Shown here: in pieces, positions 1 through 64,000 of the stretch
How positions within the stretch are numbered: the stretch's first letter is position 1
Layout of the letters: each line of letters begins with the position of its first letter
From: Actinomycetales bacterium
GTDB lineage: Bacteria > Actinomycetota > Actinomycetes > Actinomycetales > Cellulomonadaceae
Assembly (NCBI GenBank): GCA_020444245.1
Contig: JAHLLI010000004.1
Span: 124,001 to 188,000 of the forward strand
Reading direction: 5' to 3'
DNA length: 64,000 nucleotides
Position numbers and translations under genes: made by a program
Notes under the pieces: generated by a model
The model's input: only the letters and a program-made list of their open reading frames with translations
Database searches by the model: none
Told to the model about the DNA's origin: nothing

Positions 1-57
1 GGCAAGGAGAGCTCGCGCACCATCGAGACGGTCAACCCGACGGGCCAGTACCTGTAG
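1..57 (+). CDS. mpa: Proteasome ATPase Mpa/ARC, 3' end only
   Basis: Only the last 18 codons are in the window, ending TGQYL-stop at 55-57. A C-terminal QYL is the proteasome-docking tail of the mycobacterial Mpa/ARC AAA ATPase, which binds pupylated proteins, unfolds them and feeds them to the 20S core. The call rests on this tail and on the dop-pup-prcB-prcA-pafA genes that follow, which is the usual actinobacterial order. The last 26 bases overlap the end of the opposite-strand membrane gene. The ATPase domain itself lies outside the window and cannot be checked. Confidence 0.8.
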   Translation, partial: GKESSRTIETVNPTGQYL

Positions 58-1078
58 CCACGTCACCGGCTCGCGGTGCGACTCGGGTCCGGCGCAGCGC
101 CCCGACGAGGGCGGCGCCGGTCATGACCAGCGCCAGTGCACCGCCGGCGCCCCAGATCACCGCGAGCGCGACGATCTTGGTCGACGTGGTGAGCGCAGCC
201 ACCGAGGCGACGGCCACGCCCACGGCGACGTGCGTCACCCACCACCGGGTCGAACGCGGCACCGTGGCGACCCCGGGGTCGTTGGAGTGGCGCAGGTTGC
301 GGGCCAGCACGAGGCCGAGGACCGCGTACAGCCCCAGGGCGAAGGCCTGGCGTGGTCCGCTAACCGGGTCGTCGCCGCCTTGGGCGAGCAGCACGAAGAA
401 GGCGAGGAAGCCCACGGTGACGAGCCACAGGGCCAGGTAGCCGCCGCGCTGTGGCAACGCCTCGCCCAGGTGCTCCACGCGCGGAACCCGCGCCGCCCAG
501 GCCACCACGGCCCAGATCGCGAGCGCCGTGAGCCCGAGCGACGCCACCGTGACCGCGCCCATGGGGCCGTGCGAGCCTCCCGCCACGACGCCGACCAGCA
601 CCGTGGCGCCCCACACGCGTCGTGGACCGAACGAGCGGAGCCGACGCGGCAGGAGACCCCACAGACGCGGCTCGCGGACCAGGACCTGCTCGGCGAGCAC
701 GAGCGGCAGGATCGTCGAGACGAAGGGGTGGTGAAAGCCGGCCACCACGATCAGGGTCGGCAGGTCGACCGGGCCGAGGGGCGTCGTGCTGTCCCAGGGT
801 GCGTCCCACAGCACGCGCGTCACATAGAACTCGTAGAGGCCCATGATGACGCCGGCCGTCCACAGTGCCGTCAGGGTCGGCCGCGGGTTGCGCCGCAGGA
901 CGATCGAGGCGAGCAGGAGCACCTGGGTGCCGTAGACGGGGACCAGCAGGACCCACATGGCCGGGTCGAGCAGGCCCCACGGGGCGGATCCGATGCTCAC
1001 CTCGGCGAGCGCGATGGACAGGCTCGTCACCAGCACCACGGCGGCCAGGCGGGTCCGCCTCGTCGCTCCGGTGTCCAC
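32..1078 (-). CDS. Polytopic membrane protein of unknown function
   Basis: 348 residues from GTG at 1078, with about nine hydrophobic segments spread along the chain (the first at residues 11-30) and a short charged C-terminus. I recognise no family or catalytic motif. It lies between mpa and dop on the opposite strand and its 3' end overlaps the mpa stop. No Shine-Dalgarno is visible, but a TATACC hexamer lies 9 bases before the GTG, so the message may be leaderless and driven from the 113-base region shared with dop. A role in the proteasome system is not implied by its sequence. Confidence 0.7.
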   Translation of the reverse strand: MDTGATRRTRLAAVVLVTSLSIALAEVSIGSAPWGLLDPAMWVLLVPVYGTQVLLLASIVLRRNPRPTLTALWTAGVIMGLYEFYVTRVLWDAPWDSTTPLGPVDLPTLIVVAGFHHPFVSTILPLVLAEQVLVREPRLWGLLPRRLRSFGPRRVWGATVLVGVVAGGSHGPMGAVTVASLGLTALAIWAVVAWAARVPRVEHLGEALPQRGGYLALWLVTVGFLAFFVLLAQGGDDPVSGPRQAFALGLYAVLGLVLARNLRHSNDPGVATVPRSTRWWVTHVAVGVAVASVAALTTSTKIVALAVIWGAGGALALVMTGAALVGALRRTRVAPRAGDVATGTGPSG

Positions 1079-1179
1079 GGTCCGGACGGTATAGGTGTGC
1101 GAGGGCCGTGGTCATCAGGGTCCTCCCTGATCTGTGGCGGTTGCCGTGGCCGCGGCGCGGTCCGTTCGGCGGGCGCCAG

Positions 1180-1185
1180 TAGCCT
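1180..1185 (+). promoter_or_regulatory. Candidate -10 element of dop (leaderless)
   Basis: TAGCCT lies exactly 6 bases before the dop GTG and there is no Shine-Dalgarno, which suggests that transcription starts at or next to the start codon. It sits inside an inverted repeat GCGCCA-N6-TGGCGC at 1173-1190 that could bind a regulator or form a hairpin. No clear -35 box was seen. Confidence 0.35.
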
Positions 1186-1191
1186 GGCGCG

Positions 1192-2781
1192 GTGAGCGTG
1201 CGCCGGGTCATGGGGATCGAGACGGAGTACGGCGTCCTGCAGCCCGGGCGCCCGCAGGCCAACCCCATGCTCCTGTCCAGCCACGTGGTGAGCGTCTACG
1301 CGGCGGTGCACGCCCGGTCACGCGCCCGGTGGGACTACGCCGACGAGGACCCGCTGGCGGACGCGCGCGGGTTCCGCCTGGCCCGCGCGGCGGCGCACCC
1401 CTCGATGCTCACCGACGAGCCCGAGCACCCGGCGCCCGGTGCCGCCCCGGCCGACGACGCCCTGGACGTCGCGTCGATGGAGCGGCCGGTCGCCGAGGAG
1501 TACGACGACCCCGGGGCGGCCACGTCGATCCTGTCCAACGGCGCACGGCTGTACGTCGACCACGCCCATCCGGAGTACTCCTCGCCGGAGGTGACCTCGC
1601 CCCGGGACGCGGTGGTCTGGGACAAGGCGGGCGAGCGCGTCATGCTCGCGGCGGTGCGGGCCTGCGCGGAGAGCCCGGCGCTGCCCGAGATCGTGCTGTA
1701 CAAGAACAACGTCGACGGCAAGGGCGCGTCGTACGGCACCCACGAGAACTACCTGGTCGACCGATCCCTGCCGTTCGGCGTGCTCGCCGCCCAGCTCATG
1801 CCGTTCCTGGCCACGCGTCAGGTGTTCGCCGGCGCGGGGCGCGTGGGCCTGGGCCAGAACGGTCAGCAGCCCGGCTTCCAGCTGTCCCAGCGCGCCGACT
1901 ACATCGAGGCGGAGATCGGGCTCGAGACCACCCTGCGGCGCCCGATCGTCAACACCCGCGACGAGCCGCACGCGGACCGGACCCGCTGGCGGCGCCTGCA
2001 CCTGATCCTCGGCGACGCGACGATGCTCGAGGTCGCGACCTGGCTGCGGGTGGGGACGACGTCCCTGCTCCTCGGCGTGCTCGAGGAGGCCGGCGAGGAC
2101 GGCGTGCCCGAGCTGGCGACCCTGACGCTGGCGGACCCGGTGGCGGCGGTGCACGCGGTGAGCCACGACCCGACCTTGACCGCCCCTGTCGAGCTGGCCG
2201 ACGGGCGCCGGATGACCGCACTCGAGGTCCAGGGGGCGGTGCTCGACGTGGTGCGCGCTCGGGTCGACGACCCGGAGGCGGACGAGGTGCTGGACCGGTG
2301 GGCCTCGGTGCTGGAGCGGCTGGGCCGTGACCCGGCGCTGTGCGCCCGTGAGGTCGAGTGGGTGGCCAAGCTGCGGATCCTGGAGGGCATGCGCCGGCGG
2401 GACCACCTGGCCTGGGACCACCCGCGCCTGGCGGCGATGGACTTCCAGTGGTCCGACGTGCGGCCCGAGCGAGGCCTGTACCACCGCCTGGTCGCGGCCG
2501 GTGCGGTGGAGCGGCTGACCACCGACGAGGAGGTCGAGCGTGCCGTGCACGAGCCGCCGGAGGACACCCGGGCGTACTTCCGCGGCACCGTGGTGCGCAG
2601 GTTCGCCGACGCGGTGCGGGCCGCGAGCTGGGACTCGGTGGTGCTGGACGTGCCGAGCCTGCCGACCCTGCAGCGCATCCCGCTGCGCGACCCGTGGCGG
2701 GGCACCAAGGCGCACGTCGGCGAGCTGCTGCGCACCAGCCCGGACGCCGCGACGTTGGTGCGCCGACTGGTCCCGCGCTGA
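1192..2781 (+). CDS. dop: Pup deamidase/depupylase Dop
   Basis: 529 residues. Dop converts the C-terminal Gln of Pup to Glu so that PafA can ligate it, and also removes Pup from tagged proteins. The nucleotide-binding GIETEYG motif is at residues 8-14 and the putative catalytic Asp is D123 in LYVDHAHPEYSSPE; the whole fold resembles PafA (glutamine-synthetase superfamily). It is longer than PafA mainly by an acidic, Ala/Pro-rich stretch around residues 45-105, which includes the region of the Dop loop. The start is GTG 1192; GTG 1198 is possible. Pup follows 192 bases downstream. Confidence 0.95.
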   Translation: MSVRRVMGIETEYGVLQPGRPQANPMLLSSHVVSVYAAVHARSRARWDYADEDPLADARGFRLARAAAHPSMLTDEPEHPAPGAAPADDALDVASMERPVAEEYDDPGAATSILSNGARLYVDHAHPEYSSPEVTSPRDAVVWDKAGERVMLAAVRACAESPALPEIVLYKNNVDGKGASYGTHENYLVDRSLPFGVLAAQLMPFLATRQVFAGAGRVGLGQNGQQPGFQLSQRADYIEAEIGLETTLRRPIVNTRDEPHADRTRWRRLHLILGDATMLEVATWLRVGTTSLLLGVLEEAGEDGVPELATLTLADPVAAVHAVSHDPTLTAPVELADGRRMTALEVQGAVLDVVRARVDDPEADEVLDRWASVLERLGRDPALCAREVEWVAKLRILEGMRRRDHLAWDHPRLAAMDFQWSDVRPERGLYHRLVAAGAVERLTTDEEVERAVHEPPEDTRAYFRGTVVRRFADAVRAASWDSVVLDVPSLPTLQRIPLRDPWRGTKAHVGELLRTSPDAATLVRRLVPR

Positions 2782-2800
2782 GGGTGCGGGCGCGTCGCGG

Positions 2801-2847
2801 GGTGGTCGGGGCCCGCGCGCGTAGCTGGGTGGCCGGGGCCCGCGCGC
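2801..2847. repeat. Short direct repeat upstream of pup
   Basis: Two 20-base copies of GGTGGYCGGGGCCCGCGCGC start at 2801 and 2828, 27 bases apart, and differ at one position. They lie in the 192-base gap between dop and pup. The rest of the gap holds a weak -10-like TAGGAT at 2893 and the strong pup Shine-Dalgarno. The repeat could be regulatory or simply GC-rich drift. Confidence 0.5.
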
Positions 2848-2973
2848 CGTCCGGCGACCGGGCCCCGAGCGCGGGTCGTCACCCTGCGCGCCTAGGATCG
2901 GAGCAGGGACCGGCAGACCGGCCCGGTCGACCGGGCCGTCCACGCCGGTCCGCCCGTCGAGAGGAGGCCAGCC

Positions 2974-3162
2974 ATGGCAACCGAGCAGCATCGCGCCCGC
3001 CGCGACGACCACGAGCCGGACGAGGACGCCACCCCGCCGCCCGCGTCTGCTCCGAGTGCGCAGACCGCCGAGGTCGACGACCTGCTCGACGAGATCGACG
3101 ACGTGCTGGAGTCCAACGCCGAGTCGTTCGTGCGCGGGTTCGTCCAGAAGGGCGGTCAGTGA
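2974..3162 (+). CDS. pup: Prokaryotic ubiquitin-like protein Pup
   Basis: 62 residues, mostly charged and probably disordered in the first half, with the conserved helix-forming EVDDLLDEIDDVLESNAE segment and the ending VRGFVQKGGQ. The C-terminal residue is Gln, so this Pup needs deamidation by Dop before PafA can attach it to a lysine. Two Gly precede the Gln as in other Pups. A strong AGAGGAGG Shine-Dalgarno lies 7 bases before ATG 2974. prcB starts 6 bases after the stop, so pup, prcB and prcA are probably cotranscribed. Confidence 0.97.
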   Translation: MATEQHRARRDDHEPDEDATPPPASAPSAQTAEVDDLLDEIDDVLESNAESFVRGFVQKGGQ

Positions 3163-3168
3163 TCGTCG

Positions 3169-3990
3169 ATGCCTGACGCCCCCGGCCGCCTGCCGCGGTC
3201 GTTCACGACACCCGGCAGCGCCTCGTTCGTCGAGTTCCTCGCCTCGCACGACCCGACGCTGCTGCCCGGCGGCCGAGCGCTGCCCGCCGGTGAGGCCCCG
3301 GCGAGCCCGCACGGCACCACCATCGTCGCGTTGCAGTACTCCGGCGGGGTGGTCATGGCGGGCGACCGGCGGGCGACGGCAGGCTCGATGATCGCCTCGC
3401 GGCACATCGAGAAGGTGCACCAGGCGGACGACTACTCGGTGATCGGGATCGCCGGCACGGCCGGCCTGGCCCTGGAGCTCGTCCGGCTCTTCCAGCTCGA
3501 GCTGGAGCACTACGAGAAGATCGAGGGCACGCTGCTCTCCCTGGACGGCAAGGCGAACCGCCTGGCCACCATGGTGCGCGGTGGCCTCGGCCTGGCGATG
3601 CAGGGCCTGGCCGTCGTCCCGCTGTTCGGCGGGTTCGACCTGGACCGCGGCGCGGGGCGGATCTTCTCCTTCGACGTCACGGGTGGGCGCTACGAGGAGA
3701 CCGACCACCACGCGGTCGGCTCGGGCTCGATGTTCGCGCGCGGCTCGCTGAAGAAGCTGTGGCGGCCGCGGCTGTCGGAGGTCGACGCGGTGCAGGTCGC
3801 CGTGCACGCGCTGGTCGACGCCGCCGACGACGACGCGGCCACCGGTGGCCCCGACCCGCTGCGCCGGCTGTGGCCGACGGTCGCGGTGGTCGACGCCGAC
3901 GGGTACCGCGCGGTCGGTGACGCCGAGCTCGGCGCGGCGGTCGAACGCGTCGACGCCGTGCGTCGGCAGGAAGCGGGTGAGCAGCGATGA
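3169..3990 (+). CDS. prcB: 20S proteasome beta subunit
   Basis: 273 residues. This is the proteolytic subunit of the actinobacterial 20S core, an N-terminal nucleophile hydrolase. Self-cleavage after Gly49 ([12 protein letters not shown]) would remove a 49-residue propeptide and expose the catalytic Thr50. The following [11 protein letters not shown] segment is typical of active beta subunits. The tail is rich in Ala and Asp. It starts 6 bases after pup and its stop overlaps the prcA start in ATGA at 3987-3990, which favours equal translation of the two subunits. Confidence 0.96.
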
Positions 3991-4688
3991 GCATGCCGTT
4001 CTACGTCTCGCCCGAGCAGCTGATGAAGGACCGGGCCGACTACGCACGCAAGGGGATCGCACGCGGCCGGTCGGTGGTCGTCGTCGGCTACGACCAGGGC
4101 ATCGCGTTCGCCACCGAGAACCCGTCGGCGGCGCTGCACAAGATCTCCGAGATCTACGACCGCATCGCGTTCGCCGCGGTCGGCAAGTACAACGAGTTCG
4201 AGAACCTGCGGGTGGCCGGCATCCGGTACGCGGACCTGCGCGGCTACTCCTACGACCGGTCCGACGTCAGCGCGAGGGCGCTCGCCAACGCCTACGCCCA
4301 GACCCTCGGCACGGTGTTCACCACCGAGTCCAAGCCGCTGGAGGTCGAGCTCGCGGTCGCGGAGGTCGGCGCGACGCCCGCCGACGACCAGATCTACCGG
4401 CTGTCCTACGACGGCTCGGTCACCGACGAGCGCCGCTACGTGGTGATGGGTGGTCAGGCGGACCGGCTCGCCGCGCGGCTCGAGGAGGGCTGGCGCGAGG
4501 GCCTGGACCTGGCCGCCGCGGTCGGCCTCGCGGTGGGCGTGCTGGGCTCGCAGGGCGAGGACGAGCCGCGCGCGATCGAGGCCGCGCAGCTCGAGGTCGC
4601 CGTGCTGGACCGCGCCCGCCCGCGCCGAGCGTTCCGGCGCCTGGGCGCCGACGTGGTCGCGGAGCTGCTCGCGGCCGCCGGGGGCTGA
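3987..4688 (+). CDS. prcA: 20S proteasome alpha subunit
   Basis: 233 residues. The alpha rings gate the core and dock the Mpa ATPase. The N-terminal [29 protein letters not shown] is characteristic of actinobacterial alpha subunits, including the gate-forming N-terminus; no catalytic Thr is present, as expected. The protein lacks a long C-terminal extension. It overlaps prcB by 4 bases and ends 2 bases before the pafA GTG, so the core genes and the ligase form one tight unit. Confidence 0.96.
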
Positions 4689-4690
4689 GG

Positions 4691-6052
4691 GTGGACAAGC
4701 GGATCTTCGGCCTGGAGACCGAGTACGGCGTGACGTGCGCGGTGCCCTCCGGCCGCGGGCTGTCCGCAGACGAGGTCGCCAGGTATCTGTTCCGCAAGGT
4801 CGTCGCGTGGGGGCGGTCGTCGAACGTCTTCCTGCGCAACGGCTCACGGCTGTACCTGGACGTGGGCTCCCACCCCGAGTACGCGACGGCCGAGTGCGAC
4901 TCGATCCGCCAGCTGGTGGCGCACGACCGCGGCGGCGAGCTGGTGCTCGAGGGCCTGGTGGCCGACGCCCAGCAGCGTCTGGCGAACGAGGGCGTGCCGG
5001 GCACGATCCACCTGTTCAAGAACAACACCGACTCGGCGGGCAACTCCTACGGTTGCCACGAGAACTACCTGGTGCGCCGCAAGGGCGACTTCGGCCGCAT
5101 CGCCGACGTGCTCGTGCCGTTCCTCATCACCCGCCAGGTCCTGACCGGCGCGGGCAAGGTGCTGCCGACCCCGCGGGGCGCGATCTACACCCTCTCCCAG
5201 CGGGCCGACCACATCTGGGAGTCGGTCTCCAGCGCGACCACCAGGTCCCGCCCGATCATCAACACCCGCGACGAGCCGCACGCCGACGCCGAGCTGTACC
5301 GCCGGCTCCACGTGATCGTCGGGGACTCCTCGATGTCGGAGACCACGACGATGCTCAAGGTCGGTGCGACCGACCTTGTGCTGCGCATGGTCGAGGCCGG
5401 GCTGCCGATGCGCGACCTGGGCCTGGAGAACCCGATGCGGGCGATCCGGGAGATCAGCCACGACCTGTCGGGCACCGCGCCGGTCACGCTGGCCACCGGC
5501 CGCACCACCACCGCACTGGACGTGCAGGACGAGCTGTACCAGCGCGCGCGGGACTTCGCCGAGGCGGAGCTGGACACCTCCGGGGAGGTCGGGCGGGTGC
5601 TGGACCTGTGGCGTCGCGGCCTGGAGGCGGTGCGCAGCGGCAACCTGGCCGCCGTGGAGCGCGAGCTCGACTGGGTGATCAAGCTCCGGCTCGTCCAGCG
5701 CTACCAGGCCAAGCACCAGATCTCCCTGGACGACGCCAGGATCGCTCGGCTCGACCTGGCGTACCACGACATCTCCCGCACCGAGGGTCTGTACCACCTG
5801 CTCGCCCAGCGCGGCCTGGTCGAGCGGGTGATCAGCGACGTGGAGGCGTTCGAGGCGACTGCCGTGCCGCCGCAGACCACGCGGGCCAAGCTGCGCGGGG
5901 ACTTCGTGCGGCGGGCCCAGGAGGCCAGGCGCGACTACACGGTGGACTGGGTGCACCTGAAGCTCAACGACCAGGCCCAGCGCACCGTCCTGTGCAAGGA
6001 CCCGTTCGCCAACGTCGATGAACGGGTGGACCGGCTCCTCGAGTCGATGTGA
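4691..6052 (+). CDS. pafA: Pup-protein ligase PafA
   Basis: 453 residues, the usual PafA length. It uses ATP to join the C-terminal Glu of deamidated Pup to substrate lysines. The start GTG 4691 lies 2 bases after prcA and gives [13 protein letters not shown]. The putative base Asp57 sits in [17 protein letters not shown], matching the position known for mycobacterial PafA. It is clearly homologous to Dop upstream (shared [32 protein letters not shown]) but lacks the extra Dop loop. A longer open frame upstream is an overlap with prcA and is not the real start. Confidence 0.95.
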
Positions 6053-6180
6053 TGTGAGGGCTCGGTGAGGACTCCGGTGCCCCGCTGTGCCCGACCGCTG
6101 CCTGCGGTGAGCCACCGACTACAGTGACGCGGGCCGCCCCGCGGCCGGGACCGGACGGACGAGACTGGGGAGGTGCGAAG

Positions 6181-7071
6181 GTGGGACGACGTCGGTGGAC
6201 CCGCGTGCTGTCCGCGACGGCGGTCGCGCTCGCCCTGGTGACCTCGGCCTGCACCGGACCTGCCACGCCCTCGGCCGACATCCAGGTCAGCGGGGAGCTG
6301 GGCGCCACGCCGCAGCTGCACTTCGTCACCCCGCTGGACGTGACGAAGCAGCGCGTCGAGGTCCTCGCGCCGGGGGAGGGCGAGCAGCTGGCGGACAACC
6401 GACCGGTGCTGCTCGACTTCTACGCCGAGTCCGCGCAGGACGGGTCGCTCATCGCCGAGACGTACAGCGGCGAGCCGCGGGCGTACACCATGTCCCCGGA
6501 CTCGCTGGGGCCCGACCTGTACAACGCGCTGCACGGGCAGCGCGTCGGGGCCCGGATCCTGCAGGTGGCGCCCGGACGCGACGGCTATCCGGCGGCGGTC
6601 GCGGTCTACGACGTGCTCCCGACCCGCGCCACGGGCGAGCCGGTCCCGCCGCGCGAGGGGCTGCCGACGGTCACCCTGGGGCCGTACGGCGAGCCGACGA
6701 TCACCGTGCCCGCCACGGACCCCCCGACCGAGGCCGTGGCGCAGCCGCTGCTGCGCGGCGACGGTCCGCAGGTCGAGGCCGGGCAGGTGGTCACCGTGCA
6801 GTACGTCGGCGTGACCTGGTCGGACGGGAAGGTCTTCGACTCCACGTGGGCGCAGGGCAAGCTCCCGGCAGCCTTCCCGATCGGCGTAGGGTCCTTGCCG
6901 TCAGGCTGGGACGACGGGATCGTCGAGCAGACCGTGGGCAGCCAGGTGCTGCTCGTGCTGCCGCCGGACTCGGGCTTCGCCGGCACCGACCAGGACCTGG
7001 CGAACCAGACGGTGGTGTTCGTGGTGGACATCCTCGCCGCGCGTGGCGGGGTGGCGGGAGGGTCGTCGTGA
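6181..7071 (+). CDS. FKBP-type peptidyl-prolyl isomerase lipoprotein
   Basis: 296 residues from GTG 6181, chosen because GGGGAGGTG lies just upstream and because it gives a clean export signal: RRRWTR, then a hydrophobic run, then a lipobox-like LVTSAC with Cys24. The C-terminal third (about 195-290) is an FKBP domain: [37 protein letters not shown] and the closing VVFVVDIL. The central part is a second, diverged region of similar size that may be a degenerate FKBP repeat. Its likely role is extracytoplasmic protein folding. It sits directly after pafA, as in many actinobacteria, and overlaps hisF by 4 bases. Confidence 0.88.
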
Positions 7072-7838
7072 CGGTCGCGGTCCGCGTCATCCCGTGCCTG
7101 GACGTCGACGCCGGCCGGGTGGTCAAGGGCGTCAACTTCGCCGACCTGCGCGACGCCGGCGACCCGGTCGAGCTGGCCCGTCGGTACGACGCCGAGGGCG
7201 CTGACGAGCTGACCTTTCTGGACGTCTCCGCCTCCTCGGGCAACCGCGAGACGACGTACGACGTGGTCCGGCGCACCGCCGAGGAGGTCTTCGTCCCGCT
7301 CACCGTGGGGGGTGGGGTGCGCTCGGTCGAGGACGTGGACCGCCTGCTGCGGGCCGGGGCCGACAAGGTCGGGGTGAACACAGCGGCGATCGCGCGACCG
7401 GAGCTGGTGGCCGAGATCGCTGCGCGGTTCGGCAGCCAGGTGCTGGTGCTGTCGGTGGATGCGCGGCGGGTGGTGGACGGGCCGCCGACGCCGTCCGGGT
7501 ACGAGGTGACCACGCACGGCGGCCGCCGGGGGACCGGCATCGACGCCGTCGAGTGGGCCAGGCGGGCGGTCGAGCTGGGCGCCGGCGAGGTGCTGCTGAA
7601 CTCCATGGATGCCGACGGCACCACCTCAGGGTTCGACCTGGAGATGCTCGCCGACGTGCGGCGTGAGGTCGCGGTGCCCCTGATCGCGAGTGGGGGAGCG
7701 GGCACCGTCGAGCACTTCGTGGCGGCGGCGCAGGCCGGGGCCGACGCGCTGCTGGCCGCGAGCGTGTTCCACTTCGGTGTGCTGAGCGTCGGCCAGGTCA
7801 AGGACGCGTTGCGCGCGGCCGGCGTCGTGGTGCGCTGA
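7068..7838 (+). CDS. hisF: Imidazole glycerol phosphate synthase, cyclase subunit HisF
   Basis: 256 residues, the normal length. HisF uses the ammonia produced by HisH to convert PRFAR to imidazole glycerol phosphate and AICAR in histidine synthesis. The half-barrel pattern is intact: catalytic Asp12 in [15 protein letters not shown] and Asp131 in LSVDARR, with phosphate-binding GGGVRS near 81-86 and SGGAG near the end. It starts at GTG 7068, overlapping the FKBP stop (GTGA). hisH is not adjacent; hisI lies 5.6 kb downstream after unrelated genes. Confidence 0.96.
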
Positions 7839-7844
7839 AGGTTC

Positions 7845-8504
7845 TCAGACCCGGCGGACGTCCGCGAGCATCCGCTCGACGTCTGCCGGCGGTCCGTCCA
7901 CGGTCACCTGGGCCGCTCCGGTGCGGCCGAACGCGTGGAGCACCAGCTCGCCGACCCCGCCGCTGACGGTGACGGTCCCGGCGGCCTCCGGGTCGCCGAG
8001 CCGCGCGGTCCGGCCCGGAGCCTGGAGCACCAGGGCCGACGTGTCGAGCCAGCACCGGTACAGACGCGGCGCTGCGCGCACCAGCCGGTGCCACAGCGCC
8101 TCGTCCTCCGCGGCGGCAAGGACCCGCGGTGGGCCGGGGCTGTCGGGCCGGCGCCGCACGTCCTCGGCGTGGACGAAGAGCTCGAGGTGCTGCGCCGCGT
8201 CCCCGGCCCAGCTCAGCGGGGACCAGCGTGGTGGGCCCTCGCGGACGGCCGAGACCAGCCGGGCGTAGCCGGCCGGGTCGGCAGCCCGGTCGCCGCGGGC
8301 CAGTGTGACGCGGGCGGTCCGCGCCGAGAGCGCGGGTACCGCGATGCCCGCCGCGGTGAGCATGTCGCGCTCGCGCAGCACGACGTGGGCGGCCAGGTGC
8401 TCGGTGCGCCATCCCTCGCAGAGCGTCGGGACACCGGGGCCCGCCTCCTGGAGCGCGTCGGCGAGCGCGGCGCGTTCGTGGGGGTGCCAGGCCATGCCGG
8501 CCAT
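7845..8504 (-). CDS. TIGR03085-like DinB/mycothiol-superfamily protein
   Basis: 219 residues from ATG 8504 (ATG 8495 is equally possible; neither has a good Shine-Dalgarno). The pattern HPHERAALADALQEAGPGVPTLCEGWRTEHLAAHVVLRERD is the N-terminal four-helix domain of the mycothiol-dependent maleylpyruvate isomerase superfamily, with the metal-ligand histidines in WRTEHLAAH and in QHLELFVHAEDVRR. It best fits the TIGR03085 group, whose members are annotated as metal-binding proteins of unknown substrate. It converges on hisF with a 6-base gap. Confidence 0.75.
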   Translation of the reverse strand: MAGMAWHPHERAALADALQEAGPGVPTLCEGWRTEHLAAHVVLRERDMLTAAGIAVPALSARTARVTLARGDRAADPAGYARLVSAVREGPPRWSPLSWAGDAAQHLELFVHAEDVRRRPDSPGPPRVLAAAEDEALWHRLVRAAPRLYRCWLDTSALVLQAPGRTARLGDPEAAGTVTVSGGVGELVLHAFGRTGAAQVTVDGPPADVERMLADVRRV

Positions 8505-8693
8505 GCTGACACGCGGTCGGCGGTGCGGCGCGTCGGGTCTCGGGGGCGGGGCGCCCGGGTTCGGATAACGATGTCGGGCGTGTCGGCAGCGCCACCTAGG
8601 ATGGATCCGGACGCAGCGAGCGCTCGACGCCGCGCGTCCGGGCCACTCCTGCATCGGGCGGGTGCGCCACCCCACGTTCATGACGGGAGCTGT

Positions 8694-10517
8694 GTGAGCC
8701 AGGTCCGCAGGCACACCCTGCCGGGCGGTCGGCTACGTCGCGGCGCCCTTCTGCTGTGGCGCGGGATCGCCGCGCACCCGCGCACGTACGTCGCGGCGAT
8801 CGTGACGTCCGGCCTCTTCGGTGGCCTCACGGTCGCGATCAGCCAGGTGCTGGGCCGCGTGACCGACCAGGTGGTGGTCCCCGCGATCGGCGGCGACCCG
8901 GTGGCCCGTGACGCGGTGTGGCTGGCCGGGCTGGCGATCCTCGGGGTGGCGGTGACCCTGGCGCTGGCCGTCGCCGGGCGGCGGATCTTCGCCGGGATCG
9001 GCTATGCGGACATCGGGGCGGATCATCGCCGGGGTGTGACCCGCCAGTACCTGCGGCTGCCGATGTCGTGGCACCGCGCGCACCCGACCGGCCAGCTCCT
9101 GGCGAACACGAGCAGCGACGTCGAGGCGGCCACCGGCGTGTTCAACCCGCTGCCCTTCGCGCTCGGCGTCGTGGTGATGATCGTGGTGGCCACCGTGGCG
9201 CTGCTGCGCACCGACGTGTGGCTCGCGCTCACCGCGCTCACCGTGCTGCCGCTCGCGGTGCTGGCCAACCTGGTCTACCAGCGACGGATGTCCCCGGTCG
9301 CGACCCGTGCCCAGCAGCTGCGCGCGGAGGTCTCCGACGTCGCGCACGAGAGCTTCGAGGCCGCCCTGCTGGTCAAGTCGCTCGGCACCGCGGACGTCGA
9401 GGAGGCCAGGTTCGCCGCGGTCGCCGACCATCTGCGCGAGGCCAACGTCCAGGTGGGGCGGGTGCGCGCGGTCTTCGACCCGGTGATCGAGCTGCTGCCC
9501 AGCGTCGGCACCCTCGCCGTCCTGCTGGTGGGCGCCGGGCGGCTTCAGGCAGGCGCCGTGCAGACCGGCGACGTCGTGGGTGCGGCGTACCTGCTGACCC
9601 TGATGGCGGTGCCGGTGCGGGCGTTCGGCTGGGTGCTCGGCGAGCTGCCGCGGGCGCTGGTCGGGCACGACCGGATCTCCCGCGTGCTGGACGCGCGGGT
9701 CGAGCAGGTCCCGGGGACCGGGGCGTTGCCGCGCGCGGCCGGCGGGCTCGACGTGCGGCTGCGCGGCGTGAGCGTCCAGGTGGAGGACGCGTCGGGCCCG
9801 CACACCCTGCTGCACGACGCCGACCTGGACCTGCCCCCGGGCCGGGTGATCGCGCTGGTGGGGCCCACCGGCGCCGGGAAGACCACGCTCGCGGGGCTGC
9901 TGGCCAGGCTGAACGACCCGTCGGCCGGACAGGTCCTGCTCGACGGGCGTGACATCGTCGACGTCCGCAGCGAAGACCTGACCGCGCAGGTCGCGCTCGT
10001 CGCGCAGTCGACCTTCGTGTTCGAGGACTCGGTGCGCGCCAACGTCACGCTCGCCGACGCTGACGACCCGTCGGCCCCGTCGGACGAGGCGGTCTGGGAC
10101 GCCTTGGCCCTGGCGCAGGTCGATCGGGTGATCCGCGGGCTGCCCGACGGGCTGGACGCGAAGCTCGGCGAGCGCGGCGCGAACCTGTCCGGCGGCCAGC
10201 GCCAGCGCCTGGCGATCGCCCGAGCCGTGGTGCGTCGCCCGCGTCTGCTGGTGCTCGACGACGCGACCTCGGCCGTGGACCCCCAGGTCGAGCGGCGGAT
10301 CCTCACAGGGCTGCGCCGACGCACCGAGGAGAGCCCCACCGTCCTGCTGGTCGCCTACCGGATGTCGTCGGTCCTGCTGGCGGACGAGGTCGTGCACCTC
10401 GACGGTGGGCGCGTCGTCGACCGCGGGACTCACGCCGAGCTCCTGGCGCGCGACCCCGGGTACCGCGCGCTGGCCACGGCGTACGAGGTCGACAGCGAGC
10501 GGAGGGCGGTGCGGTGA
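8694..10517 (+). CDS. Heterodimeric ABC exporter subunit with degenerate ATP site
   Basis: 607 residues: six-helix membrane domain (about 1-320), then nucleotide-binding domain (about 340-600). Walker A is GPTGAGKTT and the signature LSGGQRQRLA is intact. Walker B reads LLVLDDATSAVDP, with Asp where the catalytic Glu should be, and the H-loop His is Tyr (LLVAYRMSS). This is the pattern of the degenerate half of heterodimeric exporters such as TM287/288. The start is GTG 8694 after GGGAG. It overlaps the next gene by 4 bases, which supplies the partner. The substrate cannot be read from the sequence. Confidence 0.93.
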   Translation: MSQVRRHTLPGGRLRRGALLLWRGIAAHPRTYVAAIVTSGLFGGLTVAISQVLGRVTDQVVVPAIGGDPVARDAVWLAGLAILGVAVTLALAVAGRRIFAGIGYADIGADHRRGVTRQYLRLPMSWHRAHPTGQLLANTSSDVEAATGVFNPLPFALGVVVMIVVATVALLRTDVWLALTALTVLPLAVLANLVYQRRMSPVATRAQQLRAEVSDVAHESFEAALLVKSLGTADVEEARFAAVADHLREANVQVGRVRAVFDPVIELLPSVGTLAVLLVGAGRLQAGAVQTGDVVGAAYLLTLMAVPVRAFGWVLGELPRALVGHDRISRVLDARVEQVPGTGALPRAAGGLDVRLRGVSVQVEDASGPHTLLHDADLDLPPGRVIALVGPTGAGKTTLAGLLARLNDPSAGQVLLDGRDIVDVRSEDLTAQVALVAQSTFVFEDSVRANVTLADADDPSAPSDEAVWDALALAQVDRVIRGLPDGLDAKLGERGANLSGGQRQRLAIARAVVRRPRLLVLDDATSAVDPQVERRILTGLRRRTEESPTVLLVAYRMSSVLLADEVVHLDGGRVVDRGTHAELLARDPGYRALATAYEVDSERRAVR

Positions 10518-12292
10518 GCGTCCGGATGGACTCCGGCGAGCACCACGGTGCCCGTCACGTGCTGCGGCGCGGTCTCGAGGTCTCCCCGGAGCTCCTCCAG
10601 GGCGTGTGGGTCACGCTCGTGCTCGCGGTGCTGGCCTCCGCCGGGCGCATCGTGGTGCCGATCGCGGTCCAGCAGACCGTGGACACCGTGATCCTGGCGC
10701 CGGGTCCGGTGCACTCGGACCGCCTCGCGCTGCTGGTCGGCGCGGCGGGGCTGGCGCTGGTGGTCACCGGGGTGTGCACCGCGCTGGTCAACGTGCGGCT
10801 GTTCCGCTCCAGCGAGGCCGGCCTCGCCCGGCTGCGCGTGACCGCGTTCCGCCGGGTGCACGACCTGTCAGCGCTCACGCAGGGCACCGAGCGGCGTGGC
10901 AGCCTCGTCTCCCGCGTCACGTCCGACGTCGACACGATCTCGCTGTTCGTGCAGTGGGGCGGGATCATGCTGCTGGTCTCGGTGCTCCAGCTGGCCGCCG
11001 CGACCGCGCTGATGGCCGTCTGGTCCTGGCAGCTGACCCTCGCGGTGTGGGCCGCGTTCCTCCCGCTCCTGCTGGTGCTGCGCCCCGCGCAGAAGAAGGT
11101 CTCCGCCGCCTACGCGAAGGTCCGCCAGTCGGTGGGCGCGATGCTCGGTGCGGTGTCCGAGGCCGTCGTGGGTGCCGAGACCGTGCGCGCCTACGGCGTG
11201 GCCGCGCGGACCCAGCGCCGCATCGACGACGCGATCTCCGCGACCCGCAACAGCCAGGTGGGCGCGCAGACCCGGGTCGCAACGGTGTTCTCGGCCGGCG
11301 TGTTCGTGGCCAACGCGGTGCTCGCCGTGGTCGTCGTGGCCGGCACGCTGCTGGGCATCGGCGGGTCGCTCACCGCCGGGCGGCTCCTCGGGTTCCTGTT
11401 CCTGGTGCAGCTGTTCACCGGCCCGGTGCAGATGGCCACCGAGATCCTCAACGAGCTGCAGAACGCGCTGGCCGGGTGGCGCCGGGTGCTCGGCGTGATC
11501 GACACCGAGGTGGAGATCGCCGACCCGCACCACGGCGGGGTGCCGACCCCCACCGGCCCGGCGCACGTCGCGCTGGAAGGCGTCGACTTCGCCTACCCCG
11601 ACGGCCCCACCGTGCTGCACGACGTGCACCTGGAGGTCCCGGCGCGCACCAAGGTCGCCGTCGTCGGTGCCACCGGCTCGGGCAAGACGACCCTGGCCAA
11701 GCTGGTCACCCGGCTGGTCGACCCGGCGCGCGGGCGGGTGCTGCTGGACGGTGTGGACCTGCGCGACCTGAGCCTGAACCGGCTGCGCGAGCGCGTGGTC
11801 CTGGTGCCGCAGGAGGGCTTCCTCTTCGACGGCACGCTGGCCGAGAACGTCGCCTACGGCGCGCGTGGCGCGGCGACCGCCGACCTCGAGGAGGTCTTCT
11901 CCGAGCTGGGTCTGGCGGACTGGCTGGCGTCGATGCCGGACGGCCTGCGCACACAGGTGGGCCAGCGCGGGGAGCGGCTGTCGGCGGGGGAGCGCCAGCT
12001 GGTCGCGCTCGCCCGCGCGCACCTGGCCGGCGCCGACCTGCTGGTCCTGGACGAGGCGACCAGCGCCGTCGACCCCGCGACCGAGGTCCGGATCGCCCAC
12101 GCCCTGGACGAGCTCACCGCCGGCCGCACGACCGTCACGATCGCCCACCGCCTGTCGACCGCCGAGGCCGCGGACCTGGTGGTCGTGGTGTCCGAGGGGC
12201 GGATCGTCCAGGTGGGGTCGCACCACGAGCTGCTGGCGCAGGACGGCCCCTACGCCGCGATGCACGACGCCTGGCTCGCGCAGACCCGCTGA
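10514..12292 (+). CDS. Heterodimeric ABC exporter subunit with canonical Walker B
   Basis: 592 residues: membrane domain (about 30-330), then nucleotide-binding domain. Walker A is GATGSGKTT, Walker B LLVLDEATSAVDP with the catalytic Glu, and the H-loop is AHRLST. The signature is LSAGERQ rather than LSGGQ. In a heterodimer that variant signature would face the Walker motifs of the upstream subunit, so both deviations fall in the same, degenerate site, and the other site is intact. It starts at GTG 10514, overlapping the upstream stop, and overlaps the following PPOX gene by one base. Confidence 0.93.
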   Translation: MSVRMDSGEHHGARHVLRRGLEVSPELLQGVWVTLVLAVLASAGRIVVPIAVQQTVDTVILAPGPVHSDRLALLVGAAGLALVVTGVCTALVNVRLFRSSEAGLARLRVTAFRRVHDLSALTQGTERRGSLVSRVTSDVDTISLFVQWGGIMLLVSVLQLAAATALMAVWSWQLTLAVWAAFLPLLLVLRPAQKKVSAAYAKVRQSVGAMLGAVSEAVVGAETVRAYGVAARTQRRIDDAISATRNSQVGAQTRVATVFSAGVFVANAVLAVVVVAGTLLGIGGSLTAGRLLGFLFLVQLFTGPVQMATEILNELQNALAGWRRVLGVIDTEVEIADPHHGGVPTPTGPAHVALEGVDFAYPDGPTVLHDVHLEVPARTKVAVVGATGSGKTTLAKLVTRLVDPARGRVLLDGVDLRDLSLNRLRERVVLVPQEGFLFDGTLAENVAYGARGAATADLEEVFSELGLADWLASMPDGLRTQVGQRGERLSAGERQLVALARAHLAGADLLVLDEATSAVDPATEVRIAHALDELTAGRTTVTIAHRLSTAEAADLVVVVSEGRIVQVGSHHELLAQDGPYAAMHDAWLAQTR

Positions 12293-12723
12293 TGGACGCC
12301 GACGAGTGCCGTGAGCGGTTCGCCGCGTCCTCGCACGCCTACCTCGCCACCGCCGACGCGCGCGCGGTCCCGCACCTGGTGCCCGTGACGTTCGCACTCG
12401 TGGGCGCCGACGAGATCGCCGTCGCGATCGACCACAAGCCCAAGCGACCGGGCGATCCGCACCGCCTCCGCCGGATCCGCAACACCACCGAGAACCCGCG
12501 CGTCGCGTTCCTCGCCGATCACTACGACGACGACTGGGAGCGCCTGTGGTGGGTCCGCGCCGACGCCACGGCACGCGTGGTGGATGCGGGGTCGGATCGC
12601 GAGCGCGCGATCGAGCACCTCGCAGCGCGCTATGCCCAGTACCGGTTCGTGCGCCCGGCCGGCCCGGTCCTCCTGGCCGTCGTGGACCGCTGGAGCGGGT
12701 GGACGGGGGTGGCCGACCCGTGA
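12292..12723 (+). CDS. PPOX-fold F420-dependent oxidoreductase (TIGR03668-like)
   Basis: 143 residues with a split-barrel flavin/F420-binding pattern: SSHAYLATADARAVPHLVPVTFAL, then AIDHKPK, then RRIRNTTENPRVAFLADHYDDDWERLWWVR. This matches the actinobacterial TIGR03668 group of deazaflavin-dependent reductases. Its start ATG overlaps the ABC stop in TGATG, so it belongs to the exporter operon. Its substrate is unknown. Confidence 0.82.
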   Translation: MDADECRERFAASSHAYLATADARAVPHLVPVTFALVGADEIAVAIDHKPKRPGDPHRLRRIRNTTENPRVAFLADHYDDDWERLWWVRADATARVVDAGSDRERAIEHLAARYAQYRFVRPAGPVLLAVVDRWSGWTGVADP

Positions 12724-12786
12724 CACGACGACTCCACGTGCCACGCGTGCTGCGGGTTGCGCACCATCCCTGGCATCGTGTGGATC

Positions 12787-13293
12787 GTGACCCGGCCCAT
12801 GGCGCCCGAAGGGCAGCCCTCATGGTGGCGGCGCGTCCGGGTCGCCCTCGATCGGGTGGGGCGCTCGCAGCGGTTCGCCGGCGCGGTCAGCTTCGTCGGG
12901 GCCTTGATGCTCGCGGCGATGGCCTCCTACTCCAGTGACAGGGACGCCCACCTGGGGCCCGACGCTCCCACTGCTGAGGCGACGATCGTCGACATCGTTC
13001 ACCCGTTGGGCGAGCGCAGCGAGGATGTCGTGGTGGAGTTCACCACCAGCGGCGGGCGCCGCGTGCGGGCGCAGACCGAGGAGTTCATGTTCAGCCCCTA
13101 CCCCGTCGTCGGGTCCACGGCCGTCGTCCGGTACGACCCCCGGGACCCCGAGGAGTACGTCCGCGACGTCCGGTGGGGTGGCGACGGGTTCCTGACGGTC
13201 ATGCTTGCGTCGTTCAGCGTCGTCTTCACGCTCGGCGGAGTGCAGGGCTTCCGGCGCCGATTGCCCGCCTGGGTGGTCAACTGGCGGGGCTGA
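12787..13293 (+). CDS. DUF3592-like membrane protein
   Basis: 168 residues from GTG 12787; TTG 12757, GTG 12778 and ATG 12799 are alternatives and none has a Shine-Dalgarno. A CATCGT hexamer lies 7 bases before this GTG, so a leaderless start is possible. There are two hydrophobic segments, one near residue 35 and one near residue 145, around a soluble loop rich in beta-strand residues ([22 protein letters not shown], then [12 protein letters not shown]). The [10 protein letters not shown] segment is typical of DUF3592 proteins. The function is unknown. Confidence 0.65.
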
Positions 13294-13438
13294 CCTCACA
13301 CGAGTGGGGACCGCGAGGTGCTGGGTGACGGTCGGCAACGCCATGCCGAGGGGTGCGGCGAGGGCGCTCTTGACCTGCTCCGTCTCGTGCCAACCCTTGC
13401 GCCCTCGCCGCATCGGCGTGCCGTGGCAGGATCGTCCG

Positions 13439-13792
13439 GTGACTCTCGACCCCACGGTGGCCACCCGTCTGAAGCGCGACGACGCAGGTCTGGTCTGCGC
13501 CGTGGTGCAGCAGCACGACACCGGTGAGGTGCTCATGGTCGGCTGGATGGACGACGAGGCCCTGCACCGCACCCTGACCACCGGGCGTGTGACGTTCTGG
13601 AGCCGCTCCCGGCAGACCTACTGGCGCAAGGGGGACACCTCGGGGAACGTGCAGCATGTGAGGTCGGTGCAGCTGGACTGCGACGGCGACGCCCTGCTGG
13701 TCCGGGTCGACCAGGTCGGGGCGGCGTGCCACACCGGCGCCCGGAGCTGCTTCGACGCGGGCGGCGACCTCGGCGCGGTGGTCGGGCCGTGA
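13439..13792 (+). CDS. hisI: Phosphoribosyl-AMP cyclohydrolase HisI
   Basis: 117 residues, the normal size for the stand-alone cyclohydrolase, which opens the adenine ring of PR-AMP in histidine synthesis. Typical segments are [50 protein letters not shown] and the zinc-binding [10 protein letters not shown]. The start is GTG 13439. A CAGGAT hexamer ends 6 bases before it, so the message may be leaderless; the same bases are only a weak Shine-Dalgarno. It overlaps trpE by 4 bases, linking histidine and tryptophan synthesis in one transcript. Confidence 0.95.
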
Positions 13793-15339
13793 CCCCCGCG
13801 GTCCCGCAGCCGCTCGCCTGGGGGTCGACCTGGCCGACCCTGCCGGAGTTCCGTGAGCTGGCCGCCGACCGGCGCGTGATCCCCGTGGTGCGGCGGCTGC
13901 TGGCCGACGAGGTGACCCCGGTGGGCCTGTACCGCACGCTCGCCAAGGGCCGGCCCGGCACGTTCATCCTCGAGTCGGCCGAGGTCGACGGCACCTGGGC
14001 GCGGTGGTCGTTCGTCGGCGTGGACTCGCGCGCGACGCTCTCGGTCGCCGACGGGCGGCCGCACTGGTCGGGTGACGTCCCGGTGGGGGTGCCGCGCGAG
14101 GGCGACGTGCTCGACGTGCTGGCGGGCACCCTCGAGGCGCTGCGCACGCCGGCGCTGGCCGGGCTGCCGCCGCTGACCGGCGGCCTGGTGGGCACGCTGG
14201 GCTGGGAGATCGTGCGGCACTGGGAGCCGACCCTGCCGGCCAAGGCGCCCGACGAGCTCGGCGTGCCCGAGCTGGTGCTCTGCCTGGCCAGCGACCTCGC
14301 GGCGGTGGACCACGTCGACGGCTCGGTGTGGCTGATCGCCAACGCGATCAACGCGGACGGCACCGACGAGCGCGTCGACGAGGCCTGGGCCGACGCCGTG
14401 CGCCGGCTCGACGCCATGCAGGAGGGCCTGGCCCGGCACGAGCCCGCCGTGCCCGGTGTGATGGCCGACGTCCCCGAGCCGGAGCTGGAGTTCCGCTCCA
14501 CCCGCGAGGAGTACGAGGCCTCGGTGCGCGCCGGCAAGGAGGCGATCCGCGACGGCGAGGTGTTCCAGGTCGTGCTGTCGCAGCGCGCGGACCTGGACTG
14601 CCAGGCCGACCCGCTGGACGTCTACCGCGTGCTGCGCACGCTCAACCCGAGCCCGTACATGTACTTCCTGCACCTGTCCGACCCCGCCGGCCGGGACCTG
14701 GCGGTGGTGGGTTCCAGCCCCGAGACGCTGGTCCGGGTCGAGGACGGGCGCGTGCTCACCTACCCGATCGCCGGTTCCCGCCCGCGCGGCGGGTCGCCCG
14801 AGGCCGACGCGGAGCTGGCGGCCGAGCTGCTGGCCGACCCCAAGGAGCGCGCCGAGCACGTCATGCTCGTCGACCTGTCCCGCAACGACCTGGTCAAGGT
14901 GTGCGAACCGACGTCGGTCGAGGTGGTCGAGTTCATGGCGGTGCGCCGGTTCAGCCACATCATGCACATCTGCTCGACGGTGGTCGGACGCCTGCGGGCC
15001 GGGGCGACGGCGGTGCAGACCCTGGTCGCCACGTTCCCGGCCGGGACGCTGTCCGGCGCGCCGAAGCCCCGGGCGATCGCCCTGATCGACGAGCTCGAGC
15101 CGGCGGGCCGTGGCATCTACGGTGGCACGGTCGGCTACTTCGACTTCGCCGGGGACATGGACATGGCGATCGCGATCCGTACCGCGCTGATCCGAGACGG
15201 GCGCGCGAGCGTGCAGGCCGGCGCGGGGATCGTGGCCGACTCGGTGCCGGCGACCGAGTGGGTCGAGGCCCGCAACAAGGCGGCCGCCGCGGTGCGCGCG
15301 GTGCAGCTGGCCGCGCGGTTGCGCCCGGCGGCGCCGTGA
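13789..15339 (+). CDS. trpE: Anthranilate synthase component I
   Basis: 516 residues. TrpE converts chorismate and ammonia or glutamine to anthranilate. The N-terminal [10 protein letters not shown] contains the LLES-like tryptophan-binding feedback motif. The chorismate-binding domain (about 240-510) has [54 protein letters not shown] and AGAGIVADS. The start is GTG 13789 in the GTGA overlap with hisI. The partner TrpG and the enzymes TrpD and TrpF are not in this window. Confidence 0.96.
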
Positions 15340-15938
15340 ACCGCCGCACCGCCGTGCTGGCCCTGCTCGCCGTGGCGGTGGCCATCGTGGCCACGTCCGC
15401 GCCGGTGTGGATGCACGGACAGACCTCCAGCGCCGTCGCGAGCGTCGTCCCGGTGAGCGTCGCCGGCGGGCAGGCGGCCCCGGGAGTGGCGGCGGGCGGG
15501 CTCGTGGTGGCCGCCGCGGCCCTCGCACTCGCCCTGGCCCGGCGCGCCGGGGTGGTGGTGGCCGCGGTGGTCGCGGTGCTGGCCGGTGCGCTGGTGGTGG
15601 TGGCCGCCGTGACGGCGCCGGCACGTGCGGCGACGGTGCTCGGCTCGGCGGCGGCCGAGCTGGTGGGCGTCTCCGCGGTGGACTCCGTGGTGGTGACCGC
15701 CTGGCCGTGGGTCGCGGCGGCCCTGGGCGCGCTGGCCGGAACGGTCGCGGTGGCCGCCGCGGTCGGCGCCCGCCGGTGGCAGGGCCCGTCGGGGCGGCAC
15801 GAGACGGGTGAGCCGGACGCCGGGACCTCACCGGCCATCTCCCCGCCCGCCGACGACTCCGGCACGGACGTCGAGCCCGGCCCCGTGGAGCCGGGCGCGG
15901 CCTGGGACGCGCTCAGCCGCGGAGAAGACCCGACCTGA
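15336..15938 (+). CDS. Trp biosynthesis-associated membrane protein
   Basis: 200 residues from GTG 15336, overlapping trpE by 4 bases. Four hydrophobic helices (about 5-24, 45-66, 72-93, 123-147) are very rich in Ala and Val, and the C-terminal 50 residues are polar and acidic. Length, topology and position match the TIGR02234 family, always found in actinobacterial trp clusters; its biochemical role is not established. Confidence 0.85.
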   Translation: MNRRTAVLALLAVAVAIVATSAPVWMHGQTSSAVASVVPVSVAGGQAAPGVAAGGLVVAAAALALALARRAGVVVAAVVAVLAGALVVVAAVTAPARAATVLGSAAAELVGVSAVDSVVVTAWPWVAAALGALAGTVAVAAAVGARRWQGPSGRHETGEPDAGTSPAISPPADDSGTDVEPGPVEPGAAWDALSRGEDPT

Positions 15939-15978
15939 AGCGGCTATTCTCGGCGCACACCGAGGCAACGGAGGAACG

Positions 15979-16239
15979 ATGACCCAGTCCAGCGGACCCG
16001 GCGAGCGTCCCGCGCTGCCACCCGCTCCACCGGCCAACCACGGCAACACCCGCGCGGCCTGGGTCACGGTCACGGTGATCATGATCGGCGGGCTCGTGGC
16101 GGGTCTCGCGGTGATGGCCGCACTGCCGTGGCTGTTCTGGGTGGGCCTGGGGATCGTCCTGGTCGGGCTCGTGGTCGGTCGGGTGATGCGGTGGCTCGGC
16201 CTCGGCCAGCCGACCTCCCCCACCGAGAAGGACGCCTGA
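15979..16239 (+). CDS. HGxxPAAW-type small membrane protein
   Basis: 86 residues from ATG 15979 with GGAGG 6 bases upstream. The polar N-terminus contains NHGNTRAAW, a variant of the HGxxPAAW signature (Pro replaced by Arg), followed by two transmembrane helices separated by LPW. This small protein is usual between the Trp-associated membrane gene and trpC in this group; its function is unknown. A TATTCT hexamer at 15945 may be its own -10 element. Confidence 0.8.
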   Translation: MTQSSGPGERPALPPAPPANHGNTRAAWVTVTVIMIGGLVAGLAVMAALPWLFWVGLGIVLVGLVVGRVMRWLGLGQPTSPTEKDA

Positions 16240-16323
16240 GTCTCGCGGATCGGGCAGGTCGGGAGCACCTCGGTCCGGCCCCTACGATGGCCACAGGTGC
16301 CTGGGGGCAGGAGGTGGGTTCGG

Positions 16324-17136
16324 ATGACAGTGCTCGACGAGATCGTCGCAGGCGTCCGTGCCGACCTGGCGCGCCGTGAGGAGGCCCTCCCGCTCGCCGC
16401 GGTGAAGGAGCGCGCCGCCCGGGTCCCGGGGGCCAAGGACGCGCTGGCGCGGTTGCACGACGACGCCGCCGTCGGCGTGATCGCCGAGGTCAAGCGGTCG
16501 AGCCCGAGCAAGGGCAACCTGGCTCCGATCGCCGACCCTGCCGCACTGGCCGCCGAGTACGAGGCCGGAGGTGCCGCGGCGATCTCGGTGCTCACCGAGC
16601 AGCGGCGTTTCGGCGGCTCGCTGGCGGACCTCGACGCGGTGCGTGCCGCGGTGGACATCCCCGTGCTGCGCAAGGACTTCGTGGTCACGCCGTACCAGGT
16701 CTGGGAGTCGCGGGCGCACGGCGCGGACATCGTGCTGCTCATCGTCGCCGCGCTCGAGCAGACCGTCCTCACCTCGCTCGTCGAGCGCGTGCACTCCCTG
16801 GGCATGACCGCCCTGGTCGAGGTGCACGACGGCGAGGAGGTGAGCCGGGCGTTGGATGCCGGGGCCCGGTGCCTCGGGGTCAACGCCCGCAACCTGAAGA
16901 CCCTCGAGGTGGATCGCACGACGTTCGCCCGGGTGGCCCCGCTGATCCCGCCGGGGATCGTGCGGATCGCGGAGTCCGGCGTACGGGGCCCGCACGACGT
17001 CATGGACCACGCCCGCTCCGGCGCCGACGCGGTGCTGGTGGGCGAGTCGCTGGTCACCGGCAAGGACCCGCGTGCCGCCGTGGCCGACCTCGTGGCCGCG
17101 GGCGCTCACCCGTCGCTGCGGGCGGTCCGGCAGTGA
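16324..17136 (+). CDS. trpC: Indole-3-glycerol phosphate synthase
   Basis: 270 residues. TrpC closes the indole ring from CdRP. The barrel motifs are present: [69 protein letters not shown] and [14 protein letters not shown] 16324 is preceded by a strong AGGAGGTG. The 84-base gap upstream has a TACGAT hexamer at 16283 that could be a promoter. It overlaps trpB by 4 bases. Confidence 0.96.
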
Positions 17137-18437
17137 CCTCGACGCCCCCTGCACGTGGTGGTGCCCCGGCCTCGGCCGCGCTCCGGCGGGCGGTCGCGGC
17201 GCTGGGTGAGCGCGGACCGCTGGCCGAGCAGACCGGGCCGTACTTCGGCGAGTTCGGCGGCCGGTTCGTCCCCGAGGCCCTCATCGCGGCGCTCGACGAG
17301 CTCGACACCGCCTATCACAAGGCCCTCGCCGACCCGGCGTTCGGCGCCGAGCTCGAGCGTCTGCACCGCACGTACACCGGCCGGCCGAGCCCCCTGACCG
17401 AGGTGCCCCGGTTCGCTGCGCACGTCGGCGGGCGGGCGCGGGTCTTCCTCAAGCGCGAGGACCTCAACCACACCGGTTCGCACAAGATCAACAACGTGCT
17501 GGGCCAGGCCCTGCTGGTCAAGCGGATGGGCAAGAAGCGCGTCATCGCCGAGACCGGCGCCGGGCAGCACGGTGTGGCCACCGCGACGGCCGCCGCGCTG
17601 CTCGACCTGGAGTGCACGGTCTACATGGGCGAGGAGGACACCCGCCGCCAGGCCCTCAACGTCGCCCGGATGCGGCTGCTCGGCGCCGAGGTGATCCCTG
17701 TCAAGATCGGGTCGCGCACCCTCAAGGACGCGATCAACGAGGCGCTGCGCGACTGGGTCGCCAACGTCGAGACGACGCACTACCTGCTCGGCACCGTGAC
17801 CGGGCCGCACCCGTTCCCGGAGATGGTCCGCGACTTCCACCGGGTGATCGGCGAGGAGGCGCGGGCGCAGCTGGCGGAGGAGACCGGCCGCCTGCCGGAC
17901 GCGGTCGCGGCGTGCGTGGGCGGCGGCTCGAACGCGATGGGCATCTTCAACGCTTTCCTGGATGAGCCCGGCGTCCGCCTGTTCGGCTTCGAGGCCGGCG
18001 GCGAGGGTGTCGACTCCGGCCGGCACGCGTCGCGGTTCTCCGGCGGCGCGCCCGGCGTGCTGCACGGCGCCCGGTCCTTCCTGCTCCAGGACGACGACGG
18101 GCAGACCCGGCCGACGCACTCGGTGTCGGCAGGCCTGGACTACCCGAGCGTGGGGCCGGAGCACGCGTGGTTGCACGGTCTGGGACGGGCCACGTACCTG
18201 CCGGTGACCGACACCGAGGCGATGGACGCGTTCAGCCTGTTGTGTCGCACCGAGGGGATCATCCCGGCGATCGAGTCCGCCCACGCGCTGGCCGGCGTGC
18301 TCGCGCTCGGGCCGGAGCTCGCCTCGTGGGACCTGGACCACGACCCGCTGATCCTGATCAACCTGTCCGGACGCGGCGACAAGGACGTGGAGACCGCGGC
18401 GCAGTGGTTCGGGCTGCTGGGGGAGGACGAGTCGTGA
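17133..18437 (+). CDS. trpB: Tryptophan synthase beta chain
   Basis: 434 residues from GTG 17133. TrpB condenses indole with serine using PLP. The PLP lysine is Lys118 in [11 protein letters not shown], and the phosphate-binding loop is [10 protein letters not shown]. Also present are [13 protein letters not shown] and [11 protein letters not shown] 30-residue Ala/Arg-rich N-terminus precedes the conserved [18 protein letters not shown] overlaps tie it to trpC and trpA. Confidence 0.97.
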
Positions 18438-19255
18438 CCGGTACCGCGACCGGCAGCCGCACCGCCACGCGCCTGCACGAGCTGCGCGACCAGGGCCGTG
18501 CCGCGCTCGTCGGGTACCTGCCGCTGGGCTACCCCGACGTCGCCGGCTCCGTCGACGCCGCGCGCGCGATGGTCGAGGCGGGCGTGGACGTCGTCGAGCT
18601 GGGCGTGCCCTACACCGACCCGGTGATGGACGGGCCCACCATCCAGCGCGCCGTGGAGCACTCCCTGGCCGGCGGCACCCGGGTGCGCGAGGTGTTCGGC
18701 GCGGTCGAGCAGATCGCCGCCACCGGCGTGCCGGTGCTGGTGATGACCTACTGGAACCCGGTGCTGCGCTACGGCGTCGAGCCGTTCGCGCGGGACCTGG
18801 CCGCGGCGGGTGGTGCCGGGCTGATCACGCCGGACCTGATCCCCGACGAGGGCGCGCAGTGGCTGGCCGCGTCGGAGGAGCACGACCTGGACCGGGTGTT
18901 CCTGGTGGCGCCGAGCTCGACCCCGGAGCGCCTGGCGCTGACCGCGGCCGCCTCGCGGGGGTTCGTGTACGCCGCGTCGACCATGGGCGTGACCGGTGCC
19001 CGCGCCCAGGTGGGGGAGCGGGCGGAACAGCTCGTCGCCGACACCCGCGCGGCCGGTGCCGATCTGGTCTGCGTGGGCGTGGGCGTGTCCACGCCGGAGC
19101 AGGCCGCCGAGGTGGCCACGTTCGCCGACGGGGTCATCGTGGGCAGTGCGCTGGTGCGTACCCTGCTCGACGCCCCGGACCCGGCTGCGGGCCGCCGGGA
19201 GCTGGCTCGGCTGGCCGGAGACCTCGCCGCGGGGGTCGCTTCAGCGCGGCGCTGA
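18434..19255 (+). CDS. trpA: Tryptophan synthase alpha chain
   Basis: 273 residues from GTG 18434. TrpA cleaves indole-3-glycerol phosphate and passes indole to TrpB. The catalytic acids are Glu55 and Asp66 in [16 protein letters not shown], and the loop [11 protein letters not shown] and phosphate-binding GVGVSTPEQ are intact. It ends the trp run and lgt follows within 30 bases. Confidence 0.96.
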
Positions 19256-19280
19256 GTTCCGTGCGACGATGTGGCCCGAT

Positions 19281-20180
19281 ATGAGCATCTCGACCGCGGC
19301 GTCACTGCTGCTCCCGACCGCCATCCCCAGCCCGTCGCAGAACGTCTGGTACATCGGGGTGTTCCCGATCCGTGCCTATGCGATCGCGATCATGATCGGC
19401 ATCGTCGTCGCGATCTGGATCGCCCGACGACGCTGGGCCGCGCGGGGTGGCGACCCTGACACGGTCCTGGAGATCAGCTTCTGGGCGGTGCCCTTCGGCA
19501 TCGTCGGCGGACGGCTGTACCACGTCATCAGCTCACCGGACGCGTACTTCGGCGTGAACGGCGACCCCATCCGGGCGCTGTTCATCTGGGAGGGCGGCCT
19601 TGGCATCTGGGGCGCCGTCGCGCTCGGCGCGGTGGGTGCCTGGATCGGCGCGAGGCGGCAGGGCGTGAGCTTCGTGGTGTTCGCCGATGTCGTGGCGCCG
19701 GCGCTGCTGGTCGCGCAGGCCATCGGCCGGATCGGCAACTACTTCAACCAGGAGCTGTTCGGCGGACCGACGACCCTGCCGTGGGGGCTGGAGATCAGCC
19801 CGACCGCCCCCGAGTTCCCACCCGACCTGCCGGCCGGCACGCTGTTCCACCCGACGTTCCTGTACGAGATGATCTGGAACCTGTCGGCCGCGGTGTTCAT
19901 CGTCTGGCTCGAGCGGCGTTTCAAGCTGGGCCACGGGCGGGTGTTCTGGGCCTACGTGATGGCCTACACCAGCGGCCGGGTGTGGATCGAGATGCTCCGG
20001 ATCGACCCGGCGCACACGTTCTTCGGCCTGCGCCTCAACGTCTGGACCTCGATCCTGGTGTTCCTGGGGGCGCTGGTAGCCTTCGTCGTGGTCGGGCGTC
20101 GTCACCCCGGGCGCGAGACCACGGTGCTTGTCGCAGCACCAGGGGACACGGCACACGAGGCCTCGGACCCGGAAGCCTGA
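19281..20180 (+). CDS. lgt: Prolipoprotein diacylglyceryl transferase
   Basis: 299 residues from ATG 19281 (ATG 19269 is possible; neither has a clear Shine-Dalgarno). Lgt transfers diacylglycerol from phosphatidylglycerol to the lipobox Cys of exported lipoproteins. About seven membrane segments carry the conserved [21 protein letters not shown], the Lgt signature [13 protein letters not shown] and [14 protein letters not shown]. The last 40 residues are polar. Location after trpA is usual in this group, and the window encodes several likely substrates. Confidence 0.94.
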
Positions 20181-20328
20181 GGCATATGCGTGCACCGCCG
20201 TCGGCGGGTGCCGGGTATGGCTGTGCGGCGCGACCAGGTATCGTCGCCGCGATCCGGGCGACGACGCCCCAGGACAGTTTCCTGACCACGTCCCCGGGCT
20301 CGCCCGGGCCGTTGCGAGGACGGTGCAG

Positions 20329-24865
<4,537 letters not shown>

Positions 24866-24873
<8 letters not shown>

Positions 24874-26341
24874 CCCCAGAGGCTTCCTCAAGGTGCGCGA
24901 GCGTGAGCTCCCGCCCTACCGCCCGGTGCCCGTGCGGCTCAAGGACTACCGCGACGTGGTGGCCGAGCGCACCCGCGAGCCGGAGGAGCTCGGCGCCGTC
25001 GAGCGCCAGGCGGGCCGGTGCATGGACTGCGGCATCCCGTTCTGCCACTCCGGCTGCCCGCTGGGCAACCTCATCCCGGAGTGGAACCACCTGGTGTGGA
25101 GTGGGCAGTGGGCCGAGGCGAGCGACCGGCTGCACGCCACGAACAACTTCCCGGAGTTCACCGGCAAGATCTGCCCCGCGCCGTGCGAGACCTCGTGCGT
25201 GCTGGGCATCAACGCGCCGCCGGTGACCATCAAGAACGTCGAGATCACGATCGTCGAGGAGGCGTTCGCACGGGGCCTGATCACCCCGCAGGTGCCGCAC
25301 TTCCTCACCGGCCAGACCGTGGCAGTGGTCGGTTCCGGGCCCTCGGGCCTGGCCGCGGCGCAGCAGCTGACCCGCGCCGGCCACACCGTCGCGGTGTTCG
25401 AGCGCGCCGACCGGATCGGCGGGCTGCTGCGCTACGGCGTGCCGGACTTCAAGCTCGAGAAGCGCCTGATCGACCGGCGCATCGCGCAGATGGAGGCCGA
25501 GGGCACGCGGTTCCGCACCGGGGTCGAGGTCGGCAAGGACATCACCTGGACCGAGCTCCTCGCGCGCTACGACGCCGTGCTGGTCACCATCGGTTCCACG
25601 ACGCCGCGCCTGCTCACGGTGCCGGGTTCCGAACTGGACGGCGTGGTGCCCGCGGTGCGGTTCCTCACGCAGAACAACAAGGTCCGGGCCGGGGACGACG
25701 TGCCGGACCAGATCACCGCGACCGGCAAGCACGTCGTCGTGATCGGCGGCGGCGACACCGGCTCGGACTGCGTCGGCACCTCGCTGCGGCACGGGGCCAC
25801 CTCGGTGACCTCGCTGGAGATCGTCCCGCAGCCGCCCGTGGAGCGGCCGGAGAACCAGCCCTGGCCGACGTACCCGATGACCTTCAAGGTCTCGACCTCG
25901 CACGAGGAGGGCGGCACGCGGGAGTACCAGGCGTCGACCACCGCGCTCGTCGGGGACGAGCAGGGGCGGGTCCGGGGACTGCGGCTGGCGACCGTCGAGC
26001 GGACCCCGGACGGGCGGTTCGCCCCGGTCGAGGGCACCGAGCGGGAGATCCCGGCCGACCTGGTGCTGCTCGCGATGGGCTTCACCGGGCCGGAGACCGG
26101 GACCCTGGTGGAGCAGACCGGTGCGGACCTCACGGCGCTGGGCACGGTCGCGCGCGGCGACGACTTCGCCACGTCGGTGCCGGGCATGTTCGTCGCGGGG
26201 GACGCCGGCCGGGGGCAGTCGCTGATCGTCTGGGCGATCGCCGAGGGCCGCGCGGCGGCGGCCGGGGTGGACGCGTGGTTGCGGGGGACGTCCGAGCTGC
26301 ACCGGCCGATCGCGCCGACGGACCGTCCGCTGCGGGCCTGA
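24866..26341 (+). CDS. gltD: Glutamate synthase small subunit
   Basis: 491 residues. GltD supplies electrons from NADPH through FAD and two 4Fe-4S clusters to GltB. The N-terminal cluster ligands are [17 protein letters not shown] and [12 protein letters not shown]. The FAD Rossmann motif is [13 protein letters not shown] and the NADPH motif is [17 protein letters not shown] 24866, with GGAGGT just upstream, overlaps the end of gltB by 8 bases. Confidence 0.97.
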
Positions 26342-26417
26342 GGGACCGGCCGGCGACGAGCGGGTGAACGACGCGCGCCCTGCGCGTCGGGATGGAAAGG
26401 TCCCATGACTGAGGGCA

Positions 26418-26423
26418 TAGGCT
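26418..26423 (+). promoter_or_regulatory. Candidate -10 element of pyk
   Basis: TAGGCT ends 6 bases before the pyk ATG, suggesting a leaderless message, although GAGGA in the same place could also serve as a Shine-Dalgarno. A 7-bp hairpin GACGCGC-N5-GCGCGTC at 26370-26388 lies between it and the gltD stop and may weaken readthrough. No convincing -35 was found. Confidence 0.3.
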
Positions 26424-26429
26424 GAGGAC

Positions 26430-27839
26430 ATGCGTAGAGCGAAGATCGTGTGCACGTTGGGTCCCGCGACATCGACCCCCGAGATGATCCAGGCCCTGGT
26501 CGACGCAGGGATGGATGTGGCGCGGATCAACCGCAGCCACGGTGAGGCCGCGGAGCACGAGGCCCTCATCAAGCTGGTTCGCGACGCCGCGAAGGCCGCC
26601 GGCCGTGCGGTGGCCGTGCTGGTGGACCTCCAGGGCCCGAAGATCCGGCTCGGCCGGTTCACGGAGGGCAAGCACGAGCTTGCCGAGGGTGACACCTTCA
26701 CCATCACCACCGAGGACGTGCCCGGCACCAAGGAGCTCGTCTCGACCACCTACAAGGGGCTGCCGGGCGACGCCCGCGTCGGCGACCGGATCCTCATCGA
26801 CGACGGCCGGGTGGCCGTGCGGATCGTCGAGGTCGAGGGGCCGCGCGTGGTCACCAAGGTCGAGGTCGGCGGCCCGGTGTCCAACAACAAGGGCCTGAAC
26901 CTGCCCGGCGTCGCCGTGAGCGTGCCGGCGCTGTCGGAGAAGGACAAGGAGGACCTGCGCTGGGGGCTCGCCCAGGGTGCGGACTTCATCGCCCTGTCGT
27001 TCGTCCGGTCCGCCGCGGACTACGACGACGTCGCACTGATCATGGCCGAGGAGCACCGCAGGGTCCCGGTGCTCGCCAAGGTCGAGAAGCCCCAGGCGGT
27101 GGACAACCTCGCCGAGATCGTCGACGCGTTCGACGGCATCATGGTCGCCCGCGGCGACCTGGGCGTGGAGCTCCCGCTCGAGCAGGTCCCGCTGGTCCAG
27201 AAGCGCGCGATCGAGCTGGCCCGCCGCTCGGCGAAGCCGGTCATCGTGGCCACCCAGGTGCTCGAGTCGATGATCTCGGCGCCGCGACCCACCCGGGCCG
27301 AGGCGTCCGACTGCGCGAACGCGGTGCTCGACGGCGCGGACGCCGTGATGCTCTCCGGCGAGACCAGCGTCGGCGAGTACCCGATCGAGGCCGTGCGCAC
27401 CATGGCGCGGATCATCGACACCACCGAGACGCTGGGCGGCGACCGCATCGCGCCGCTGGGCTGGAGCCCCAAGACCCGGTCGGGTGCGATCACGCACGCG
27501 GCGGTCGACGTCGGCGAGACCCTCGGCGTGAAGTACCTGGTCACGTTCACCCAGTCCGGCGACACGGCCCGTCGGGTGTCGCGGCTGCGGTCGCAGATCC
27601 CCATGCTGGCGCTCACGCCGGACGCGGACATCCGCAACCGGCTCGCCCTCACCTGGGGCGTGCAGACCTACCAGGTGCAGACCGTCGCGCACACCGACGC
27701 GATGGTGGTGCAGGTGGACCAGACCCTGCGCCAGCACGGTCTGGCCGAGTCCGGCGACCTGGTGATCATCGTGTTCGGTGCCCCGGTGGGCATCCCGGGC
27801 ACCACGAACTCGCTCCTGGTGCACCGCTTCGGCACCTGA
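26430..27839 (+). CDS. pyk: Pyruvate kinase
   Basis: 469 residues. It makes pyruvate and ATP from phosphoenolpyruvate and ADP. The start MRRAKIVCTLGPATSTPEMI, VLVDLQGPKIRLG, LAKVEKPQAVDNL, the signature IMVARGDLGVELPLEQVP and MLSGETSVGEYP are intact. Residues 35-39 read RINRSHG, the actinobacterial variant of RLNFSHG. The C-terminal regulatory domain is full length. Two hairpins follow immediately. Confidence 0.96.
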   Translation: MRRAKIVCTLGPATSTPEMIQALVDAGMDVARINRSHGEAAEHEALIKLVRDAAKAAGRAVAVLVDLQGPKIRLGRFTEGKHELAEGDTFTITTEDVPGTKELVSTTYKGLPGDARVGDRILIDDGRVAVRIVEVEGPRVVTKVEVGGPVSNNKGLNLPGVAVSVPALSEKDKEDLRWGLAQGADFIALSFVRSAADYDDVALIMAEEHRRVPVLAKVEKPQAVDNLAEIVDAFDGIMVARGDLGVELPLEQVPLVQKRAIELARRSAKPVIVATQVLESMISAPRPTRAEASDCANAVLDGADAVMLSGETSVGEYPIEAVRTMARIIDTTETLGGDRIAPLGWSPKTRSGAITHAAVDVGETLGVKYLVTFTQSGDTARRVSRLRSQIPMLALTPDADIRNRLALTWGVQTYQVQTVAHTDAMVVQVDQTLRQHGLAESGDLVIIVFGAPVGIPGTTNSLLVHRFGT

Positions 27840-27846
27840 TCGACTC

Positions 27847-27888
27847 GACGACGAAGGCCCCGGGCGCGCGCCAGGGGCCTTCGTCGTC
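27847..27888 (+). terminator. Perfect 15-bp hairpin after pyk
   Basis: GACGACGAAGGCCCC at 27847-27861 pairs perfectly with 27874-27888 around a 12-base GC-rich loop, 7 bases after the pyk stop. There is no long T-run, as is common in very GC-rich genomes. It is a good intrinsic terminator candidate for pyk. Confidence 0.8.
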
Positions 27889-27894
27889 CCGCCC

Positions 27895-27939
27895 TTCTGG
27901 AACCGGATCGGTCACGCATTGACCGATCCGGTTCCAGAA
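27895..27939 (-). terminator. Perfect 20-bp hairpin after the CoA-disulfide reductase gene
   Basis: A 20-base arm at 27895-27914 (TTCTGGAACCGG...) pairs perfectly with 27920-27939 around a CGCAT loop. It ends 4 bases before the stop codon of the convergent oxidoreductase gene, so it is placed to terminate that gene. Its sequence (60% GC at most) is less GC-rich than its neighbours. Confidence 0.75.
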
Positions 27940-27943
27940 GCGG

Positions 27944-30415
27944 CTAGATGAAGAAGCGGCCGTTGGACTCGTTGGCCTCACCGAGGAAGGTCGCGACGCC
28001 GCCGAGCTCGACGCCGTCGATGAGGTCCTCCTCGCGGATGCCCAGCAGGTCCATGGTCATGGTGCACGCGACCATCCGGACCCCGGACGCCTTGGCGGCG
28101 CCGATCAGCTCGGTCAGGCTCGGCACGTTGTGCTCGCGCATGACCTTCTTGATCATCGCGGGCCCGCCGCCGAGCATGTTCATGGTCGACAGCGGCATCG
28201 CGTCCGGCCCGGACGGCATCATGACGCCGAAGGCCCGCTCGAGCGCCGACTTCTCCGCCTTGGGGGCGTCCTGGCGCTTGAGAGCGTTCAGGCCCCAGAA
28301 GGTGAAGAACATCGACACCTCGTCGCCCATCGCGACCGCGCCGTTGGCGATGATGAACGCCGCGAGCAGCTTGTCCAGCTCGCCGGAGAAGACGACGAAA
28401 GCCTTCTTGTCCTTGATCCGCGCCGCGGCCCCGCCGAGCAAGGGTCCGCCCTTGCGGAACTTGGCGGCGTAGCCCGGGCCCTCGGGCGTGATCTCGACCA
28501 GCTGGTGGCCGTTGCGCTGCGCCCACGCGGGAGCGTCGAGCGCGAACCCGGGGTCCGACACGTGCGCGAGCACCTCGTCGCCGGGGGCCATGGTGAGCAT
28601 CGTCTTGGTCAGCCGCATGATCGGGCCGGGGCAGGCCAGGCCGGTGCAGTCCAGGTCGACCACGACGCCGGTCGGGCCGGCGGTGGGGCTGCTGGCCTCC
28701 TCGGCGTAGGAGATCATCGGCGTGGTGGACTCCATCGACGTCGGGTCGACGTCGTGGAACGCACGGAACGTCGTCGAGCCGCCGGACAGCGTCTTGACGT
28801 CGGTGAAGCCGCGCTGGACGAGCGATCGGTACGCCAGGTAGCTGCGGAAGCCGACCGCGCAGTACAGCCGGATCGGGGTGTCCTTGTCCCAATCCTCCTG
28901 CGCGGCACGCAGGGTCTTGAGCGGGACGTTCTCCGCGCCGGGGATGTGCCAGATCCCGAACTCGTCCGGCCCGCGCACGTCGATGATCCGCGCTCCGTCG
29001 GTGGCCTCGGGGTAGTCCTGGGCGTACCAGAGCTGGAGGTCACCGCTGAGCACGTTCGACGCGACGAAGCCGGCCATGTTGACCGGGTCCTTGGCCGAGC
29101 CGAACGGCGGGGCGTAGGCCAGCTCGAGGTGCTCGAGGTCGTGCACGGTCATGCCGGCTCGGATCGCGGTGGCGAACACGTCGAGGCGCTTGTCGACGCC
29201 GTCGAAGCCGGCCACCTGCGCGCCGAGGATCTTCCCGTCGTCGGGGGAGAACAGCACCTTGACGTGCATCATCGCGGTGCCGGGGTAGTAGCCGGCGTGA
29301 CCGTGCGGGTGGGTGCTCACGGTGCGGTACGGCACGCCGGCGGCGACCAGCTGCTTCTCGGAGGCGCCGGTACCGCCGGCCACCATCTCGAACACCTTGA
29401 CCACGCTCGTGCCCTGCACCGCGTCGAACGTCGTGTCGCGGCCGCAGATGTTCTCCGCGACGACGCGGCCCTGGCGGTTGGCAGGGCCGGCGAGCGGCAT
29501 GAGCCAGCTGTCCGGGAGCACCACGTGGCGCACCTCGACGGCGTCGCCCGCGGCCCAGATGTGCGGGTCGGAGGTCCGCATGTGCTCGTCGACCACGATG
29601 CCGCCGCGCGGCCCGATCTCCAGCCCGGCGGCGACGGCGAGCTCCGCGCTCGGCCGCACGCCCGCGGCCATGATCACCAGGTCGGTCTCGATGAAGGTGT
29701 TGTTCTTCAGCTCGACCTGGGTGCGACCGTTGGCCTTGCGGGTGAACGCCGCGGCCGCCGTGTTGAGGTGCAGCGTGATGCCGTGGCCCTGCAGGTACTT
29801 CTCCATCGCCCGGGTCATCTCGTGGTCGAGCGGCGGGACGATCTGGTCCGCCATCTCGACGACCTCGACCTTGACGCCGCGGTCGTGCAGGTTCTCGGCC
29901 ATCTCCAGGCCGATGTAGCCCGCGCCGATCACCACGGCGTGCTTGGCGCCGCCGGTGCGGGCCTTGTCGCCCTCGCCGTCCACGACGGCCTTGATGACGT
30001 CCATGTCGCCGATCCGGCGCAGCACGTGGATCGAGTCCAGGTCGATCCCGGGCAGCGGGGGCCGGAAGGGGGCGGCGCCCGGCGCGAGTGCGAGCGCCTC
30101 GTAGGGCTCGTCGTACTCCTCGCCGGTGTCCACGACCCGTGCCCGGACGGTCTTCGCCTTGCGGTCGATCGAGACGATCTCGACGCCCGTGCGCACGTCG
30201 ATGTCGAGCGTCTCGTGCAGGCTCTGCGGCGTCTGGAGGAGCAGCCGTGAGCGCTCCTTGATCGTCTCGCCGATGTGGTACGGCAGGCCGCAGTTCGCGA
30301 AGGAGACGTGGTGCCCGCGTTCGAACACCACGATGTCGGCGAGCTCGTCGAGCCTGCGGGCCCGGGCGGCGATCGACATGCCGGCGGCAACGCCTCCGAC
30401 GACAACGATCTTCAT
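27944..30415 (-). CDS. CoADR-rhodanese-TusA-DsrE fusion oxidoreductase
   Basis: 823 residues from ATG 30415. Domain 1 (1-455) is a flavin CoA-disulfide reductase: FAD motif VVGGVAAGMS, redox Cys42 in SFANCGLPYH, and NAD motif VVIGAGYIGLEMAE. Domain 2 (about 465-560) is a rhodanese with Cys519 in YCAVGFRSY. Domain 3 (about 583-655) is TusA-like, with DCTGLACPGPIM (Cys595 in CPxP). Domain 4 (about 668-823) is DsrE/DsrE2-like with Cys784 in VACTMTMDLLGI. The chain could move sulfane sulfur between thiols, CoA persulfide and a carrier. All key cysteines are present. It is divergent from a CPVC membrane protein across a CsoR-type operator, which suggests a response to persulfide. Confidence 0.93.
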   Translation of the reverse strand: MKIVVVGGVAAGMSIAARARRLDELADIVVFERGHHVSFANCGLPYHIGETIKERSRLLLQTPQSLHETLDIDVRTGVEIVSIDRKAKTVRARVVDTGEEYDEPYEALALAPGAAPFRPPLPGIDLDSIHVLRRIGDMDVIKAVVDGEGDKARTGGAKHAVVIGAGYIGLEMAENLHDRGVKVEVVEMADQIVPPLDHEMTRAMEKYLQGHGITLHLNTAAAAFTRKANGRTQVELKNNTFIETDLVIMAAGVRPSAELAVAAGLEIGPRGGIVVDEHMRTSDPHIWAAGDAVEVRHVVLPDSWLMPLAGPANRQGRVVAENICGRDTTFDAVQGTSVVKVFEMVAGGTGASEKQLVAAGVPYRTVSTHPHGHAGYYPGTAMMHVKVLFSPDDGKILGAQVAGFDGVDKRLDVFATAIRAGMTVHDLEHLELAYAPPFGSAKDPVNMAGFVASNVLSGDLQLWYAQDYPEATDGARIIDVRGPDEFGIWHIPGAENVPLKTLRAAQEDWDKDTPIRLYCAVGFRSYLAYRSLVQRGFTDVKTLSGGSTTFRAFHDVDPTSMESTTPMISYAEEASSPTAGPTGVVVDLDCTGLACPGPIMRLTKTMLTMAPGDEVLAHVSDPGFALDAPAWAQRNGHQLVEITPEGPGYAAKFRKGGPLLGGAAARIKDKKAFVVFSGELDKLLAAFIIANGAVAMGDEVSMFFTFWGLNALKRQDAPKAEKSALERAFGVMMPSGPDAMPLSTMNMLGGGPAMIKKVMREHNVPSLTELIGAAKASGVRMVACTMTMDLLGIREEDLIDGVELGGVATFLGEANESNGRFFI

Positions 30416-30523
30416 GGCTGGGGTCCTCGATTCCGTGGTCGGTGTGGCGCACGGACGACCCCCGGGGCCAGTCACGCACCCACGGTGGAGCGAAGCCGGA
30501 GTGGTTGCCCACCCCGTGGGGAT

Positions 30524-30539
30524 ATACCCTACGGGGTAT
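30524..30539. promoter_or_regulatory. CsoR/CstR-type operator
   Basis: ATACCC-TACG-GGGTAT is a perfect 6-bp inverted repeat with a 4-base spacer. It resembles operators of the CsoR family (pattern TACCC...GGGTA). It overlaps a possible -10 (TATACC, 30523-30528) and the start codon of the + strand membrane gene, and lies 109 bases upstream of the divergent oxidoreductase. No CsoR-family gene is in the window. Because the target handles sulfane sulfur, a persulfide sensor of CstR type is the better guess; copper or other metals cannot be excluded. Confidence 0.7.
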
Positions 30540-31053
30540 GTCGATCCCCACCCTGGGTCCCCGGTCCCGGATCGCCGTGACGCTTGTGGCGGCGACCGCG
30601 ACGCTGCGTGCCTGGCCGGCGCGCCGGTACGTCACAGCGTCGGTGGCCGCACTTGTCACCGTACTCGTCGTGGCGATCCCGACGGCGATGATCCCGAACC
30701 CGGTCTTCGGGCGTGAGATCGGCGTGACCGCCTGGGCGTGGCCGGCCCTCGTCGTCACAGCCGCGCTCTCCGGGATGCTGTTCGCGACCTACCTGCGGTC
30801 CGCCGAGGAGCGGGCCGAGGCGACCCGGGAGGGCCGTGCCGGTGCGCTGGGCGGCTTCCTGACGTTCCTGGCGGTCGGGTGCCCGGTGTGCAACAAGCTC
30901 GCGCTGCTGGCGCTGGGCTACACCGGGGCGATCCAGTGGTTCGCCCCGGTGCAGCCCTGGCTGGCCGTCGGCGCCGTCGGGCTGCTGTCGTGGGCGCTGG
31001 TGCGGCGGCTCTCAACCGGCGACGCCTGCCCGGTCCCGAGCACCGCCCGGTAG
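30538..31053 (+). CDS. Membrane protein with CPVC motif
   Basis: 171 residues from ATG 30538. There are four likely membrane segments: about 35-52, 66-84, 104-128 and 136-155. The third contains FLAVGCPVCNKLALLALGYTG, with Cys115 and Cys118 in a CxxC motif inside or at the edge of the membrane; Cys164 lies near the end. I cannot assign a family. Its start codon overlaps the operator described above, so a leaderless message is likely. A role in redox, metal or sulfur transport fits the operator and the divergent partner. Its 3' end overlaps the opposite glycosyltransferase by 136 bases. Confidence 0.75.
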   Translation: MSIPTLGPRSRIAVTLVAATATLRAWPARRYVTASVAALVTVLVVAIPTAMIPNPVFGREIGVTAWAWPALVVTAALSGMLFATYLRSAEERAEATREGRAGALGGFLTFLAVGCPVCNKLALLALGYTGAIQWFAPVQPWLAVGAVGLLSWALVRRLSTGDACPVPSTAR

Positions 31054-32062
31054 TCCCGGAACACGACCGAGCGCTGGACGCGGTAGCTCACCAGGAACAG
31101 TCCGGTGTCGCTGCCGACCTTGGCTACCAGCAGGGGCACACCGATCCAGGTGAGCAGGCTGAGCGAGGCGTAGCTCGCGCCGAGCAGCACGACGGCGAGG
31201 GCGGCGTACCTGAGCACGACGCCCAGCAGGGGCGCGCCCCTGGCGGGCCGGAACGTGATGTGCCGGTTGAGCGCGAGGTTCGCCGAAGCGCTCACGAGCC
31301 GTGCGCCGACGACGCCGGCGAGCAGCGAGCCGGTGACGGGTACGAGCACCAGGAGCGCCGTGGTGTCGACCACGAACGCCGTGAGCGACGAGGCCGCGAA
31401 CCAGAGCAGCGGCATGAGCACGCGCATCGAGTCCACCACCGGGCGGAAGTGCGAGGACGTGTTGTCCTCGAGGTAGATGGTCTCGATCTCGAGCTCCTCG
31501 ACCCGGTACCCGGCGGGTCCGGCCTCGAGCAGCAGCCGCAGCTCGTACTCGAACCGGTCGCCGCGCACGCCGACGAGCCACTCGAGCATGCTCGGCGGGT
31601 AGCCGCGAAGCCCGGTCTGGGTGTCGTGCACGTCGAGCCCGGTGACCAGGCGCACGAGGAACCGGGTCGTGGTGTTCCCGAGCCGGCTGCGCCATGGCAC
31701 GTGTCCGGTGAACCGTCGGCCGCCGAGCACCATCGCGTCCGTCTCGCGGATGCGGGCGGCGACGCGGAGCACGTCCGCCACCGCGTGCTGGCCATCGGCG
31801 TCGGCGCACACCACGGCCCGACCCGGGTGATGCTCGGCGACGTACCGGAAGGCCGCCTTGAGGGCGAAGCCCTTCCCGCTGTTCGGCGCGTGGCGCAGGA
31901 GCTCGGCGCCTGCGGCGGCAGCCGCGGCGAACACCTCGCGGTACGGGCTCCGCTGCCGTCGTCGATCACGACCACATCCAGGCCGGCGTCCGCGCGGCGC
32001 AGCGCGGCCACGAGGTCGACCAGCCGGTGGTCCGGCTCGTAGGCGGGGATGACGACGATCAC
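30918..32062 (-). pseudogene. Glycosyltransferase family 2-GtrA fusion, frameshifted
   Basis: The N-terminus reads MIVVIPAYEPDHRLVDLVAALRR..VVVIDDGSG in one frame from GTG 32062. The rest, SPYREVFAAAAAAGAELLRHAPNSGKGFALKAAF onward, continues in another frame. Joining them needs one extra base near 31946-31952. The second frame carries the donor-site CADADGQHA and GLRGYP, then a C-terminal GtrA-like four-helix domain (ALNRHITFRP, SYRVQRSVVFRDY). Such fusions move polyprenyl-linked sugars for surface polymers. The break is a true frameshift or a sequencing error. The tail overlaps the CPVC gene by 136 bases. It starts 5 bases after the glycosidase gene and is probably cotranscribed with it. Confidence 0.8.
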
Positions 32063-32067
32063 GGCAC

Positions 32068-33030
32068 TTACCCCGCGACGTACAGGATGTCGGAGACGCC
32101 GCGCTCGCCGCCGTTGCTGGGCTGATTGATGACCTCGCCGTCGAAGTACATGGTCGACGAGCCGCCGCCGTCGAGGTTGTAGGCGGTGGTGGCGCCGAGG
32201 TCGATGAGGATCTGGGCGAGCTCGGTCATGTCGACGCCGGCGCTGTAGCCGGGGCTCCGGCCGTCGACGACCACGAAGACCAGGTGGTTGTCGTCGATCA
32301 CACCGACCGCGGTTCGCGGCTGGTTGCCCTGGATGGAGTGGTTGCCGACGTTGGTGTCGACCTCGACCTGGTCGATGCCGTCGACGATCAGACCGTTCTC
32401 GACGAGCGCCGGACCGAAGGACAGCGTGTTCCAGACCCCGGCCGCGACCAGCTCGTCGGCGGTGGTGGCGGTCTCGTCGTAGACCTCGACGTGGCCGTCG
32501 CGGTAGAACGCGAGCCCTTCGCGGGCGCCCGCGTCGCGGTACACGACGCCGTTGCGGATGACGATGCCGGTGGTGCGGAACCCGTAGTAGTCGCCGTTGA
32601 TCGCGAGCACGGCGCCGACGTCAGCGGCGATGTCGGAGGTGTCCTCGGTGATGTTGAGGCCGAACTCGTTCTGCGCGAAGGCCGACCGCAGGACCGTCGC
32701 GTCGGACAGGACGACGTCGGCGACGTGGTACGTCACCTGGCTGTTGCCGCTGCCGGCCACGACCGTCGAGATCGTGATCGAGGCGTCGTCCGAGGTGTAG
32801 CTGGTCCCCGTGACAACGGCGTCGTCGGCGCTCGCGCCGGTGGTGGGCGGGACGTCGGTGCTCGTCGGGGAGCCGGACGCCGCGGCCTCGTACGCGGCGA
32901 CGTCGGAGATCTCGATGTGCTCGATGACGAACCGGTCGAGCGCCCAGGCGGTCGCACCGACGAGGGAGAGGACCACGGTCAGGGAGGCGCCGATCACCGC
33001 ACGGCGTCGACGGAGGGATCTGCGTGACAT
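32068..33030 (-). CDS. Exported phosphodiester glycosidase (NAGPA domain)
   Basis: 320 residues. A basic N-terminus (RRSLRRRR) and one membrane helix (12-30) anchor or export it; a Ser/Thr/Pro-rich spacer (about 50-75) follows. The rest is a NAGPA domain, shown by AVLAINGDYYGFRTTGIVIRNG, the FGPALVENG segment, PRTAVGVIDDNHLVFVVVDGR and LIDLGATTAYNLDGGGSSTMYFDG. The family is related to the GlcNAc-1-phosphodiester glycosidase and is common in polysaccharide loci. It lies just upstream of the glycosyltransferase, consistent with surface glycan synthesis or processing. Confidence 0.88.
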   Translation of the reverse strand: MSRRSLRRRRAVIGASLTVVLSLVGATAWALDRFVIEHIEISDVAAYEAAASGSPTSTDVPPTTGASADDAVVTGTSYTSDDASITISTVVAGSGNSQVTYHVADVVLSDATVLRSAFAQNEFGLNITEDTSDIAADVGAVLAINGDYYGFRTTGIVIRNGVVYRDAGAREGLAFYRDGHVEVYDETATTADELVAAGVWNTLSFGPALVENGLIVDGIDQVEVDTNVGNHSIQGNQPRTAVGVIDDNHLVFVVVDGRSPGYSAGVDMTELAQILIDLGATTAYNLDGGGSSTMYFDGEVINQPSNGGERGVSDILYVAG

Positions 33031-33102
33031 GCCCTGACAGTGGCCGTCACGATCTTGACGACCCCAGGTGGGCGCTGTTCACCGCCTGTGACCGTCGCTG
33101 CG

Positions 33103-33142
33103 CGCCCGCAGGGCCGTGCGACGGGGCGAGGCCCTGTGGGCG
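33103..33142 (-). terminator. 13-bp hairpin after the alpha/beta hydrolase gene
   Basis: 33103-33115 (CGCCCGCAGGGCC) pairs with 33130-33142 with a single G-U pair, 11 bases past the stop of the hydrolase gene on the minus strand. It probably ends the catabolic cluster transcript before the glycosidase gene. Confidence 0.65.
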
Positions 33143-33152
33143 GGAGCGCTGC

Positions 33153-34205
33153 TCAGCCGGTCACGTGCGCGACGATCGCCTCGACGACCTCGGCCGGGCG
33201 CTCGAGGTGCGGGCTGTGACCCACGCCCTCGAAGACGACCTCGCGGTACGAGCCGCCGGCGGCCGCGTAGGCGTCCAGGACGGCGCGGGTCTGGGTCACC
33301 ATCGGCTGCGGCGGCGCGACGTCGTCGCCGGGCCAGCCCGGGATCACGCCCGCCTTGCCGAGCATGTTGAGGTCGAAGTACGACTCGTCCGACACGATCG
33401 CGTCGGCGCTCCCACGGATCCACAGGATGGGCGGCTTGACCTCGAGGTCGACCAGGCCGGCGGTGGCGAAGTTGGTCGGGGCGAGCGAGTTGAGCACGCC
33501 TCGGGTGCCTGCGCCGAACCCGGGCCAGCTCTCGCTGGGCACGGCGTCGCCGGGGTAGTTCTCCGGGCCGGTGGCGGTGGTCAGCATCGACTCGACCCAC
33601 AGGTCCTCGTGCTCGCTCGCGAACCCGGGGGAGACGTAGCTGGAGCGGAACACGCTGCGCGGCGAGGTCGGGGCCTCGTCGGACGTGTCGCCGTTCGCGA
33701 GGCGTTGCACGAAGTCGGGATTGGCGCCGCCCCCGCCGGTGCCCGCGCCGTCGGGCGTGAGCAGCGAGCCGTCCGCCCGGGTCCCGCCGAAGCCGTACGG
33801 CGACACCGGCGCCTGGAGCGTGAGGCTGAGCACGGGGTGGTCGAGGGCGTACTGCATGACGACGCCGCCGCCCATCGACCAGCCGACCAGGTGCACCGCA
33901 CCGAGGCCCAGTGCCTCGAGGGTCGCGTGCACGTCGTCACTGAAGTCGCGGCAGCCCCGCGACGCGTCCAGGGGAAGGGTCTGCGTCCCGCCGAAGCCGC
34001 GCAGGTCGACCGCGATCACCCGCAGGCCCTCGGGCATCGCGAGCATGAGCTCCTGCCAGAACAGCGCCGACGAGACGTTGCCGTGCACCAGCACCACTGT
34101 GCGGTCGGCGGGTGTGCTCGCCTGGTCGGCGGCCCGTTCGAGGATGTTGACCGAGAGCCGTACGGTCGGGACGACCCGCGACGTGATGCCTGCCAAGAGC
34201 GTCAT
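33153..34205 (-). CDS. Alpha/beta hydrolase
   Basis: 350 residues from ATG 34205, with a strong AAGGAGG 6 bases upstream. The fold is shown by VVLVHGNVSSALFWQEL (oxyanion HGN), VIAVDLRGFGGTQ, the nucleophile elbow GWSMGGG and the C-terminal catalytic His in VGHSPHLERP. A Gly/Thr-rich insertion (GGTRADGSLLTPDGAGTGGGGANPD) lies in the cap. It is the last gene of the minus-strand catabolic run, 23 bases after the TetR gene. The substrate is unknown; an ester, lactone or 1,3-diketone would fit its neighbours. Confidence 0.85.
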   Translation of the reverse strand: MTLLAGITSRVVPTVRLSVNILERAADQASTPADRTVVLVHGNVSSALFWQELMLAMPEGLRVIAVDLRGFGGTQTLPLDASRGCRDFSDDVHATLEALGLGAVHLVGWSMGGGVVMQYALDHPVLSLTLQAPVSPYGFGGTRADGSLLTPDGAGTGGGGANPDFVQRLANGDTSDEAPTSPRSVFRSSYVSPGFASEHEDLWVESMLTTATGPENYPGDAVPSESWPGFGAGTRGVLNSLAPTNFATAGLVDLEVKPPILWIRGSADAIVSDESYFDLNMLGKAGVIPGWPGDDVAPPQPMVTQTRAVLDAYAAAGGSYREVVFEGVGHSPHLERPAEVVEAIVAHVTG

Positions 34206-34228
34206 TGCTCCTCCTTGGGAGTGTCCCC

Positions 34229-34837
34229 TCACTCCACCCCGCGACGGATCAGCTCGATCGTGCCGCGCAGGTGGTTGCGCATGTCGTGCAGGGTCATGCG
34301 GTCGGTGAGGTTCTGGAAGATGAAGATGTCGGTCATGAAGTGCACGCACAGGTCCGCCAGCACCGACTTGTCGACGTCGGGACGGATCACCCCGTTCTCC
34401 TGGTCCCGCTCGATCGCGAGCAGGAACAGGTCGTGGTAGCGCGTCTTGATCGCGCGGATGAGGTTCAGCGACACCCCTGAGGCGTGGCTGTACATCACCT
34501 TGCCCATCTGGATGTGCAGCGGGTGGCGCGCGAGGTACTCCGTGTCCATCGCGTAGAAGTGCTCGAAGAAGGTCAGGAACGGGCTGGTGAGGTAGTAGTC
34601 GAACGCCGGCTTGGTGTACTCCCGACGCTCCTCGCGCAGCCGCTCGAAGGCGTAGACGTAGAGGTCTTCCTTGGTCTCGAAGTACTGGTAGATGCTCCCG
34701 CGGGGGATCCCGGCGGCCCGCACGATGTTGGAGAGCTTCGCCTCCTCGACGTTGCGCTTGCTGAACTCGTCGAGCGCGGCCGCCATCACCGCCTCCTGCT
34801 TGGCCGCAGGGAGGTTCAGGAAGGTCTGTGTGGGCAT
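34229..34837 (-). CDS. TetR-family transcriptional regulator
   Basis: 202 residues. The N-terminal helix-turn-helix domain (about 10-57) has FSKRNVEEAKLSNIVRAAGIPRGSIYQYFETKEDLY. The C-terminal ligand domain has no recognised subfamily signature. It is a plausible repressor of the surrounding catabolic genes, but none of the ATGAC-N6-GTCAT palindromes found at the liv/hydratase promoters lies upstream of it. The 108-base gap before it holds a different palindrome, CTGTG-AG-CACAG at 34859-34870, which may be its own operator. Confidence 0.85.
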   Translation of the reverse strand: MPTQTFLNLPAAKQEAVMAAALDEFSKRNVEEAKLSNIVRAAGIPRGSIYQYFETKEDLYVYAFERLREERREYTKPAFDYYLTSPFLTFFEHFYAMDTEYLARHPLHIQMGKVMYSHASGVSLNLIRAIKTRYHDLFLLAIERDQENGVIRPDVDKSVLADLCVHFMTDIFIFQNLTDRMTLHDMRNHLRGTIELIRRGVE

Positions 34838-34945
34838 GTGGTCCCGCCTCGCGCCGGTCTGTGAGCACAGCAGGTCCGCCGGACGGCACGGACCGCCGCC
34901 CGAGGAGTGCAGGGAAAGTATGGTCCACGAGCGGACCGTGCCCGA

Positions 34946-36121
34946 TCAGCACGCCTCGTACACCGTCGCGATGCCCATCCCACCACCGATGCACAGCGTC
35001 GCGAGTCCGCGCCGCGAGCCCCGCCTGGCCATCTCGTGCAGGAGGGTCACCACGATCCGCGCCCCCGAGGCGCCGATGGGGTGCCCCAGCGCGATGGCGC
35101 CGCCGTTGACGTTGACCCGGGACCAGTCCCAGCCGAGCTCCTGACCGACGGCGAGGGCCTGCGCGGCGAACGCCTCGTTCGCCTCGACGAGGTCGAGGTC
35201 GTCCACCTTGAGGTCCGCCTTGGCCAGAGCCCGTCGGGTCGCCTCGATGGGTCCCACGCCCATGATCGACGGGTCGACGCCTGCCTGCCCCCAGCCGACG
35301 AGCTTGACCATCGGCGTGAGGCCGAGCTCCTCGACGGCCTCGCCGCTGGCGAGCACGAGCGCCGCCGCGCCGTCGTTGATGCCCGACGCCGAGCCCGCGG
35401 TCACCGTGCCGTCCTTCTTGAACGCGGGCCGGAGCTTGGCGAGCGCCTCGGCCGTGGTGGCGCGGGGGTACTCGTCGACCGCGAACTCGACGGTCTGGCG
35501 CTTGACGGTGACCGGCACCGGCACGATCTCGTCGGCGAACTGGCCCGCGGCGACCGCGGCCGCGGCCTTGGTCTGGGACTCCAGGGCGAAGGCGTCCATC
35601 CGTTCGCGGTCGATGCCCCACTGCTCGGCGACGTTCTCGGCGGTGATGCCCATGTGGTCGCCGCTGAACACGTCGGTCAGCCCGTCGACGAGCATCGAGT
35701 CCCGCATCGGCGTCTCGCCCATCCGGGCGCCCCAGCGGGCCGAGGGCACGAGGTACGGCGCCGCCGACATGTTCTCCGTGCCGCCGACCACGACCACGTG
35801 GGCGTCGCCCGCGAGGATCGCCCTGGCACCCGCGACGATCGTCTTCATCCCGGACCCGCACAGCATGTTGACGGTGGTCGCGGTGACCTCCACCGGGATC
35901 CCCGCTGCGACGGCCGCCTGCCGGGCGACGTTCTGCCCGCTGCCGGCCGCGAGGACGCAGCCCAGGAACACCTCGTCGACCCGGTCGGGTGCGACGCCCG
36001 CTCGGCGCAGCGCCTCGGCGACCACCACGGCGCCGAGCTCGGCTGCCGGGGTGTCCTTGAGGCTGCCGCCGAAGCTGCCGATCGCGGTCCGGCACGCGGA
36101 GACGATGTAGAGGTCGGTCAC
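34946..36121 (-). CDS. Acetyl-CoA acetyltransferase (thiolase)
   Basis: 391 residues, normal for a degradative or biosynthetic thiolase. The acyl-binding Cys88 is in VNMLCGSGMK, the catalytic His in NGGAIALGHPIGASGAR and the second Cys, Cys377, in CIGGGMG. It cleaves 3-oxoacyl-CoA with CoA or condenses two acetyl-CoA. The start is GTG 36121 with GGAGG upstream. It sits in the same minus-strand run as the CoA-transferase and KASIII-like genes, and together with the divergent hydratases and dehydrogenase would complete a beta-oxidation turn. Confidence 0.93.
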   Translation of the reverse strand: MTDLYIVSACRTAIGSFGGSLKDTPAAELGAVVVAEALRRAGVAPDRVDEVFLGCVLAAGSGQNVARQAAVAAGIPVEVTATTVNMLCGSGMKTIVAGARAILAGDAHVVVVGGTENMSAAPYLVPSARWGARMGETPMRDSMLVDGLTDVFSGDHMGITAENVAEQWGIDRERMDAFALESQTKAAAAVAAGQFADEIVPVPVTVKRQTVEFAVDEYPRATTAEALAKLRPAFKKDGTVTAGSASGINDGAAALVLASGEAVEELGLTPMVKLVGWGQAGVDPSIMGVGPIEATRRALAKADLKVDDLDLVEANEAFAAQALAVGQELGWDWSRVNVNGGAIALGHPIGASGARIVVTLLHEMARRGSRRGLATLCIGGGMGIATVYEAC

Positions 36122-36146
36122 GGGAGGTCCTCCGTCCGGGTTGGCG

Positions 36147-36965
36147 TCACGCGATCGTGATGCCGGTGGTCTGGTGGTTGACGAAGCCGAGCACCAGCGC
36201 GGTGAACTCGGCCGGCTTCTCGTACATCGCCGCGTGCCCCGCGCCCTGGATGACCACGTGGGCCGCGCCGGGGATCCCGGCGACCAGCTCGGTCTGGTTG
36301 GGCAGGGGCGTGACGTGGTCGTGCTCGGAGCTGAGGACCAGGGTCGGCGCCGTGATCCGGGCCAGGCCCTCGCGCTCGTCGTGCGTCTCGGCGCTCCTGG
36401 TCAGGCGAGCAAAGGCGTCGTAGACGTCGGCGGTGAAGGTCTGGACGAAGAACTCCTCGCGGGCGGAGATCCAGTCGTGGTTGGCCTGGTAGAAGCCGGG
36501 GGAGTAGACCACCGGGATGCACGTCCTGAAGAACACGTGGCCGTCGTGCGTGCTCATCGCGTGCTCCCATGACCTGCCGATGTCCCGCAGCCACGCCGAG
36601 GTCCAGGCCGTCGTGTTCGCCAGCACGAGCTTGTCGACCCGCTCCGGGTGGCGGGAGGCGAGGCGCAGCGCCACCTCGCCGCCGTAGCTGATGCCGCACA
36701 GGTGCGCCCGGTCCAGCCCCACGTGGTCGAGCAGGGCGAGCACGACCCGCTCCTGGAGCTCCTGGGTGTACTCGTGGTCGACCTTGCCGCTGGCGCCCTG
36801 GTCGACGAGGTCCACCAGGAGGAGCCGGTTGCGCGCGCTGAAGGCCGGCACGAACGCGCGCCAGGACGCGCAGGACATGAAGATGCCGTTGAGCACGACG
36901 AGGGGCTCACCCGAGCCGTGGTCCTCGTAGTAGATCGGCACGCCGTCGACGTCGAACGTGGCCAC
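36147..36965 (-). CDS. Alpha/beta hydrolase
   Basis: 272 residues from GTG 36965, 4 bases after the CoA-transferase stop. The oxyanion loop is VVLNGIFMSCASW, the nucleophile elbow GISYGGE, the acid lies in LSSEHDHVTPLPN and the His in GAGHAAMYEKP. It is short, with a small cap. The Ser-Asp-His triad is complete. It resembles 3-oxoadipate enol-lactonase or C-C bond hydrolases in size; the substrate is not identifiable. Confidence 0.85.
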   Translation of the reverse strand: MATFDVDGVPIYYEDHGSGEPLVVLNGIFMSCASWRAFVPAFSARNRLLLVDLVDQGASGKVDHEYTQELQERVVLALLDHVGLDRAHLCGISYGGEVALRLASRHPERVDKLVLANTTAWTSAWLRDIGRSWEHAMSTHDGHVFFRTCIPVVYSPGFYQANHDWISAREEFFVQTFTADVYDAFARLTRSAETHDEREGLARITAPTLVLSSEHDHVTPLPNQTELVAGIPGAAHVVIQGAGHAAMYEKPAEFTALVLGFVNHQTTGITIA

Positions 36966-36969
36966 GGCC

Positions 36970-38322
36970 CTACCGCCCGGCCGCTGCGACCGTCGGGACC
37001 GAGGGCGCCACCGAGATGAAGCCGCACCGCACGGCCTCGTCGTAGAGCTCCTCGCGGAAGTCCGGGTGGGCGATCGAGATGAGCCGCTCGACGCGTTCGG
37101 CGATCGTGGTGCCGCGCAGGTTGACCGCGCCGTACTCGGTGACCACCCAGTCGACGTCGTTGCGGGACAGCGACACCGCGGCCCCCGGGCGCAGGGTGGG
37201 CACGATCTTCGAGATGACCCGGGTCTCGCCGGTCGCGCGGTCGGTCTTCTCGACGGTGCTGTACAGCGCGATGATCGACCGGCCGTTGCGCGAGCGCTGC
37301 GCCCCGGTGGCCGTGTCCGACTGGCCCCCGGTGCCCGAGATCTGCTGGGTGCCGATCGACTCCGAGCAGCACTGGCCGGTCAGGTCGATCTCGATGCTCG
37401 TGTTGATGCTCACCTGGTTGTCGTTGCGCGCGATGAGCCAGGGGTTGTTGACCTCCTCGCCGCGTCCGGTCCAGCAGTCCGGGTTCCGGTCGATGAACTC
37501 GTACATCTCCGCGCTGCCGAGCGCGAACGCGAACACCGCCTTGCCGACGTCGACCTGCTTGCGGGCGCCGGTGACGACACCGGCCTTCATCAGGTCCATG
37601 ATCCCGGTGGTCATCATCTCGGTGTGGATGCCGAGGTCCTTCTTCTCGAGCAGGTAGCCGCACACCGCGTTGGGGATGCCGCCGATCCCCACCTGGATGC
37701 AGTCGCCGTCGTCGACGAGGTCCGCGATCGTCCGGCCGATGACCAGGTCCCGGTCGTTCGGTGCGGCGGCGGGGATCGTCCCGGGCCGCCCGTCCGACTC
37801 GATCACGTAGTCGATCGAGTCCCAGTCGAGGTAGTTCTGCCCGTAGGAGTACGGCGCGTTCGGGCTGATCTCGAGGATCCGCAGGTCCGCGTCGCGGGCG
37901 ATCATCTCCTCGTACGTGTTGCCGCACGCGAACCGGGTCCGGCCGGACGCCTCGGGCATCGAGGCGAGCGAGATCATGATGCGCGAGCGCCGGTGGCTGT
38001 TGCGCTTGGTCCCCGCCAGGTGCAGGTGGTTGGGGATGAAGCTGACCCGCCCGGTGCCGGCCAGCTTGCGCAGCGGCGGGGTCGAGAACCAGCAGTCGAT
38101 CTTGAACGACGACCGGATGTTCTCCTCGGAGAGGTACTCGCCCGGCACGGTCGGCAGGCAGTTGGTGATCGTGACGTCGCTGACCCGGTCGGCGATGCGG
38201 TGCAGGCTGCCGAGGAACGCCGGCGGCTCGTTGGCCCCGAGGCCGACGGTGATGTTGTCGCCGTCGGAGACGAGGTCCAGCGCCTGGTCGACGGTGATGA
38301 GCTTGGAGCGGTAGTCGAACAT
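36970..38322 (-). CDS. Acetyl-CoA hydrolase/4-hydroxybutyrate-type CoA-transferase
   Basis: 450 residues from ATG 38322. Family features are ITVGLGANEPPAFL, CIQVGIGGIPNAVCGYL, the catalytic Glu in GIHTEMMTTGIMDL, and TEYGAVNLRG near the end. The family moves CoA from acetyl-CoA or another donor to a carboxylic acid such as 4-hydroxybutyrate, or hydrolyses acetyl-CoA. As there is no CoA ligase in the cluster, this is the likely activating enzyme. Its start overlaps the KASIII-like stop in ATGA, implying coupled translation of the two. Confidence 0.9.
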   Translation of the reverse strand: MFDYRSKLITVDQALDLVSDGDNITVGLGANEPPAFLGSLHRIADRVSDVTITNCLPTVPGEYLSEENIRSSFKIDCWFSTPPLRKLAGTGRVSFIPNHLHLAGTKRNSHRRSRIMISLASMPEASGRTRFACGNTYEEMIARDADLRILEISPNAPYSYGQNYLDWDSIDYVIESDGRPGTIPAAAPNDRDLVIGRTIADLVDDGDCIQVGIGGIPNAVCGYLLEKKDLGIHTEMMTTGIMDLMKAGVVTGARKQVDVGKAVFAFALGSAEMYEFIDRNPDCWTGRGEEVNNPWLIARNDNQVSINTSIEIDLTGQCCSESIGTQQISGTGGQSDTATGAQRSRNGRSIIALYSTVEKTDRATGETRVISKIVPTLRPGAAVSLSRNDVDWVVTEYGAVNLRGTTIAERVERLISIAHPDFREELYDEAVRCGFISVAPSVPTVAAAGR

Positions 38323-39356
38323 CACTTCGCCTTTCCCCAGCGGATGCAGGTGGAGGCCCACACGTAGCCGATGCCCGCGGCGATGAGCGTGACCAGCGAG
38401 CCGTCGGTGACCTTCCCGCTGGTCAGCCCAAGGTGCAGGGTCAGCATCTGGTCGACCTGGCCGATGTGGCCGTAGTCCTCGAGGTAGGTGGTCTGGTCCT
38501 CGGTGAGGCCGAGGTCCGCGAGCATCGCCAGGTGCTGGCTGCGCTTGAAGTGCAGCACCCCGAGGTAGTCGATGTCGGAGCGGGTCAGGCCGCCGCTCTT
38601 GCGCAGGCTCTCGTCGATGCACGTGTACCAGTTGGTGAGGCTGGTCGCGTTGAGCCGGTCCTTCATGCGCACCGGGTCCATCAGCCGCAGCGACCGGTAG
38701 CCCTCGGCGACGTTGTCCGCGGTGAACGGCTCGGCGATGCCACCGATCTCGACCCCGGCGATGCGGGCCAGCGACCCGTCGGACAGGATGTGGGTGCCGA
38801 GGATGAGGTTCTCGTCCATGCCCTTGCGGACCAGGAACGCCCCGCCCCCGGCGCCGAGGTTGAAGAACATCGACGCGGTGCTGTCGGTGTAGTCGACGAA
38901 GTCGCCGTTGCGGTAGCCCCCGGCGACCAGGACGGTGTCGATGTCGTCGTCCGCCAGGAGCATGTCCTTGGCCATCTTGAGCGCGGTGAGCGTGGTGCAG
39001 CAGCGGTTGGCCACGTCGATGCCCCAGGCGTTGGTGGCCCCGATCCGGTCCTGGATGTACAGCGCCGACGTGGTGAGCGCGTACTCCTTCCACTCCTCGC
39101 CGATGCACAGGATGACGTCGATCTCGAGCGGGTCCAGGCCGGTGCGCTCGAGCGCGTCGAGCGCGGCGAGCGCGCCCATCTCCTGGGTGCCGTCGTCGGG
39201 GCCGGGCACCGGCTTGGCGACGATGCCGAGCTTGTCGACCACGGCCTGCTCGGACCAGACCCCGCCGGTCGCCTCCGAGATGTCGTGCGCGGTCATGACC
39301 GGCTCGGGCAGGTACAGCCCGTAGCCGAGGATGCCGACGTTCTCCTGCGTGCTCAT
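38322..39356 (-). CDS. KASIII-like 3-oxoacyl synthase family enzyme
   Basis: 344 residues from ATG 39356 (GTG 39359 possible) after GAGG. It has the thiolase fold of the FabH/HMG-CoA synthase group. The putative nucleophile is the first Cys of DVANRCCTTLTALK, at the FabH position. A His in LGVLHFKRSQH aligns with the FabH His. Where FabH has Asn, this protein reads YGHIGQVDQ. It may therefore not be a standard condensing enzyme; it could cleave or transfer an acyl group. It is tightly coupled to the CoA-transferase. Function beyond the superfamily is inference. Confidence 0.8.
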   Translation of the reverse strand: MSTQENVGILGYGLYLPEPVMTAHDISEATGGVWSEQAVVDKLGIVAKPVPGPDDGTQEMGALAALDALERTGLDPLEIDVILCIGEEWKEYALTTSALYIQDRIGATNAWGIDVANRCCTTLTALKMAKDMLLADDDIDTVLVAGGYRNGDFVDYTDSTASMFFNLGAGGGAFLVRKGMDENLILGTHILSDGSLARIAGVEIGGIAEPFTADNVAEGYRSLRLMDPVRMKDRLNATSLTNWYTCIDESLRKSGGLTRSDIDYLGVLHFKRSQHLAMLADLGLTEDQTTYLEDYGHIGQVDQMLTLHLGLTSGKVTDGSLVTLIAAGIGYVWASTCIRWGKAK

Positions 39357-39384
39357 CACTGCCTCGTGAACTCGTGGTGGTGCG

Positions 39385-39421
39385 ACGGGCCGGGGGCCGC
39401 CGGGGGCGGCCCCCGGCCCGT
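39385..39421 (-). terminator. Perfect 17-bp hairpin after the substrate-binding protein gene
   Basis: 39385-39401 (ACGGGCCGGGGGCCGCC) pairs perfectly with 39405-39421 around a GGG loop, 7 bases beyond the stop of the transport-protein gene. It may end or attenuate the transport transcript before the KASIII-like gene, giving more transporter than enzyme. Confidence 0.75.
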
Positions 39422-39428
39422 GCGCGTG

Positions 39429-40727
39429 CTACTGACCGAGCAGGCTGTCGATGCTCTGGAGCGGCTCGACCTGCTCCCAGCCGACCGGGTTGGCGTCGCT
39501 GACCGGCACGACCTTGGACAGGCTCATCTGCTGGGTGCCCTTGCGCTGCCCGTTGCTGAAGTCGATCGTCCCGCCGAAGGGGTTCTGGATCGGGGCCTCC
39601 TCCATGGCGGCCTTGTAGGAGTCCCAGGTGACGTCCTTGCCCTCGAGGCGCTTGAGCCCCTCGACGAAGAACGACGCGGCGATCCAGCCGGTCTGGGCGT
39701 AGACGTTGCTGGCGTACTCGGGGTCGACGTTGGCCTGGAAGTCCGCGAGCGAGGCCTTGGCGGTGTCGCTCGAGTAGTCCACCCAGCCGGGCCCGTACAG
39801 GTCGAACTTGCCCTGGATGTCGCCGCTGACGGCGTCGCTCATGGCCGACGACACGTTGACGTAGGAGGTGATCGCGTCCTTGTCGACGCCCTGCGCGGCG
39901 AGCTCCTTGACGATCGTCGGCATCGTGGCCTGGATGGCCGCGATGATGACGAAGTCGACGTCGGCGTTCTTGATGGACGTCACGGCCGCGGACACGTCGG
40001 CGGTACCGGCGGCGACCTGCTCCTCGACGTAGTCGATGCCGTCCATCGACTCGATCTGCGAGACGGCACCCTTCTCCAGGTCGGAGCCGGCGTCGTCGTT
40101 GGTGTAGATGATGCCGATCTTCTTGGCGCCGAACTTGCCGGCCGCGTAGGCGGCCATGAGGCCGCCCTCGGTGCGGTACAGCGGCTGGACGGGGAAGAGG
40201 TTGGCGCCCTCGGCGTCGGTCTTGGCGTCCTCCGCGTAGAGCTGGCCGATGCCGGTGGCGAAGTACACCGACGGGATGCCGGACTCCTTGAGGGTGTCGA
40301 CCGTCGCGGCGACGACCGGCGTGCCGAAGTGGCCCACGATCGCGAAGACCTTGTCGTCCTCGATGAACTTCGTCAGGGCTGCTGCGCCCTTGGCGGGGTC
40401 GAACTCGTCGTCGGTGTGCAGGAGCTTGATCGTCCGGCCGTCGATGCCGCCGTCCTTGTTGACCATGTCCAGGTACCCCTGGATGCCGGCGATGAACGGC
40501 ACGCCCACCGGGGCGTAGGCCCCGGAGGTGGCGGCGCTGTTGGCGATGAGGACCTCGGTGTCCGTGATGCCCTGGACCTTGCCGCCCGAACCGCCGTCGG
40601 TCGAGGCGCTGCCGCTCCCGTCCCCGGCGTCGTTGCCGGTGTCGGCGGCCGCGCCGCCGGCGCACCCTGCCATCATCAAGGCGAGCGACGCGGCGAGCGC
40701 CGTCGCGAGGAACTTCGTGCTCTTCAC
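39429..40727 (-). CDS. HAAT/Liv-type ABC substrate-binding lipoprotein
   Basis: 432 residues from GTG 40727 with GAAGGAG upstream. A lipoprotein signal ends in LMMAGC (Cys22), followed by a Gly/Ser/Asp-rich linker (about 25-50). The body is a type I periplasmic-binding fold (Peripla_BP_6): ANSAATSGAYAPVGVPFIAG, DDEFDPAKGAAALTKFIEDDKVFAIVGHFGT, IGIIYTNDDAGSDL. Family members bind branched-chain amino acids, amides or small aromatic and aliphatic acids. It overlaps the ATPase gene by 4 bases. The ligand is not known but is probably the substrate of the surrounding pathway. Confidence 0.92.
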   Translation of the reverse strand: MKSTKFLATALAASLALMMAGCAGGAAADTGNDAGDGSGSASTDGGSGGKVQGITDTEVLIANSAATSGAYAPVGVPFIAGIQGYLDMVNKDGGIDGRTIKLLHTDDEFDPAKGAAALTKFIEDDKVFAIVGHFGTPVVAATVDTLKESGIPSVYFATGIGQLYAEDAKTDAEGANLFPVQPLYRTEGGLMAAYAAGKFGAKKIGIIYTNDDAGSDLEKGAVSQIESMDGIDYVEEQVAAGTADVSAAVTSIKNADVDFVIIAAIQATMPTIVKELAAQGVDKDAITSYVNVSSAMSDAVSGDIQGKFDLYGPGWVDYSSDTAKASLADFQANVDPEYASNVYAQTGWIAASFFVEGLKRLEGKDVTWDSYKAAMEEAPIQNPFGGTIDFSNGQRKGTQQMSLSKVVPVSDANPVGWEQVEPLQSIDSLLGQ

Positions 40728-41479
40728 GGTGTCTCCTTCGTGTTCTTCTCCGGGTGCTTGCCGCCCGAGCCGAGGTAGGCCTCGACGAGCGCGTGGTCCT
40801 GGATGAGGTCTGCCGCCGGGCCCTCGATGTGATTGCGCCCGGTGGCGAGCACGTAGGCGTAGTCGGCGATCTTGAGCGTCTGGAGGGCGTTCTGCTCGAC
40901 GATGAGGACGGTCGTGCCCTCGGCCCTGATCTCGGCGAGGATCCGGAAGATGTCCTGCACGACGAGCGGGGCCAGGCCCAGCGACGGCTCGTCGAGCAGC
41001 AGCAGCCTCGGGCTCGCCATGAGCGCCCGTGCGATGGCGAGCATCTGGAGCTCGCCGCCGGAGAGGGTGTAGGCCAGCTGGGTCCGGCGCTCCGCCAGCC
41101 TCGGGAAGTACCCGTAGCAGCGTTCGAAGTTCGCAGCGACCTGCGCGCGGCTGCGGACGGTGAAGGCTCCGGTGCGCAGGTTCTCCTCGACCGTGAGGTC
41201 GGCGAACACCTGCCTGCCCTCGGGGGACTGGGCGATGCCGAGCCTGGTCACCTTCTCCGCGTCGAGGTGGGTGATGTCGCGGCCCTCGTAGGTGATCGAA
41301 CCGCCGGCGACCGGTGTCAGACCGGACACGGCCCGCAGGGTCGACGTCTTCCCGGCACCGTTGGCGCCGAGCAGGGCGACCACCGTGCCCTGCGGAACGT
41401 CGAGGTCGATGCCCCGCACGGCCTCGACCGCGCCGTAGCGGATGACGAGCCCACGGATCGACAGGGCGTGGTCAGTCAT
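40724..41479 (-). CDS. livF: HAAT ABC transporter ATPase, LivF type
   Basis: 251 residues from ATG 41479 after GGGAGAG; GTG 41485 is possible. Walker A is GANGAGKTS, the signature LSGGELQML and Walker B LLLLDEPSLGLAP. LFP-type endings such as ARALMASP and VLIVEQNA are characteristic of LivF. It overlaps livG by 8 bases and the binding-protein gene by 4. The symbol denotes transporter class and does not prove leucine transport. Confidence 0.92.
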   Translation of the reverse strand: MTDHALSIRGLVIRYGAVEAVRGIDLDVPQGTVVALLGANGAGKTSTLRAVSGLTPVAGGSITYEGRDITHLDAEKVTRLGIAQSPEGRQVFADLTVEENLRTGAFTVRSRAQVAANFERCYGYFPRLAERRTQLAYTLSGGELQMLAIARALMASPRLLLLDEPSLGLAPLVVQDIFRILAEIRAEGTTVLIVEQNALQTLKIADYAYVLATGRNHIEGPAADLIQDHALVEAYLGSGGKHPEKNTKETP

Positions 41480-42290
41480 CGTCACGCTCTCCCAGGTAGG
41501 CCTCGTGGACCCGGACGTCGCGCTGGATCTCCTCCGGCGTGCCCAGCGCCAGGAACTTGCCGAAGGAGATGGCGCAGATCCGGTCGCAGACGTTCATGAC
41601 CAGCCCCATGTCGTGCTCGACGAGGAGCACCGAGCAGCCGAACCTGTCGCGGATCTGACGGATGGTGTCGGCCAGCTGCTCGGTCTCGGACTCGTTGAGG
41701 CCGGCGGCGGGCTCGTCCAGGATGATCAGCCGGGGCTCGGCCATGAGGGTGCGCGCCATCTCCAGACGCTTGCGCACCCCGTACGGCTGGCCGCCGGCGA
41801 TCTGGTCCGCGAGGTGGTCGATGGACAGGAAGCTGAGCGCCTCGCGCGCCTTCTCCCGGTACTGCGCCTCTTCCTTGCGGGCGCCCGGGAGGCGCAGCAT
41901 CTGGGAGAGCATCGAGGCCTTGAAGTCGACGTGGCCCCCGATCAGCACGTTGTCGAGCACGGACAGCTCGGGGATGATCTCGACGTTCTGGAACGTGCGC
42001 ACCAGGCCGTACCTGATGACCCGGTGGACGGGCTCGCCGACCAGGTCGATCGCGTCGGAGCCGTGGTGCCCGGCACGGTCCAGCCGCTCGGCCCCTGGGG
42101 CGAACCAGACCGCCCCGGCGTCGGGCCGGTAGAACTGCGTGATGCAGTTGAACACCGTGGTCTTGCCTGCGCCGTTGGGCCCGATGAGGCCGAAGACCTC
42201 GGTGTCGGCGACCGAGAACGAGAGGTCGTCCAGGGCCTTGAGGCCGCCGAAGCTGATGGACAGGCCCTCGACCCGCAGCACGTCGCTCAT
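41472..42290 (-). CDS. livG: HAAT ABC transporter ATPase, LivG type
   Basis: 272 residues from ATG 42290. Walker A is GPNGAGKTT and Walker B LIILDEPAAGLNE, followed by the switch VEHDMGLVM; all are LivG hallmarks. The signature region reads PYGVRKRLEMAR, where the family usually has YGQQRRLE. A 20-residue insertion follows the Q-loop region (WFAPGAERLDRAGHHGSD). ATGA overlap joins it to livM. Confidence 0.9.
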   Translation of the reverse strand: MSDVLRVEGLSISFGGLKALDDLSFSVADTEVFGLIGPNGAGKTTVFNCITQFYRPDAGAVWFAPGAERLDRAGHHGSDAIDLVGEPVHRVIRYGLVRTFQNVEIIPELSVLDNVLIGGHVDFKASMLSQMLRLPGARKEEAQYREKAREALSFLSIDHLADQIAGGQPYGVRKRLEMARTLMAEPRLIILDEPAAGLNESETEQLADTIRQIRDRFGCSVLLVEHDMGLVMNVCDRICAISFGKFLALGTPEEIQRDVRVHEAYLGERDDD

Positions 42291-43336
42291 CGCACGCCCA
42301 CCTCGTCGCGGACGGTCTCGACGGGTTCGGCCGGTCGGCGACGTCGGGCGAGCAGGCCGCGGCCGATGTCCCACAGGCCGCGCAGGCCCTGGGGGAAGAA
42401 CATGATCGCCACGATGATCAGGACGCCGGAGAAGATGTACGGGAGCCCGGACACGTCGCCGATCACCGGGAGGCGCTTGAGCACGAGCTCGGGTACCGCG
42501 AAGATCACGAACGCGCCGACGACCGTCCCGTAGATCGAGCGCAGGCCGCCGACCACGACCATGGCGACGACGTTGAGCGACAGGAACAGGTTCCAGGTCG
42601 ACGGGTAGGAGCTCTTCAGGAAGAACAGGTACAGGGCGCCCGCCAGGCCCGCGTACATCGTCGCCACGGCGAAGGCGAAGAGCTTGTACTTGAGCACGTT
42701 CACGCCCATCGCCTGGGCTGCGACCTCGCTGGCGCGCATCGCGTGCAGGGCCCGGCCGAGCTGGCCGTGCACGATGTTGTGGGTGAGCATCATCACGAGC
42801 ACCAGGGCGACGACGATGATGAGGAAGACCACGGCGCGATCGGCCTGGACCCCGAAGAGCACCGGGTAGCGCGACTGCTTGCCCGCGGTGCCGTGCGTGA
42901 ACCACTCCGCCTGCTCGAAGGTCTTCAGCAGGATCTCGGAGATGGTGAGGGTGGCGATCGCGAGGTAGATGCTGCGCACCCGCAGCGAGACCACGCCGAC
43001 GAGGACCCCGATCACGGTCGGGATGACCAGCGCCGCGAGCACGGCGACCCAGAAGCCCAGCCCGAGATCGTCCTGGACGTATGCCGCGAGGTAGGCGCCC
43101 AGGCCCATGAAGCCGGCGGTGCCCAACGAGATGAGGCCCGAGTACCCGAGGAGCAGGTTCAGGCCCATGGCGACGATCGCGTAGATGAGGGTGAAGCCGA
43201 GCGTCATGAGCGTGCTCGTCATGAGGAGCCCGGAGCTCGCGAGCACGGGCAGCAGCATGAGCAGGGCGCCGAAGACGACGAAGCCGACGTGGGGGTTCCG
43301 GGCCAGGCGGGCGGCCGTGGTGGGGGCGTCGCTCAT
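42287..43336 (-). CDS. livM: HAAT ABC transporter permease, LivM type
   Basis: 349 residues with about nine hydrophobic helices. The family motifs GYSGLISLGTAGFMGLGAYLAAY and the EAA-like loop HAMRASEVAAQAMGVNVLKYKLFAF are present, as is GGLRSIYGTVVGAFV. The C-terminal 30 residues are basic and polar. It lies between livG (4-base overlap) and livH (3-base gap). Confidence 0.92.
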   Translation of the reverse strand: MSDAPTTAARLARNPHVGFVVFGALLMLLPVLASSGLLMTSTLMTLGFTLIYAIVAMGLNLLLGYSGLISLGTAGFMGLGAYLAAYVQDDLGLGFWVAVLAALVIPTVIGVLVGVVSLRVRSIYLAIATLTISEILLKTFEQAEWFTHGTAGKQSRYPVLFGVQADRAVVFLIIVVALVLVMMLTHNIVHGQLGRALHAMRASEVAAQAMGVNVLKYKLFAFAVATMYAGLAGALYLFFLKSSYPSTWNLFLSLNVVAMVVVGGLRSIYGTVVGAFVIFAVPELVLKRLPVIGDVSGLPYIFSGVLIIVAIMFFPQGLRGLWDIGRGLLARRRRPAEPVETVRDEVGVR

Positions 43337-43339
43337 CGC

Positions 43340-44212
43340 TCACACCTTCTTCAGGTAGGTCTTGCCGACGAGGCCGTTGGGCCGCACCAGCAGGAACAGG
43401 AGGATGAGGAGGTAGAGCAGCTGCTCGCCCCACACCGAGCTCACGTACAGCTGCAGGTAGTTCCCCGCGACGGCGATCAGGTAGGCGCCCAGCACCGGTC
43501 CGTAGAAGGTCTGGAACCCACCGAGCACGCAGGCGAACAGCGCCGTGACCTGGACGGTGTTCATGAACGTCGGTGTCACGGTCGTGGCCGGCGCGATCAT
43601 CACCGCGGCGAGCATGCCGAGCACGCCGGCGGTCGCCCAGGCCAGCATGGTGACCGAGCGGGTCGGGATGCCCATCAGCCGCGCGGTGCTGTCGTCGGAG
43701 GCGGTCGCCCGGATCGCGAGGCCGATCTTGGTCTTCTGCAGGACCACGAAGAGGGTTGCGGCGATCGCGACGCCCAGGCAGATGTTCAGCAGGCCGTTGT
43801 AGGACAGGTAGGCGTCACCGATGGTGATCGCGCCGTCGGGGATCGCCTTCGGCAGGAGCATCGGCTCGGTGCCGAACAGGATCGGCGCGAGGCCGAGGAA
43901 GACCATGATCAGGCCGAGGGTGACGATCTCCTTGCCGACCGTCGTGGCCCGTCGCAGCCGGCGGATCACGGCGACGTCGACGGCGAAGCCGAGGAAGATG
44001 GCGACGACGGCGCCGACCAGGACGCTCGCCCACAGCGGCGCGCCGGTGCGGTTGAGCACGAACGCCACCGCGGTGCCGCTGAACATGCCCATCGAGCCCT
44101 GGGCGAAGTGCATCACGCGGCTCGTGCGCCACACGAGGATGATGCCGAGCGCGGCCAGCGCGTAGACGCTGCCCGTCTCGAGGCTCCGCAGCAGCGGTTG
44201 TAGCAGCCCCAC
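43340..44212 (-). CDS. livH: HAAT ABC transporter permease, LivH type
   Basis: 290 residues from GTG 44212, with AAGGAG 11 bases upstream; the open frame runs further but upstream sequence is operator DNA. Motifs: SVYALAALGIILVWRTSRVMHFAQGSMGMF, IRATASDDSTARLMGIPTRSV, GPVLGAYLIAV. It is the first gene of the five-gene transport operon. A separate palindrome GTTGGA-G-TCCAAC at 44231-44243 lies just before its Shine-Dalgarno. Confidence 0.92.
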   Translation of the reverse strand: MGLLQPLLRSLETGSVYALAALGIILVWRTSRVMHFAQGSMGMFSGTAVAFVLNRTGAPLWASVLVGAVVAIFLGFAVDVAVIRRLRRATTVGKEIVTLGLIMVFLGLAPILFGTEPMLLPKAIPDGAITIGDAYLSYNGLLNICLGVAIAATLFVVLQKTKIGLAIRATASDDSTARLMGIPTRSVTMLAWATAGVLGMLAAVMIAPATTVTPTFMNTVQVTALFACVLGGFQTFYGPVLGAYLIAVAGNYLQLYVSSVWGEQLLYLLILLFLLVRPNGLVGKTYLKKV

Positions 44213-44328
44213 CTGACGGCACGCTCCTTCGTTGGAGTCCAACCTGACACTTGTGACATCTGTCGCGGACGTCGTAGGTCGGATCCGCCGTGGGAACGTG
44301 GTCGACCTTGACGCACGTGCTGGGGAGG

Positions 44329-44358
44329 AAGATATGACGCACATGTCATCCGTGGCAA
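44329..44358 (-). promoter_or_regulatory. Candidate liv operon promoter with internal operator
   Basis: On the minus strand TTGCCA (44358-44353), an 18-base spacer and TATCTT (44334-44329) form a promoter directed at livH. The palindrome ATGAC-GCACAT-GTCAT at 44334-44349 fills the spacer. A plus-strand TTGACG at 44308 is also present but points to no nearby start. Confidence 0.55.
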
Positions 44359-44556
44359 GGCCCGCGCGGGAATTCCCTCCATCGGGCGGCGAGCCCGCGT
44401 GATTGCGCAGGTCAGAGCGCATCATCCCATGTCACAGCCCGATAACTCCCGCGTGTCGTCGGGACCCGGACCGGCGGACGACGCCGTCGACGGCACCCGA
44501 GCCGACCGGGCAAATGACTAGGGTGTCGCTACGCAGCGCGCGAGCTCGTGGCAGGC

Positions 44557-44608
44557 TTGACAGCCGACCCGGACGGGGTTCTATCCTCCAACATGACAAG
44601 GGTGTCAT
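44557..44608 (+). promoter_or_regulatory. Candidate hydratase operon promoter with operator
   Basis: TTGACA at 44557-44562 is followed by TCTATC at 44580 (17-base spacer) or TATCCT at 44582 (19-base). The palindrome ATGACA-AGGG-TGTCAT at 44593-44608 covers the expected start site. It shares the ATGAC...GTCAT arms and 16-base length with the site in the liv promoter. The MaoC Shine-Dalgarno follows. Confidence 0.65.
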
Positions 44609-44626
44609 AATGCGGAAGGCGGGGCG

Positions 44627-45043
44627 ATGTACGACGACGAGCTCGCGGTGGGCGACTCTGCGTGGTTCGAGAAGACCATCTCCGAGGCCGACGTGTACGG
44701 CTTCGCCGGGATCGTGGGCGACTTCAACCCGGCCCACGTGAACCAGCACTACGCCGAGCAGACGAGGTTCGGCACGCGCATCGCTCACGGGATGCTGTCG
44801 GGCAGCCTCTTCTCCACCGTGTTCGGCACCTCGTTGCCCGGCGAGGGCTCGATCTACGTGTCCCAGACGCTGACCTTCACCGCGCCGGTGTTCCTCGGCG
44901 ACACGGTCCGCGCGACGGTGACCGTCGCCGAGAAGCTGCCGAAGGGCAGGGTCCGGTTCGACTGCGTCGCGGCGAAGCCGGACGGCACCGTCGTGGTCAC
45001 CGGTGAAGCCGTGCTGCTGCCGCCTCGACGTCCGGCCGCCTGA
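44627..45043 (+). CDS. MaoC-like (R)-specific enoyl-CoA hydratase
   Basis: 138 residues, a single hot-dog domain. The hydratase motif GFAGIVGDFNPAHVNQHYAEQTRFGTRIAHGML contains the catalytic Asp and His (GDFNPAH), and the ending of the fold is ETLTFTAPV-like. It hydrates trans-2-enoyl-CoA to (R)-3-hydroxyacyl-CoA, as PhaJ does, or acts on a similar thioester. It is the first gene of the plus-strand operon; AAGGCGGGG precedes ATG 44627. Confidence 0.88.
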   Translation: MYDDELAVGDSAWFEKTISEADVYGFAGIVGDFNPAHVNQHYAEQTRFGTRIAHGMLSGSLFSTVFGTSLPGEGSIYVSQTLTFTAPVFLGDTVRATVTVAEKLPKGRVRFDCVAAKPDGTVVVTGEAVLLPPRRPAA

Positions 45044-45054
45044 GGAGGCCCGCG

Positions 45055-45828
45055 ATGGACTTCGTCGCGTACGACCTGTCGAACCAGGTGGCCACGATCA
45101 CGATCACCCGCGAGGAGGCGCTCAACGCCCTCGACGCCGCGGTGCTCGCCGAGCTGGACGCCGCGCTGGACCGCGTGGTGGCGGACCGGGCCAGGGCACT
45201 CGTCGTCACGGGGGCCGGCCGGGCGTTCGTCGCGGGGGCGGACGTGGCCCGGATGGCGACCTTCTCGGTCGCCGAGGCGCGGGCCTTCAGCGAGCAGGGC
45301 AACCGGGTCTTCCGCAAGCTCGAGCTGCTCGGCGCGCCCTCGATCGCGGCGGTGAACGGCTACGCGCTCGGCGGTGGCTGCGAGCTCGCGCTGGCGTGCG
45401 ACCTCAGGGTGGCCTCCGAACGGGCCGTGTTCGCCCAGCCCGAGGTCGGGCTCGGCGTGACCGCCGGGTTCGGCGGCACCCAGCGTCTGGCCAGGCTCGT
45501 CGGGCCGGCGGTCGCGAAGGAGATGCTGCTGTCCGGGCGCCGGGTGAAGGCCGACCGCGCCCTCGAGATCGGGCTCGTGAACTCCGTGCACCCGCCCGAG
45601 GAGCTGCTCGACGCGGCGCGCGCCCTGGCGGACGAGATCGCCCAGCAGGCGCCCCTGGCCGTGCGCGCGACCAAGGCGGCCCTCGCGCGCGGCGCTCATG
45701 TCGACCTCGACGCAGCGCTGGCCATCGAGGTCGAGGAGTTCGCGGCGTGCTTCGAGACCGCCGATCAGCGCGAGGCCATGGGCGCGTTCGTCGAGAAGCG
45801 TCAGCACGCCCCGTTCCAGGACGAGTAG
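45055..45828 (+). CDS. Enoyl-CoA hydratase/isomerase (crotonase family)
   Basis: 257 residues after GAGGAGG. The oxyanion-hole segments ALNALDAAVL and GRAFVAGADVARM, and the active-site region NGYALGGGCELALACDLRVASERAVFAQPEVGLGVTAGFGGTQRL, contain both glutamates expected of a true hydratase (GCE and PEVG). It would make (S)-3-hydroxyacyl-CoA. Both stereochemical types of hydratase are thus in one operon, 11 bases apart. Confidence 0.92.
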   Translation: MDFVAYDLSNQVATITITREEALNALDAAVLAELDAALDRVVADRARALVVTGAGRAFVAGADVARMATFSVAEARAFSEQGNRVFRKLELLGAPSIAAVNGYALGGGCELALACDLRVASERAVFAQPEVGLGVTAGFGGTQRLARLVGPAVAKEMLLSGRRVKADRALEIGLVNSVHPPEELLDAARALADEIAQQAPLAVRATKAALARGAHVDLDAALAIEVEEFAACFETADQREAMGAFVEKRQHAPFQDE

Positions 45829-45843
45829 CGAGAAGGAGCAGTC

Positions 45844-46677
45844 ATGCGCGTGGGAGTCGTCGGCGCCGGGACCATGGGGGCCGGGATCGCCGAGGTGTTC
45901 GCCCGGACCGAGGGGTTCGAGGTCACCCTCACCGATGCGAGCGTGGAGCTCGCCAGGACCGGTGCGGTCCGGATCGCCAAGAGCCAGGACCGGCTCGTCG
46001 CCAAGGGCAAGATCGACGCCGAGACGGCGGAGGCGACCAAGGCCCACGTGACGGTCGGCGGGCTCGACGACCTCGCCGACGCCGACCTGGTCATCGAGGC
46101 GATCGTGGAGAGCACTGCGGTCAAGCGCCCGGTGCTGGAGCGTCTGGACGGCCTGTGCGGCCCGGACGCGGTCTTCGCGACGAACACCTCGTCGCTGTCG
46201 GTCACCGAGCTGGCGACGGGTCTGGAGCACCCGGTCGTCGGCATGCACTTCTTCAACCCGGCCCCGGTGATGAAGCTCGTCGAGGTCATCGCCGGCGCCG
46301 CGACCCCGCCGGACGTGGTCACCCGGGTGTCAGAGCTGGCCACCCGCCTCGGCAAGACACCGGTCGTGGTGAACGAGGCGGCCGGCTTCGTGGTCAACCG
46401 GATCCTCGTCCCGCTGGTCAACGAGGGCGTCGAGGTGCTCGCCGCCGGGACCGCGTCGGCGCAGGACATCGACACCGCCATGAAGCTCGGCGCGAACCAC
46501 CCGATGGGCCCGCTGGAGCTCGGCGACCTGATCGGGCTCGACGTCGTCCTCGCGATCATGGAGGTGCTGCAGGCGGAGACCGGGGACCCGAAGTACCGGC
46601 CGCACCCGCTGCTGCGCAAGTACGTCCGGGCCGGGTGGCTGGGTCGCAAGAGCGGTCGAGGGTTCTACCCGTACTGA
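45844..46677 (+). CDS. 3-hydroxybutyryl-CoA dehydrogenase
   Basis: 277 residues after AGAAGGAG. NAD(P) motif GAGTMGAGIAEVFA, catalytic Ser in TNTSSLSVTELA, the His of GMHFFNPAPVMKLVEV and Glu in the same loop, Asn in VNEAAGFVVNRIL, and the C-terminal HPMGPLELGDLIGLD. It oxidises 3-hydroxyacyl-CoA to 3-oxoacyl-CoA, feeding the thiolase encoded 10 kb away on the other strand. The single-domain length is typical of short-chain Hbd enzymes. Confidence 0.94.
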   Translation: MRVGVVGAGTMGAGIAEVFARTEGFEVTLTDASVELARTGAVRIAKSQDRLVAKGKIDAETAEATKAHVTVGGLDDLADADLVIEAIVESTAVKRPVLERLDGLCGPDAVFATNTSSLSVTELATGLEHPVVGMHFFNPAPVMKLVEVIAGAATPPDVVTRVSELATRLGKTPVVVNEAAGFVVNRILVPLVNEGVEVLAAGTASAQDIDTAMKLGANHPMGPLELGDLIGLDVVLAIMEVLQAETGDPKYRPHPLLRKYVRAGWLGRKSGRGFYPY

Positions 46678-46727
46678 CCGGGCGGCAGGGACGGTGCCCG
46701 ACCGGGACCGAGACCCGCCTGCGTGGA

Positions 46728-46759
46728 GCGGCGCGGTGACGACGACGCGACCGCGCCGC
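46728..46759 (+). terminator. 10-bp hairpin after the dehydrogenase gene
   Basis: GCGGCGCGGT at 46728-46737 pairs perfectly with 46750-46759 around a 12-base loop, 50 bases past the stop. It probably ends the hydratase operon before osmC. Confidence 0.65.
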
Positions 46760-46781
46760 ACGTTCGTGCGAGAATCATCCC

Positions 46782-47189
46782 ATGAGTGACACGCACCGCA
46801 GCCTCACGATCACCCGCACCGCCCAGGGGGAGTACCTCGCACGCAACGCAGACGGCGTCGAGCTGGAGTTCGGGGCGGGCGGCATGTCCCCGGTGGAGCT
46901 GCTCATGGCGGCGCTCGCCGGGTGCGCCGCGGTGGACGTGGACGTGGCGACGAGCCGGCGCGTGGAGCCCGAGCGGTTCACCGTACGGGTCGACGCCGAG
47001 AAGCTGACCGAGGGCGGCAACCGCCTCGAGGACGTGGTCGTCACGTTCGACGTCGCCTTCCCCGACGGCCACGAGGGCGACGTGGCCCGGACGGTGCTGC
47101 CGCGCGCCATGGCCGTGTCCCACGACCGTGCGTGCACGGTGTCGCGGACCCTCGAGGCCGCGACACCCGTGACCATGCGTCTCGCATAA
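46782..47189 (+). CDS. OsmC-family protein
   Basis: 135 residues. The OsmC pattern is present: GMSPVELLMAALAGCAAVDVD with the first redox Cys, and the second in SHDRACTVSRTLE. The pair is typical of thiol peroxidases acting on organic hydroperoxides, or of the YhfA-like branch. No Shine-Dalgarno is seen; a GAGAAT hexamer ends 6 bases before the ATG, so a leaderless message is possible. It is separated from the upstream operon by a hairpin. Confidence 0.85.
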   Translation: MSDTHRSLTITRTAQGEYLARNADGVELEFGAGGMSPVELLMAALAGCAAVDVDVATSRRVEPERFTVRVDAEKLTEGGNRLEDVVVTFDVAFPDGHEGDVARTVLPRAMAVSHDRACTVSRTLEAATPVTMRLA

Positions 47190-47252
47190 GACCACCGGTT
47201 GCCAGGGCAAATCGTCGGGCGCAAACTGACGGCCTCACCCGAGGAGGCCGGC

Positions 47253-47921
47253 ATGGTGACTCAGATCCCCGACTCGCTCCCGGTGCTGGGACCGGGCGCA
47301 CACCGACGCCGCAGCGACGGCGGCTGCTTCATGGAGTGGGCGAGCCTGCTCGCCGGTGAGCGATGGAGTGACCACCCGCGGTGCACCCACCCGCTGCTCG
47401 CGCACCTCGCGCGCACGGTCAACGACACGGTGGGTGACGCCGCTCGCCAGCGCATGGTGCCCCTGATCCCGGCGGTCATCGGCCTGCGCGGCGACGCCCG
47501 CTGGGACCTGGAGATCGCTCTGCTGGTCACGCGTCGCGCCCTGGAGCTGTCGACCGACCGGGAGAGCGCCCGGACGCTCGCGGCGGGGGTCCTCACCCTG
47601 GACCGGGCCCTGGCGACCCTCGACGGGCGCACCGGTGGGGCCTTGCGGCCCTCGAGCGCGGCCGTGCTGGGTGCCATCCCCGAGGCCACCGGGTGGGCCG
47701 AACGCTGGACCGCCCGGCTGGGCGTGCCCCGCTCCGGCTACCGGGACCTGTCCCGGGCGGCCGTGGACCGGTCGCTGATCCTGCTCGCAGGTCGGATCGG
47801 CTCGGACCGTGACGGGGTCCTGCTCGACGTGCTCACCGATGCGATCGAGGTGTGCGCGCGACTGGCGGGCCGGCCGTCGGCCGAGGTGCGCTTGGCACCC
47901 GAGCCCGCCTTCGCGGGCTGA
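47253..47921 (+). CDS. Conserved actinobacterial protein of unknown function
   Basis: 222 residues from ATG 47253, preceded by GAGGAGG. The conserved-looking block is SDGGCFMEWASLLAGERWSDHPRCTHPLLAHLARTVND (about 25-60), rich in Cys, His and Trp, which could bind a metal. The rest is helical and Ala/Leu/Arg-rich, without membrane segments or a signal. I do not recognise a named family. Its last codons lie inside a hairpin. Confidence 0.7.
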   Translation: MVTQIPDSLPVLGPGAHRRRSDGGCFMEWASLLAGERWSDHPRCTHPLLAHLARTVNDTVGDAARQRMVPLIPAVIGLRGDARWDLEIALLVTRRALELSTDRESARTLAAGVLTLDRALATLDGRTGGALRPSSAAVLGAIPEATGWAERWTARLGVPRSGYRDLSRAAVDRSLILLAGRIGSDRDGVLLDVLTDAIEVCARLAGRPSAEVRLAPEPAFAG

Positions 47922-47940
47922 GCGGGGCTGGCGGCCCCGC
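47902..47940 (+). terminator. Tandem 7-bp hairpins at a convergent junction
   Basis: AGCCCGC-CTTC-GCGGGCT (47902-47919) runs into the stop codon of the unknown gene, and GCGGGGC-N5-GCCCCGC (47922-47940) follows directly. The gap to the convergent oxidoreductase gene is only 46 bases, so they may serve both directions. Confidence 0.5.
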
Positions 47941-47967
47941 CGCCAGAGCCGCCGCCCGACCGATCGG

Positions 47968-49002
47968 CTAGACCCGGACCCGGACGCCCTCGTCGCCGGA
48001 GCGGATGATCGCGTGCGCGACGGCCAGAGCGCGCCGCCCGGCCGAGGCCGGGACCGGGGGAGGGTCCCCGGCGCGCAGCGCAGCGAGCAGGTGTTCCACG
48101 TAGCGGTCGAAGGTGCCGTGGAAGTTGCGCGCCTCGTCATCGAAGTAGCCGGCCTGCCAGACCCGGGCGACGTCGTCGCCGGCGCGGGAGAGCGTGAGCC
48201 GGCGCACCGTGTCCTCGACGAGCCCACGCCCGTGCGTGCCGTTGACCTCGAGCAGGTGGGTGCCGGGGTAGGCGTACGACGAGTCGTAGGTGCCCAGCAG
48301 GGTGCCGACGGCGCCGGAGGCGAACTCGAGGGCGACGGCGAGGGTCGTGACGGTGCCCGGGTGGGTCCCCTCGAACGTCTGGGCCATCACCGAGGCGATC
48401 GGGCCGCACAGGTGCTCGAGCATGTCGATGCCATGCACCTGGGTCTCGATGAGGTTCGCGTGGCGTGAGCCGCCGAGGTTGGGCTCGCCGCCGAACCGCC
48501 AGGTCGCGAACACCGGCCGGCCCAGGTCGCCCGCATCGACGGCGGACTTGAGGCGCTGGACGGGCTCGGCGTACCGGTGGTTGAGGTCGATCGCGAAGAA
48601 CAGGTCGCGCGCGGCGGCCGCGGCCAGCAGGGTGTCCGCCTCGTCGAGGTCGAACACGAGCGGCTTCTCGACGAGCAGGGGCACGTCGCGCTCGATGAGG
48701 TGCAGCGTGGGGGCGAAGTGCTCCTCGTTGGGCAGGATGACGGTGACCAGGTCCGGACGCTCGGCGTCGAGCATCACGTCCACGTCGGTGTACCCGCGCG
48801 TGCGGTAGGCGGTGGCGCGCGCCTCGGTGCGTGCGGGGTTGCGGCCCACCACGGCGACCAGCTCGGTGTCGGTCCGATCGGCGAAGACCCGCGCGTGCTG
48901 CTCGCCCCACCCCCCGGTGCCGACGACGGCGACGCGCACAGGTGCGACGGTCGCGGGGGTGCGGGGCCATGAGGCGGGGCGGAACTCGGGCACGGGCACC
49001 AC
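47968..49002 (-). CDS. Gfo/Idh/MocA-family oxidoreductase
   Basis: 344 residues if started at GTG 49002; GTG 48993 or 48939 are possible and no start has a clear Shine-Dalgarno. The N-terminal Rossmann motif is VAVVGTGGWGEQHARVFA, and the family signature EKPLVFDLDEADTLLAAA and the substrate-domain DLNHRY follow. A His in ETQVHGIDMLEHL sits where the catalytic His of many members lies. It is an NAD(P)-dependent sugar or inositol type dehydrogenase of unknown substrate, and appears to be a single-gene unit. Confidence 0.88.
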   Translation of the reverse strand: MVPVPEFRPASWPRTPATVAPVRVAVVGTGGWGEQHARVFADRTDTELVAVVGRNPARTEARATAYRTRGYTDVDVMLDAERPDLVTVILPNEEHFAPTLHLIERDVPLLVEKPLVFDLDEADTLLAAAAARDLFFAIDLNHRYAEPVQRLKSAVDAGDLGRPVFATWRFGGEPNLGGSRHANLIETQVHGIDMLEHLCGPIASVMAQTFEGTHPGTVTTLAVALEFASGAVGTLLGTYDSSYAYPGTHLLEVNGTHGRGLVEDTVRRLTLSRAGDDVARVWQAGYFDDEARNFHGTFDRYVEHLLAALRAGDPPPVPASAGRRALAVAHAIIRSGDEGVRVRV

Positions 49003-49373
49003 TGTGCACCATCGCCGGTCCGCTCGGTCCGCCCGGCGGTCGGGAATGCTCAAGTTGTCGCCGTGGTTGTCGATGAACCAGGTGGACGGCGGCGCACCCG
49101 CTGCGGTCCACCGTACGCAGTACGCCACCGGGCGGTACGACATCCCGCCCCGGTGCTGCGTCCCGGGTGGGTCACGGGCCTGGAGTCATGGGCACCGGAT
49201 GCGGCCGGGTGGCACGTCCCCGACGGCGACCAAGGCGCCGGTCGTGGTTCAAGCTCCCCGAGAAGGGCAAACGGGGGAGCGGGCGGGGACGACGATGTCG
49301 GTCCGCGCCGCGTCGTGGTGCTCAGGCATCGCGGCGCGGCGTCGCGACGTACGGGCGCGTCGACGCGCCCCCG
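49003..49373. other. 371-base region between two minus-strand genes
   Basis: No supported gene. The left part serves as promoter and 5' region of the oxidoreductase. The right part contains an 8-bp hairpin (49305-49312 with 49330-49337) and the terminator described next. Open frames crossing it show no domain. Confidence 0.5.
49353..49370 (-). terminator. Palindromic hairpin after the FtsH-like gene
   Basis: GGGCGCG-TCGA-CGCGCCC is an 18-base perfect palindrome 3 bases past the stop of the protease gene on the minus strand. It is a short, very stable terminator candidate. Confidence 0.6.
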
Positions 49374-51170
49374 TCAGGCGACGTGCGTCGCGTCCGTCGC
49401 TCGAGGGTCCACCTTGCGCTCGGTGCCGGAGGCCTCGACCAGGACGTCGGTGATCTCTGGGCCCACGAGCTCGTACCGCTCGAGCAGGGCGTCGCGGAGC
49501 GCCTCCACGAGGTGCCGGTTGCGCGAGAGCAGCCAGACCACCCGCTTGCGAGCCTCGTCCAGCACCTCCTCGACCTCGGCACGGGCCTTGCCGTCGGCGA
49601 GCACCGCCGAGACCAGGTCCTTGCCGGTCGCGGCGAACGAGACGAGCGAGCCCGTCATCCCCGCGGCCCCCACCATCTGGGCGGCGGTCCGGGTCGCCGC
49701 CGCGAGGTCGCTGGCCGGTCCTGTGGTGGTCTCTCCGAAGAACAGCTCCTCGGCCACGAGCCCGCCCATCGCGATCTGGACGAGCGAGCGCAGCTCGCCC
49801 GAGGTGTGCGTGTAGACCTCCTCGGTGTCGGAGTGCGCGAGCAGACCGAGTGCCGACCCGCGCTTGACGATGGTGAGGACCTCGAGCGTGCGACCCGGGG
49901 CGACCAGCCACGCGGTGACGGCGTGGCCGGCCTCGTGGGTGGCGATGAGGCGCTGCTCGTGCTCGGTGTACGTGACCGGGTGGCCGATGCCGATCATCTC
50001 GGTCAGCCGGGCCTTCTCGACGTCCTCATAGGACATCCGGGTGTCGCCGCGCCGCAGGGCGTTGACGAGGGCCTCGTCGAGCAGGTGCTCGATCATCACC
50101 GGGGTCCACTCGTTGGTGGCGGCGGCGATCCGGTCCCGGATGGCGGGGGTGGACAGCTCCGGGTGGTGCGCGCGGCGGGCGAGGAAGTGCTCGACCAGGG
50201 CGCGCCGTCCGTGCACGTCCGGGGTGGGGAAGGTCATCCGCCGGTCGAACCGGCCCGGGCGCAGCAGTGCCGGGTCGAGGGAGTCCGCGCGGTTGGTGGC
50301 GGCGATGAGCAGGATCGGGGCTCGCACGGGCCGGATCTGCTTGATCTGGCGGTCGGCGGGGAGCAGCAGGTTCACTGCGGCGACGATGCGGTTGACCAGG
50401 CGCTGGCCGCGCGTCGGCTGGTCGAACGACTGCATCTGCACCAGCAGCTCGTTGACCACGCCTCCGGTGCCCTCGGAGATCACCGGTGAGACGACGGTGG
50501 CGCGGTCGCTCGTGGCGGAGGGCGAGCCGAGCAACCCGCCGCGGCGCATCGCGATGGCGTCGATCTCCTCGATGAAGCCGATCGCGCCGCCTTCTCGCCG
50601 TGCCGCATCACGTAGGGCGGCGAAGTATGCGCGGATCTTGCGGGCCGTCGCGCCGTAGTACATGGACTGGAACGAGGTGGCGGAGACGAAGAGGAACGGC
50701 ACACCGGCCTCGGCCGCCATCGCCTTGGCCGTCATCGTCTTGCCGGTCCCGGGAGCGCCCTCGAAGAGCAGGCCGCGTCGAGGTGTGCCGCCCATCTGCT
50801 CGGCGAACCGGCGATGGGTCTGGAACAGGTCGATCGAACGCCGGACGTCCTCCAGCACCGGGTCGATGCCGATCACGTCGTCGAGCGTGACGTCGACCTG
50901 CTCGGGGCGGTAGGTCAGGTGCGGCGACCGCCCCGACATGAGCTGGGTGCCGAGCAGGAGGACCAGGAGCGCGGCGAAGAAGAGCACCGGCACGAGGATG
51001 AGGGGGTCGATCGCGGGCAGGCTCGGCCACGGGGACAGGCCGAGCAGCGGCGCGACGATGAACCAGGCCTCGACCGTGAGCGCCACCGTCGCCCAGCGGT
51101 ACACGCGGCGCCGGCGCAGCCTGTCGCGGTCCGCGGCGATGTCGTGCTGCTGCACGCGTGCGTCGGGCAC
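49374..51170 (-). CDS. FtsH-like membrane AAA metalloprotease, divergent
   Basis: 598 residues from GTG 51170, preceded by GGAGGGGG; GTG 51179 is possible. Two membrane helices (about 25-44 and 55-74) with a short loop precede an AAA module: Walker A GAPGTGKT (138-145), Walker B FIEEIDA (199-205, Glu in place of the first Asp), sensor AATNR and arginine finger RPGRFDRR. About 35 extra residues separate VNELLVQMQSF from ILLIAATNR. The zinc protease has HEAGH (412-416) and the third ligand Asp488 in GPASDLAAAT. It is a second-type FtsH rather than the housekeeping one; substrate unknown. Confidence 0.9.
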   Translation of the reverse strand: MPDARVQQHDIAADRDRLRRRRVYRWATVALTVEAWFIVAPLLGLSPWPSLPAIDPLILVPVLFFAALLVLLLGTQLMSGRSPHLTYRPEQVDVTLDDVIGIDPVLEDVRRSIDLFQTHRRFAEQMGGTPRRGLLFEGAPGTGKTMTAKAMAAEAGVPFLFVSATSFQSMYYGATARKIRAYFAALRDAARREGGAIGFIEEIDAIAMRRGGLLGSPSATSDRATVVSPVISEGTGGVVNELLVQMQSFDQPTRGQRLVNRIVAAVNLLLPADRQIKQIRPVRAPILLIAATNRADSLDPALLRPGRFDRRMTFPTPDVHGRRALVEHFLARRAHHPELSTPAIRDRIAAATNEWTPVMIEHLLDEALVNALRRGDTRMSYEDVEKARLTEMIGIGHPVTYTEHEQRLIATHEAGHAVTAWLVAPGRTLEVLTIVKRGSALGLLAHSDTEEVYTHTSGELRSLVQIAMGGLVAEELFFGETTTGPASDLAAATRTAAQMVGAAGMTGSLVSFAATGKDLVSAVLADGKARAEVEEVLDEARKRVVWLLSRNRHLVEALRDALLERYELVGPEITDVLVEASGTERKVDPRATDATHVA

Positions 51171-51241
51171 ACGGACCACCCCCTCCGGGTCCGCTGGGCG
51201 GGGCCCGTGGTCCCACTGTGGACGAACCGGACATACCGGGC

Positions 51242-51259
51242 AACGGGAAGTGACCCGTT
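51242..51259. promoter_or_regulatory. Inverted repeat between divergent genes
   Basis: AACGGG-AAGTGA-CCCGTT lies in the 232-base gap between the FtsH-like and acyltransferase genes. It could be an operator for either; no promoter hexamers are clear nearby. Confidence 0.3.
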
Positions 51260-51402
51260 CGGGTGAACGCACGGGGTCGCCGTCCCGACGGGCGGACGGC
51301 GGCAGCCTCGAACGGGCTCGCTGCGGTGGCTGGGGATGCCGGAGCGGGTCGGTCGTGGGCGCGTATCGTCCGAGGCGGGGCTCGTCGGAACGGGGTGCGG
51401 CC

Positions 51403-52749
51403 ATGGGCGAACGGGCGGACGGCGACGCGCCCGCGGCGCCACGACGGATCCGCGACCTGGCGGCGGCGACGCCCGCGGGGCGCGACCGCTACGTGGACCT
51501 GCTGCGCGCGGTGTCGATCCTCGCGGTGGTGCTGGGCCACTGGACCGTGACGGCGGCCGTCACGACCCCGCAAGGCCTCGGCGGCGTGAACCTGCTCGAC
51601 ATCGAGCCGTGGACGCATCCGCTGACCTGGCTGTTCCAGGTGATGCCGGTGTTCTTCCTGGTGGGTGGGTACGCCAATGCCGCGTCGCTCGCCGGGCACC
51701 ACGGGCGGGGTGGCAGCGCCGTGGCATGGGTCCGGGGCCGGGCGCTGCGCCTGCTCCGGCCGACCGCGGTGCTGCTCGGCGTGCTCCTCGTGGTGCGGGT
51801 CGTCGCGGTGGCGCTGGGCGCGAACCCCGACGAGGCACACCTGGTGGTGTGGACGGCGACGTCCCCGCTGTGGTTCGTGGTGGTCTACCTGGCGGTCGTC
51901 CTGCTCGCCCCGGCGGCGGTGGCCGCGCACCGGCGGTGGGGTCTGGGGGTCGTCGTCGCGTTGGTCGCGATCGTGGCGGTCGGTGACGTCTTGCGGTTGG
52001 CCACCGGGTCGGCGGCGCCCGCGACGGGCAGCTATCTGGCGGGCTGGTTGGCCGTGCACCAGGTCGGGATCGCCTGGCAGCACGGGGCGCTGCCGGTGTC
52101 GCGGCGCGCCGGGTGGGCGATGGCGGTGGCCGGGCTCGGGACGGCGGTCCTGCTGACCGGACCCGGCCCGTACGGCGTCGCGATGGTCGGTGCCGCGACG
52201 CCGCCTGGCCTGACCAACACCGCACCACCGACGCTCGCCCTGCTGGCGCTGGCGACCGCCCAGACGGGGGTGGTGGTGCTCCTGCGGCGGCGGGCCACGG
52301 CCTGGCTCGTGCGGCCGCGGGTGTGGACCGGCGTGGTCGCGGTGAACGCGGTGATCCTCACGATCTTCCTGTGGCACATGACGGCGGCCGTGATCGGCGG
52401 CTACGCGCTGGTGGCGACGGGGGTGCTGCCCGAGCCCGCCGTGGGATCGGGCGTCTGGTGGGCGCTGCGGGTGCCGTGGGTCGCGGCGCTGGGCGTGGTG
52501 CTCCTGGGGCTCGTCGTGGTCTGGCGCCGGTTCGAGGCGCCGCTGGCTAGCGACCGGGTGCTGACCTCGTCGACGCCTGCGGTGGTGGCGGGTCTGCTCA
52601 TGATCCTCGCGGCGCTGGCGTCGTTGGGCGTCACGGCCGCGCGGGGAGCCGCGCCGCAGGTCGCCGGGCTCCCCGTGGTCGAGCTCGGGCTGATCGCGGC
52701 CGGTCTGGTGGTCCTGGTCCGGGCGGGGCGACCCGGCGCCGCAGGGTGA
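51403..52749 (+). CDS. Acyltransferase-3 family membrane protein
   Basis: 448 residues from ATG 51403. The start of the domain, RDRYVDLLRAVSILAVVLGHW (His in LGHW), VMPVFFLVGGYANAASL and RALRLLRPT, matches integral-membrane acyltransferases of the OafA/YrhL type. About ten to twelve hydrophobic helices follow, ending in a Pro/Gly-rich tail. Members O-acylate sugars, peptidoglycan or lipids at the outer face of the membrane. It is convergent with the ATC-hydrolase-like gene. Confidence 0.87.
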   Translation: MGERADGDAPAAPRRIRDLAAATPAGRDRYVDLLRAVSILAVVLGHWTVTAAVTTPQGLGGVNLLDIEPWTHPLTWLFQVMPVFFLVGGYANAASLAGHHGRGGSAVAWVRGRALRLLRPTAVLLGVLLVVRVVAVALGANPDEAHLVVWTATSPLWFVVVYLAVVLLAPAAVAAHRRWGLGVVVALVAIVAVGDVLRLATGSAAPATGSYLAGWLAVHQVGIAWQHGALPVSRRAGWAMAVAGLGTAVLLTGPGPYGVAMVGAATPPGLTNTAPPTLALLALATAQTGVVVLLRRRATAWLVRPRVWTGVVAVNAVILTIFLWHMTAAVIGGYALVATGVLPEPAVGSGVWWALRVPWVAALGVVLLGLVVVWRRFEAPLASDRVLTSSTPAVVAGLLMILAALASLGVTAARGAAPQVAGLPVVELGLIAAGLVVLVRAGRPGAAG

Positions 52750-52765
52750 TGAGCCCCCGTCGGGA

Positions 52766-53482
52766 TCAGTGCACCTCCTCCTCCGGGGCGGTCCCGGCCC
52801 GGTAGAACATGAAGCGGCACGGCTGACCGTCCTTGGCGAGGGTGACCGGCCTGCGGAACTCCATCCCCGTGCGCTCCTCGATCGCCTTGTACCCGGTGAT
52901 GTCGTGGTCGCAGCCGAGCGGTGCGAGCTCCGGGAGCGTCATCGTGGCGATCTGGCAGTTGCGGCACTCGTGGACCACCATGACCTTGAGGTCGTCGGAC
53001 ACGTCCAGCAGCTCGTTGGGGTAGTTCGGGTCGTCGCTGAACATCGCGCGGTGGTAGGCCCAGAAGGCCTCGAACGGGTCCTCGAAGCGGGCGAGCAGGT
53101 CGGCCTGGTAGAAGTCGGCCATCATGAACGTCGACGCCCGCTGGATCGCGCGCCGCGCGAAGTCGTAGGCCGCCGTGGCGCCGTCACGGCGCTCCAGGAC
53201 GCCGTGGATCACCACCAGCAGCACCCACTCCGCCTCTGCGATCGCCCCGAACCGCAGACGCATCTCGCGGAAGCCCGCTGCGTGGTGACGCAGCGTCGTC
53301 GGCAGCCTGAACGGCAGCGCGAGCCAGAACGCGACGAACCGCGGCCAACCCAGGGCCCGGCGCAGCTCGCTCGCGAACACCCAGGACACCCGCAGCTTGG
53401 AGGTCAGCGACCACGGGATGAACGGGAAGTGCTTGCCGTAGTGCGGCAGCTGCTCGACGGATGCGGTGGGTCGGTCGGTCAC
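52766..53482 (-). CDS. ATC hydrolase-like protein
   Basis: 238 residues from GTG 53482 with AGGAGG 6 bases upstream. The pattern, a helical N-terminal half (FREMRLRFGAIAEAEWVLLVVIHGVLERRD) followed by HECRNCQIATMTLPELAPLGCDHDITGYKAIEERTGMEFRRPVTLAKDGQPCRFMF, fits the L-2-amino-thiazoline-4-carboxylic acid hydrolase family. Several Cys (CRNC, CDHD, PCRF) are candidates for catalysis. It overlaps the FAD monooxygenase stop by 4 bases, so the two act in one pathway. The substrate need not be the thiazoline named in the family title. Confidence 0.72.
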   Translation of the reverse strand: MTDRPTASVEQLPHYGKHFPFIPWSLTSKLRVSWVFASELRRALGWPRFVAFWLALPFRLPTTLRHHAAGFREMRLRFGAIAEAEWVLLVVIHGVLERRDGATAAYDFARRAIQRASTFMMADFYQADLLARFEDPFEAFWAYHRAMFSDDPNYPNELLDVSDDLKVMVVHECRNCQIATMTLPELAPLGCDHDITGYKAIEERTGMEFRRPVTLAKDGQPCRFMFYRAGTAPEEEVH

Positions 53483-54720
53483 GGTGTCCTCCTGGGGCGG
53501 TGGGGATCGGTGGGGGCGGGGACCTGCCGGCCGGGGCGGTCGGCGAGCAGGCGCAGGATGGGGCCGAGCGCAGTCCGGAGCGTGACCAGGCGCGTGGCGG
53601 CGTCCCTGGCGGCGGTGAGCGGCCGGCCCGAGCGGAACATCAGCCGCGCGAGCGACCGGGAGGCGTCCTGGGCGGCCTCCACCCGCGGACGCTGTCCGCG
53701 TTCGTAGGCATCGAGCGCGGAGCGCACGCCTCCGGGTCCGACGCCTTCGAGCTGGTCGGCGAGCGAAGCCGCGGACTCGATCGCCATCGCCGCACCGACC
53801 CCGGCCGTCGGGAGGAAGGCGGCCGCGGCGTCGCCGACCAGGGCGACCGGGCCCTGGGTCCAGCGCGCCGAACGTGCGTCGACGAAGTCCCAGCGATGTG
53901 CCTCGGGCGCCGCCGCGACCGCGTCCAGCGCCGCGGCGAGCCGGGGCCCGGGGCTCCGGAGCAGGGTGCGGACCCGGTCGGCGAGGCCGAGGGGCCCGCG
54001 TGCCGTGGCGGCCGCGGGGCCGCCGAGGAAGACCCCGGTGCGTGCGCGGACCGGGTAGAGGCCGAGGAAGAACCCGTCGCCCCAGACCTCCTCGTACAGG
54101 TCGGGGTCCTCGTCGGGCGGCGCCCACGCCACCCAGCCGCCCCAGCCGGTGTCGACCCGGGTGACCTCCGCGGGCCGCAGCAGCTGGGCGCGCACGCCCG
54201 AGTGCAGGCCGTCGGCACCGACGACCACGTCGACGGCGACCTCGTGGCGGGTGCCGGACTCGAGCAGGACCGCCGTGGCCGGGCCCTGGCCGTCGATGCG
54301 CTCGACGACGGTGTCGAAGCTCACCGGCAGCTCGTCGCCGCCGAGCAGGTCCAGGAGAGCGGCGCGCTCGATGCCGCGGTAGTGGCCGAACGGGTCCATC
54401 GCCTCGTCGAGGCGATAGGTGCGCAGGTGCTGGCCGTGGCGTCCGTGCAGGGCGTAGCGGCGCATGCCGACGCTCCGGGCGAGGTAGGCCGGCTCGGCCT
54501 CCAGTCGGCGGACCACCGGATCGACGAACGGCAGCATGCCGAGCATGTAGCCACCGCCGTGCTCGGGACCGGTTCGTTCGACGAGCAGGGGATGCAGGCC
54601 CCGCTGCCGGAGCAGTCGGGTCGCCGTGACGCCTGCCACTCCGGCACCGACGACGAGAACTCGGAGCCGATCGTCGCGCTGCGCGGCGACCTGCTGCGCC
54701 AGGGGCGTCGGTGCTCGCAT
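53479..54720 (-). CDS. FAD-dependent monooxygenase
   Basis: 413 residues from ATG 54720, with GAGGATGAG upstream. FAD motif VLVVGAGVAGVTATRLLRQRG (GxGxxG), the DG fingerprint VVVGADGLHSGVR and the third motif PVALVGDAAAAFLPTAGVGAAMAIESA are present, as in the aromatic hydroxylase (PHBH/TetX) group. No membrane anchor. It shares its promoter region with the divergent TetR gene and is translationally coupled to the ATC-hydrolase-like gene. It probably hydroxylates an inducer bound by that repressor. Confidence 0.9.
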   Translation of the reverse strand: MRAPTPLAQQVAAQRDDRLRVLVVGAGVAGVTATRLLRQRGLHPLLVERTGPEHGGGYMLGMLPFVDPVVRRLEAEPAYLARSVGMRRYALHGRHGQHLRTYRLDEAMDPFGHYRGIERAALLDLLGGDELPVSFDTVVERIDGQGPATAVLLESGTRHEVAVDVVVGADGLHSGVRAQLLRPAEVTRVDTGWGGWVAWAPPDEDPDLYEEVWGDGFFLGLYPVRARTGVFLGGPAAATARGPLGLADRVRTLLRSPGPRLAAALDAVAAAPEAHRWDFVDARSARWTQGPVALVGDAAAAFLPTAGVGAAMAIESAASLADQLEGVGPGGVRSALDAYERGQRPRVEAAQDASRSLARLMFRSGRPLTAARDAATRLVTLRTALGPILRLLADRPGRQVPAPTDPHRPRRTP

Positions 54721-54732
54721 CTCATCCTCGAT

Positions 54733-54748
54733 TGGACCGGGTGGTCCA
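54733..54748. promoter_or_regulatory. TetR operator copy 1
   Basis: TGGACC-GGGT-GGTCCA, a 6-bp inverted repeat with a 4-base spacer, 13 bases upstream of the monooxygenase ATG. Identical to copy 2, whose centre is 32 bases away (three helical turns). Confidence 0.8.
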
Positions 54749-54764
54749 CTCACCGTAGCGCGAG

Positions 54765-54780
54765 TGGACCGGGTGGTCCA
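54765..54780. promoter_or_regulatory. TetR operator copy 2
   Basis: A second, identical TGGACC-GGGT-GGTCCA. It overlaps the minus-strand TTGGAC that, with TACGGT 18 bases further, forms a candidate monooxygenase promoter, and lies 8 bases before the -10-like TACGGT of the TetR gene. Repression of both directions is likely. Confidence 0.8.
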
Positions 54781-54800
54781 ACGCAGGCTACGGTGACACC

Positions 54801-55442
54801 GTGACGGTGGGGGAGCTGGCCCCGGAACGACTGGCACTGGTGCTGGGCACCGCGGCACGCGAGTTCGCGGCCGTGGGCTACGAGCGCGCCTCGCTGAACC
54901 GGATCATCGCCGAGTGCGCGATGAGCAAGAGCTCCTTCTACCACTACTTCGACTCCAAGGCCGCGCTCTTCGACACGGTGGTCCGCAGGGCGATGGTCGG
55001 CCTCGCGAGCGACCTCGCGGTGCCGCCGCCGGAGGCGCTGCGCGGTCCGCACTTCTGGGACGGGCTGGAGGGGCTCACCGCGCGGGTCCTGGCCGTGGCG
55101 GCGCGCGGCGACTGGTACGCCGACGCGGCGCGGCTGTTCCACCTGCCGGACGCACCGGTGGGGGAGAGTGCCGCGGTCCGCGAGTCGATGGCGGCGATCG
55201 CCGGGTGGTTCGGGGAGCTCCTGGCGGTGGGCCGGTCCTGCGGCCAGGTCCGCGACGACCTCCCCGCGACGCTCGAGGCGACCCTGGTGACCGATGTGGT
55301 CCGTAGCCTGGACCGCTGGTCGCTCGAGCACGCCGCGGACGGTGCCGTCGACGGCGGTGCGGTCGCCGCCCTGCTGGTCGACGTGCTGCGGCGACTGCTC
55401 ACACCCCGAACGCCTCCGTCCGGTCCCGCGCGAGCGGGGTGA
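54801..55442 (+). CDS. TetR-family transcriptional regulator
   Basis: 213 residues from GTG 54801. The DNA-binding domain (about 12-58) has GYERASLNRIIAECAMSKSSFYHYFDSKAALF. The C-terminal part is a helical ligand domain. There is no Shine-Dalgarno and a TACGGT hexamer ends 6 bases before the GTG, so the message is probably leaderless. Two identical palindromes upstream make it the obvious autoregulator and repressor of the divergent monooxygenase pair. Confidence 0.9.
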   Translation: MTVGELAPERLALVLGTAAREFAAVGYERASLNRIIAECAMSKSSFYHYFDSKAALFDTVVRRAMVGLASDLAVPPPEALRGPHFWDGLEGLTARVLAVAARGDWYADAARLFHLPDAPVGESAAVRESMAAIAGWFGELLAVGRSCGQVRDDLPATLEATLVTDVVRSLDRWSLEHAADGAVDGGAVAALLVDVLRRLLTPRTPPSGPARAG

Positions 55443-55492
55443 ACACGGCCCGCGTCGGCTCAAGTCGCGGCGCCATCTGCCGATCGACGGGT

Positions 55493-57109
55493 ATGGCGAC
55501 TGAGCGCCCCCAGGGGGTGAGTGACGAGGACGTCGCTGCGGTGCTGACCCGCTACACCGGTGGGCTCCTCGTCGCGCTCGGTCACGACGGGTTCCGGGTG
55601 CCGTTGCCGCAGGCGGAACCGCTGTCCTCCTTCCGCACGGTCGAGGTCCCTCCCGACCGCGCGACGATGGTCGACCTGATGGTGCCCACCGAGGCGATGG
55701 TCGTCGTCAGGACATGGGAGCGGGCGCGCGCGCAGGGCTTCGCGATGAGCCCGGTGCACCTTCGCAACGCGCCGGACCGGCTGATGACCCTGGTGATCGT
55801 CGACGCGCGAGAACAGTTCGGCGTGTGGCTGGGTCTGGTGGCCAACGGCGGTGTCCCGGAGGCCGACGAGCCCGAGGTCGACCCGTCGCAGCTCGCGCCG
55901 CTGCGCCCACGGCAGGGCGTGGTCCGGCTGGACTTCAACGCGGTCGTGACGGGCATCGACGATCGCGCCGCGCGGATGCTCGGCTGGGACCCGGACGAGG
56001 TGATCGGCGTCCGGTCCCTGGAGTACATCCACCCGGACGACCACGAGCGTGCCATCTCGAGCTGGCTCGAGATGCTCTCCCAACGCCGCACCGTCCGGGT
56101 CCGCACCCGGCGCCGGCGAGGCGACGGGTCGTGGCTGTGGACCGAGTCGGAGAACGTCGTCGTCAGCGTGAGCGAGGACAATGAGTGGGTCGTGGAGGCG
56201 CACCTGAGCGACATCAGTGACGAGATGGCGCTGTACGAGGAGCTCCACCAGCGCGAGGAGCTGTTCCGCCGGCTCGCCGAGTCCCTGCCGTCCGGCGTGC
56301 TCCAGGTCGACTCGGGACGCCGGGTGCTCTACGCCAACCAGCGGCTCACCGCGATCCTCGGGACGGCAGCGACGGACGTGCTCGCCGACCAGATCGTCAA
56401 CCTCGTCGAGGCGGACAGGGTCCGGTTCGAGGCGGCGATCGGCGCGGCCGTCGACGAGGGGCAGGACAGCGACGTCGAGGTCGAGCTCGAGCTGCCCGCG
56501 ACCGGCGAGCGCCGCCGTTGCATGGCGTCGGTCGTGGCCGTGGCGGGGCCGGCCGGTGGCCGCGGGGCTCTCGTCTCGGTGCACGACATCACCGAGGCGG
56601 CCCGGATGCGCGAGGAGCTCCAGGTCCGGGCCACGGTCGACGCGCTGACGGGCTGCCTCAACCGCGGATCGGTGATCGCCGCCCTCGAGCACGCGCTGAG
56701 CCCCGATCGACGCGGGATCACGGGCGTGATCTACATCGACCTGGACGAGTTCAAGGTGCTCAACGACACCTTCGGCCACGCGGCCGGCGACGAGATGCTC
56801 GTGGAGGTCGCCGGCCGGATCGGCGACGTGCTGCGCGAGGGCGACCACGTGGGGCGGCTCGGCGGCGACGAGTTCCTGGTGGTGTGCCCGGGGCTGGCGG
56901 ATCCTGACCAGGTGATGGCGATCGCGTCGCGACTCCGGAACCGGTTGACCGGCCCCGCGAGCCTCACCGCGGGCATGGTGGGCGTGCGTGCGAGCATCGG
57001 CGTGGCGATCGGCACGCCCGGATCACCCGTCGACGACGTCGTCGCACGCGCCGACGGTGCCATGTACGCGTCCAAGCAGGAGCGCATGGGCCGCGTCGTG
57101 CTCTCGTGA
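55493..57109 (+). CDS. PAS-PAS-GGDEF diguanylate cyclase
   Basis: 538 residues from ATG 55493; a start at 55439 overlapping the TetR gene is possible. Residues 1-135 form an unrecognised N-terminal domain. PAS1 spans about 145-245 (ARMLGWDPDEVIG, HPDDHERAI) and PAS2 about 258-370 (FRRLAESLPSGVLQVD, SVHDITEAARM). The cyclase domain (380-536) has LTGCLNR, the active GGDEF motif at 457-461 and an inhibitory-site REGD at 448-451, so it should make c-di-GMP and be product-inhibited. There are no membrane helices; it senses a cytoplasmic signal. Confidence 0.93.
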   Translation: MATERPQGVSDEDVAAVLTRYTGGLLVALGHDGFRVPLPQAEPLSSFRTVEVPPDRATMVDLMVPTEAMVVVRTWERARAQGFAMSPVHLRNAPDRLMTLVIVDAREQFGVWLGLVANGGVPEADEPEVDPSQLAPLRPRQGVVRLDFNAVVTGIDDRAARMLGWDPDEVIGVRSLEYIHPDDHERAISSWLEMLSQRRTVRVRTRRRRGDGSWLWTESENVVVSVSEDNEWVVEAHLSDISDEMALYEELHQREELFRRLAESLPSGVLQVDSGRRVLYANQRLTAILGTAATDVLADQIVNLVEADRVRFEAAIGAAVDEGQDSDVEVELELPATGERRRCMASVVAVAGPAGGRGALVSVHDITEAARMREELQVRATVDALTGCLNRGSVIAALEHALSPDRRGITGVIYIDLDEFKVLNDTFGHAAGDEMLVEVAGRIGDVLREGDHVGRLGGDEFLVVCPGLADPDQVMAIASRLRNRLTGPASLTAGMVGVRASIGVAIGTPGSPVDDVVARADGAMYASKQERMGRVVLS

Positions 57110-57146
57110 GCGCGGGCGCACGCCCGGCCCCGGCGCGGACGACCGC

Positions 57147-57545
57147 TCAGAAGGGCAGGCCGTGGGAGAAGCGGTACTCGACCCAGAGCAGCTTGCTCCA
57201 GGTCTCGGGACCGCAGCGACCGTCGTACGCGAGGCCGTAGCGTGCCTGGAACCAGTAGACGGCGCCCGTGGTCGCCGAGCCGTAGATGCCGTCCAGGGCC
57301 AGGTCACGCCCGAAGAAGAGATTCATCGCGAACTGGAGCTGCGTGACGCAGCGACCACGGGATCCGTAGTGCAGGTACGTGCGCCGGCAGTCGGGCGAGA
57401 TGATCGAGGTCGTCCGCAGGACCGTGGTGGCGGACTGCGCGGTGGCGGTCCCCGAGGACGCCGCGGCGACGGGCCCACCGGCCACGACGATGGTGCCGCC
57501 GAGGATGAGTGCCACCAGGGCGCGCGCAACTAGGGTCGTGCTCAT
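57147..57545 (-). CDS. Secreted peptidoglycan-binding domain protein
   Basis: 132 residues from ATG 57545 with GAGGGGGAAA upstream. A signal peptide (about 1-29, cleaved near VAAA|SS) is followed by a PG_binding_1-like domain: CVTQLQFAMNLFFGRDLALDGIYGSATTGAVYWFQARYGLAYDGRCGPETWSKL. Cys53, Cys66 and Cys110 are extracellular; two probably form a disulfide. There is no catalytic domain. It converges on the GGDEF gene. Confidence 0.85.
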   Translation of the reverse strand: MSTTLVARALVALILGGTIVVAGGPVAAASSGTATAQSATTVLRTTSIISPDCRRTYLHYGSRGRCVTQLQFAMNLFFGRDLALDGIYGSATTGAVYWFQARYGLAYDGRCGPETWSKLLWVEYRFSHGLPF

Positions 57546-57755
57546 GGTTTCCCCCTCGCCCGACGCGCCGCCGACGCTCCCCCTGAGCGTCTCCCCGTCG
57601 GCGCGGCCGATCGCTCTTCGACGCTAGCAGGCAGCAGGTGTGACGAGCGGGCCGATGGCACGGGGTCGAGGATCGAGACGGCGGGGGATCGTGGCCGAGC
57701 GGAGAGGCGAGCAGATGGCGTGGGACGTGGCCGGCCGGCGCCCCGGGTCGGTCCG

Positions 57756-58589
57756 ATGAGGCTCCGGGGCCCGGTGCGGCTGGCAGCGCGCGCCGCCGCA
57801 TGGGCGGCGGGCTCGGGGCTGGCGCTCGCGTCGGTCGCGCTGGCGCTCGACGTCGCCGAGCCGGCCCTGGCCCACAACCCGGAGCTCGCCGGCGACGTCG
57901 TGGCGTTCTACCCGGAGCACCCGGATGACGAGGTGCTGTGGGGTGCCAGTGCGATTCGGGCGGCGCTGGACGAGAAGGGTGCCGACAACGTCTACGTGGT
58001 CCTGGTGTCCCAGGGCCGGGGCGCGGACCCGTTGCCCCGCCCGGCGGGGTGGGACGCGCTGAGCCCGGCCGAGCGCGGGGCCCTGCGGGTGACCGAGTTC
58101 CGCGCGGCGATGCACGCGCTCGGCCTGCTGGACGACCACGTGATCGTGCTACCGGACACGGTGCCCGGCCCGGCGGACAACTACGCCGAGATGCGCACCA
58201 CGGCCCTGGAGCTCCAGCGCGCCGCCGAGCGGCAGGGCAAGTCGATGACGCACGTCGCGCACTCCTACGTGCTGGACTCCAACGCCCTGCATCGCGGCGA
58301 CGGCCAGGTGATCCGGTCCCTGCTCGACGAGCACGAGATCACCAGCGCACTGTTCTGGATCAAGCCCTGGTACCGGTTCCGGGTGCCCGCTGCGGACCTG
58401 GTGCGCTTCCAGTCGCTCACCCAGGCGGACGTGGACGCCGTGCGTGCGGCGATCCGGGAGTACACGACGTCGGATCCCGCGGACGGGCGGTTCGCCATCG
58501 GTTTCCGCAGCACCCCCGGGTACTTCGCGCTCCTCCAGATGGACCCGCGGATGACGTCCGTGCTGCACACGGCGGCCGTCGCGGGTTGA
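57756..58589 (+). CDS. PIG-L/LmbE-family deacetylase, exported
   Basis: 277 residues from ATG 57756 (GTG/ATG at 57720 would add 12 residues). A signal-like N-terminus rich in Ala and Arg ends near ALAHNPE. The zinc motif is in FYPEHPDDEVLWGASAI; the remaining ligand is in HVAHSYVLD. The family removes N-acetyl or similar groups from sugars. Unlike MshB/Mca, this one appears exported, so a cell-wall or environmental amino sugar is more likely than mycothiol. Confidence 0.85.
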   Translation: MRLRGPVRLAARAAAWAAGSGLALASVALALDVAEPALAHNPELAGDVVAFYPEHPDDEVLWGASAIRAALDEKGADNVYVVLVSQGRGADPLPRPAGWDALSPAERGALRVTEFRAAMHALGLLDDHVIVLPDTVPGPADNYAEMRTTALELQRAAERQGKSMTHVAHSYVLDSNALHRGDGQVIRSLLDEHEITSALFWIKPWYRFRVPAADLVRFQSLTQADVDAVRAAIREYTTSDPADGRFAIGFRSTPGYFALLQMDPRMTSVLHTAAVAG

Positions 58590-58619
58590 GCGCTGGTGCG
58601 CCGACGGAAGGGAGCGGGC

Positions 58620-59348
58620 ATGCCGACGGACGGGGGTGAGAGGGTGCCCGAGCAGGCGGTCGAGGCCGGCGGGGGAGCACGGTGCACGGTCCATGTCGCC
58701 CGGGTCGGTCGCGAGTGGGACGCCGCGTCGGCGGAGGCGCTGAGCCCCGCCGAGCAGCAGCGTGCCGCCAGGTACCGGGACGACCGCGCCCGGGCGCAGT
58801 TCGTGACCGGCGCGATTCTCCTGCGCCACGCGGCGGGTGCCGCCCTGGGAGTGCCCGCGGACGGCGTGGCCGTGGACCGGACCTGCGACCGGTGCGGCAA
58901 GCAGCACGGCCGGCCGCGGTTGCCCGGGACCGGCCTGGAGGCGTCGGTGTCGCACTCGGGTGGCCTGGTCCTCGTCGCCGTGTCGACGGGGCCGGCCGTG
59001 GGCGTGGACGTCGAGGAGGTGGCGCTGCGCCCGGGGCTCGACCCGCTCGCTCTCGCGGCGCGCACCTGTTCGCAGGACGAGCGCCGGCACATCTCGGACG
59101 TGCGGGGATTCGTGACGTACTGGACCCGCAAGGAGGCGGTGCTGAAAGCGACCGGTGAGGGTCTCCGGGTCCCGCTGACCGACGTCGTCGTCACGCCGCC
59201 GCACGAACCGGCGGGCCTGGTCGCGTGGCGCGGGCGCCTTCGACCGGAGTGCCGGATGCTCGACCTGGACGTCGGTGCGCACCATGTCGCCGCGCTGGCT
59301 CTCCTCACGCAGGAGCCTGTCGCGGTGCTCGTCGATCGGCCGGACTGA
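58620..59348 (+). CDS. 4'-phosphopantetheinyl transferase, Sfp type
   Basis: 242 residues from ATG 58620 after GGAAGGGAGC; a GTG at 58596 is less likely. The magnesium and CoA-binding motifs are GVDVEE (128-133) and WTRKEAVLKATGEG (168 onward), with SVSHSGG at 110-115. It attaches phosphopantetheine to carrier-protein serines. A Cys-rich DRTCDRCGKQHGRP (88-99) may bind zinc. No polyketide or peptide synthase is in the window, so its carrier lies elsewhere. Confidence 0.9.
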   Translation: MPTDGGERVPEQAVEAGGGARCTVHVARVGREWDAASAEALSPAEQQRAARYRDDRARAQFVTGAILLRHAAGAALGVPADGVAVDRTCDRCGKQHGRPRLPGTGLEASVSHSGGLVLVAVSTGPAVGVDVEEVALRPGLDPLALAARTCSQDERRHISDVRGFVTYWTRKEAVLKATGEGLRVPLTDVVVTPPHEPAGLVAWRGRLRPECRMLDLDVGAHHVAALALLTQEPVAVLVDRPD

Positions 59349-59486
59349 GCACCACGGCAGCACGGGTTGCCGTGCGGACGAGTCTGCTCGATCGGCGCGC
59401 GCGGTCACCCCTCGGGGGTGAGGCGCCCTCCGCGCGGTGGGCCGTAGCGTGCCGAGGACCTGGGTTCTCGAGGAGTAGGGCCGACC

Positions 59487-60338
59487 ATGGCGGGGCGACG
59501 GCACCGGGGCTCGACCGGCGCGGTGACCTGGACCGAGCAGACCGTGCAGGTCGGTGGCTTGGACGTCTTCGTGCGTACGTCGTCGCCGCAGGTGGTCGGC
59601 AGGACCCCGATCGTGCACGTGCACGGGTTCGGCATCTCGGGTGCGTCGCTGCTGCCCACTGCCGAGCGCCTCGGCCTGATCGCGACGAACGTCGTGCCCG
59701 ACCTGCCCGGGCACGGGCGCTCCGCGCGCTGGGACCGTGCCATGGGCATCCCGGCGCTGGCGGAGGCCCTGGTGGAGCTGCTCGACGTGCTCGGGATGGA
59801 ACGCGTGGTGCTGGTCGGCAACTCGATGGGCTGCCCAGTGAGCCTCGAGGTGGCGCACATGGCACCGTCGCTCGTCGAGCGGGTCGTGCTGACCTCGCCC
59901 GCTGGCGGCCTGCACAACCAGCCCCTGCGGCGGGCGATGCGCCAGATGCTCCAGGACGTCCCTCGCGAGGACCCCAAGATGGCCGCCGTCGCGGTGCCGG
60001 ACTACGCGAAGTTCGGCCCGGTCAACACCGTGAACCTGTTCGCCGAGCTGACCCGGTTCCCGACGCTCGAACGCCTCCTGCGCACCGCCGTGCCGACCTT
60101 GGCCGTCATCGGGACCCGCGACCCGCTGATGCCCCCGCCGCAGCGGGTGCTCGAGCTGGCGCGCATGGCCCACGACGACATCACTGTGGTGATCATCGAG
60201 GGCGCCGCGCATGCGGTGAACTTCAGCCACCCCGGTGAGCTCACGCACGTGATCCGCTCGTGGCTCGACGGGCGCGAGATCCGCGACGACCCCGACGAGC
60301 CCGGGCTCAGCCGGGTGGTCCACCTGCCTCGGTCGTGA
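59487..60338 (+). CDS. Alpha/beta hydrolase
   Basis: 283 residues. HVHGFGISGAS (oxyanion), VVPDLPGHGRS, nucleophile elbow VGNSMGC, acid in IGTRDPLMPPP and His in GAAHAVNFSHPGEL are in order. It is a typical cytoplasmic hydrolase of unknown substrate. The 138-base gap before it holds a weak 7-bp hairpin (59353-59374) after the PPTase gene. Its last 32 bases overlap the opposite lipase-like gene. Confidence 0.85.
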   Translation: MAGRRHRGSTGAVTWTEQTVQVGGLDVFVRTSSPQVVGRTPIVHVHGFGISGASLLPTAERLGLIATNVVPDLPGHGRSARWDRAMGIPALAEALVELLDVLGMERVVLVGNSMGCPVSLEVAHMAPSLVERVVLTSPAGGLHNQPLRRAMRQMLQDVPREDPKMAAVAVPDYAKFGPVNTVNLFAELTRFPTLERLLRTAVPTLAVIGTRDPLMPPPQRVLELARMAHDDITVVIIEGAAHAVNFSHPGELTHVIRSWLDGREIRDDPDEPGLSRVVHLPRS

Positions 60339-61068
60339 GGGCGGCGGCCACGACCAGCTCGAGGAACGCCGGATCGCTCAGTGGCCGGAAGTGACCCGGC
60401 GTGCCGACGACGTGATCGGCGTCGCCGTTGAGTGACGAGCCGGTCGGGATGTGAGGGTCCCACACGCTGCGCACGGCGGTGATCCGGTCGTCGACGGAGC
60501 GCTCGGTCGCCAGGGCGCGCAGGGTCCGGTGCGTCGGCCGGAACTCGAGGACCGCCGGCGTCGGGAAGACCCACGCGAGCGCCGAGCCCTGGTAGGGCGT
60601 GTTGAGGCTGATCATCCGGGCGACGCGCCCGGTGGGGTCGTGGCGGAGCATCGCCAGCTTGCCGATGAGCCCGCCCTTGCTGTGGGCGACGAGCAGCACG
60701 TCGCGCAGGTCCTCCTGCTCGAGGAACCGGCCGAGGATCGCGGCCTGCCGGGCGATCGGCGCGCGGTTGAAGCCCAGCCGCGGCACGGCGTGCACCCGCA
60801 GGCCACGTGCGTGCAGGCGCTCGGCGAGCGGGCGCATGAACGTCCACGCCTCGTAGACCCCGGGCACGAGCACGACGGGCCGCCCGACGGGCGTCGCGGG
60901 CTCGCCGAGCTCCTGCGCCCGGGGCCGGCGGTCCAGGGCCAGCGCCTGCCAGCGCACCGCGTCGGCGTAGTCGCGGACCCGCCACCAGGCGTGCACCGCT
61001 GCGCGCGTGACACGGAGACTGTCGAGGCGCGAGAGCGCCGGTCGGCGTGACGGCGTCATGCCGGCCAT
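60307..61068 (-). CDS. Lipase/esterase-like alpha/beta hydrolase
   Basis: 253 residues. VVLVPGVYEAWTFMRPLAERLHARGLRVHAVPRLGFNRAPI, nucleophile elbow VAHSKGGLIGK, NTPYQGSALAW and a C-terminal DHVVGTPGHFRPLSD with the acid/His region resemble triacylglycerol lipase/esterase (LipA/EstA-like) proteins. No signal peptide is evident. Its 3' end overlaps the upstream hydrolase gene by 32 bases. Confidence 0.82.
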   Translation of the reverse strand: MAGMTPSRRPALSRLDSLRVTRAAVHAWWRVRDYADAVRWQALALDRRPRAQELGEPATPVGRPVVLVPGVYEAWTFMRPLAERLHARGLRVHAVPRLGFNRAPIARQAAILGRFLEQEDLRDVLLVAHSKGGLIGKLAMLRHDPTGRVARMISLNTPYQGSALAWVFPTPAVLEFRPTHRTLRALATERSVDDRITAVRSVWDPHIPTGSSLNGDADHVVGTPGHFRPLSDPAFLELVVAAALTTEAGGPPG

Positions 61069-61133
61069 GGTGGCAGGTCCGCGGGAGCGGGACGGTCGTC
61101 GGGCGTGCCGCGTAGTCGGGGTGACGAAGCGGG

Positions 61134-61757
61134 CTACGCCGAGGGGACGAGGTCGGCGAAGACGACGATGTTGTCCTCGTAGTGCCCGGTGCCGCGGTTG
61201 AACGCCCCTCCACAGGAGATGAGGCGCAGCCCGGCGTGATCGAGATCGCCGTACACGAGCTCCGTGGGGAAGGCGTCCTTGGGGAACTGACCCACCCGGA
61301 CCACACGGAAGAGCGCGACGGTGCCGTCGGCGCGGGTGATCCGGATGTCGTCATCCGTGGCGAGCGAGCCGAGCCGGTAGAAGACCCCTGGCCCGGTGAT
61401 CTGGTCGATGTGTCCGGCTATCACGGCCGGGCCGATCTCGCCGGGGGTCGGCCCCCCGGTGAACCACCCGGCCGGGAAGCCCCCGGGGGGGACCTCCAGG
61501 GCACCGTCCGCGAGGAGCCCGAGCGCCATGAGCTCGGAGTCCACCGCGATCTGCGGGATCTCGATCCGGACGGGCACGGATGCGGTCATGACGAGGGGCG
61601 GCGTGACTGCCGTCCGGTCTGGAGCCGGGGACGTCGACACCGATGGGTGATCCCCCGCCGTCGCCGCGCTCACCGTCGCGTCGCCCACGGGGGTGCCGCA
61701 CGAGGCCGTGGTCAGCGTGATCAGCAGTGCGAGGGAAGCGGTCTTCCAGGGCGCCAC
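61134..61757 (-). CDS. Class F sortase
   Basis: 207 residues from GTG 61757, 5 bases after the surface-protein stop; GTG 61775 is possible. A hydrophobic N-terminus ends in TTASC, a weak lipobox. The sortase domain has RIEIPQIAVDSELMALGL, the catalytic His116 in AGHID, Cys182 in RLISCGG and Arg188 shortly after, followed by GHYEDNIVVFADLV. Class F sortases attach or process surface proteins in actinobacteria. Placed directly behind the DUF3494 gene, it probably acts on that protein. Confidence 0.9.
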   Translation of the reverse strand: MAPWKTASLALLITLTTASCGTPVGDATVSAATAGDHPSVSTSPAPDRTAVTPPLVMTASVPVRIEIPQIAVDSELMALGLLADGALEVPPGGFPAGWFTGGPTPGEIGPAVIAGHIDQITGPGVFYRLGSLATDDDIRITRADGTVALFRVVRVGQFPKDAFPTELVYGDLDHAGLRLISCGGAFNRGTGHYEDNIVVFADLVPSA

Positions 61758-61761
61758 CGGA

Positions 61762-62748
61762 TCACCAGCTCGCACGGAGCAGACGTGGCCACGGGGCGTG
61801 CTCGGTGCCGCGACCCATGTGAGTCGCCGCGCCCGGGGCGACCGGTGCCGAGCCCCCGGACAGGTCGAGGCTGCTGCCGTCGCCCGTGGCCACACCGCCG
61901 CGGGGCGCGACGGCCACCTGGGCCGTGACGTCACCTGTGTCGGTCGCGCCGGCCGTGCCCGCGCTGGGTGCGGGGGTCTGCGAGGTCGCTGGCGCCGGCG
62001 TCGTGTCCGTGTCGGCGCACACGGGTCGGGTGATGACGTTGTTGATCATCGTCACCTCGCCGACCTGGGCCAGGGCGCGACCCTCGAGCGTGGCACCGGC
62101 CTCGAAGGAGATCGTCATCTCGGCGAGGATCGTCCCGGCGAACCGGCTCCCGGCCTCGATCGTGGCCGATGTCGGCACTCGCCAGTAGAGGTTGCAGGCC
62201 GTCGCTCCGTCGATGAACGTGATGGAGCTGGCGGCGCCGGCCAGGAGCGTGGACAGCGACTGGAACACGAAGACCGCGTTCGGGTCGCCGTTGGCGTCCA
62301 GCGTGAGGTTCCCATTGAGCTCGATGACGCCCCCGGTGTCGTAGACGCCGGGCTCCAGGGTGAGCCCGGCGAGCTCCACGCCGCCGAGCGGGTCGGGCGA
62401 CTGGGCGGACGCGGCGCCGTAGGCGGTCACCAGGTCGGTCTTCGCCTGCTCCGTGACGGCGGTACCGCTGCGGTCGACCCCGCCGACCAGGGTGATGGTT
62501 CCGAGCCCCGCGATGCTGGTGGTGGGGAAGCTCCCGATGTCGCCTCCGAGGGTGGTCGCGCCGGTGTTGGTGACCCCCGCCCCGGCGAGGACGGCGAAGG
62601 TCGACGCGGAGCCGAGCTCGACCGGCGTGCCGGTGGCGGCGTGTGCCGCTGACGGGAGGGCGATGAGGGCGACGGTGACCAGCACCACGGCGGCACGCGC
62701 CGGAGTGGCGCTGCGTGGACGGTCGGGTGCGCTGAGCTGTGTGTTCAC
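61762..62748 (-). CDS. DUF3494 (ice-binding-like) surface protein
   Basis: 328 residues from GTG 62748, chosen for the GAAGGA upstream and because it leads directly into a signal peptide (cleavage near AHA|AT). The domain (about 40-245) has VELGSASTFAVLAGAGVTNTG, TLGGDIGSFP, LEPGVYDTGG, the repeated beta-helix pattern FVFQSLSTLLAGAASSI, WRVPTSATIEAGSRFAGTILAEMTISF and ITRPVC. DUF3494 proteins include ice-binding proteins, but many bind other surfaces. A Thr/Pro/Ala linker precedes APRGGVATGDGSS (about 291-303). No LPXTG and no C-terminal membrane helix is visible. It is followed by the sortase. Confidence 0.88.
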   Translation of the reverse strand: MNTQLSAPDRPRSATPARAAVVLVTVALIALPSAAHAATGTPVELGSASTFAVLAGAGVTNTGATTLGGDIGSFPTTSIAGLGTITLVGGVDRSGTAVTEQAKTDLVTAYGAASAQSPDPLGGVELAGLTLEPGVYDTGGVIELNGNLTLDANGDPNAVFVFQSLSTLLAGAASSITFIDGATACNLYWRVPTSATIEAGSRFAGTILAEMTISFEAGATLEGRALAQVGEVTMINNVITRPVCADTDTTPAPATSQTPAPSAGTAGATDTGDVTAQVAVAPRGGVATGDGSSLDLSGGSAPVAPGAATHMGRGTEHAPWPRLLRASW

Positions 62749-63048
62749 GAGCGATCCTTCGGGAGGGGGAGTGGTGCGACGATGGTGCACGGCGTGCGGG
62801 CACGGGCGAGGTGCCTGCCGTGGTGTGGGGAGCCGTCCGGGCAGATCCGCTCGGGCCGCGCGGCGGCCTCGGTGGCGGGAGAGTGATCGTGACGGGGCGG
62901 CGATCGTGTGGTGCCGAACTGCGCGGTCATGATTTCGGCGCGCCCGTTGATTTATGACCCTAGCATATTTTGTCGGAGTTTTGGCGGCGATTCATGTTGC
63001 CAAATCAGGACATTTGGGCCGACATTTTCTCGGAGACGCGCCCGGTCC
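62749..63048. promoter_or_regulatory. 300-base control region with an AT-rich patch
   Basis: No gene is supported. About 62940-63035 is strikingly AT-rich for this genome, containing runs such as TAGCATATTTTG and AACAT. On the minus strand it has two AAATGTC copies, a TTTGGC-N13-GCCAAA inverted repeat and TATGCT/TAGGGT hexamers, 190-290 bases upstream of the DUF3494 start. It is the likely promoter region of the surface protein-sortase pair, and also the 3' flank of the EAL gene. Confidence 0.5.
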
Positions 63049-64000
63049 TCAGCCGTCCTGAGCTCCCTCGCGTTCATCGGCTGCCGCATCGCGCCGGTTG
63101 GCGACCGCGTCGCGGTGGTCGGCCGTCTGGTCGCGCCGGTTGGCGACGGCGTCGCGGTGGTCGGCCGTCTGGTCGCGCCGGTTGGCGACGGCGTCGCGGT
63201 GGTCGGCGGTCTGGTCGCGCCGGGTGGCGGCGGCCCGCGGCGCCCCGCCGACCTCGGGCACGGGCGCGGGAGCCGGCACGTCGCCGAGGACGGGAGAAGC
63301 GGCCGGCGGGCCGAGGGCACGGGTCCGCGCGTCGCCCGTCCCGAGCCACACGGCGAGCGCCTGCGCGTCGAGGGGCCGGCTCAGAAGGTACCCCTGCATG
63401 TAGTCGCAGCCCATCTGCCGCAGCAGGGCGAGCTGCTCCACGGTCTCGACCCCCTCCGCCACGGCTCGGATGCCGACCGCGTGGGCAAGGGCGATCGTGG
63501 ACGCGACGATGGTGGTGTCGGCGTGGTTGGTGCCCAGGCCTGCCACGAAGGACTGGTCGATCTTGATCCGGTCGACCGGGAAGTGCCTGAGGTACAGCAG
63601 CGACGAGTAGCCGGTGCCGAAGTCGTCCAGGTCCAGCTGGATCCCGAGGGTCTTGATCGCGGCCAGTGTGAGAGCGGCGTCCTCGAGGTCGACCATGAGG
63701 GCCGTCTCGGTGATCTCGATCGTGAGGGCCGACGGTGCACAACCCGAGTCGCGCAGAGCGCCGGCGAGCATCCCCACGAGTCCTGGGTCGCCCAGCTGGC
63801 GGGCCGAGACGTTGATGCTCACACTCAACGGCGTCGACCGAGGGGCACGCAGGGTGACGGCGGTCTCGCACGCGGTGCGCGCGACCCATGCGCCGAGCGC
63901 GACGATCTGGCCGGTCCGCTCGGCGACGTCGATGAACGACGCCGGTCCCAGCAGACCGGTGCCGGGTCGCTCCCACCGCACCAGCGCCTCGACGCCGGTG
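63049..64000 (-). CDS. EAL-domain protein, C-terminal part
   Basis: The gene enters from beyond the right edge. The visible 317 codons begin TGVEALVRWERPGTGLLGP, the EAL motif itself, and continue with SINVSARQL, IEITETALM, DLDDFGTGYSSL, RIKIDQSFV and AEGVETVEQ. All of the main metal and catalytic acidic motifs of a c-di-GMP phosphodiesterase are present. The tail (about the last 60 residues) is a charged repeat of RRDQTADHRDAVAN. Any GGDEF, PAS or membrane domain would lie outside the window. It neighbours the surface protein and sortase genes. Confidence 0.9.
   Translation of the reverse strand, partial: TGVEALVRWERPGTGLLGPASFIDVAERTGQIVALGAWVARTACETAVTLRAPRSTPLSVSINVSARQLGDPGLVGMLAGALRDSGCAPSALTIEITETALMVDLEDAALTLAAIKTLGIQLDLDDFGTGYSSLLYLRHFPVDRIKIDQSFVAGLGTNHADTTIVASTIALAHAVGIRAVAEGVETVEQLALLRQMGCDYMQGYLLSRPLDAQALAVWLGTGDARTRALGPPAASPVLGDVPAPAPVPEVGGAPRAAATRRDQTADHRDAVANRRDQTADHRDAVANRRDQTADHRDAVANRRDAAADEREGAQDG
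63091..63230. repeat. 42-bp tandem repeat in the EAL gene
   Basis: Three copies of a 42-base unit start at 63091, 63133 and 63175, almost identical, with a partial fourth copy from 63217. They encode, on the minus strand, the 14-residue unit RRDQTADHRDAVAN. Charged RDxxAxxRD tails are seen in other actinobacterial GGDEF/EAL proteins. The near identity points to recent slippage. Confidence 0.9.

Follow-up and report, generated by a model that had tools for sequence, protein, structure and literature searches.

A CstR/ScCsoR-Type Palindrome Between a Four-Domain Sulfur-Transfer Enzyme and an Uncharacterised CPVC Membrane Protein in an Actinomycete Genome

In the window analysed here, a 64-kb stretch of an actinomycete draft genome (G000, 4.41 Mb; window at G000:C10:124001-188000), a 16-bp palindrome lies over the start of an uncharacterised membrane-protein gene and beside the divergent gene of a four-domain sulfur-transfer enzyme. 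We consider it probable that this palindrome is the operator of a CstR-type repressor encoded on contig C32, which would control both genes, and that the membrane protein most likely serves as a thiol relay. The operator, the type of repressor and the domains of the enzyme are of known kinds, while the membrane family and the dispersed regulon are new. The features concerned are:

27944-30415, minus strand: four-domain sulfur-transfer enzyme, 823 aa, with domains from Pfam and NCBIfam
30416-30523, no strand: divergent intergenic region from the enzyme start to the operator, aligned with loci L057 and L058
30524-30539, no strand: 16-bp palindrome ATACCCTACGGGGTAT, putative operator of a CstR/ScCsoR-type persulfide repressor (ATACC-N6-GGTAT)
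30538-31053, plus strand: uncharacterised membrane protein, 171 aa, with CPVC at 115-118 and Cys164, its start codon inside the operator

The Palindrome and Its Conservation

The perfect palindrome that an earlier note on this DNA had described over the start of the membrane gene was found at 30524-30539 without mismatch, and the span given there for the region, 30416-31053, is correct. The palindrome reaches into the membrane-gene ATG (30538-30540), and 108 bases separate its end from the ATG of the divergent enzyme gene. The membrane gene may be leaderless, with TACCCT (30525-30530), 7 bases ahead of its ATG, as a putative -10 box. It is the sole copy in the window at up to two mismatches and matches the pattern ATACC-N6-GGTAT (TAC-X8-GTA) exactly, whereas the copper-type spacing TAC-X9-GTA (N7) has no match across the 64 kb. 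Shuffled versions of the window hold on average 0.31 copies at up to two mismatches, and 27 of 100 hold at least one, so that the window by itself is weak evidence and the whole-genome count decides. In G000, the genome-wide search that the note had asked for returned 13 exact copies of ATACCCN4GGGTAT and 22 at up to one mismatch, with none for the backward pattern; the looser 14-mer TACCCN4GGGTA has 19 copies vs 2 reversed. Counts of ATACC-N6-GGTAT are 15 in G000, 10 in G066, 16 in G107, 7 in G143 and 6 in G102, with a reversed count of 0 in each.

In both relatives that hold the enzyme and membrane genes as an adjacent pair (L057 and L058), the site is kept as ATACCGTAGGGGGTAT, one mismatch away from the 16-mer and exact for ATACC-N6-GGTAT. 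The conservation expected in such relatives thus holds for the operator pattern but not for every letter of the palindrome. Alignment of the intergenic region shows the operator retained although L058 differs over much of it.

Genome-Wide Sites and Their Targets

Target identities in G000 were taken from Pfam or NCBIfam profile matches; genes were called by a simple codon-composition script, for which reason some start positions are uncertain, and the labels "sulfur," "metal" and "long frame" were assigned by the author and not blind. By the author's count, 12 of the 15 N6 sites of G000 precede sulfur or thiol genes:

two thioredoxins
two SQR-like flavoproteins, one of which passes the NCBIfam threshold for type III SQR while the other scores far below it
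a rhodanese with a PDO-rhodanese (PDO, persulfide dioxygenase)
three more rhodaneses, one of them preceding the repressor gene
a CoADR-rhodanese
CcdA
a YgaP-like membrane domain
the window pair of four-domain enzyme and membrane protein

The other three targets, which have no evident sulfur role, are a carboxymuconolactone-decarboxylase-like protein, a SLAC1-family transporter (where the site lies inside the longest open frame yet ahead of a later possible start) and cytochrome bd subunit I. The last of these genes has an exact N6 site at L172:3069 (G000:C8:17468) about 150 bp ahead of it, and no cytochrome bd subunit I gene was seen among the N6 sites of G066 and G107. One-mismatch 16-mers in G000 precede, among others, TusA-DsrE genes and another thioredoxin, and one before a short-chain dehydrogenase (L174) has no clear sulfur link. 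Six of the 19 looser 14-mers lack the full 16-mer: that at C11:188811 precedes TusA-DsrE genes as a one-mismatch site, and those at C11:103981, on C21 (two), on C22 and at C30:42633, beside which no sulfur gene was seen, were excluded from the targets. Across G066 and G107, 21 of 26 N6 sites precede a counterpart of a G000 target, a hydrogenase-type beta subunit, a glutaredoxin or the window pair, with no evident sulfur target at the other five (L190:4585, L191, L198, L201, L204). The ccdA gene has an N6 site in both G000 and G066.

Several loci of this set carry further detail. The one-mismatch sites L171:3065 and L173:13223 precede two operons with sulfhydrogenase-like beta and delta subunits (NCBIfam matches below cut-off for those scanned), and a similar Fer4_22 protein of G107 has an exact N6 site (L195:3035) 79 bp upstream. 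On contig C11 of G000 (L010 and L173:1-7225), two TusA genes, a DsrE-like and a DsrE2-like gene are followed by a large FAD/Fe-S protein and later a 4Fe-4S protein, HdrA-like and HdrC/B-like by eye, and two one-mismatch sites lie ahead of the second TusA. In G107, a glutaredoxin gene (L205:2682-2939) begins 27 bp from an exact N6 site.

The Four-Domain Enzyme

The divergent gene was said in the earlier note to fuse CoA-disulfide reductase, rhodanese, TusA and DsrE domains with all key cysteines, and profile searches bear this out:

residues 1-449: CoA-disulfide-reductase-like domain, with Cys42
residues 474-550: rhodanese domain, with Cys519
residues 587-655: TusA domain, with Cys595 (CPxP)
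residues 670-821: DsrE2-like domain, with Cys784

The protein thus has the CoADR domain with a Cys42-type active site, joined to a rhodanese domain, that marks CoADR/CoAPR enzymes. The score on the NCBIfam equivalog TIGR03385 is 454.5 bits, below the cut-off of 578.8. It probably acts as a CoA-persulfide reductase to which TusA and DsrE carriers have been added.

A search with its first 312 residues in 200 genomes of the taxonomic family gave matches in 72, and 30 loci were examined. In 24 of these, one being the own locus, no stop interrupts the frame before the end of the locus (at least 792 codons), a "long frame" that by length alone, irrespective of domain content, leaves room for the four-domain form. 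All 24 have a site upstream (20 exact N6, 4 with one mismatch; reversed control 0), as do five of the six shorter-frame loci with an exact N6 site. Distances were measured from where the alignment begins, which is residue 22 in 12 of the 24 loci and residue 10 in one, so that true enzyme starts lie up to 63 nt nearer.

Repressor Genes and Operator Spacing

As the earlier note had supposed, CsoR-family genes (PF02583) are present in the genome; four were found in G000, one of them with CstR residues. Three keep the Cys-His-Cys set:

L023: paralog with csoR-copA
L022: paralog with copZ
L021: paralog about 1.2 kb from an HMA-type P-type ATPase

The fourth, at C32:9935-10150, keeps both cysteines and has Gly at the others' His in an alignment with the three paralogs and two plasmid regulators, and in this lack of the His it differs from the copper-type paralogs; two cysteines without the intervening His ligand are the mark of CstR. 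Its score against PF02583 is 74.1 bits (cut-off 22.8), and it ends in KLFLSLA, as do the two plasmid regulators, which lie in rhodanese/TauE stretches. The sole NCBIfam match at E ≤ 1e-10 is to copper-sensing RicR, at 45.7 bits vs a cut-off of 175; two copper-type paralogs score 135 and 112 on this profile, also under the cut-off. The closest solved relatives, 7mq1 and 7mq3, are labelled CsoR, and we take both to be S. pneumoniae CstR. In its unit (L020), a rhodanese whose likely start adjoins an N6 site is followed by the repressor, a methyltransferase and a CoADR-rhodanese with an N6 site of its own. Judged by its sequence, the C32 protein is a CsoR-family repressor with CstR residues.

Because copper CsoRs use the same arms, the arms alone leave the matter undecided and the spacing decides. 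The copper CsoR sites of S. lividans are described as TAC-X9-GTA, i.e., N7, in the available part of the report (PMC3902906). ScCsoR of Streptomyces coelicolor binds ATACCn6GGTAT, polysulfide weakens this binding, and the site is compared there, in the portion of the paper at hand, to those of copper CsoR and RicR (PMC7533328). A scan for ATACC-Nx-GGTAT in G000, G066 and G107 gave 0/0/0 at N5, 15/10/16 at N6, 6/2/4 at N7 and 0/0/0 at N8, with reversed controls of 0 throughout. With labels that were not blind, five of the six N7 sites in G000 lie at metal loci vs none of the 15 N6 sites (Fisher p 0.0003), a count that drops to four of six if the ABC unit counted by adjacency is left out. These N7 sites are at:

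csoR-copA
copZ-csoR
a YHS protein, then a P-type ATPase
an ABC unit adjoining the YHS/P-type ATPase unit, counted by adjacency
a P-type ATPase divergent from a response regulator

One of the six is unexplained. An N7 palindrome at L210:3710 (G000:C8:56209), identical in G066 and G107, has no evident copper gene beside it. A one-base rule of N6 for sulfur and N7 for copper, tested in three Actinotalea-like genomes and in agreement with two published Streptomyces motifs, could separate CsoR-family regulons with the same arms from genome sequence alone. The CstR-like TTHA1953 of Thermus has, according to the accessible text, a different consensus (PMC10318464), so that the rule need not hold outside the tested group.

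An operator for one of the three copper-type paralogs would have the same arms, and the csoR-copA site of C40, ATACCCTACGGGGGTAT, is the window site plus one extra G; this reading is nonetheless highly improbable in view of the division of N6 and N7 sites with respect to metal loci and the N6-type sites before all 24 long-frame enzyme genes, and copper control of the window site is rejected on spacing and targets. The notion that the palindrome arose by chance and lacks function draws on the only mildly unusual count within the window, and it is left with practically no probability by the 13 exact 16-mers genome-wide against none reversed, by the zero counts at N5 and N8 and by conservation across loci, which rule it out. 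The palindrome is real. The note's reading of a CsoR/CstR-type operator gains support from the presence of repressor genes, the conservation of the site and targets that are mostly sulfur or thiol genes; its assignment to the CsoR family stands and is narrowed by the spacing, which favours a persulfide repressor over copper CsoRs. A role as a persulfide-repressor operator, to which binding is predicted, is well supported computationally.

The Membrane Protein

In line with the earlier description of a membrane protein without recognised family, Pfam, NCBIfam and PDB-sequence searches returned nothing above cut-off (for the window protein, no Pfam or NCBIfam match at E ≤ 1), and a known family is rejected on these grounds. 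All 37 aligned sequences retain Cys115, Cys118 and Cys164. Under the positive-inside rule, the charges of the protein suggest that the N-terminus and the tail are inside. In a predicted structure of middling confidence (mean pLDDT 71.3, pTM 0.67), the third membrane helix (97-126) is broken at CPVC, and a fold search with this model had a best match at E 1.1. Of 11 aligned members, 5 match MerT (PF02411) over the CxxC hairpin, the best at E 0.00023; all of them fall below the gathering cut-off, with a top score of 21.6 vs 32.9, and one member matches DUF998 at E 0.00024, below cut-off as well. The window protein has no MerT match in the Pfam scan. Membership in MerT is rejected on the gathering cut-off and the match is kept as a likeness. 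Among the window protein and the aligned members scanned, there is no Pfam match to YeeE/TsuA or CcdA/DsbD.

A second small membrane protein (L017:6923-7327), without Pfam match at E ≤ 0.0001, carries CTPC and a C-terminal Cys, is encoded 3' of an N6-site thioredoxin gene and has relatives in L152, L158, L164 and L190. The 3' end of the window membrane gene is overlapped by the open frame of a glycosyltransferase/GtrA-type gene (30918-32062, minus strand; GtrA and part of GT2 by Pfam), which seems to be broken into two frames near 31935-31945, through a frameshift that lies either in the gene itself or in the sequence.

Distribution and Neighbours of the Membrane Gene

At E ≤ 0.001, relatives of the membrane protein occur in 42 of 200 genomes of the taxonomic family and in 31 of 396 of the phylum; 8 of the 42 match only weakly (22-26% identity to longer proteins), and 34 match strongly. 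Of the loci in these 34, 31 split without overlap into 18 with the operator and 13 beside a BlaI-type gene, and those of the remaining three genomes (own, G107 and G036) also have the site. Among the 31, exact N6 sites lie upstream in 17 (11 within 350 bp and 6 at 350-2600 bp), and one locus has a one-mismatch site (L147). A thioredoxin (in L142-L145) or a rhodanese-PDO lies between site and membrane gene in the six distant cases. DsbA-like and CcdA-like genes divergently adjoin 11 of the 13 BlaI-linked copies. Within the home taxonomic family, the membrane gene thus stands under a persulfide-type operator or beside BlaI, the latter mostly with DsbA-CcdA. No N6 site was found at the membrane gene in the 29 phylum-level loci examined; of the 31 phylum genomes with a match, G308 and G521 were viewed at less than full width, as was the weak-match G254. 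In the 29 loci, the neighbours are BlaI in 3, rhodanese in 6 and TlpA-like in 2 (L137 counted twice), with one locus having DsbA- and CcdA-like genes only and no reference neighbour found in 18. On a 61-row tree, the site label can be explained by 4 changes vs 16.4 in shuffles, and well-supported branches force at least two of the 4; the link to the operator is therefore clustered but was gained or lost more than once, and a single origin is unsupported.

The adjacent enzyme/membrane pair was seen in three near genomes only (own, G066 and G107). Conservation of the pair as a unit, for which the earlier note had proposed to look, was thus not borne out among the loci examined; the operator instead accompanies each gene separately.

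Relatives of the membrane protein also occur in 60 plasmid records. All four copies examined lie beside a DsbA-like gene (annotated as thioredoxin-domain in three) and a CcdA gene; on three plasmids, DsbA-like, CcdA and membrane genes are arranged consecutively, the CcdA and membrane genes sharing 1-4 bases. Two of the four stretches also hold rhodanese, TauE and a CsoR-family regulator, and BlaI is present with an M56 peptidase in one. The regulator of L207 is directly preceded by an exact N6 site and that of L206 by a pair of one-mismatch sites; in L209, a DsrE gene has two exact N6 sites ahead of it, and L208 has none.

Proposed Mechanism and Alternative Roles of the Membrane Protein

By analogy with ScCsoR and CstR, we infer that the C32 protein represses and that sulfane sulfur lifts the repression. 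The repressor, encoded elsewhere (contig C32) downstream of a rhodanese gene, would sit over the membrane-gene start, 108 bp from the enzyme gene, when sulfane sulfur is lacking, and both genes would be shut. Sulfane sulfur would modify its cysteines, the DNA would be released, and both genes would be induced, as would those at the other sites. Persulfide sulfur is probably accepted by the rhodanese, TusA and DsrE cysteines of the enzyme, which, by analogy with CoAPR, probably reduces CoA persulfide. At the membrane, CPVC and Cys164, the latter on a putatively cytoplasmic tail, would link the outside to the cytoplasm as a relay for sulfane sulfur or reducing equivalents, with thioredoxin, TusA or rhodanese as possible cytoplasmic partners. 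Conservation, topology and gene neighbours give such a thiol relay about an even chance. The narrower proposal of a new class of membrane sulfane-sulfur carrier, in which the CxxC would take sulfur from DsbA/CcdA-linked thiols outside and Cys164 would hand it to cytoplasmic TusA, rhodanese or thioredoxin, is tentative and on balance unlikely; if true, the carrier would connect the thiol system of the envelope with the response to persulfide in Actinomycetota.

It is quite possible, if short of an even chance, that the membrane protein carries electrons and not sulfur, as a third partner of DsbA and CcdA that would reduce extracytoplasmic disulfides or persulfides with electrons from thioredoxin. 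The DsbA-like and CcdA-like genes beside 11 of 13 BlaI-linked copies, the gene rows of the three plasmids with their 1-4 base overlaps, the thioredoxin of L142-L145 and the N6 sites of ccdA in G000 and G066 all point that way, whereas the window gene has its operator in common with a sulfur-transfer enzyme, 6 of the 29 phylum loci (one being the source of the query) have a rhodanese gene after the membrane gene and CcdA is already known for the reducing role. An improbable reading makes the protein a MerT-like carrier of Hg or Cu, joined to the sulfur response where metal and sulfide stress meet. It could appeal to the MerT matches in 5 of 11 members and to a P-type ATPase gene within the 10-kb stretches of two of the four plasmid copies, but those matches stay under the gathering cut-off, DUF998 reaches an equal E-value in one member, the window protein itself lacks a match, and neither merP nor merA is listed in the four plasmid stretches, whose gene table is incomplete.

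Relation to Known Systems

The circuit proposed here, a thiol relay and a four-domain enzyme under a CstR-type repressor, is close to that of ScCsoR in S. coelicolor, where a two-cysteine CsoR-family repressor recognises a 16-bp ATACCn6GGTAT site and has PDO and rhodanese targets; autoregulation, suggested here by the site before the rhodanese-repressor genes, is shared as well (PMC7533328, from the available text). That circuit is described there with four genes, whereas 15 exact sites are spread over the present genome, and the four-domain CoADR, SQR, thioredoxins, CcdA and the CPVC membrane protein go beyond it. CstR of S. aureus and E. faecalis, with CoAPR, is similar as a persulfide sensor over genes for sulfurtransferase, PDO, SQR or CoA-persulfide reductase, so far as the accessible sections of the papers describe it (PMC5480029; PMC9405070). 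In S. aureus, CstR is said in the available part of the source to regulate a single operon directly (PMC5480029); in contrast, the sites are dispersed here, and the enzyme adds TusA and DsrE domains. The copper CsoR regulon of S. lividans shares the repressor family and the TAC/GTA arms, yet the spacing is X9 against X8 here, and its targets in the text at hand are copper efflux genes (PMC3902906).

Open-licence literature, which is not searchable by sequence, yielded no description of the membrane family or of a comparably wide actinobacterial CstR-type regulon. To our knowledge, the crossing or sensing of sulfane sulfur across Gram-positive membranes is poorly known, and the three-cysteine membrane family, present also on plasmids, is a direct candidate for either at the membrane. 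If the thiol-relay reading is right, the protein would resemble MerT (PF02411) in having a membrane Cys pair and a cytoplasmic-side Cys, with weak profile similarity over the hairpin; its CxxC lies near the third helix, unlike the vicinal pair of MerT in the first. The published relays of MerT (PMC5715351) and YeeE-YeeD (PMC11073785), in the parts available, show that such designs exist and do not speak to membership. YeeE/TsuA with YeeD (PMC11073785) and SoxT (PMC11582611), as described in the accessible text, are likewise membrane Cys relays that hand sulfur species to a TusA-type protein; the present protein differs from YeeE/TsuA in having no Pfam match to that family and in carrying one of its three cysteines on the tail.
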